Origin: an uncultured Mucilaginibacter sp.
GTDB taxonomy: Bacteria; Bacteroidota; Bacteroidia; Sphingobacteriales; Sphingobacteriaceae
DNA: 35,142 nucleotides
Assembly: GCA_903915155.1 (NCBI GenBank)
Contig: CAIWRU010000015.1
Location: 1 to 35,142 of the forward strand
Direction: 5' to 3'
Shown in pieces: positions 1 through 35,142 of this stretch. The first letter of the stretch is position 1, and each line of letters opens with the position of its first letter. Both the position numbers and the translations under genes were made by a program. Below the pieces are notes generated by a model. It ran no database searches and was not told the origin of the DNA. It worked only from the letters and a program-made list of their open reading frames with translations.

Positions 1-1300
1 CCTTTAACCCATACTTCGCGCTAAACTTCCTATACAACTGCTTATGCAAGTTATCCAAATTAACATCGCGGCCCTGTATAAAAGCCTTCTGCACATCAAT
101 AGTTATCATATCCAGTGCATCACCTTTGGAGATAAACAAATTCGCATCCTTGCCGGCCTCCAATGTGCCGGTGGTTTTATCAATCCCTAAAATTTTGGCG
201 TTATTTTGGGTGATCATGCTCACGGCCTGTTCTTTGGTTAAACCATAACCCACAGCTTCACCCGCTTCGAAAGGCAAATTACGCTGCCGCCAAAAGCCAT
301 TGCCGGTAAGGCCATATAAAACACCCGCATCCTGCAGTATTTTGGGCAGTTTGTAAGGGAGGTACACATCGTCTTCCTCAAATTCGGGCAGGCGTTGTGT
401 CTCCTGTAATATCACTGGTATATGGTTATCGCGCAAAGCATCGGTAACAAGGTACGATTCAAAACCACCCACTATCACCAACTGCACACCCATCTTTTTG
501 GCAAAGGCTACAGCCTGCAATATCTCCTTAGCACCATCAACATTCACAAACAATTTTTTCGAGCCGTTGAACAAGCCCTTCATCGCTTCCAGTTTTAGGT
601 TGATGGTGGTCGGTTTTGCTATTTCCGAATAAGCTTTAGCTTCAGTAAACAATTCGGTGATGGCGTCAATGGCTTTTTGCGCGCGCTCGGCGGGCGATTC
701 CTGCGGAGTTGCTGCCGCCTGCCTTCTGCGCCTTTCAGCACGTACTACGGGCCAGTTCAAGTGCAGGCCGATATCAGTCTTATATGCTGCATCTTCCCAG
801 TTCCAGGCATCCAGCTGTACTATCGACGATTGCCCTGATATAATGCCACCAACAGGTGTCGGCTGTGCCAGCAATATCCCGTTCGAGCGGACTGTTGCTA
901 TCACTTTCGAATCGGTATTATATGCAATGATAGAACGTATATTAGGGTTAAGGTCGCCCGTTTCATACTCGTCAACTGTGCCTTTTGCGCCTTCCTCAAC
1001 TTCCACCAAGCCAAGCGTGGTTATAGGGCATATAAAGCCGGGATAAATTTGTTTGCCACTGCCATCAATCACATCGGCACCCGAAGTATTTGGGGCAGTG
1101 CCTTCGCCTACTGCCGTTATTTTACCTTTATCAAAGGCTATGTAGCCATTGTTAATTACCTGTCCGTTGCCTACGTGTATGGTAGCGCCGGTTATGATGA
1201 TGGGCTTTGATTGTGCCGGTGCAGGCGAAATATCAGCCTGACCGTAAGCAAGGGTTGCACCAAGCAGTAATCCCCCAAAAATTGCAAATATCTTTTTCAT
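1..1300 (-). CDS. amidohydrolase-superfamily secreted protein, C-terminus cut by window edge
   Basis: Manual minus-strand translation from ATG at 1300: MKKIFAIFGGLLLGATLAYGQADISPAPAQSKPIIITGATIHVGNGQVINNGYIAFDKGKITAVGEG...; open to position 1, so absent from the ORF track. Signal peptide and amidohydrolase-like N-terminal beta-sandwich pattern; ends ...GTLEAGKDANLFISKGDALDM... Confidence 0.85.
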   Translation of the reverse strand, partial: MKKIFAIFGGLLLGATLAYGQADISPAPAQSKPIIITGATIHVGNGQVINNGYIAFDKGKITAVGEGTAPNTSGADVIDGSGKQIYPGFICPITTLGLVEVEEGAKGTVDEYETGDLNPNIRSIIAYNTDSKVIATVRSNGILLAQPTPVGGIISGQSSIVQLDAWNWEDAAYKTDIGLHLNWPVVRAERRRRQAAATPQESPAERAQKAIDAITELFTEAKAYSEIAKPTTINLKLEAMKGLFNGSKKLFVNVDGAKEILQAVAFAKKMGVQLVIVGGFESYLVTDALRDNHIPVILQETQRLPEFEEDDVYLPYKLPKILQDAGVLYGLTGNGFWRQRNLPFEAGEAVGYGLTKEQAVSMITQNNAKILGIDKTTGTLEAGKDANLFISKGDALDMITIDVQKAFIQGRDVNLDNLHKQLYRKFSAKYGLK

Positions 1301-1321
1301 GTTGTTGTTCAGTTTGAAGGG

Positions 1322-4300
1322 TTATTGATTGTTTACAGTTTGAATGGTTGATGTTTGGCCGTCATCACTATCCTGCCTGGCTGCGCCATACTGCGTAAAA
1401 TCTTCATCATTCACATGCGGGCGGCGCGCATGTGGCTTTTGCGTTACCGCACCGCCATTTTTTGCCGCTATCATTTTTTGTATGATTCGCGCCTCCTCTT
1501 GTTTCATGGCTCTTTGATTAGCCGCGTCTTTTTCAATATCCCAGTAACGTATACCGTCCACAAAAGTCTTCTCACAAACAGCGTATATCGACAGCGGATC
1601 TGCCGACCACAGTGCCAAATCAGCATCCTTGCCCACCTTTATACTGCCCACACGGTTCTGCACATGCAGCATGGTAGCGGGGTTAAGCGTAACAAATTTT
1701 AGCGCTTCTTCTTCGCTCACATGCCCGTAGGTTACGGCCTTGCCTGCTTCCTGGTTAAGGCGGCGCGCCATCTCCTCGTCGTCCGAGTTAAATGCGGTCA
1801 GCACCCCAACGTCGTGCATTACTTTACCATTATAGGGGATGGCTTCGGCTACCTCCATTTTATAGGCCCACCAGTCTGAAAAGGTTGAACCGGCGATGCC
1901 GCGGGCCTTCATTTTATCAGCCACTTTATAGCCCTCCAAAATGTGGGTAAAGGTGTTCACCTTAAAGCCCAGCGAATCGCCCACATGCATCAGCATATTT
2001 ATTTCAGATTGCACGTAGGAGTGACAAGTGATAAAGCGTTTTTTATCCAATATCTCCACAATGGCGTCCAGTTCAAGGTCGCGGCGAACATTGCTGCCTT
2101 TTGCTGCCCTTGCTGCTTTGTATTGTTTTGCACGGGTAAACTCATCTACATACACCTGCTCAACCCCGGTGCGCGATTGCGGGAAACGCATATCAGGTGT
2201 ACCGTAAGGTATGCCCCAGTTGCTTTGCTTAACGTTTTCGCCCAGCGCAAATTTGATGAAGCCGTCGGCGCCTTCAAACTTCATTTGCTCGGGCAATACA
2301 CCCCAGCGATGTTTTATCAGGTAAGTTTGACCGCCGATAGGGTTAGCCGAACCATGCAAAATATGTGAGGTAGTAACCCCACCTGCCAGCTGGCGGTAAA
2401 GGTTGATGTCTTCTGAATTCAGCACATCGCCGATCCTAACTTCGGATGTTACAGCTTGTGTACCTTCATTTATATCGCCCGAAGCAGCGATATGCGAATG
2501 CTCATCAACAATGCCCGGCGACAAATGCTTGCCCGTAGCATCAATAACTTTCGCATTACCTGCCGACAGGTTTTTACCGATGGCCTTTATCTTACCATTC
2601 TCTATCAATACATCAGTATTTTGTAATATACCATCCTTTTCACAAGTCCAAACAGTAGCATTTTTAAACAGCACATTTTCGGGCTTAGGTAATTCGGTAC
2701 TGCCATAAGCCACAAATGGGTATATAACCGGGCCAACGGTAATAGGTTCTTTAGGCTTTTCGTCTTCCTTTTTCTCAGCTGTCGGCGGCCCCGCGTAAGT
2801 AGCACTCCACTTTATAGCAGAGCCATCAGGCAGGGTGCCCGTGCCATGAAAAGTTATGGGCGATATCTCGGTGATATAACCATCAAGCCGCACGCTGCCT
2901 TCTGGTTTATCTTTCAGGTCGAAATAAATGCTCACCATATCTCCGCTGCGGGTGATGTTACCTTTTACATGGGTGCTGTCGGCCTTGCGGTCTATATTTA
3001 CATCATATTCACCGGGCGTACCACCAATTTTCAGGATAACACCGGGCAGCGCGTCGCTGGCAAAAGTGTAATCGCCGCGCAGGTCGGTAACATCCTTTCG
3101 GGTAATTACATCCTGTTTGCCTTCAACCCAGTTCTCATAAATAACATTGTCTTTTTTAAACAGGTCGCCCGAGGTAATGATAAAATTGGCCATTTTACCC
3201 CTTTCCAGCGAACCTACCTTATCGCTCACACCCAGCATTTGGGCGGGGATGGTAGTTAGCGATAAAAGCGCCTGGTGCTCGCTCAAGCCATTGTCAATGG
3301 CTATGCGCAGTTTCGCCCAAAAATCGCGGGCATTATCCAAACCGTATGATGTTATAGCAAATCGTATCCCTGCCTTTTCCATAACCGCAGGGTTGGTAGG
3401 CGCCAGTTCCCAATCTTTTAATTCGGCATAGCTCACCCTCATCGCGTCCAGCGGGTCTTCCACATCATAAGCATCAGGAAAGTTGATGGGAATAATAAAG
3501 CTGCCGCCGGTGGCCTTCATCGCGTCCAGCTTGCGGAATTCATCGCCATTGGTTTTAAAAATATATTGTTTGCCAAACTCCTTGGCTATTTTATCGGCAC
3601 GTAAAACATTCAGCACATCGCCGGCATCAAATATCTGCGGCAGGTTTTGCGTGCGGTTAAATTCCGCTAACGAAATATTATACTCAGCAGTTTGTGTTTT
3701 GTACCATTGCGCATCATAATAAGTTTGGCGTATCAAAGCTATGCTGCCCATTAACGACGACGGGTAATCATTCTGCGATGTGCCCTTATCAAACGAATAA
3801 TGCGCAGCAGCCTCATCATTCAGCATTACTTCGTTATCGCGTTCATCGCCCAAAGTAACCACCGCCGATGTGCCCCGTGCTATACCATCATGTATTAATG
3901 ATTGCACCGTACCGAAACCGTTCTTCTTATAATCGGCGGCAGCAGTTGCATCGGCGTGAAATATCGATTTTACATTCATTTCGGGATGGATGGCATCGTT
4001 CCAGCCGTATGCTCCCGGTTTTCTCGAAATGTTGACAATTTCAAAACGGTAGCTGAATTTACGTTGTTCTTCAGGTATACCGTAAGTAGTATATGCATCT
4101 ATCAGCGAAGGGTAAATGTATTTTCCTTTTAGGTCGATGGTAACATATCCTTTCGGGATGGCCACACCTGCGCCAACAGCTTCTATCTTGCGGTCCTTAA
4201 TTAATAGAACACCGTTTCTGATGGTTTGATCGGCATTCACTACGATGGTGGCATTGGTAAAGGCGAACTGCCCCGGCCGTATATCATAAGTACCGTTAAC

Positions 4301-4372
4301 GGGAAATGTTTCTTGCGCGTGCAGCGCCGTAGCGCATAGCAAAGCGAAACAAAAGAGTAGAGTTTTTTTCAT
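1322..4372 (-). CDS. large two-domain amidohydrolase-superfamily protein (imidazolonepropionase-like), secreted
   Basis: 1016 aa with signal peptide; two amidohydrolase-like halves, each with NAT(I/V)..G.I.A.G and a late G(S/R)..GK.A(D/N)(F/L) motif; the second half has PGIVDEHSHIA. Confidence 0.88.
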   Translation of the reverse strand: MKKTLLFCFALLCATALHAQETFPVNGTYDIRPGQFAFTNATIVVNADQTIRNGVLLIKDRKIEAVGAGVAIPKGYVTIDLKGKYIYPSLIDAYTTYGIPEEQRKFSYRFEIVNISRKPGAYGWNDAIHPEMNVKSIFHADATAAADYKKNGFGTVQSLIHDGIARGTSAVVTLGDERDNEVMLNDEAAAHYSFDKGTSQNDYPSSLMGSIALIRQTYYDAQWYKTQTAEYNISLAEFNRTQNLPQIFDAGDVLNVLRADKIAKEFGKQYIFKTNGDEFRKLDAMKATGGSFIIPINFPDAYDVEDPLDAMRVSYAELKDWELAPTNPAVMEKAGIRFAITSYGLDNARDFWAKLRIAIDNGLSEHQALLSLTTIPAQMLGVSDKVGSLERGKMANFIITSGDLFKKDNVIYENWVEGKQDVITRKDVTDLRGDYTFASDALPGVILKIGGTPGEYDVNIDRKADSTHVKGNITRSGDMVSIYFDLKDKPEGSVRLDGYITEISPITFHGTGTLPDGSAIKWSATYAGPPTAEKKEDEKPKEPITVGPVIYPFVAYGSTELPKPENVLFKNATVWTCEKDGILQNTDVLIENGKIKAIGKNLSAGNAKVIDATGKHLSPGIVDEHSHIAASGDINEGTQAVTSEVRIGDVLNSEDINLYRQLAGGVTTSHILHGSANPIGGQTYLIKHRWGVLPEQMKFEGADGFIKFALGENVKQSNWGIPYGTPDMRFPQSRTGVEQVYVDEFTRAKQYKAARAAKGSNVRRDLELDAIVEILDKKRFITCHSYVQSEINMLMHVGDSLGFKVNTFTHILEGYKVADKMKARGIAGSTFSDWWAYKMEVAEAIPYNGKVMHDVGVLTAFNSDDEEMARRLNQEAGKAVTYGHVSEEEALKFVTLNPATMLHVQNRVGSIKVGKDADLALWSADPLSIYAVCEKTFVDGIRYWDIEKDAANQRAMKQEEARIIQKMIAAKNGGAVTQKPHARRPHVNDEDFTQYGAARQDSDDGQTSTIQTVNNQ

Positions 4373-4484
4373 TGTTGCCAGTTAAAATGAGGTTGATAAA
4401 TATAATGAAGATTTTGAAATGTTAAAATCGGGTTTCAAAGGCGTTACATTTCAAATTTTAGCGTTTATTTTGCGTATTTTAAAG

Positions 4485-4515
4485 TCTCCCCTACTGGGGG
4501 AGATTTAGAGGGGGC
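4485..4515. repeat. G/C-run palindromic intergenic repeat (TCTCCCC-TACT-GGGGGAGA-TTTAGAGGGGGC)
   Basis: Seen directly; same family as copies at 11956, 12032, 25980 and 26040. Confidence 0.75.
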
Positions 4516-4569
4516 TGCCACTTATGCAGGTTTTTGTAACTTGGCAACCAATTTGATGTATAATAATTA

Positions 4570-5754
4570 ATGAAGCAAAAATTTTATGATACTGCTGTGA
4601 AGCAGGAAAGGGCTGTACTGGTTGGCGTTATCACCCAGCATCAAACCGATGAACAGACCAAAGAATATTTAGAAGAACTGCAATTTTTGGTGGATACCGC
4701 CGGGGCGGAGACTGTTAAAACCTTTACCCAAAAACTGCAAAAACCCGACAGGGCAACTTTCGTTGGCTCGGGCCGGTTGGAAGAGATCAAGGCATTTGTT
4801 GATGCCGAAGAGATAGATATAGTGGTATTCGACGACGAACTAACTCCATCACAGTTGCGTAATATCGAAAACGAATTGCAGGTAAAAATACTCGACCGCA
4901 ATAACCTGATACTGGATATATTCGCCGGTCGTGCCCAAACCGCGCAGGCCAAAACCCAGGTGGAGCTGGCGCAATTACAATACCTGCTGCCCCGACTAAC
5001 CCGTTTATGGACACACTTGGAACGCCAGAAAGGTGGTATCGGTATGCGTGGCCCGGGTGAATCGCAGATCGAAACAGACCGGCGTTTAATATTGAACAAG
5101 ATCGCTCTTTTAAAAGAAAGGCTAAAGCTGATCGATAAGCAGAATGAGACCCAGCGCAAAAACCGTGTATCGATGGTACGCGTCGCATTGGTAGGCTATA
5201 CCAACGTAGGTAAGTCCACCATTATGAACATGCTCTCAAAATCGGATGTGTTTGCCGAGAACAAGCTGTTCGCTACACTGGATACTACGGTAAGAAAAGT
5301 GGTGATAGAGAATGTGCCATTCTTATTGTCCGACACGGTTGGGTTTATCCGCAAACTGCCCCATGACCTGGTGGAATGTTTTAAATCAACCTTAGATGAA
5401 GTTCGCGAGGCTGATATACTGGTACATGTGGTTGACGTGTCGCACCCCAATTTCGACGACCAGATACGCACTGTTAACGAAACGCTGAAAGAATTAGGCG
5501 TTGTGGACAAACAGGTAATAACCGTATTCAACAAGATAGATGCCTACAAACCCGTAGAACTTTATGAAGGCGAACAGGTGGAACCACTAACCCTTGATGA
5601 TTTTAAACACAGCTGGATGGCAAAAAATAACAGCCCAGCAATTTTCATATCAGCTACTGAAAAGGAAAATATCGACGAGTTTAGGAAGTTGTTATATGAT
5701 AAGGTATTAGCGATACATACTGCAAGGTACCCGTACGATCATTTGTTATATTGA
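4570..5754 (+). CDS. hflX: GTPase HflX
   Basis: 394 aa; GGIGMRGPGESQIETDRR signature, G1 GYTNVGKST, DTVGFIRKLPHDLVECFKSTLDE, NKID. Confidence 0.95.
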   Translation: MKQKFYDTAVKQERAVLVGVITQHQTDEQTKEYLEELQFLVDTAGAETVKTFTQKLQKPDRATFVGSGRLEEIKAFVDAEEIDIVVFDDELTPSQLRNIENELQVKILDRNNLILDIFAGRAQTAQAKTQVELAQLQYLLPRLTRLWTHLERQKGGIGMRGPGESQIETDRRLILNKIALLKERLKLIDKQNETQRKNRVSMVRVALVGYTNVGKSTIMNMLSKSDVFAENKLFATLDTTVRKVVIENVPFLLSDTVGFIRKLPHDLVECFKSTLDEVREADILVHVVDVSHPNFDDQIRTVNETLKELGVVDKQVITVFNKIDAYKPVELYEGEQVEPLTLDDFKHSWMAKNNSPAIFISATEKENIDEFRKLLYDKVLAIHTARYPYDHLLY

Positions 5755-5758
5755 TACC

Positions 5759-5783
5759 GTAGAGGCGCAACAATTGCGTCTCT
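5759..5783 (+). terminator. terminator-like palindrome GTAGAGGCGCAA-caa-TTGCGTCTCT, 5 nt after the hflX stop
   Basis: 10-bp arms 5761-5770/5774-5783 with one G-T wobble; related copies at 9191 and 21711. Confidence 0.5.
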
Positions 5784-5788
5784 CAACT

Positions 5789-5828
5789 ATGTCATTTCGA
5801 CGAGGTACGAGGAGAAATCTGGCATATA
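5789..5828. repeat. dispersed-type repeat TGTCATTTCGACGAGGTACGAGGAGAAATCT
   Basis: ATTTC...GAAAT inverted arms; resembles intergenic repeats remembered from other Bacteroidota genomes. Confidence 0.35.
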
Positions 5829-5916
5829 TACCCACAGGACAGTTGGGGATTTATTTTCGTTTGATTGCAGTTCATTGTCAAGTATATCTATTAGTGAGGA
5901 ACAGCTAATCGAAGCA

Positions 5917-6240
5917 TTAAACAATTCGTTCAAATCTATAACTGGAGAGTTCGTCCTTAAAGGAAATAGCTTGTCTATTGATAGAGGTTATGGTAAATCG
6001 GTACTTACTATATCCTAATATAATATCTTCACCACTTTGTCTAAAAGATATTGCGATGGTGTCTTGTGTAAGGTTCTTATTTTCATTCATTATATGAAAT
6101 ATATAAGCCTCGCAAGTATCGTAATCGGTTGAATCAGTTGGTATAATATTTTCGGCAGTTGTAAATAATAACCTGCCATCAAATGAGTTTCGCCAATATC
6201 CCACAAGGTCTACCGACAAGTATAGTTTTTTCAATTCCAT
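5917..6240 (-). CDS. hypothetical protein
   Basis: 107 aa ORF with no overlapping alternative; AT-rich accessory context. Confidence 0.55.
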   Translation of the reverse strand: MELKKLYLSVDLVGYWRNSFDGRLLFTTAENIIPTDSTDYDTCEAYIFHIMNENKNLTQDTIAISFRQSGEDIILGYSKYRFTITSINRQAISFKDELSSYRFERIV

Positions 6241-6402
6241 AATACTGCACTATTATTTTCTCAAATATACTTATTTGTTTTTCTCATGAAAGCCTATTAT
6301 ATTTACTCTCATAAGTTGTAAACCAGTTATTGAACCTAACCTTTTGCCCGTTCCAATTACCACTAATACCCCTGTGCCAAGCAAAATAAAGTTCACCCAT
6401 AT

Positions 6403-6473
6403 GGCATAACTATGCCGTTGCTTTTGGTAAGGTTGTGGTAAACCTGAACGGTAGGCACGGTGTATGTTATGCC
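6403..6473 (+). repeat. hairpin element copy A: GGCATAAC...AGGTT-GTGGTA-AACCT...GTTATGCC
   Basis: 8-bp terminal arms 6403-6410/6466-6473, inner GCCGT/ACGGT, apical AGGTT/AACCT; shares AAGGyyGTGGTAArCC...GAACrGTArG with copy B. Confidence 0.65.
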
Positions 6474-6596
6474 TATTTTGTTTATCCCGTAACTCTCATT
6501 ACCTTTATCACGTTTAAAATATTGTACTGATACCGATTTGCTGTTCTAAATTACCACAAAAGACAGTCATGCGAAGCGGATATGGTGCGCCAATAA

Positions 6597-6665
6597 GGCG
6601 TAGCTATATCCCTGCATGACAAGGCCGTGGTAAGCCGAGAACAGTAAGGGTGTGTTAGCTACGCC
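6597..6665 (+). repeat. hairpin element copy B: GGCGTAGCT...GGC-CGTGGTAA-GCC...AGCTACGCC
   Basis: 9-bp perfect terminal arms 6597-6605/6657-6665, inner CCCT/AGGG, apical GGC/GCC; stem sequence differs from copy A but pairing is kept. Confidence 0.65.
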
Positions 6666-6697
6666 GTTTTTTATTAACCGTTCAAAATTACCACACA

Positions 6698-7078
6698 ATG
6701 AAAAAACTTATCACAATGATGGGCTTGCTATGCCTTGTAGCTGCCTGTAAGAAATCGGATGCATCGAAACAATCCTCATCGCATGTATTAACTGTTCAAG
6801 TAACTAAAATAAACAGCCCGTACATTAATTATCTATTTATAATAGATAATTACACACAAAAAATAAATTATCCGGAAATAACAGGAAAGAAAGATACCAC
6901 TTTCACTATTTCAGTAAATCCGGGCGATGAATTAACTGTAGAATACAATGTAGATTCAATTCCACCTAAAGGTGATGGGTTTATAGGCCATGCAAGTTTA
7001 CAGTTTATATATAATAGCAAAGGTGTAGGGTATGCTTCTGGTGGATCTGGTAATGTATCTATTAATCTGCCAAAATGA
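6698..7078 (+). CDS. hypothetical lipoprotein
   Basis: 126 aa; signal peptide with lipobox LVAAC; ATG follows the GTTCAAAATTACCACA motif; 4-nt overlap with next ORF. Confidence 0.75.
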   Translation: MKKLITMMGLLCLVAACKKSDASKQSSSHVLTVQVTKINSPYINYLFIIDNYTQKINYPEITGKKDTTFTISVNPGDELTVEYNVDSIPPKGDGFIGHASLQFIYNSKGVGYASGGSGNVSINLPK

Positions 7079-7602
7079 AAAAGAAACATTACATCATATT
7101 GGGTATTGTGGCAATATTCATTATTACTAACCCCTCCATAACAGCCTTTAAAAATTACTTAGGATCGTCAAGCTATTCGGGTCTTAAGCGTACCGAAAAT
7201 TTCTTTGTGTGCAGCTTGTATAGTCATGGGGGTAGAAAGTACTTTGGCATTGCGGGTAATTTTTGGGAGATACCACCACCAAGGCCAACAGAAGCGTATT
7301 TAAGAAGTCTAAAACAAGATAGCTTAAGAAAGTCGGATAGTTCCATGTATTCCTACTTAACCAATGACAGTTCATATCACGTAAAAGATACAGTGGGCAA
7401 GTACAAAGTACTCAGGTTATATTATAGTTTGCTTAACGAAGGATATACGGCAGCTAATTTGGGTAATTTTGAGCAGTTTGAATCAGCTGTAAAAGACACT
7501 ACTACCGCAACTAAAATTTACATGAATTTAAAAAAAGATGGGTATACAGTTAAAAATTTAGGTAGTTTAGATGAGTTTAAAAGGACTTTTTGTAAAATGT
7601 AA
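7075..7602 (+). CDS. hypothetical membrane-anchored protein with two C-terminal repeats (possibly DUF4359-like N-terminus)
   Basis: 175 aa; N-terminal TM followed by TNPS; repeats LYYSLLNEGYTAANLGNFEQFESAV and IYMNLKKDGYTVKNLGSLDEFKRTF. Confidence 0.75.
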   Translation: MKKKHYIILGIVAIFIITNPSITAFKNYLGSSSYSGLKRTENFFVCSLYSHGGRKYFGIAGNFWEIPPPRPTEAYLRSLKQDSLRKSDSSMYSYLTNDSSYHVKDTVGKYKVLRLYYSLLNEGYTAANLGNFEQFESAVKDTTTATKIYMNLKKDGYTVKNLGSLDEFKRTFCKM

Positions 7603-8093
7603 TGAATAAAACTCTTTATTTCGACATACTTAAGGTATTAAGCGAAAAAGGAATAGGCATAGAATTGGATATTATAAACGAACTTTCAGAGTTTAAGGAC
7701 GAGTTAAATTACACAAAACAGCAGAAGATAATCGACTTTATAGCTGTTATGGAAAAGAATAATCACATTATTTCATCAGGGTATTGGGCGGAACATTTAG
7801 ACGGTCGAGTGGTTAATGCTAAATTAACTCAATTAGGATTGGATTATTTTTATAGCAATGAATTGAGAAATGCAACTATAGCATCATTCAAAAATCAGAG
7901 ATTGTTTAATAGGGTATCATTGGTATTTTCAGCAGTTGCAGTTGTGATTAGTATATTTGCTTTTCTTAAAAAAGATAATTCAGAACCTCAAATATACCAA
8001 AAAGGGAAAGACACGCCACTATGGGAGTTAAAATACCAACAAACTTATCCCACTTATAAAATTCCAGATACCATTTACAAAAAACAAAAATAA
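7602..8093 (+). CDS. hypothetical protein, C-terminal transmembrane helix, possible winged-helix N-terminus
   Basis: 163 aa; ATG overlaps the preceding TAA (TAATG); hydrophobic VSLVFSAVAVVISIFAF. Confidence 0.7.
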   Translation: MNKTLYFDILKVLSEKGIGIELDIINELSEFKDELNYTKQQKIIDFIAVMEKNNHIISSGYWAEHLDGRVVNAKLTQLGLDYFYSNELRNATIASFKNQRLFNRVSLVFSAVAVVISIFAFLKKDNSEPQIYQKGKDTPLWELKYQQTYPTYKIPDTIYKKQK

Positions 8094-8123
8094 ATCGCAC
8101 TCGCTAATGTGACATGGTTTATA

Positions 8124-8182
8124 TTTGCCTAACTGTTCTAATGGGTCAAATGCCAGAAATCTTATACAGTTATGCAGGCGAA
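8124..8182 (+). repeat. inverted repeat downstream of the accessory operon (TTTGCC-TAACTGT ... ACAGTTA-TGCA-GGCGAA)
   Basis: TAACTGT 8130-8136 pairs perfectly with ACAGTTA 8166-8172; outer TTTGCC/GGCGAA pairs with one wobble. Confidence 0.5.
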
Positions 8183-8201
8183 CTATGTAGGCATAGCAGC
8201 T

Positions 8202-9086
8202 TTATTTTGATTTGTGGCTCCCAACATCCGCAATAACCCTATCCAATTGCTTATTAAAATCCACCGCATCCTCCACCATCGGGAAATGGCCGGTGCCGTG
8301 AACAGTTAACAACAAGTAAGGTATTTTATTCTTTACCATCCCGGCAGTATCTGTCGGCTGGTAATCACTATTAATAAGGTATAGCTTTAGGTCTGCTGCC
8401 TTTAATTTGGCAAGTTCATCAAAATCATCACCCTGCTGCATGGCAGCTACGGCAATGGTGCTATCTGCGCGTGCAACATCAGCAAGTATCCTCTTTTTAA
8501 TAACCGTATCGGTAGTTTTGGAAAATAATGCTTGTTCAAAATAACCCAAAGCTACCGCTTTAAAATTATGCTTCAACAGCGTAATAGCAAATGCAAAGTT
8601 CTTTTTATCGGCAGCCGTTTCGGTCCTGCCCACATTCTTAAAATTATCAACACCCACAAATGCGATCACATTTTTTGGATTATTTATAGCTGCCTGCAGC
8701 ACAATATCACCGGCCATTGAATGCCCTATTAATATCACATTATGAAGTTTTAGCTGGCTAATAACCGAATCCAGATCACGACTGTAAGCTGTGGTCGACC
8801 AGTCGGCCCGGTTCTTACCCGATTCGCCAAAGCCCGCCATATCAATAGCAACTACCCGGTATTTCTTGCTGAAGTAAGTTACCTGGTTACTCCAATAGCC
8901 ACGGTTAAGCGCCCAGCCGTGTACAAACAGCAGCGTGGTATCACCCTTGCCGGTATCGGTGTATGCGATATTCACACCGCTATCCTGCACTTTTATTTTA
9001 GCCGAAGTAAGCGGCGCAGAATGATTGCAGGAAAACATTACCGACGTCGCGATCAGCAATAATAAAAGGCGCAGTGATAATTTCAT
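8202..9086 (-). CDS. alpha/beta hydrolase, predicted lipoprotein
   Basis: 294 aa; lipobox FSC, FVHGWALNRGYW oxyanion region, GHSMAG nucleophile elbow, C-terminal GTGHFPMVED histidine. Confidence 0.92.
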   Translation of the reverse strand: MKLSLRLLLLLIATSVMFSCNHSAPLTSAKIKVQDSGVNIAYTDTGKGDTTLLFVHGWALNRGYWSNQVTYFSKKYRVVAIDMAGFGESGKNRADWSTTAYSRDLDSVISQLKLHNVILIGHSMAGDIVLQAAINNPKNVIAFVGVDNFKNVGRTETAADKKNFAFAITLLKHNFKAVALGYFEQALFSKTTDTVIKKRILADVARADSTIAVAAMQQGDDFDELAKLKAADLKLYLINSDYQPTDTAGMVKNKIPYLLLTVHGTGHFPMVEDAVDFNKQLDRVIADVGSHKSK

Positions 9087-9190
9087 AACAGGTGGCTTGT
9101 GGTTAATGGCTTATATAATGCAACATACCAATATATTACGCCAACAATAAACAACCAAAATTGATTTACTTTATTTAACAGGCCCTTTCG

Positions 9191-9216
9191 TAGAGATGCA
9201 ATACTTTGCGTCTCTA
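9191..9216. terminator. terminator-like palindrome TAGAGATGCAA-tac-TTTGCGTCTCTA downstream of mqnD
   Basis: Imperfect inverted repeat with one wobble; same family as 5759 and 21711. Confidence 0.5.
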
Positions 9217-9262
9217 ACCCCAATCAAATTTTCCCCGTTGTTTATGTCCCCACAAACAACTA

Positions 9263-10102
9263 TCAAGTCAAAAATATATCAATATCAATAGGCTGGATGA
9301 TATGTTTTTGCGTAGCCGTATCAAACATCAGCTTAATCGCCTTACGGCCTTCATCCCCCAATTCAACCGAGTATTTGTTCACATACAGGTCAATATGCTT
9401 ATACATCACCTCCTCGCTCATCTCCTGGGCATGCGAGCGGATAAATTCCAAACCCGATTTTGGGTTAGCAAACGCAAACTCCACCGACTTTCTCAATACC
9501 CGGTTTACTTTATGCTGAACATCCAGCGGCAAATTACGGTTAGCCACAATGCCACCCAGCGGTATGGCGCAACCTGTCTGTTTCTCCCAGTAGTCGCCCA
9601 GGTCGATTATTTTCTTAAGGCCCTTATCCTGGTAAGTAAAGCGGTTCTCGTGGATAATGAGCCCTACATCAACCCGGCCCTCCAACACGGCATTTTCAAT
9701 GTCCGAAAATACCAGTTCCACTTTATTTTTAGCATTAGGGAAAGCCAATCCTAAAAGAAAATTGGCAGTAGTATACTTACCCGGAATACCAATCTTATAA
9801 TCGGGGTTATTTTCCAGATCCGAAATCGAAATTTCGACATTCGAAATCAGCATTGGTCCAACCCCATAACCCAACGCACTCCCCGAATCCAGCAGCACAT
9901 ACTTATCAGCCACATAAGCAAAGGCATGATAACTCAACTTGGTAATATCCAGCTCACCTCGGAAAGCTTTTTGATTAAGCGTTTCCACATCATCATAAAA
10001 AACTTCAAATTCCAACCCTTCCGTATCAATTTTATGGTGGATCAGCGCATCGAAAATAAAGGTATCATTTGGGCAGGGAGAAAAGCCGAGGGATAGTTTC
10101 AT
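9263..10102 (-). CDS. mqnD: 1,4-dihydroxy-6-naphthoate synthase (futalosine menaquinone pathway)
   Basis: 279 aa; MKLSLGFSPCPNDTFIFDAL and family-typical substrate-binding-like fold sequence. Confidence 0.93.
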   Translation of the reverse strand: MKLSLGFSPCPNDTFIFDALIHHKIDTEGLEFEVFYDDVETLNQKAFRGELDITKLSYHAFAYVADKYVLLDSGSALGYGVGPMLISNVEISISDLENNPDYKIGIPGKYTTANFLLGLAFPNAKNKVELVFSDIENAVLEGRVDVGLIIHENRFTYQDKGLKKIIDLGDYWEKQTGCAIPLGGIVANRNLPLDVQHKVNRVLRKSVEFAFANPKSGLEFIRSHAQEMSEEVMYKHIDLYVNKYSVELGDEGRKAIKLMFDTATQKHIIQPIDIDIFLT

Positions 10103-10111
10103 GATGTATTT

Positions 10112-10190
10112 AGTTGTAAGTTATAGGTTGTGTGTTGTAGGTAGTGCGTTAATGGTAATACTTACAACACACAACCTGCAACTCACAACT
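10112..10190. repeat. long inverted repeat of GTTGT-rich units between mqnB and mqnD
   Basis: AGTTGTAAGTTATAGGTTGTGTGTTGTA (10112-10139) against TACAACACACAACCTGCAACTCACAACT (ending 10190); 25 of 28 positions complementary. Confidence 0.85.
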
Positions 10191-10809
10191 TCTTCAAAAA
10201 TTCACCAGCAAATGTATTCAGATTTTTAATAGCCAGCCCTATCTGCCACGCATCGCGGTTGCGTTTTTCAACGTAATTTGACACTGCCCTGATCTGTAAC
10301 GACGGCACCCCCACCTGCTTACAGGCGTAAAAAAATGCTGCGCCTTCCATGCTCTCTATCTGCGCATCAATATAGCCGCTTAATTTTTTTATAGAGGCAT
10401 CATTACCATGCACCGTATTCACCGTTATGGCATTGGCTTTTTCCAATCCAAAACTTTCGGGTAGCTTATATGTGGCCCTGAAAGTGCTTTCACCAAATCC
10501 TAGCTTATCAATGGTAATAAAATCATCATCATCTTCCGCGCCTAATTCGGCAAGCGTATCTTCGGTTATCTCCACCACATCACCTAAGGCAATGCCTTTG
10601 TCAAAACTGCCCGCTATACCCAAGTTTATGGCCAAATCATATTGGTTTTGTACTAAATGTTTCCCCATTGCAAAAGCAGTGGCTACCATCCCTGCCCCGG
10701 TAACTAAAAAATTTATAGTCTGAAGTCCGAAGTCCAAAGCCCCACTATCGACTAAAGACTCAATACTTTGAACTTCTTCAACTGTTGCCGCTACTATCAA
10801 TATCCGCAT
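10183..10809 (-). CDS. mqnB: futalosine hydrolase
   Basis: Start reassigned to ATG at 10809 (MRILIVAATVEEV...), 208 aa; NLGIAGSFD, IESMEGAAFFYAC, RAVSNYVEKR. The 315-aa ORF in the track is over-extended into queD. Confidence 0.9.
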   Translation of the reverse strand: MRILIVAATVEEVQSIESLVDSGALDFGLQTINFLVTGAGMVATAFAMGKHLVQNQYDLAINLGIAGSFDKGIALGDVVEITEDTLAELGAEDDDDFITIDKLGFGESTFRATYKLPESFGLEKANAITVNTVHGNDASIKKLSGYIDAQIESMEGAAFFYACKQVGVPSLQIRAVSNYVEKRNRDAWQIGLAIKNLNTFAGEFLKKL

Positions 10810-10865
10810 AAGGAAATTACTTTTTTCGGACACTAAGATAAAACATATGCCTTGTTTTTGTTTTG

Positions 10866-10873
10866 TATATTTG
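10866..10873 (+). promoter_or_regulatory. Bacteroidota -7 element TATATTTG upstream of the queD-like gene
   Basis: Matches the published TAnnTTTG consensus; about 15 nt before ATG 10888; no well-spaced -33 TTTG found. Confidence 0.5.
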
Positions 10874-10887
10874 CACCCACAATTATT

Positions 10888-11307
10888 ATGATGATATACA
10901 TAACGCGCAAAGAGCATTTTAATGCCGCTCACCGAATGTATCGTGAGGAATGGAGCGCAGAGAAAAACAATGAAGTGTTTGGTAAATGCGCCAACCCAAA
11001 CTGGCATGGCCACAATTACAACCTTTTTGTAACCGTAAAAGGCGAAATTACCCATGCAACAGGTTATTTGATCGACCTTAAAGAGTTGAAAGTGATCATA
11101 AACGATTACGTAATAGAGAAGCTCGACCATAAAAATATAAACAAGGATGTAGAATTTATGGCCGGCAAAATGGCATCGACCGAATTGCTTTGCATCGAGA
11201 TATTTAACCAGTTAAAGGGCCCTATCGAAGCGTACGAGGGCGTGTTTTTACATTCGGTAAAGCTTTACGAAACCGAAAATAATTCCGCCGAATATTTCGG
11301 CGATTAA
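10888..11307 (+). CDS. queD: 6-carboxytetrahydropterin / 6-pyruvoyltetrahydropterin synthase family protein
   Basis: Start moved to ATG 10888; HFNAAHRMY, GKCANPNWHGHNY zinc-ligand motifs, LDHKNIN. Confidence 0.88.
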   Translation: MMIYITRKEHFNAAHRMYREEWSAEKNNEVFGKCANPNWHGHNYNLFVTVKGEITHATGYLIDLKELKVIINDYVIEKLDHKNINKDVEFMAGKMASTELLCIEIFNQLKGPIEAYEGVFLHSVKLYETENNSAEYFGD

Positions 11308-11316
11308 ACTATTGAA

Positions 11317-11955
11317 ATGATAGATAAAAATGCTGTGCCCGACCGGGACGACGACATTGAAGGCTATACGAAGATAGACAGGTACAACCCTGAACTGATC
11401 ACCAGCCTGTCGGCCAATTACCTTGACGTATTAAAACACATAGGCGAAAAGCCTGAGCGCGAGGGCCTGTTAAAAACCCCCGAACGCATGGCCAAAGCCA
11501 TGCTGTATTTAACACAGGGCTATGATCTTAATGCTAAGGAAATATTAAATTCGGCTATGTTTAAGGAAGACTATAGCCAAATGGTAATAGTAAAGGATAT
11601 TGAAGTTTACAGCATGTGCGAACACCACATGCTGCCGTTTTTTGGAAAAGCACACGTAGCTTACATACCGAATGGTTATGTTGTGGGTTTAAGCAAGATA
11701 CCCCGCGTGGTTGATGTCTTCGCCCGCCGCCTGCAGGTGCAGGAACGCCTCACCAACGAAATAAGGGATTGCATACAAGACACCCTGCAACCCTACGGTG
11801 TAGGCGTAGTTATCGAATGCCGCCACCTGTGCATGAGCATGCGCGGTGTGCAAAAGCAAAACTCGGTTACCACCACATCGGCCTTTACCGGCGAATTTTT
11901 AAAAGAAAAAACCCGTACAGAATTTCTAAATTTGATTTCAGCTAAACTTGGTTGA
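11317..11955 (+). CDS. folE: GTP cyclohydrolase I
   Basis: 212 aa; [60 protein letters not shown]. Confidence 0.96.
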
Positions 11956-12056
11956 GCCCCCCGACCCCTGAAGGGGGAGGTTAAAGGCTAAGGGTTAAAT
12001 AATATAATTATAAACATATAAATACTAAAAATTCCCCCTTTAGGGGGTTAGGGGGC
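11956..12056. repeat. pair of oppositely oriented G/C-run palindromic repeats filling the folE-fabD gap (REP/BIME-like layout)
   Basis: GCCCCCCGACCCCTGAAGGGGGAGGTTAAAGG (11956-) and TTCCCCCTTTAGGGGGTTAGGGGGC (12032-12056). Confidence 0.8.
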
Positions 12057-12059
12057 AAA

Positions 12060-12947
12060 ATGAAAGCATACGTATTTCCGGGGCAGGGCGCCCAATTTGT
12101 TGGCATGGGTAAGGACCTTTACGAAAGATCGGCACAGGCCCGCGAACTATTTGAACAAGCTAATGAAATATTAGGATTCAGGATAACCGACATTATGTTT
12201 GATGGTACCGACGAGGGCCTGAAACAAACCAGCGTTACCCAGCCCGCCATATTTTTGCATTCAGTTATTTTAGCCAAGGTTTTGGGCGATGATTTTAAAC
12301 CCGAAATGGTTGCCGGTCATTCCCTTGGCGAATTTTCGGCACTGGTGGCAGCCGGGGCACTTTCATTTGCCGATGGTTTAAAACTGGTAGCAGCCCGCGC
12401 CAACGCCATGCAAAAAGCCTGCGAAATACAGCCATCAACCATGGCCGCTATTTTAGGTTTGGATGATTATACCGTTGAATACATTTGCCAGGAAATAAGC
12501 AACGTGGTTGTTCCTGCAAACTACAATTGCCCCGGGCAGCTCGTAATATCGGGCACAATAGCCGGTGTTGATGAGGCCTGTGAAAAACTAACCGCCGCCG
12601 GTGCCAAAAGGGCGCTGAAATTAAACGTGGGTGGCGCGTTTCACTCGCCGCTAATGGAAGCAGCACGCGTTGAGTTGGAACATGCCATAGTACATACCGA
12701 AATTAAAGCACCAATTTGCCCCATTTACCAAAATATTGATGCTAAACCATATACCGACCCTGAAAAAATAAAACATAACCTGATTGCCCAGCTTACCGGC
12801 CCGGTTAGATGGACACAAACCGTTGTGCGTATGCTCGAAGATGGCGCAGCAAGCTTTACCGAAGTAGGCCCCGGCAGCGTACTACAGGGTTTGGTTAAAA
12901 AGGTAAACAGGCAAATACCAACCGAAAGTGCCGAAATACCGCAATAA
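12060..12947 (+). CDS. fabD: malonyl CoA-acyl carrier protein transacylase
   Basis: 295 aa; YVFPGQGAQFVGMGKDLY, GHSLGEFSALVAAG, GGAFHSPLM. Confidence 0.96.
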   Translation: MKAYVFPGQGAQFVGMGKDLYERSAQARELFEQANEILGFRITDIMFDGTDEGLKQTSVTQPAIFLHSVILAKVLGDDFKPEMVAGHSLGEFSALVAAGALSFADGLKLVAARANAMQKACEIQPSTMAAILGLDDYTVEYICQEISNVVVPANYNCPGQLVISGTIAGVDEACEKLTAAGAKRALKLNVGGAFHSPLMEAARVELEHAIVHTEIKAPICPIYQNIDAKPYTDPEKIKHNLIAQLTGPVRWTQTVVRMLEDGAASFTEVGPGSVLQGLVKKVNRQIPTESAEIPQ

Positions 12948-13008
12948 GGCGCAAACATACGCGCCGAATAAGTGTTTGTAAGTAAATTTAAACCGAAAAA
13001 ATAAGCAC

Positions 13009-16000
13009 TTGACTACATCCGGAAAAATACGCTTACTGTTAGCCTTATTGTTTGTGAGCTTGTTGCTAACAGCAACGGTAGTGCAAAGTGCTTATACTCC
13101 GGTTGATAATCTTGACCAAACCGCAGCTACACTCGAAAAAAACCTGCAAAAAAAAGAAAGCTACATTGCTAAGGTATTTGATGATGAAGCCAGCTATAAC
13201 AAGCTGAAAAAACTACAGGATAGCTCCACCGCTGCGCTTAGTTTTATTGAGGAATTTACAACCAACAGGCAAATATGGTTTGTTACATTTACTAATGATA
13301 CCCTAAGCTTTTGGAGTGGTATTAAAGCCGTTCCCACAGATAATCGTAAAATAAAAGAAGGGGTATCATTTATAAAAGAGCCTAACGGTTATTATGAGGC
13401 GGTTAAAAAGAGCGAGGGGAATTTTTCGGCTATATTCCTGGTACCTGTTAAAATCGACTATCAATTTCAAAATCAATACCTCCAAAACAGGTTTGCCCCC
13501 GATCTGCTGCCCGACAATAATATTGAGATAGCCGACTTTACCGACACTAATGTTTATGGCATACATAGCAGCATAAATAACCAATACCTGTTTTCGGTAA
13601 AACTAAATAAGGGCAAAGTAAACAGTCGTTTTTTTGATTTCGAGCTTACAACGTGGTTATTAACGTTTATAATATTGTGCGTATTGGTACATGCTATTTG
13701 CAAGTATCTTATTAATAAGGGGCATGTTATCCTGTCATTAATCTTCCTGGCTATGTTTATTGTAGTCTTGAGGCTTTTAAACCTGCATTACAACTGGCCC
13801 GGCTTCATTAATAGCCTACGTCTTTTTAATGGGGCGCTTTATTCGGCGGGTGGCGTTTATCGCTCCTTTGGCGATTATTGCCTCAACACCTTATTCATTG
13901 TATGGTTTACTGCTTTTTTATATACACAGCGTAACAACCTGTTAAAAACTATCCCCGGTAAAGCGTTAAGTTATATTATTTTAATAGCATGTTCTGCTAT
14001 ATTATTGGCAAGTACCGCCGCCCTGATCAGGCAGTTTTTTGGGCTGGTAGGCAATTCAAATATCAGTTTCGATGTCTACAATGTATTCAATCTTTCTAAA
14101 TTCAGCATAATAGGTTTGTTGATGCTGTGCTTCTGCTTCCTCGTATTCTTCCTTTTGAACGATACCTTTTTGGCCATTTGCAACAAGCTGCCCATACCCG
14201 ATACACACAAAATAATTTTATTTATAGGTTTTGTTATAGCCGGTACATTTCTCATTTCCAATCATCACCAGCTATACCCGCTTTTTATACTTTTGATCAT
14301 CCCCGTGTTTTTGCGTGGGTATGCCTACAAACAGAATGAAGGGGCAATTGATTCCACTTCGTTCATTGTTATAGTTGCAGTTTTCGCCATAATATCATTT
14401 ATAAGATATTACCGGGTTGAGGCGGTAAAAGAAACCGAAACCCGCGAAGCACTTATTAAAAAACTCGAGACCCCCGACGACCCTACCGCTGATGCCCTCT
14501 TTAAAAGAATAGAAAAACAGGTTATTACCGACCGTTTGGTGGTTAAATATTTCCAAGACACCTTGCAGTATAACAACCTGAAAAATCGCTTTCAAAAGCT
14601 GTATTTCGATGGCTATTTATCAAAATATGCCTATAGCGTACATGAATTCAATAACGACGGATTGCCATTAAATAACGATAAAAAGTACACGCTCAATATT
14701 TTTAGCGATATGGTGCTTTACAGCGCGTTTAAGGTCTCTGATTACTTTTACCGCGAAAACGAATAGTTTGGCTTTCAGCATTATTTTGGTATCCTGCCGG
14801 TAACCGGTCAGGGTAAAATATTAGGTACCATAGTTGTCGAGCTGAAATCAAGGCCCTTACAACCCGCCGGCTCGTTCCCCGACCTGTTAAAAGATGCTTC
14901 AATAAAACAGGATAACGAATTTAATGATTATTCCTTCGCCTTTTACAGCGACAATAAGCTGGTAAGTAATAGCGGAACTTATGGCTATGATTTGATTAAC
15001 ACCAGGTTCAACAGCCAGCTAAATAAATACACTACCACCACTACCAGTGTTAATAATTACCCCGAATGGTATAATAACCTAACCACTTATAGCCATCTGA
15101 TTTATAAGCCCACCCCGCGCACCCTTATTGTTGTCAGTAAAGAGGAAAATTCGCTTTTTCGCAGCGTAACATCGCTTACCTTCTTTTTTATACTGCTGTT
15201 ATTATTCAGCATTATTATTATTTCGGTAAGATGGTTATGGCTGCGCATCAAAATATTGAATATTAAAGGAGACCGTTTAAAATGGATATTCAGAATAAAT
15301 TTCGATAGGATACTTTACAAAACCCGCATACAATTCTCCATTGTATCAGCTGTTGTATTAACCTTAGTATTGGTTGGCTTTATTACCTTTTTCTCGTTAA
15401 GTACCCAATATACCGAGCAGCAGGAGAACATGATCCGCGAAAAAATAACCCATATAACTGCGGCATATGCAAGTGGGCTTTTTGACAAATTCCTGAGCAA
15501 CATTAACGACGAAAGCCAGGTTGATTTTGACGAACTAGCCAGCACCTATTCAACAGATTTGGTATTATATAACCAAAAAGGTATCCCCCTTATAACAACC
15601 CAGCCCCGCATTTATGAAGACGGCCTGCAGCCCCGCCGTATGAATGCCAAGGCTTTCATCAACCTTACCAAGTTAAAAAAATCCGAGTTTACCAATGAAG
15701 AGGTAATTGGCGACCTGAGATACAAGGCGGTTTACGCTCCCCTGCGCAACTCAAAAAATGTAATAGTAGCTTACTTACAACTGCCATATTTTTCTAACGA
15801 GGCCGATTATAACTCGCGCATTGTATCATTATTGAATATAATGATAAACGTATACGCTTTAATATTTATAGTTATTGGGTTGTTTGCCGTAATTATTGCC
15901 CGGCAAATAACAACGCCGCTTAGCTTTATACAATACAACCTGGGTAAAATTATATATGGTAAAAAGAACGAGCCTATAAAATGGGAACGCGACGATGAAA

Positions 16001-16746
16001 TAGGCGCCCTGGTAAACGAGTATAACAAAATGATAGCCGCATTGGAGAACAGCGCCCAAAAACTGGCCCAGTCCGAAAGGGAAAGCGCCTGGCGCGAAAT
16101 GGCCAAGCAGGTAGCACATGAAATTAAAAACCCGCTTACCCCATTAAAGCTGGGTTTACAACTGCTCGAAAAATCATGGAAGGATAAAGACCCTAAGTTC
16201 GACCAGAAATTTGAGCGCTTCAGCAAATCATTTGTGGAGCAGATCGAGAGCCTGTCGTCAATAGCATCGGAGTTTTCGTCATTTGCCAGGATGCCCGATA
16301 CCCGTCTTGAGCGGATAAATATATTTGATATGCTATCCCAGGCCATTACCATTTTTGTACAAATGGATAACATCAAGATAAACTTTCAGCAGCCCGAAGC
16401 GCCTTTCCATATCAAAGCCGATCGCGACCAACTGTTACGTTGCTTTAATAACCTGCTAAAAAACGCAATCGAAGCTACGCAAAGTCGCAACCCCGGTATT
16501 ATCGATATAAATTATGTCATCAGCAAAAACAACATACTACTAAGTATTAAAGATAACGGCAACAGCATCCCCGAACAAATGCGCGATAAAATATTCGAAC
16601 CCAACTTTACAACCAAAAGCTCGGGTACAGGACTGGGATTGGCCTTCGTAAAAAATTCAATTGAAAATGCCGATGGCAGGGTATGGTTCGAAACTATACA
16701 AGGCGTGGGCACTACGTTTTATTTGAGTTTGCCTGCAGTGGTATAG
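13009..16746 (+). pseudogene. NtrY-like sensor histidine kinase, one reading frame interrupted by an in-frame TAG at 14764-14766
   Basis: The track ORFs 13009-14766 and 14992-16746 are in the same frame; manual translation of 14767-14991 shows 75 sense codons and no further stop. H-box AWREMAKQVAHEIKNPLTPLKLGLQLL and GTGLGLAFVKNSIENADGRVWF lie after the TAG. TTG start at 13009. Typed as pseudogene provisionally. Confidence 0.75.
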
Positions 16747-16748
16747 AA

Positions 16749-17354
16749 TTATCTTTTAAGTCTTCCCATCCATATATTGCCTGTTCTTTTGGCATAATAT
16801 ATTTCACCCTCTTTCTGTACCTTTTTTACATAGCCGTTATTTATGTACCAGTCTAAATCCGATTTTTCATCCATTTCACTTAAAAAGGTAACGTTTTCAT
16901 CATCGGCGAGCATCCATTCAAATTCATTTAGATTATATAAAGGGTGGTTGAATTTTGAATACGGAAACGGTTTTTGAACATCGGATTCCCAGGAAAACCG
17001 CGCACGATCACCCTCATGCTCCACTTTATAACTAATTATCTCCGATTGTATAAAAGCAGGATCATAAAGCCAAAGCATCAAATCATACGGAATACCAGTT
17101 TGATCTAATTCAACTGCCCAAATCTTATAGGCAGTAATAAATTTTGATACAATAAGTTTGTAAAACCATAAAGGCGGATTTCGCCTTACGATCATATAAA
17201 AAGGAGATAAGGTACAGCGCTCATAGGTATAACCGCTTTTTTCAAAATATTTGAGGTCGGGACTTTTTATCCATTCTCCCCACCTGTCTATTTGCCTTAT
17301 TCTTCGTTTCCATCCCCGAATCTTTTTTCGCGTAGGAAGATAACCATCGAACAT
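16749..17354 (-). CDS. hypothetical protein
   Basis: 201 aa; 7 nt upstream of the next minus-strand gene's stop. Confidence 0.65.
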   Translation of the reverse strand: MFDGYLPTRKKIRGWKRRIRQIDRWGEWIKSPDLKYFEKSGYTYERCTLSPFYMIVRRNPPLWFYKLIVSKFITAYKIWAVELDQTGIPYDLMLWLYDPAFIQSEIISYKVEHEGDRARFSWESDVQKPFPYSKFNHPLYNLNEFEWMLADDENVTFLSEMDEKSDLDWYINNGYVKKVQKEGEIYYAKRTGNIWMGRLKR

Positions 17355-17361
17355 AAATTAA

Positions 17362-17709
17362 TTACACCGAGAACGAAGTCCCGCAACCGCAAGTACTTGC
17401 CGCATTAGGGTTATTAAAGGTAAACCCACGAGCATTAAGCCCATCCTGGAAATCAATTTGCATACCGGCAAGGTATAAACCGTGCGCCTTGTGCATAAAT
17501 ACCTTTATGCCTTCAATATAATATTCTTTGTCGCCTTCCTTGGGTTGATCAAAGCCAAGCACATAGGTCATCCCCGAACAGCCGCCGCCTTCAACACCAA
17601 CGCGCAGGCCATAATCATCCCCAATCTCTTGCTGATCTTTTAATTTAAAAAGTTCTTTTACGGCGCCTTCAGTAAAGGTAACCGGTGCGTTTTCAACAGC
17701 AGTACTCAT
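17362..17709 (-). CDS. HesB/IscA/ErpA-family iron-sulfur cluster assembly protein
   Basis: 115 aa; GGCSGMTYVLGFD and C-terminal CGCGTSFSV. Confidence 0.93.
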   Translation of the reverse strand: MSTAVENAPVTFTEGAVKELFKLKDQQEIGDDYGLRVGVEGGGCSGMTYVLGFDQPKEGDKEYYIEGIKVFMHKAHGLYLAGMQIDFQDGLNARGFTFNNPNAASTCGCGTSFSV

Positions 17710-17798
17710 CTTATTTTTAATTAACTATACAAATATAAGGTAAAATGCAGATTTTTGTAGCGCAGCCAATTTTATGACCTCTGCTTAACATTCACTAT

Positions 17799-18329
17799 AT
17801 GCCATCGTACGCCTACTTTTTAGATATTGTAAAATACACCATCGCCGGCCTGGGTGTGGTATGGATAGCTTTTTATTTAATAAAGCCCTATTTGGAAAAG
17901 AATGAAAAGATACAGCTGCTTGAGTTTAAAAAATCAATAGCCAACCAAACATTGCCGCTGCGGTTGCAGGCATATGAGCGCATTATATTATTTATGGAGC
18001 GCATAAACCCCGAGAACATGCTGGTGCGCCTGAATGCCGGTAACTACACCGCCGCCGAACTGCACAGTATTATTATAAGCGAGATACGCAACGAGTACCA
18101 ACACAATATTACCCAGCAAATATATGTCACCAGTCGCGCCTGGGGTGTTGCCAAACGTGTTAAGGAAGATACCTTAAATATTGCAGGTGCCGCCTTTAAA
18201 AGCCTGCCCGAAAACGCCTCGGGGCTCGATCTTGGGAAGGTGATGCTGGTGCAATTAAGCCAGCTGGAAAATAACCCCTATGAACTTGGCGCGGAACTGC
18301 TAAGGAAAGACCTGGAAGACTTATTTTAA
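17799..18329 (+). CDS. conserved hypothetical protein with N-terminal TM, likely co-transcribed with the mutase
   Basis: 176 aa; 6 nt before the next ATG. Confidence 0.75.
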   Translation: MPSYAYFLDIVKYTIAGLGVVWIAFYLIKPYLEKNEKIQLLEFKKSIANQTLPLRLQAYERIILFMERINPENMLVRLNAGNYTAAELHSIIISEIRNEYQHNITQQIYVTSRAWGVAKRVKEDTLNIAGAAFKSLPENASGLDLGKVMLVQLSQLENNPYELGAELLRKDLEDLF

Positions 18330-18335
18330 CCAACT

Positions 18336-19883
18336 ATGCCGGGCAAAAAATTCACTACCACTTCGGGCATCGAAATTAAGGAGGTTTACACCCGGCCCTC
18401 GGGCATGGATGAATTGCCGGGCGAATTTCCCTATACCCGCGGCATCCAAAAGGACATGTATCGCGGCAAACCGTGGACAATGCGTCAGTACGCGGGTTTC
18501 TCCACCGCCGAAGAATCAAACAAACGCTATCATTATTTATTAAGCCAGGGTACTATGGGCCTTTCGGTAGCGTTCGACCTGCCTACGCAAATAGGTTATG
18601 ATTCAGATCATGAACTGGCCGAAGGCGAAGTTGGTAAGGTGGGCGTAGCCATCGACTCGTTAAAAGATATCGAGATATTATTCGATGGCATACAGCTAAA
18701 GGACATTACCACCAGCATGACCATCAACGCTACCGCGGCTATATTATTAGCTATGTACATCGCGTTAGCAAAAAAACAGGGTGCTGATCTTAAACAATTA
18801 TCGGGTACTATACAAAACGATATATTAAAGGAGTACGCCGCGCGCGGTACTTATATATACCCGCCTGAGCCATCCATGCGGCTGATAACCGATGTGTTTG
18901 AGTATTGCAGTAAGGAAGTACCCAAATGGAACACCATATCCATATCGGGCTATCACATCCGCGAAGCAGGATCAACCGCCGTGCAGGAACTGGCCTTTAC
19001 GCTCGCAAACGGCAAAACCTACTTAAAGGCCGCGCTGGAAAAAGGGCTTGATATAAATGTATTCGCCAAACGATTATCATTCTTTTTTAATTGCCATAAT
19101 AACTTTTTCGAGGAGATAGCCAAGTTCAGGGCCGCAAGGCGCATGTGGGCACACATCACCAAACAGCTGGGCGCAACCGATGCAGGGGCGCAGAAACTAC
19201 GTTTCCACACGCAAACCGGTGGCTCAACCCTAACCGCGCAGCAACCCATGAACAATATAGTACGGGTGAGCAACCAAGCCCTGGCTGCTGTGCTGGGCGG
19301 CACCCAATCATTGCACACCAACGGTTACGATGAGGCCTTATCGCTGCCAACCGAGGCTGCGGCCAAAATAGCGCTGCGCACCCAACAGATCATCGCCTTT
19401 GAAAGCGGTGTGACCGATACGGTCGATCCATTAGCCGGCTCCTATTTTATTGAGGCACTTACCGACGAGCTTGAAAAAGCCGCGCAGGTTTATATCGATA
19501 AGATAGATGCCATTGGCGGGTCGGTAAAAGCGATAGAGCAGGATTATATACAACAGGAAATAGCGGCATCGGCCTATGAATACCAGAACGACATTGAGAG
19601 CGGCGACAAAGTAATAGTTGGCGTGAACCGCTTTACACAGGAAGAAGTTGCTGCAACCAATGTATTCAGGGTTGATGATTCCATCCGCGTGCACCAGGTT
19701 GAAAAAATCCTTCTTTTGAAAAAAGAGCGCGACAATAATGCAGTAAACATGGCTTTGCAAGGGCTAAAGGAAGCTGCCAAAGGCAAACAAAACCTTATGC
19801 CGCTGATACTGACCGCCGTAGAATGTTATGCCACTTTGGGTGAGATAGCCGATACGCTAAGAAGTGTTTTTGGTGAATATTGA
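18336..19883 (+). CDS. methylmalonyl-CoA mutase-family large subunit, catalytic domain only
   Basis: 515 aa; [72 protein letters not shown]; no C-terminal DxHxxG cobalamin-binding motif. Confidence 0.92.
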
Positions 19884-19905
19884 AGCTTTGTTTGGACAAA
19901 ATTTT

Positions 19906-20258
19906 TTATCCGCTCATTTATACCGTCTTAAAAATTTGGGTGGGTTTTGAAGCAAACTAATGTTGATATTTGCCGTAATAAGTGGAAAAAAAGGAGTGAA
20001 AAACTTAATCTTTTTTGAAGAAATAATTTAAACCAAATTTTTTTTCTTAAAAGTTATGTGTTGCAAAAGTCGATACGAAATGTACATTTTTATATTGACT
20101 TTGCAACAAAAACGGTGTTAATAAATCATAAATTTAATTCACAAAAAAGTTAAAATTTAATTTTTTTATCCACTTTTTTTTATAATATTCGATGTTCCTG
20201 AGCCGTCTGTAAAGAACTATCTCTGGGGGTTGGAAATCAACTTTTTATAATAATTTAT
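19906..20258. promoter_or_regulatory. AT-rich dnaA upstream region with DnaA-box-like motifs and an inverted repeat
   Basis: TTATCCGCT 19906-19914; TTATCCAC 20166-20173; TGTTGCAAAAGTC 20059-20071 against GACTTTGCAACA 20097-20108. Confidence 0.4.
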
Positions 20259-21686
20259 ATGGAAAAAACTTGTACTACTGTTTGGAATAGCTGCCTGTCA
20301 ATCATTAAAGATAATATCCCGGCCCAGAGTTTTAAAACCTGGTTCGAGCCTATAAAAGCTTTAAGAATGGAAGGGAGCGTGTTAACCATACAGGTACCAA
20401 GTTTATTCTTTTACGAATGGCTTGAAGAACATTACGTGGGATTGCTGCGTAAAACAATAAAAAAACAATTGGGCGACGATGGGCGTTTAGAGTACAACAT
20501 AGTAGTTGAACAGTCATCCGCCAGTAAACCATATACTACCAATATGCCTTCAAATGGAAATGGTGCGGAATCTAAAAATCAATCGATGCCGATACCTATT
20601 TCTATAAATAAGGATATAAAGAACCCATTTGTTATACCGGGGCTAAAAAAGCTGAACGTTGACCCGCAGCTTAACCGCAATTATACATTCGAAAATTTTA
20701 TCGAGGGTGATTGCAACCGTTTAGCCCGCTCGGCAGGTTATGCCGTTGCAGCTAAACCCGGTGGCACCTCATTTAACCCGTTAATGATATATGGCGGTGT
20801 AGGCTTAGGTAAAACCCACCTGGCACAGGCCATCGGTAACCAGATAAAGCAAACCCTGCCCGATAAATTAGTACTATACGTAAGCTGCGAAAAATTCACC
20901 CAGCAGTTTGTCGACGCCCTGAAGCACAATAACATTAACGACTTTGTGAACTTTTACCAGGCCATTGATGTGCTGATAATGGACGATGTGCACAACTTCG
21001 CCGGTAAGGAAAAAACACAGGATTTCTTCTTCCACATATTTAACCACCTGCACCAAAGCGGCAAACAGCTGATCATAACCTCAGACAAAGCACCAAAAGA
21101 TCTGGCCGGTTTGGAAGAACGCCTGCTTTCAAGGTTCAAATGGGGCCTATCTGCCGATTTGCAGATACCCGACCTCGAAACCCGCATGGCTATCTTAAAA
21201 AATAAGATATACCAGGACGGCATCGAACTATCAAACGATGTAGTAGAGTATGTGGCCCATAACATTGATAACAATGTGCGTGAACTGGAAGGTGCAATGG
21301 TATCGTTACTGGCACAATCAACCCTTAACCGTAAGGAGATTGACCTGAACCTTGCCAAACAAATGTTGAAAAACTTTGTAAAGAACTCTTCCAAAGAGAT
21401 TTCAATGGAGTATATCCAGAACCTGGTTTGCGAATACTTTGAAGTGCCTATCGAGATGGTAAAATCACAAACCCGCAAACGCGAGATAGTACAGGCAAGG
21501 CAAATATCAATGTACTTAGCCAAGGCACACACCAAAAGCTCATTAAAATCAATAGGCCACTTCTTCGGCGGCCGCGACCACTCCACCGTGATCTACGCCT
21601 GCCAAACTGTTGAGGATTTGATTGACACCGACAAAAAATTCAAAGGCTACGTAGCTGATATTCAGAAGAAGCTGAAAATGTCATAA
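20259..21686 (+). CDS. dnaA: chromosomal replication initiator protein DnaA
   Basis: 475 aa; NPLMIYGGVGLGKTHLAQAIGN, IMDDVHNFAGKEKTQDFFFHIFN, GGRDHSTVIYACQTV. Confidence 0.97.
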   Translation: MEKTCTTVWNSCLSIIKDNIPAQSFKTWFEPIKALRMEGSVLTIQVPSLFFYEWLEEHYVGLLRKTIKKQLGDDGRLEYNIVVEQSSASKPYTTNMPSNGNGAESKNQSMPIPISINKDIKNPFVIPGLKKLNVDPQLNRNYTFENFIEGDCNRLARSAGYAVAAKPGGTSFNPLMIYGGVGLGKTHLAQAIGNQIKQTLPDKLVLYVSCEKFTQQFVDALKHNNINDFVNFYQAIDVLIMDDVHNFAGKEKTQDFFFHIFNHLHQSGKQLIITSDKAPKDLAGLEERLLSRFKWGLSADLQIPDLETRMAILKNKIYQDGIELSNDVVEYVAHNIDNNVRELEGAMVSLLAQSTLNRKEIDLNLAKQMLKNFVKNSSKEISMEYIQNLVCEYFEVPIEMVKSQTRKREIVQARQISMYLAKAHTKSSLKSIGHFFGGRDHSTVIYACQTVEDLIDTDKKFKGYVADIQKKLKMS

Positions 21687-21710
21687 GAAATTTCGGATTT
21701 CGATAATATT

Positions 21711-21741
21711 GTAGAGACGCGATACTTCGCGTCTTTTTTTG
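21711..21741 (+). terminator. intrinsic terminator downstream of dnaA: AGACGCGA-tact-TCGCGTCT-TTTTTT
   Basis: Perfect 8-bp stem 21715-21722/21727-21734 followed by a T-run. Confidence 0.8.
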
Positions 21742-21755
21742 TTTTGATGCTGTTA

Positions 21756-22097
21756 CTACCAGGGATATATCTCGTAGATTCCCAATTCATCATTATGTAG
21801 AAATTTAATAATATCTTCCCGCAACTTAGTAAGTAATGCCGCGATTTCATGCGTAGGCGCGTTACCTATGCGTAACCAAATAATCTTAGGCGGGAAACCG
21901 TTTAAATTTTGCAATTCAGAAAAATCTTCGTCGAAAGTTAAAATGGAATAGTCATTCGATTTTGCAAATTGCCAAATCATTAAATCTGTTAAACGTGTAC
22001 CGGGTTTAATTTCATTAGATGGTAATACATCCCAATCAAGCAATACTTTTTTTAATCGCCATGAAATATTCTCATCTGCAATTAAACGCAACCTCAT
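21756..22097 (-). CDS. DUF5615-family PIN-like protein (putative toxin)
   Basis: 113 aa; LIADENISWRLKKVL, PGTRLTDLMIWQFAKSNDYSILTFDEDF. Confidence 0.82.
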   Translation of the reverse strand: MRLRLIADENISWRLKKVLLDWDVLPSNEIKPGTRLTDLMIWQFAKSNDYSILTFDEDFSELQNLNGFPPKIIWLRIGNAPTHEIAALLTKLREDIIKFLHNDELGIYEIYPW

Positions 22098-22327
22098 GCA
22101 ACTTTAATAATTCGCTCTTTGTTGGCGGCGTACGCCAAACAAGCCAATATTTGGTTTTCGGATAATTGAGGGAAATCGCTGATTATCTCTTCATGGGTCA
22201 TGCCAGATGCCAACCATTGCAAAACATCATATACAGTTATGCGCGTGCCTTTGATAACCGGTTTACCAAACCTTATCTCGGCATTAACTTCTATATAATC
22301 TCTATAATCAACTTGCGACATATACAA
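22094..22327 (-). CDS. DUF433-family protein (putative antitoxin)
   Basis: 77 aa; IRFGKPVIKGTRITVYDVLQWLASGMTHEEIISDFPQLSENQILACLAYA; 4-nt overlap with the toxin ORF. Confidence 0.87.
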   Translation of the reverse strand: MYMSQVDYRDYIEVNAEIRFGKPVIKGTRITVYDVLQWLASGMTHEEIISDFPQLSENQILACLAYAANKERIIKVA

Positions 22328-22368
22328 ATTTACTTATTTGTATTGAATATTTGCAACTATCGGATATA

Positions 22369-22917
22369 CTACAATTCCCCCAACTTCACCAACGCATAAA
22401 ACAACCCCGTGCAATGCAGCGATTGCGCTATCTTATTATCCGCTAAAAGTTGTTTTATTTCGGCAATTGTATATTGCTCCACAACTACCTCTTCATGTTC
22501 ATCCAGATCCTGCTCCTGCACCTTCTGGCCGCCTTTCGTAAGGTAACAATAGGTGTGGTTATTGGCAGTTGAGGGATTGGCATAAACGGTACACAACAAT
22601 TCAAAATCGTCAAACTGGTACCCTGTTTCTTCCAGCAGTTCACGCCTGATCGCCGCTACGGGTTCTTCACCGCTATCAATTACCCCACCGGGTATCTCTA
22701 ACGATACAATCCCTGCCGCATGGCGATATTGCCGCACCATTAAAACCTTGTTGTCATCGGTAATGGCAATGGCATTTACCCAGTTAGGATATTCAAGCAC
22801 ATAATAATCGTCGACTATCCGTCCGTCGGGCATTTCGCATTTATCAACCCGCATGGTCGCCCAGGGGCCTTTATGGATGTATGAGGAGGAGAGTGTTTTC
22901 CAGTTAAGATCGGGCAT
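22369..22917 (-). CDS. NUDIX hydrolase (ADP-ribose pyrophosphatase-like)
   Basis: 182 aa; NUDIX box GGVIDSGEEPVAAIRRELLEETGY. Confidence 0.9.
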   Translation of the reverse strand: MPDLNWKTLSSSYIHKGPWATMRVDKCEMPDGRIVDDYYVLEYPNWVNAIAITDDNKVLMVRQYRHAAGIVSLEIPGGVIDSGEEPVAAIRRELLEETGYQFDDFELLCTVYANPSTANNHTYCYLTKGGQKVQEQDLDEHEEVVVEQYTIAEIKQLLADNKIAQSLHCTGLFYALVKLGEL

Positions 22918-23314
22918 GTTTTATAAAATATTCACGGATGTTATGCTGCCTTGCAATATTATCAAAAGTTTGAAAATGATATTGCTGCTCCAGCACGTCA
23001 AAAATAATCAATACCTTCTTTAAAAGCGATGCCGTTTCAACATCATCATTAAAAGGCTCGGATAATACATAAAGCAATTGGCCAAGGGCATTCAGCTTTT
23101 CCTTGCTATAATTTAATTTTTGCAACTGAACTCTGAAATCATCTTCGGGCAAATTGATCAGAAATTCAACTGAGGTGTCGTACTCATTCTGCAGAAGGTT
23201 CTCAGCCTGCTGATTAAATTCCGCTATCTCACCCGAAGCTTTCAGGCCTATAAGCCTGGCCAGCATTTCGGCAAACTTGCGGACTTCGTTCAAAAGAAGA
23301 TCGTGCTGAAACAT
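22904..23314 (-). CDS. hypothetical protein
   Basis: 136 aa; overlaps the downstream NUDIX ORF by 14 nt on the same strand. Confidence 0.7.
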   Translation of the reverse strand: MFQHDLLLNEVRKFAEMLARLIGLKASGEIAEFNQQAENLLQNEYDTSVEFLINLPEDDFRVQLQKLNYSKEKLNALGQLLYVLSEPFNDDVETASLLKKVLIIFDVLEQQYHFQTFDNIARQHNIREYFIKHARS

Positions 23315-23333
23315 AACTCACTCAATAAAAAAC

Positions 23334-24125
23334 TTACCAGCTGCCGCTTGCGCCGCCGCCGCCAAAGCTGCCGCCGCCAAAACCACCGAAGCCGCCTCCG
23401 CCGCCGCCACCACTGCTTCCGCCGCCCCAGCCGCCGCCACCTCCTCGACCACTGCCGCCGAGTATATCGCCTGCAAGGAACCACCAGAATGGGCTTGCGC
23501 TGCCACGCCCGCCAATGATTTGGCCGCCACCACCGCCACGGTTACGGAATATAAATGCCAGGATAAATACGACAATGATAATAAGTATTATCACACTGCT
23601 GCCAATGCCACCTGAACTATCATCATCGGGTTTTTTATCAGCCTTGTATTCGCCTTTTGTGTACTTGATTATGTCAGAGGTAGCCAGATCCAGCCCGCCA
23701 TAGTAATCGTTTTGCTTAAAATGGGGGGTAATGTCATTATCTATTATCTGTTTGGCAGTAATATCAGGTAACGCACCTTCATCGCCATAACCTACCTGTA
23801 TAGTTACTTTATGATCGTTCATGGCGGCCAACAGCAATATGCCGTTGTTTTTGCCTTTTTGGCCAATGCCCCACTTACGGCCAAGCTGAACGGCATATTC
23901 CGCTATATCATTATCACCTACCGATTTCATCAGCACAACCGCTATTTGGGTCGATGAGGTGTCATCAAAAGCTACCAGTTTGCTTTCCAACTGCTGCTTG
24001 TCGCCCTCCGAAAGGCTATTAGTATAATCAGTTACCAGCGTATTTGGCTTTGGCGGATAATCCTGCGCAAAGGCTGTGTAGCCTGTTATTAGGAGAGCAA
24101 AGAGGATGAATATTTTTTTAAACAT
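23334..24125 (-). CDS. TPM-domain (YgcG-like) membrane protein with Gly-rich tail
   Basis: 263 aa; signal peptide, TPM fold motifs, TM segment, C-terminal GGGGGWGGGSSGGGGGGGFGGFGGGSFGGGGASGSW. Confidence 0.88.
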   Translation of the reverse strand: MFKKIFILFALLITGYTAFAQDYPPKPNTLVTDYTNSLSEGDKQQLESKLVAFDDTSSTQIAVVLMKSVGDNDIAEYAVQLGRKWGIGQKGKNNGILLLAAMNDHKVTIQVGYGDEGALPDITAKQIIDNDITPHFKQNDYYGGLDLATSDIIKYTKGEYKADKKPDDDSSGGIGSSVIILIIIVVFILAFIFRNRGGGGGQIIGGRGSASPFWWFLAGDILGGSGRGGGGGWGGGSSGGGGGGGFGGFGGGSFGGGGASGSW

Positions 24126-24137
24126 GATGTTGTTTTT

Positions 24138-24572
24138 TTATTCGCCGTCCATAAAGGCAATGTCATCAGATAATTCGTTAGCGGCGCCGTTATGGTGCGG
24201 GAAATACTTTTGCAGGTGCTCGCCGGCAATTTGCAGGCCGGTAACTATGCCCTCAACCAGATCGCCCAGTTTAAAGTGCGCCAGCATGTCTTCTTTGGTG
24301 CTATCCCAAAAATCAGCCGGAACAACCTTGTTTATGCCCGCGTCGCCAATAATGGCAAACTTGCGGTCGACGGTAGCCAGGTATATTAAAACACCATTAC
24401 GGTGCTTGGTTTTGTGCATCTCAAGCTTGTGAAAATATTTTGCTGCCCGGTCAAGCACATCTTCGCTGCAGCTTTTCTCAATACACACGCGTATCTGCCC
24501 TGAGGTGCGCTTTTCGGCATCCTCAATAGCTACGCGTATACGGTGCTGCTCATCTTCGTTAAATAAGGCCAT
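24138..24572 (-). CDS. TPM-domain protein
   Basis: 144 aa; SGQIRVCIEKS, HRNGVLIYLATVDRKFAIIGDAGIN. Confidence 0.85.
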   Translation of the reverse strand: MALFNEDEQHRIRVAIEDAEKRTSGQIRVCIEKSCSEDVLDRAAKYFHKLEMHKTKHRNGVLIYLATVDRKFAIIGDAGINKVVPADFWDSTKEDMLAHFKLGDLVEGIVTGLQIAGEHLQKYFPHHNGAANELSDDIAFMDGE

Positions 24573-24580
24573 TTGATTTA

Positions 24581-24668
24581 ATTAGTGAGTTGGTGAATGA
24601 GTGATTGAGTGAATTAGAAATTTGAGCATAAATTCACTCAATCGCTAACTCACTCATTCACTCAATAA
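24581..24668. repeat. inverted repeat of GAGTGAATT-like units filling the lemA-TPM gap
   Basis: ATTAGTGAGTTGGTGAATGAGTGATTGAGTGAATT facing AATTCACTCAATCGCTAACTCACTCATTCACTCAATAATT. Confidence 0.85.
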
Positions 24669-25247
24669 TTAAAACTGTACTGTTGGCACTTTATTAGCAC
24701 CGGCTTCAGCCTGGAAGTAACCTTTTTCGGTAAAACCGAACATTTTAGCTGTAATATTTGCCGGGAACGAACGGATCTTGCTGTTGTAATCCTGTACAGC
24801 CTGGTTAAAATCTAAACGGGCCACATTAATGCGGTTCTCGGTGCTTTCCAGTTGTGTTTGTAAAGCAGTGAAGTTTTCGTTAGCCTTTAATTCAGGATAT
24901 TTTTCCGAGGCTACCAACAACCTGCCTAAAGCAGTACTCAATTGCCCCTGTGCAGCCTGGTATTTCTGGATGGTTTCAGGGGTAAGTTTGGTTGGGTCAA
25001 CAGTTATGGCAGTAGCCTTGGCGCGGGCTTCGGTTACGTCAACCAGGGTGCTTTTTTCAAAGTTGGCCACACCTTTAACGGTGTTTACAAGGTTAGGTAT
25101 CAGGTCGGCACGGCGCTGGTACTGGCTTTCAACGGCACCCCATTTACCCTTTACGTTCTCGTCCATTTGTACCATGCTGTTGTAGCTGCATGAGCTTAAG
25201 CTCGTTATGGCTACTATTACTAATATTGCTGAAAATAATTTTTTCAT
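24669..25247 (-). CDS. lemA: LemA family protein
   Basis: 192 aa; lipoprotein signal, KGKWGAVESQYQRRADLIPNLVNTVKGVANFE, YNSKIRSFPANITAKMFGF. Confidence 0.95.
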   Translation of the reverse strand: MKKLFSAILVIVAITSLSSCSYNSMVQMDENVKGKWGAVESQYQRRADLIPNLVNTVKGVANFEKSTLVDVTEARAKATAITVDPTKLTPETIQKYQAAQGQLSTALGRLLVASEKYPELKANENFTALQTQLESTENRINVARLDFNQAVQDYNSKIRSFPANITAKMFGFTEKGYFQAEAGANKVPTVQF

Positions 25248-25370
25248 CTTTTTAATTGTTGATTATGTTTTTTTGATAGTTAGAGCACAAAACACATACC
25301 GATGCTACAAAATGCTTTAGGGCGTGACATATTGGCAATGATTTGTTGGTATGTAAATATAGTAAAAGAA

Positions 25371-25775
25371 TTAGCTTACATTAATTGACAAAAACTTATC
25401 GAGCAGGATATTTTCATCTTCGATAGTATTTTGCTTGTAAAGAATTAGCTTTTTTAATTGGTGGTATAGATGCTGGTTAGCAATCCAGAAATTGGGTGGG
25501 GTATCAATTACATTTTTTAGCAAGTCTCCCGGATAATAATCTCCTTCAGCAAGGATATCATTTTGTAACATTTCCAAGGCTAATATTATAAGATATTCTA
25601 AGGCAAAACCTTGCCCTATCATCAGTCGCAAGTCCTCAACCGTAAAATCGACAAGTGGAATTTTTGATAGCTGAAAGCATCGTTTTACCAGGTAGGAATC
25701 AAAATTGGGTTCGCCCCAATCTTTCTTTTCTAAAGCCTGGATGGATTTATTTCTCCAATTATTTTCCAGCTTCAT
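25371..25775 (-). CDS. CdiI-like contact-dependent inhibition immunity family protein (tentative)
   Basis: 134 aa; KKDWGEPNFDSYLVKRCFQLSKIPLVDFTVEDLRLMIGQGFALEYLIILALEML...EGDYYPGDLL resembles annotated CDI immunity proteins. Confidence 0.65.
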   Translation of the reverse strand: MKLENNWRNKSIQALEKKDWGEPNFDSYLVKRCFQLSKIPLVDFTVEDLRLMIGQGFALEYLIILALEMLQNDILAEGDYYPGDLLKNVIDTPPNFWIANQHLYHQLKKLILYKQNTIEDENILLDKFLSINVS

Positions 25776-25786
25776 ACTGATGTGCC

Positions 25787-25978
25787 TTAATCATACTGCG
25801 GCACATACTGGTCGAACATCTTCTTCCAGTACATATAAGCAATTACACCCACTATCAGTACCGCCAATATAATAAAGCCTATTTTGCCCTTGCGTTTATC
25901 CTGGCGCATAAGCCATGCTAAAAACACTATAAGCGGTATTACGAATACGATCCAGAAAATGTAAGTAGCTGCGTTCAT
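25787..25978 (-). CDS. small two-TM hypothetical membrane protein
   Basis: 63 aa; two hydrophobic helices flanking RQDKRKGK. Confidence 0.65.
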   Translation of the reverse strand: MNAATYIFWIVFVIPLIVFLAWLMRQDKRKGKIGFIILAVLIVGVIAYMYWKKMFDQYVPQYD

Positions 25979-25979
25979 T

Positions 25980-26093
25980 TGCCCCCCAACCCCCTAAAGG
26001 GGGAGTTAGTAGTCGCAAATTTAAAATAAAATTTTTAAGTTCCCCTTGCGTCACCGCTAAAGCTAAGGCGGCACGCGGTCAGGGGGCTAAAGG
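25980..26093. repeat. second pair of oppositely oriented G/C-run repeats, one with an expanded loop, overlapping the tsaD 3' end
   Basis: GCCCCCCAACCCCCTAAAGGGGGAGTT (25981-) and TTCCCCTT[GCGTCACCGC...GCACGCGGT]CAGGGGGCTAAAGGG (26040-26094). Confidence 0.75.
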
Positions 26094-27092
26094 GATGGGC
26101 ATCCTCGCCAGCGGCGCTATATCCTGCCCCACAAAATCCCCTTTCAAATATTTGTGGTAACCGGCAATAGCTATCATAGCGGCATTATCGGTGCAATATT
26201 CCAGTTTGGGGATAAAGCAGTTCCAGCCATTTTGCTCGCCCATTTGCAGCAGCCCCTGGCGCAGGCCCGTATTGGCCGATACACCTCCTGCCAGTGCTAT
26301 GTCCTTAATGCCGTATTCATCGGCAGCCTTTTTAAGCTTGTTTAGCAGTATGGTGGCTATGCGGTATTCAACCGAAGCGCAAATATCGTTCATGTTTTCC
26401 TCAATAAAATTGGGGTTTAGCTTAAGGTTATTCTGTATAAAATAAAGGATGGCAGTTTTTAACCCACTAAAACTAAAATCGAAACCCGGTATCTGCGGCT
26501 CGGGGAATTTATAGGCATGGGGGTTACCCAGCCGGGCATATTTATCAATAAGCGGTCCACCGGGGTAGGGAAGGCCGAGTATCTTACTGGTTTTATCCAT
26601 GGCTTCACCGGCTGCATCGTCGGTGGTTTGGCCAATCACCTGCATATCAAAATAATCTTTCACCAAAACTATTTGCGTATGCCCGCCCGATACGGTGAGG
26701 CAAAGAAACGGGAACGACGGTTTTTTTTCGGCAATAAAATGGGCCAGCACATGGGCCTGCATGTGGTTAATTTCGATCAATGGCAGGTTTTTGGCAAGAG
26801 CAAACGCCTTGGCAAATGACACCCCAACTAATAACGACCCTAAAAGACCCGGCCCACGTGTAAAAGCCACGGCATTAACATCATTTTTGCTTACTTTTGC
26901 CAGCGAAAGCGCCTGTGCTACCGCCGGAACAATATTTTGCTGATGTACCCTTGAGGCAAGCTCGGGAACTACGCCCCCATAAGCCTGGTGAATGGTTTGA
27001 TTAGCAATAACATTGCTCAGTATCACACCATCAGCACAAATGGAGGCTGAGGTATCATCACATGAAGATTCAATGGCAAGTATTATGGGCAC
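26079..27092 (-). CDS. tsaD: tRNA N6-threonylcarbamoyladenosine transferase subunit TsaD
   Basis: 337 aa; AIESSCDDTS, NHMQAHVLAHF, TVSGGHTQIVLV, GGVSAN. Confidence 0.97.
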   Translation of the reverse strand: MPIILAIESSCDDTSASICADGVILSNVIANQTIHQAYGGVVPELASRVHQQNIVPAVAQALSLAKVSKNDVNAVAFTRGPGLLGSLLVGVSFAKAFALAKNLPLIEINHMQAHVLAHFIAEKKPSFPFLCLTVSGGHTQIVLVKDYFDMQVIGQTTDDAAGEAMDKTSKILGLPYPGGPLIDKYARLGNPHAYKFPEPQIPGFDFSFSGLKTAILYFIQNNLKLNPNFIEENMNDICASVEYRIATILLNKLKKAADEYGIKDIALAGGVSANTGLRQGLLQMGEQNGWNCFIPKLEYCTDNAAMIAIAGYHKYLKGDFVGQDIAPLARMPIPLAP

Positions 27093-27100
27093 GATTTTTT

Positions 27101-27226
27101 AAATTATTGAGTTATAGAATTATTGAATTGTTGATTTTTTGAGGCAGGAAACATTTAAACCAATCGGTACAAATAATGTTTAACCATTCAATAATTCACT
27201 CAATCACTAATTCAGTAATTATAAGG
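27101..27226. repeat. inverted repeat of TTATTGAATT-like units between tsaD and tamB, extending into the tamB 5' end
   Basis: AAATTATTGAGTTATAGAATTATTGAATTGTTG facing CCATTCAATAATTCACTCAATCACTAATTCAGTAATTATAAGG. Confidence 0.7.
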
Positions 27227-30200
27227 GGCAAAGTTATTAAAAAAGTACTCAAAATAGCGTTCGGTATAGTCCTGGTCATTTTTTTGACGTTGAGCATACT
27301 GTTGCTTATTTTTCAGTACAAACCCGTGCAAACCTGGGCGGCCAAAAAAGCTGCGGCCTATTTATCCGAACAATGGCATACCACTGTGAATATTAACAGC
27401 TTGTATCTTCAGCCATTTACTTCGGTTGTTTTAGAAGATTTTTATGTGCTTGATAAGCGTAAGGATACGCTCATAAATATGCCAAAATTAACAGTGGGCA
27501 TCAGTGGTTTTTCGCTTTTTCACAGCATAAAACAGCGTACCCTCGATTTTAGCCTGATAAAGCTGGATAAACCTTCCATTTATCTTAAGCAATATAAAGA
27601 CAGCACATCCAACCTCAAATTTATACTTGATTATTTCAGTTCGCCCGATACCACTAAATCAACCGGTAAACCCTGGAATGTTATTTTTCAAAAGGTGGTC
27701 ATTAACAAAATGCATTTCCGCTACAAAAACTACCTGGTTGATACTGCCGTTAATGGGGTGAATTTTGATGATATTGATGCCACTAATTTTAGTGCGGTTA
27801 TAAAAAATATGGATGTTATGCATCATATTTTTAAAGGCGATGTACACAACCTTACGCTGCACGAAAAGAGCGGCTTCTTTATCCGTAACCTTACCACCAA
27901 CGCTACGGTTGACACCAATATGATACTGGCGCAGCACCTGTTTTTGCGAACCGCCAACTCCGAGGTAAAGGATTATTTCAGGATGAAGTTTAAATCGTTT
28001 GCCGATTTTAGTAATATTGAGGACAGGGTAATGATGGATGCCGATTTTAAATCGTCGCGGGTTTCATCAAAAGATATTTCCTTTTTTACCACCGGGCTCG
28101 AAAAAGTCAAGTTCGACTTGGGCGTAGACGGTAAAATACACGGCCTTGTACGCAGCCTGAGCGCCAAAAACCTGCTGATAACCGGCGGGCAGGCCACCTA
28201 TATACGCGGCGATTTTGAGCTGCGCGGTTTACCCGACTGGGACAACACCTTCCTTGATCTGAATTTTGAACAGATAGCCACGAATAAAAAAGACCTGGAC
28301 TTTCTTTACAGCAACTTTACCGGCACAAAAAATGCGCAGGTGCCCGATATCATTGCCAAATTCGGTAATATCAACTTTACCGGCAGGTTCACCGGTTTGC
28401 AAAACGACTTTGTGGCGTTCGGCACGTTCAAAACCAAATTAGGCAGGTTCGATCCCGACATCAACCTAAAAATAAATAAGAAGGGTATACCTGCCTATAG
28501 CGGTAAGCTCAATACATCGAATTTTGACCTTGGCGGCCTGCTTGGCAATGATGACGTGGGCCGCGTAACACTATCGGCAAATGTTAATGGTAGCGGCGAT
28601 GAATTTGATAATCTTAGTGAAGTACTGGATGCTAAGCTGGCTTACCTGAATTACAAAGGTTACGATTACCACAACCTCACCATTAACGGCAACCTTGCGA
28701 AAAAAATAGCCAGCGGAAAGGCCACGATCAGCGATAAGAACATAAACCTTATTATTGGTGGCAGCGTTAACTTTAACCCCACGCTGCCGGCATATAGCTT
28801 TACTGCCAGTGTTAAAGATGCGCATTTGCACACCCTGAAACTGATAGATGATACCATTACCATAAGTACGCAAATGAAAACCAAATTTGCGGGTAACAGC
28901 CTCGAAAACTTCGACGGCCATATCGAGCTTTCGCCTATACGGATCATCGACCCCCGTAATAATTACCTGATTGATTCGATTGACCTGTCATCGAGCGGGA
29001 AAGGTAATGACCGGTTGCTTTCATTAAAATCAGATATTGCCGAAGGCAGCATAAAGGGGAGTTTTGACCTGGCCACGTTGCCTTCATACTTTAAAAAAAT
29101 AGTAAAAAAATATATCCCATCGTTAAAGGTTGACTATGTTACACCCAAACCGCAACACTTTGAGTTTAACCTATTACTCAAAAATATCGACCCGTTGACG
29201 GCCATTTTTGTTCCTGACCTAAAAATACCGGACCAGGGTACGTTTGTGGGCGAATTTAATACCGCCAACCAAACGGCAACACTAAACGGATACATTAAAA
29301 CTATAAAATACGGCACCACGGTTTTTCATGATCTTATCTTAGATGAGAATACCAGCACATCGGAGTTAGGCCTTAATATTTCATTAAGCCGCGTAAATTT
29401 TAGCGATAGATTATTTATCAAGAACATTGATATATCGAATGTACTTAAACACGACAGCCTTAATTTTAACGTAAAACTGGCCGACAAGGACGCCACCAAC
29501 CAACTCGATTTGTATGGCCTTGTTGAATTTGGGCGCGATACTACAGCCAAGCTAAAGCTGCTGCCCTCAGACGTTATACTGGAGCACCAGGACTGGAAAC
29601 TACAGGAGCAAACGCGGATTAGGTTCCTAAACAACAAAATACAGGTGGAAAACTTCCAGCTATCCAACGGGCGGCAAAAAGTGAAAATCGACGGACTGAT
29701 ATCGGACAATACAGAAGACAAGCTAAAGGTGAATTTTGAAAAGTTCAGTATGGCTACTTTTGACCAGCTCACCCGGCATTCGGGGCTAATGCTGCAGGGC
29801 TCGCTGAATGGCAACATTATTTTAAGTGCAATTACCAAAACCCCCGGAGTTGATGCGCATTTGAGCATTGATTCGTTAAACATGAATAAAACACTGGTGG
29901 GTAATGTAGATATTGTATCGGCACTTGACAATGAGCGGAAGGAGGCTGATGTAAAAATGAGCATCCATAACAGGGGGACCGAAACCATGAACATTACCGG
30001 TGCGTATTCGCTTGCGAAAGATGCCGAAGACCATGCCCTTGATTTTAATATAAAAATGGACCAAGCGCAGGTAATAATATTTGATCCGTTTATAAACGCC
30101 CTGGTATCAAACCCTAAAGGAACGGTATCAAGCGACCTGAAACTTACCGGGCCAATAAGTAAACCGCAATTGAACGGTACTGTTACTTTAGATACTACAA

Positions 30201-31789
30201 GTGTTACAGTTAATTACCTTAAAACCAGGTATACGGTTAGTGACAAGCTAACTGTAGTAAACAGTGTGATAAATATTGATAACATGGTTATTAAGGACCC
30301 GCACGGCGGCCAGGGCACCGTTTCAGGCAAGGTTGACTTGAATAACCTGCAAGATCCCGATATTGAAGCCACCGTACAAGCTAAAAACCTGATGGCTTTG
30401 AATACCACTTTTAAAGATAATCACCTGTATTATGGCACCGCTTATGGTACGGGTACATTTTCATTTAATGGGCCTGTTAGTACCATGAATATAAATATTA
30501 AGGCGCGTACCCTGGCAGGCACCGTGTTCAATATCCCTTTAAATACATCGTCAACCGTTGGGGAATATGACTTTATAAGATTTGTAAACCATAAAGACAG
30601 CACTAAGCTTGCCCCAGTTAAAAACGCGTTTGATGGCGTAACACTTAACCTTGACCTTAATATAGATGAAAAAACTATAGTTAAAATAACCACGGATTAC
30701 GGTGTGCTTGAAGGTAGCGGCGTTGCCAACAACCTGAATTTAAATATAAACAGCCTGGGCGACTTTAACATGTTCGGCGACTTTTTGATATCGACAGGTA
30801 AATTTGAATTTACTGCCAAAAACTTTATAAGCAAAAATTTTGTGGTGAACCAGGGCGGAACTATACGCTGGACCGGCGACCCCACAAACGCCCAGATAAA
30901 CTTAAATGCTGTTTATGAGGTACGTACAAATGTGGCCCCGCTTTATGTTGCAGCCGGCTTGTCATCGCCAAAAGGTAGCGAACAGGTATTGGTGCAGGCC
31001 GAACTGGTAATTACCAAATCACTATTACAGCCAAGCATCGACTTCGACTTTAATTTCCCCACCGATCCGAGCATAAAAGATGACCTGGGCACATACTTAA
31101 ATGATTATAATAATCGCAGCCAGCAAGCATTAAGTATTATTGTACGCCGAAACTTTACGTCAAATAACCCCAGCAATTTAACAAACCAGGTTTTAAATAC
31201 GGCGGGCGAAGCGGTAAGTGAATTTGCCTTTAATAAGCTCAATGCGTTTATTTCGCAATCGAACATCAAGAATTTCGACCTTAGCCTCCGGTCATTTAAC
31301 GATGCCAGCGCTACATTAAGTTTGCTGAAAAACAGGCTGGTGCTTACGGGTAGTTTGTTTACCAACACCGGTACAAGCGATCTGTTTAATAATAACAATA
31401 CCAGTTTATTTAATTCCAGCTTTAACGACCTCACTAAAGATTTTGAGGCGCAGTACCTGTTGCGGCCCGATGGTGCACTTACAGCGCGCTATTCGTACCG
31501 GGTACTAAATTCAACTACCCTAAATAGCATAGGCGACCAATTGGGTGTACAGTATGTAAATGGCCTGGGCTTGGTTTACCAGAATGATTTTGATACGTTC
31601 GGTGAGTTTTTTAAGAATATATTCAGGAACACCCGCCGTAAAAGCGCACTAACACCTGCACCGATACCAACATCCACCCCGTCAAAAACGCCATCAACTA
31701 CTGATACACCGCCTTTAACTGAAAAGCAGGATAGTAGCAGCAAAAGTTCGCAGGAAAAATCAGGCGGTGGTGGCGGCGATGATCAATGA
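27176..31789 (+). CDS. tamB: translocation/assembly module TamB-like protein
   Basis: 1537 aa; N-terminal TM, long AsmA/TamB beta-rich repeats, C-terminal region with [23 protein letters not shown]. Confidence 0.9.
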
Positions 31790-32985
31790 TCGCGCAGTAT
31801 AGCGTGGTTCATCCTGTCGCGTTTGGTTTTAAGATAAGCCTCGTTATGCGGGTTTGGAGCAATCTCAATAGGCAGGTTCTCAACCACCTCAAGTCCATAG
31901 CCTATAAGCCCCGCGCGTTTTTTAGGGTTATTGGTTAACAACCGCATTTTTGAAACACCCAGGCTGCGTAATATCTGTGCGCCCACGCCGTAATCGCGCT
32001 CATCCATCTTAAAGCCGAGCTGAATATTGGCGTCAACAGTATCAAAACCGTTCTCCTGCAAATGGTAAGCTTTTAATTTATTGATGAGCCCAATACCCCG
32101 GCCCTCCTGGTTCATATAAATAATAACGCCTTTGCCTTCCTTTTGGATTATTTCCATAGCCTTGTGCAGCTGTGGGCCGCAATCGCAGCGGCATGAGCCA
32201 AAAATATCGCCGGTAACACATGAACTGTGTACGCGTACCAAAACAGGCTCACCGGGCTCCCATGTGCCTTTTACAAGTGCAAGGTGGTTCTCCCCGGTAT
32301 CTATCTGGGTAAAAGCTATCATATCAAACTCACCCCATTCGGTAGGCATTTTAACAGATACTTCACGGGTTACTAACGACTCGGTGCTTAACCGGTAATC
32401 TATCAGGTCTTTTATCGATATTATTTTAAGGTCGAGCTCTTTAGCCAGCGCCTGCAGATCGGGCAGGCGAGCCATTTCGCCATCTTCCTTCATTATTTCA
32501 CATATAACGCCTGCAGGTTCAAAACCGGCTAAAACGGCCATGTCAATAGCGGCTTCGGTATGCCCTGTTCTGCGCAACACGCCACCATCCCTTGCTATTA
32601 GCGGGAATATGTGCCCCGGGCGGCCCAGGTCTTCGGCTTTAGTAGCCGGGTCAATCAATGCAAGTATGGTTCTTGAACGGTCTGATGCAGATATACCGGT
32701 AGTACACCCGGCAAGCAAGTCGACCGAAACCGTAAAATTTGTTTCGTGCGACGTAGTATTGTGGCTCACCATTGGCTCAAGGTCCAGCTCACGGGCTCGT
32801 TTTTCAGTAATGGGCGCGCAAACCAGACCACGGCCATATTTAACCATAAAATTTATGGTTTCGGGCGTAGCATTATGTGCGGCAGTTAAAAAGTCACCTT
32901 CGTTTTCCCTGTCCTCATCATCAACCACTATAATTGTTTTGCCTGCCTTTATGGCTTCTATTGCTTCCGGTATGGTATTTAACAT
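31783..32985 (-). CDS. ribBA: bifunctional 3,4-dihydroxy-2-butanone-4-phosphate synthase / GTP cyclohydrolase II
   Basis: 400 aa; [11 protein letters not shown] (RibB), [38 protein letters not shown] and NQEGRGIGL (RibA). Confidence 0.96.
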
Positions 32986-33042
32986 GTTGTATGGTTACGT
33001 GGCAGTTTGTAATGGGGTTGCCTGCCTTGTTTTTTATGTGTG

Positions 33043-33050
33043 CAAATTTA
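33043..33050 (-). promoter_or_regulatory. -7-like element TAAATTTG upstream of ribBA
   Basis: Minus-strand match to TAnnTTTG about 60 nt before the ribBA ATG; no well-spaced -33 found. Confidence 0.45.
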
Positions 33051-33089
33051 CACCATAATATAAACAATCAGGTCGGTGCTTTGTAAAAT

Positions 33090-34511
33090 CTATCCGGTTG
33101 TTTTACGCTTAAATATTTTGTTTATCATGCGTTTATAAGCATCAGCATCAAACAACGATGAATCCGTAGCTGCTTTGTATGACAGGAAGAAACCTATTGG
33201 TGTTAATATGATTATGGCTATCCACATACCTAATATGGGCGATGTACTGCCCTCCTTTACTGATTTTTCACCAATGGTTGATATGATATAGTAAATGAGG
33301 AAAAAGGCCACCGAAATAACCACCGGCAATCCCAAACCACCCCTGCGGATAATGGCCCCGAGCGGTGCCCCTATCAAAAACAGCACCAGGCAAACCACCG
33401 AAAGGGTGTATTTTTTGTAATACTCCACCAATGATTTGCGTATGCTTTGTGCATTGTCCTTATTGCGTTGTGCATTATCCCTAATAACGTTCTGGATGTT
33501 ACGTACTTCGCCCATCGCATTTGATACGGCCATTACTTGCATATTGAGTGTTACTTTACCGGTATCAATCTTATTTAGCGGCAGATAATTTTTTATTTTT
33601 GCCGATTTTTTGGGTACAGCGAAATACCTGATATAGGGTGTAATGGATCTGAACCCAACTTGTACCGAACTATCAATACTATGCTGGGTGGCTTTTTTAT
33701 AATCGCGCAGCTGCTTAATGTCCATCATCTGGAAATTATTGGCAAATTCACCCTGCGGTGTACGTGATAATTTAAATGCCGAGAGATCAAACCGTTGCTC
33801 CATGTCCTTAAAGCGAAAGCGGACAAGCCTTTGGCGGCTGTTGTAGCCGTTCTCGCCTGGCTGTTCTTCATAACGCACGCCATCTTTTAGCTTTAATACC
33901 AGGAATTTGTCGCCGGGGGTGCGGTACATCCTGCCCTCTTTGGCAAATAGCACCGTATTATTATCACCATTAACTTTCTGATAAATAATAATGCCATATA
34001 GCGCCTGGCCGTCGGCGCCTTTTTTTTCAACCCTGATAGTATAACCCGGGAAACTATTGCTGAACACTCCCTGAGGCAACAGCGTTGCCGAACGCTGCTG
34101 CCTTACGTCGTAAAGTAACGAGAAGTATTTAAGATTGGCAACCGGGAGCATATAATCAGAAAAAACAAAGGCCGCTACACTTAATATCGATACAATAATG
34201 ATCATGGGGTACATAGCCCTGGTAAGCGATATGCCTGCCGCCTTTATGGCCACAAGTTCATAGTTTTCGCCCAGGCTGCCATAGGTCATGATGGTGGAGA
34301 GCAGCACCGATAGTGGCAGCGCCATAGCCACGTTGGTTGCCGATGAATACATCATCAGTTCCAGTATAACATACCAGGCAAAGCCCTTGCCTATCATGTC
34401 GTCGATGTATTTAAATAAAAACAGCATCAGCAACACAAACATTACTATAAAGAAAGTAACAATGAAGGGCCGTATGAATGATTTAAGTATGAGAAGATGA
34501 ATTTTTTTCAT
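33090..34511 (-). CDS. LptF/LptG-family permease
   Basis: Start moved to ATG at 34511 (track starts at TTG 34514); N- and C-terminal TM bundles with periplasmic domain; LPLSVLLSTIMTYGSLGENYELVAIKAAGISL. Confidence 0.9.
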   Translation of the reverse strand: MKKIHLLILKSFIRPFIVTFFIVMFVLLMLFLFKYIDDMIGKGFAWYVILELMMYSSATNVAMALPLSVLLSTIMTYGSLGENYELVAIKAAGISLTRAMYPMIIIVSILSVAAFVFSDYMLPVANLKYFSLLYDVRQQRSATLLPQGVFSNSFPGYTIRVEKKGADGQALYGIIIYQKVNGDNNTVLFAKEGRMYRTPGDKFLVLKLKDGVRYEEQPGENGYNSRQRLVRFRFKDMEQRFDLSAFKLSRTPQGEFANNFQMMDIKQLRDYKKATQHSIDSSVQVGFRSITPYIRYFAVPKKSAKIKNYLPLNKIDTGKVTLNMQVMAVSNAMGEVRNIQNVIRDNAQRNKDNAQSIRKSLVEYYKKYTLSVVCLVLFLIGAPLGAIIRRGGLGLPVVISVAFFLIYYIISTIGEKSVKEGSTSPILGMWIAIIILTPIGFFLSYKAATDSSLFDADAYKRMINKIFKRKTTG

Positions 34512-34607
34512 CAAGTATCCTGTATTTAGCGCTTATAAAACTTGCTCCGCATTATTAAAATAGCGGTATAGTTTAAAAAACGTAAAATTAACGAAAATTG
34601 TATTAGC

Positions 34608-34988
34608 TCAGGCACCTAATACGCTAACCAGGTATTCAATTTGGTTATCCCATATCTGTTTGCGCTCCACTATGGTTTCTTCAGTGGCAAAATCGGTTAC
34701 GCTAAGGGCTACATCGTTGGTTAGTTCATCCTGCAATATCTCCATTTCAAAGTAGCATTGCGGCTCGTCATCTATCCATTTAAACCTAACCAGTTTATTT
34801 TCCTTTAGCATAAGTAGTTTGGCTTTCTGCTGCTCATCGTCCCAAGTGAAGGTATAAACCTGGTCGCGAACGGTTACGTTATCTGCAAACCATTGCGTTA
34901 AGCCGTTAGATTCGCTCAAAAAGCTATATAAAATGCGCGGAGATGATTTTATTTCATACTCAATATTAAACTTTTTCTTTTCGGCCAT
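34608..34988 (-). CDS. START-like / SRPBCC-type domain protein
   Basis: 126 aa; IEYEIKSSPRILYSFLSESNGLTQWFADNV...FTWDDEQQKAKLL. Confidence 0.85.
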   Translation of the reverse strand: MAEKKKFNIEYEIKSSPRILYSFLSESNGLTQWFADNVTVRDQVYTFTWDDEQQKAKLLMLKENKLVRFKWIDDEPQCYFEMEILQDELTNDVALSVTDFATEETIVERKQIWDNQIEYLVSVLGA

Positions 34989-35063
34989 ACAGGTTTAAAT
35001 CAATAGAAGAATGCCAACAGGGGGCAAATGTTAACATTTTTTCTAAAGAAAACGAATTTCTGC

Positions 35064-35071
35064 TATATTTG
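35064..35071 (+). promoter_or_regulatory. -7-like element TATATTTG near the right edge
   Basis: Match to TAnnTTTG on + strand; the downstream gene would lie outside the window. Confidence 0.5.
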
Positions 35072-35142
35072 CAAACCTTTTTGGTGTGGGTTACTAACAT
35101 AATGCAAGCCAGCGTTTTTATAATGAGGCTGCTATGGTTTAA

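What the first reader, a model, noticed from the sequence alone, without database searches (positions are those of the whole stretch)
6403..6665. Two covarying hairpin elements with a conserved GTGGTAA apical motif upstream of an uncharacterised operon
Copy A (6403-6473) and copy B (6597-6665) share AAGGyyGTGGTAArCCkrGAACrGTArG...GGTGTrTGTTA but differ in stem bases. The terminal arms are GGCATAAC/GTTATGCC in A and GGCGTAGCT/AGCTACGCC in B. The inner stems are GCCGT/ACGGT and CCCT/AGGG. The apical stems are GGT/ACC and GGC/GCC. Pairing kept while sequence changes suggests selection on folded RNA or folded single-stranded DNA. I do not recognise a named RNA family.
Basis: partly seen in the sequence, partly recalled or inferred. 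Interest (0 to 1): 0.78.

Follow-up and report, generated by a model that had tools for sequence, protein, structure and literature searches.

The report
Self-pairing antisense RNA switch module
Two small RNA genes in a soil bacterium (Mucilaginibacter) each carry a short code that pairs both with the RNA's own first hairpin and with the start site of the neighbouring gene; dozens of relatives keep this three-way match while the code itself changes, which points to a previously undescribed family of RNA switches.

Summary
The hairpins are real, but they are the second halves of two ~160-nt RNA units. Each unit has a Bacteroidota-type promoter, hairpin HP1 with loop R1, hairpin HP2 (the finding) with loop R' and a U-tract, and then a site R2 that ends 3 nt before a start codon (R2 of copy B ends at 6694, ATG at 6698). 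The 'conserved GTGGTAA' is not a family motif. It is a two-block guide (R') complementary to R1 and to R2.

Across 42 homologues, nearly all Sphingobacteriaceae, the guide core takes eight sequences. R1, R' and R2 change together: 6 of 7 pairs show two-sided changes in each duplex, 0/500 shuffles reach this. G·T outnumbers A·C 149:13, so the sense-strand RNA is what is selected. The ~190-nt unit precedes unrelated genes; a variant without R2 lies in prophages. Rfam has no match.

Best explanation: a c4-like, same-strand antisense riboregulator that is also an attenuator. The guide either pairs with its own R1 (long hairpin, no terminator, start site free) or is exposed and blocks the start site. 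Copy A is predicted to expose its guide and copy B to hide it. Regulation, termination and the signal are inferred; none was measured. New variant of a known kind.

The parts
6274..6305 (+). predicted promoter of copy A: TTTG (6274-6277), 20 nt, TAtaTTTA (6298-6305)
   Evidence: direct reading; the -7 box TAnnTTnG is enriched at -26..-22 before HP1 in 45 homologues; consensus TTTG / TAnnTTTG from PMC7366714
6331..6395 (+). HP1 of copy A (TGAAC..TTTTGC / GCAAAA..GTTCA), loop holds R1
   Evidence: fold; direct reading
6348..6363 (+). R1 of copy A: CCGTTC-CAA-TTACCAC, complementary to its own guide
6403..6473 (+). HP2 of copy A (hairpin of the finding), followed by a T-rich tract
6435..6451 (+). 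guide R' of copy A: GTGGTAA (6435-6441) and GAACGG (6446-6451)
   Evidence: pairs with the start-site repeat at 6678-6694 at -23.8 kcal/mol and with R1 of B at -27.8
6477..6507 (+). predicted promoter of copy B: TTTG (6477-6480), 19 nt, TAccTTTA (6500-6507)
   Evidence: direct reading; PMC7366714
6524..6589 (+). HP1 of copy B (segments a: GTACTGATACCGATTTGC and b: GCGAAGCGGATATGGTGC)
   Evidence: fold; a:b covariation
6541..6557 (+). R1 of copy B: CTGTTC-TAAA-TTACCAC
6597..6672 (+). HP2 of copy B (segments c and d) plus T-tract GTTTTTT: terminator-like
6627..6644 (+). guide R' of copy B: GTGGTAA (6627-6633) and GAACAG (6639-6644)
6678..6694 (+). R2 (third repeat): CCGTTC-AAAA-TTACCAC, ends 3 nt before the ATG at 6698: predicted guide target over the ribosome-binding region
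   Evidence: R':R2 covariation; spacing to ATG in 42 homologues
6698..7078 (+). first cargo gene: 126-aa predicted lipoprotein; homologues are also first cargo genes at L162 and L152
   Evidence: no Pfam match
7075..7602 (+). second cargo gene: 175-aa predicted membrane protein (ITNPS..NF family), recurs in other cargo operons
7602..8093 (+). third cargo gene: predicted winged-helix domain plus transmembrane helix, recurs as last cargo gene

Best explanation
Each unit is a ~160-nt RNA made from its own promoter in the same direction as the gene behind it. It is an antisense riboregulator of that gene and also a transcription attenuator. Its guide R' (two blocks in the apical part of HP2) can pair with R1, its own upstream copy of the target, or with R2, which covers the ribosome-binding region just before the start codon. 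Fold 1 (HP1 a:b plus HP2 c:d with U-tract) terminates transcription and exposes R'. Fold 2 is one long hairpin (b:c, R1:R', a:d); it removes the terminator and hides R', so the operon is read and translated. Terminated RNA with an exposed guide should act in trans, on R2 (blocking translation) and on R1 of nascent leaders (driving them to fold 1), giving dosage-dependent negative autoregulation as in phage c4 RNA and plasmid antisense-attenuation systems. In the window, copy A is predicted to be the dedicated antisense RNA and copy B the switchable leader of the lipoprotein operon. SHOWN: anatomy, homologues, three-way covariation, strand asymmetry, promoter box, U-tract, spacing to ATG. INFERRED: transcription, termination, translational block, action in trans, the signal, and the cargo's role.
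For: R':R2 and R1:R' each have 6 of 7 pairs with two-sided changes; 97-98% of cells are paired, 0/500 shuffles reach the scores, and slid controls pair 24-51%. Cognate duplexes beat non-cognate ones for R1 (-36.1 vs -23.3 kcal/mol) and R2 (-16.5 vs -10.4), permutations 0/10000 each. With one representative for each of the eight guide types, p = 2e-5 for R2 and 1e-5 for R1. R2 core ends 0-6 nt before an ATG in 38 of 42. In the own genome this arrangement occurs only at the two cognate genes. L133 has a second R2 before a second, paralogous cargo gene. Promoter box at fixed position: 16 hits vs shuffled maximum 6. 6-8 T in the 10 nt after HP2; G·T 149 vs A·C 13. Long hairpin is the MFE in 38/42, mean 7.7 kcal/mol below two hairpins. 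Prefix folding passes from HP1 to b:c to R1:R' before d is made. A folds as two hairpins and its guide fits the start site better than B's does (-23.8 vs -14.4); the same upstream/downstream difference holds in 5 of 5 tandem pairs.
Against: No RNA or expression data. Prophage and Pedobacter copies keep R1:R' but have no R2, so translational control cannot be the whole family's function. No second target was found in phage DNA. In three of five tandem pairs the upstream guide does not match the downstream sites. Minimum-energy folding predicts antitermination by default in most members, so the repressing state needs a trans partner or kinetics that were not modelled. Covariation controls do not correct for phylogeny.
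Confidence: 0.6

Rival explanations
1. A pure cis attenuator or riboswitch: the a:b / b:c / c:d switch responds to a ligand, protein or the ribosome. R2 pairing is a second, translational layer of the same molecule (apical loop to the segment behind it) and nothing acts in trans.
For: Mutually exclusive folds with a terminator. Prophage and Pedobacter copies keep R1:R' without R2. Unrelated genes share one leader.
Against: No conserved unpaired aptamer-like core: the conserved bases lie in the stems and the loops are the fast-changing guide. A cis-only device gives little reason for eight matched guide codes. Copies A and L128-upstream have no gene of their own and are predicted to expose a guide that fits the neighbour's sites.
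Confidence: 0.22
2. Antitoxin RNA of a toxin-antitoxin system (type I or III): the RNA keeps a harmful downstream protein silent.
For: RNA gene, terminator, then a small gene in this order; many cargo proteins are small, secreted or membrane proteins.
Against: Type III: no short tandem RNA repeats and no ToxN/CptN/TenpN-type toxin family in the Pfam or PADLOC scans of 73 cargo proteins. Type I: the first cargo proteins are mostly 90-290 aa, mutually unrelated, some UDG- or RadC-like; the RNA is not encoded opposite its target.
Confidence: 0.1
3. DNA recombination site or guide RNA of a mobile element: R1, R2 and R3 are recombination sites and the hairpin or its RNA is the guide (attC-like or bridge-RNA-like), with cargo inserted at R2.
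For: R copies are direct repeats flanking ~140-190 bp units that occur in tandem (window, L128). A ~190-nt unit precedes unrelated cargo. The window's 2.4-kb insert is absent at the same place in L030. One chimeric element (L148) exists.
Against: R does not recur behind the cargo. No integron integrase above cut-off. No IS110 transposase in the own genome or in 8 of 14 carriers. The outer stem does not fit the attC R box (alignment). Promoter, U-tract, sense-strand G·T bias and ATG spacing have no role in this model.
Confidence: 0.07
4. Passive repeat (REPIN- or MITE-like inverted hairpin pair) without regulatory role.
For: The element is an inverted pair of imperfect palindromes.
Against: 1 to 7 divergent copies per genome, not many alike; three-way covariation with a site before the start codon.
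Confidence: 0.01

Closest known systems
c4 antisense RNA of phages P1 and P7 (Rfam RF01695; Citron and Schuster 1990, described in PMC12197685)
   Same: Small structured RNA with complementary sequences in loops that pairs with target mRNA around the ribosome-binding site; by own knowledge it is encoded upstream of its target on the same strand, uses two short complementary blocks, and differing sequences set immunity groups.
   Different: No Rfam match. Here the RNA carries its own copy of the target (R1) in a first hairpin, has a terminator-like second hairpin, is found in Sphingobacteriaceae, and is followed by unrelated cargo genes.
Antisense-RNA transcription attenuation in plasmid copy control (pT181, pIP501 type; own knowledge)
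   Same: Leader with mutually exclusive 1:2, 2:3, 3:4 pairings, loops that pair in trans, loop sequences that set specificity groups.
   Different: There the antisense RNA comes from the opposite strand; here it is the same-strand transcript, made self-complementary by an inverted copy. Cargo is not a replication gene.
Type III toxin-antitoxin RNA leaders (ToxIN, own knowledge)
   Same: RNA gene, terminator and small gene in that order.
   Different: No short tandem RNA repeats, no ToxN-like protein.
Pedo-repair RNA motif (RF01715, Pedobacter; listed in PMC2864571)
   Same: Structured RNA from the same bacterial family.
   Different: No cmscan match at E up to 5, including in the RadC-linked copies.
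Integron attC sites
   Same: Imperfect hairpin, start codon soon after the site, variable small cargo.
   Different: R-box consensus not met; no IntI; function is on the sense RNA strand.

Membership tests
c4 antisense RNA (RF01695) | match to the Rfam covariance model | tested here: not met
   no hit at gathering or at E up to 5
c4 antisense RNA (RF01695) | two short loop blocks complementary to the ribosome-binding region of the downstream, same-strand gene | tested here: met
c4 antisense RNA (RF01695) | represses an antirepressor gene in a phage; RNA processed from the common transcript | not testable with these tools
   cargo here is not an antirepressor; processing needs RNA data
Transcription attenuator | mutually exclusive antiterminator and terminator hairpins, terminator with U-tract | tested here: met
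   (predicted, not measured)
Riboswitch | conserved ligand-binding core | tested here: inconclusive
   alignment A7 shows conserved stem bases and variable loops; no ligand test possible
Integron attC | R box GTTRRRY / RYYYAAC in the outer stem | tested here: not met
   fifth position of the box is a conserved C (column 185, G-C in 41 of 42)
Integron attC | integron integrase in the genome | tested here: not met
   0 of 14 carrier genomes above the TIGR02249 cut-off
IS110 bridge RNA | IS110 transposase beside the RNA | tested here: not met
   none in own genome, 8 of 14 carriers lack it
Type III toxin-antitoxin | ToxN/CptN/TenpN-type toxin after an RNA of short tandem repeats | tested here: not met
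   no such repeats in alignment A7
REPIN / RAYT | many near-identical copies per genome | tested here: not met
   3 copies in own genome, 1-7 elsewhere

The most novel reading that the evidence does not exclude
A self-specific RNA immunity code shared by prophages and chromosomal cargo islands of Sphingobacteriaceae. Each RNA carries both target and anti-target, so resident copies silence incoming or sibling copies that bear the same code, and codes diversify into incompatibility or immunity groups, as in P1/P7 heteroimmunity but with a built-in decoy and attenuator.
Probability: 0.25. Interest if true: 0.86.

Novelty: new variant of a known kind. Interest (0 to 1): 0.72.

Why it matters
It is an RNA family absent from Rfam in which one short code is written three times (decoy, guide, target) and has been rewritten at least eight times with all three copies kept in step. 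That is a natural set of specific riboregulators in Bacteroidota, where few regulatory mechanisms are known, and it gives a sequence handle on fast-turning cargo genes. Presence in Mu-like phages and prophages raises the question of RNA-based immunity, which the covarying codes make directly testable with reporter swaps.

Tried and rejected
Rfam at gathering and relaxed thresholds: nothing. Integron and IS110 readings: failed their defining tests. R sites behind the cargo, expected for cassette insertion: not found. Further genome targets of the guide before other start codons in the own genome: only the two cognate genes. Targets of the prophage RNAs inside their phages: nothing clear above background, although no formal background was computed. 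Annotated plasmid and phage records: no blastn match. Cargo families: no common Pfam, PADLOC, NCBIfam or PHROG family. Model hits L174, L181, L185, L186 and L019-L021 were rejected by eye as chance or coding repeats. Literature searches found no description. Whether loci in one genome avoid sharing a code: 1 of 15 pairs share a core by hand count, too few to conclude.

Full report
OBSERVATION. Hairpins A (6403-6473) and B (6597-6665) exist and fold better than shuffles. The apical segment of each hairpin, GTGGTAA-n4-GAACGG in A and GTGGTAA-n5-GAACAG in B, is complementary to these repeats. A third locus in the same genome (contig 185) has the same plan with another second block, GGTGAC against GTCACC.

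HOMOLOGUES. A covariance model from the three copies found 11 of 60 relatives with matches. A rebuilt model from 13 sequences hit 50 of 401 Sphingobacteriaceae genomes at E<=0.01; a few of these are false (L174, L181, L185 and L186 rejected by eye). Only 7 of 395 genomes matched when drawn from the class and 3 of 296 when drawn from the phylum. The distribution is narrow and patchy. The hflX neighbourhood places the window in Mucilaginibacter. In one relative (L030) hflX and the next gene are 106 bp apart instead of 2.4 kb, so the RNA plus cargo is an insertion or the relative has lost it.

ANATOMY. In order: promoter box, segment a, R1, segment b (a:b = HP1), segment c, guide R', segment d (c:d = HP2), T-tract, R2, ATG. 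A TAnnTTnG box clusters 22-26 nt before the first stem (16 of 45 sequences in the best position bin; shuffled maximum 6), as expected for Bacteroidota promoters (PMC7366714). The RNA is about 163 nt long. Pairwise blastn shows that the conserved unit runs from just before HP1 to the start codon, 75-90% identical in front of unrelated genes.

COVARIATION. On a MAFFT alignment of 42 elements (A7), R':R2 pairs in 98.3% of cells with two-sided changes at 6 of 7 positions (for example G-C 23, C-G 18, U-A 1). R1:R' pairs in 96.9% with 6 of 7. The second guide block has 5 of 5 in R1. HP2 has 5 of 9 and HP1 2 of 4. None of 500 shuffles reaches the scores, and sliding the partners drops pairing to 24-51%. 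Eight guide-core types remain matched in all three places, p about 1e-5 with one sequence per type. Relatedness is not modelled, so these are not formal phylogenetic tests. Window copy A has no R2 of its own; it counts as unpaired or chance in these tables. G·T outnumbers A·C 149 to 13, so the strand read toward the cargo is the one that folds.

MECHANISM. Two folds exclude each other. In 38 of 42 the minimum-energy fold is one long hairpin (R1:R', b:c, a:d), on average 7.7 kcal/mol below the two-hairpin fold; in window B -64.7 against about -43.6. Folding growing prefixes gives HP1 first, then b:c, then R1:R' before d exists; this is thermodynamics of prefixes, not kinetics. The long hairpin lacks the terminator and hides the guide. 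The two-hairpin form has the terminator and exposes it. In the window copy A is predicted in the two-hairpin form with a guide that fits the start site of 6698 at -23.8 kcal/mol (copy B's own guide: -14.4) and B's R1 at -27.8; copy B is predicted in the long form. In all five tandem loci the upstream copy lacks the long hairpin and the gene-proximal copy has it, although only in the window and in L128 does the upstream guide match. This suggests an antisense RNA upstream and a switchable leader downstream. The direction of regulation, action in trans and the trigger are inference.

CARGO AND PHAGES. First cargo genes are unrelated: lipoproteins, membrane proteins, UDG-like, TPR and others. Some families recur, among them those of the window: the lipoprotein in L162 and L152, the ITNPS membrane protein in five other cargo operons, and a winged-helix plus membrane protein (AlphaFold mean pLDDT 73, weak PadR-like Foldseek matches with E about 0.01). 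A second class keeps HP1, HP2 and R1:R' but lacks R2. It lies in Mu-like phages and prophages (L209, which is the same as L145; L214; L212; L167), next to RadC-like genes with phage structural or lysis genes nearby (L164, L169), next to an integrase (L142), and in Pedobacter before a conserved Cys-rich gene. Its function is open.

COMPARISON. It works most like the c4 antisense RNA of P1/P7, combined with plasmid-type attenuation, but it is not a member of RF01695 by the model test. It fails the defining tests of attC, bridge RNA, type III antitoxin and REPIN.

Noticed in passing
L148:4638-4835: Chimeric element: R1 reads TTCTCAC while guide and R2 read GTGGTGT / ACACCAC, as if two elements had recombined between HP1 and HP2.
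   Followed up: partly
L133 (G347:C1:4037200-4051300): A second R2-like site (ATCACCAAATTACCAC, a few nt before an ATG) stands before a second, paralogous cargo gene of the same operon, about 0.7 kb on.
   Followed up: partly
L209, L214, L212 (IMG/VR) and L145: Mu-like phages carry the RNA between their early genes and a 67-71-aa ORF (MVxFEEKERKIIIT); no phage target of its guide was found.
   Followed up: partly
L134:5959-6238 and L136:5973-6248: In one genome (G347) two loci share an 87%-identical upstream element with a guide that matches neither its own R1 nor the downstream sites: possibly a third subtype.
   Followed up: no
L171-L173, L175-L177 and related Pedobacter loci: Divergent copy with no R2, upstream of a conserved Cys-rich MAQExFYY gene and a lipoprotein; looks vertically inherited.
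   Followed up: partly
window 5917-6240 (-): 107-aa orphan ORF between hflX and the RNA, inside the same 2.4-kb insertion, no homologue in the loci fetched.
   Followed up: no
L164:7564-8001 and L169:6107-6541: RadC-like ORFs (PF04002) directly after prophage-borne copies, probably with a TTG start.
   Followed up: no
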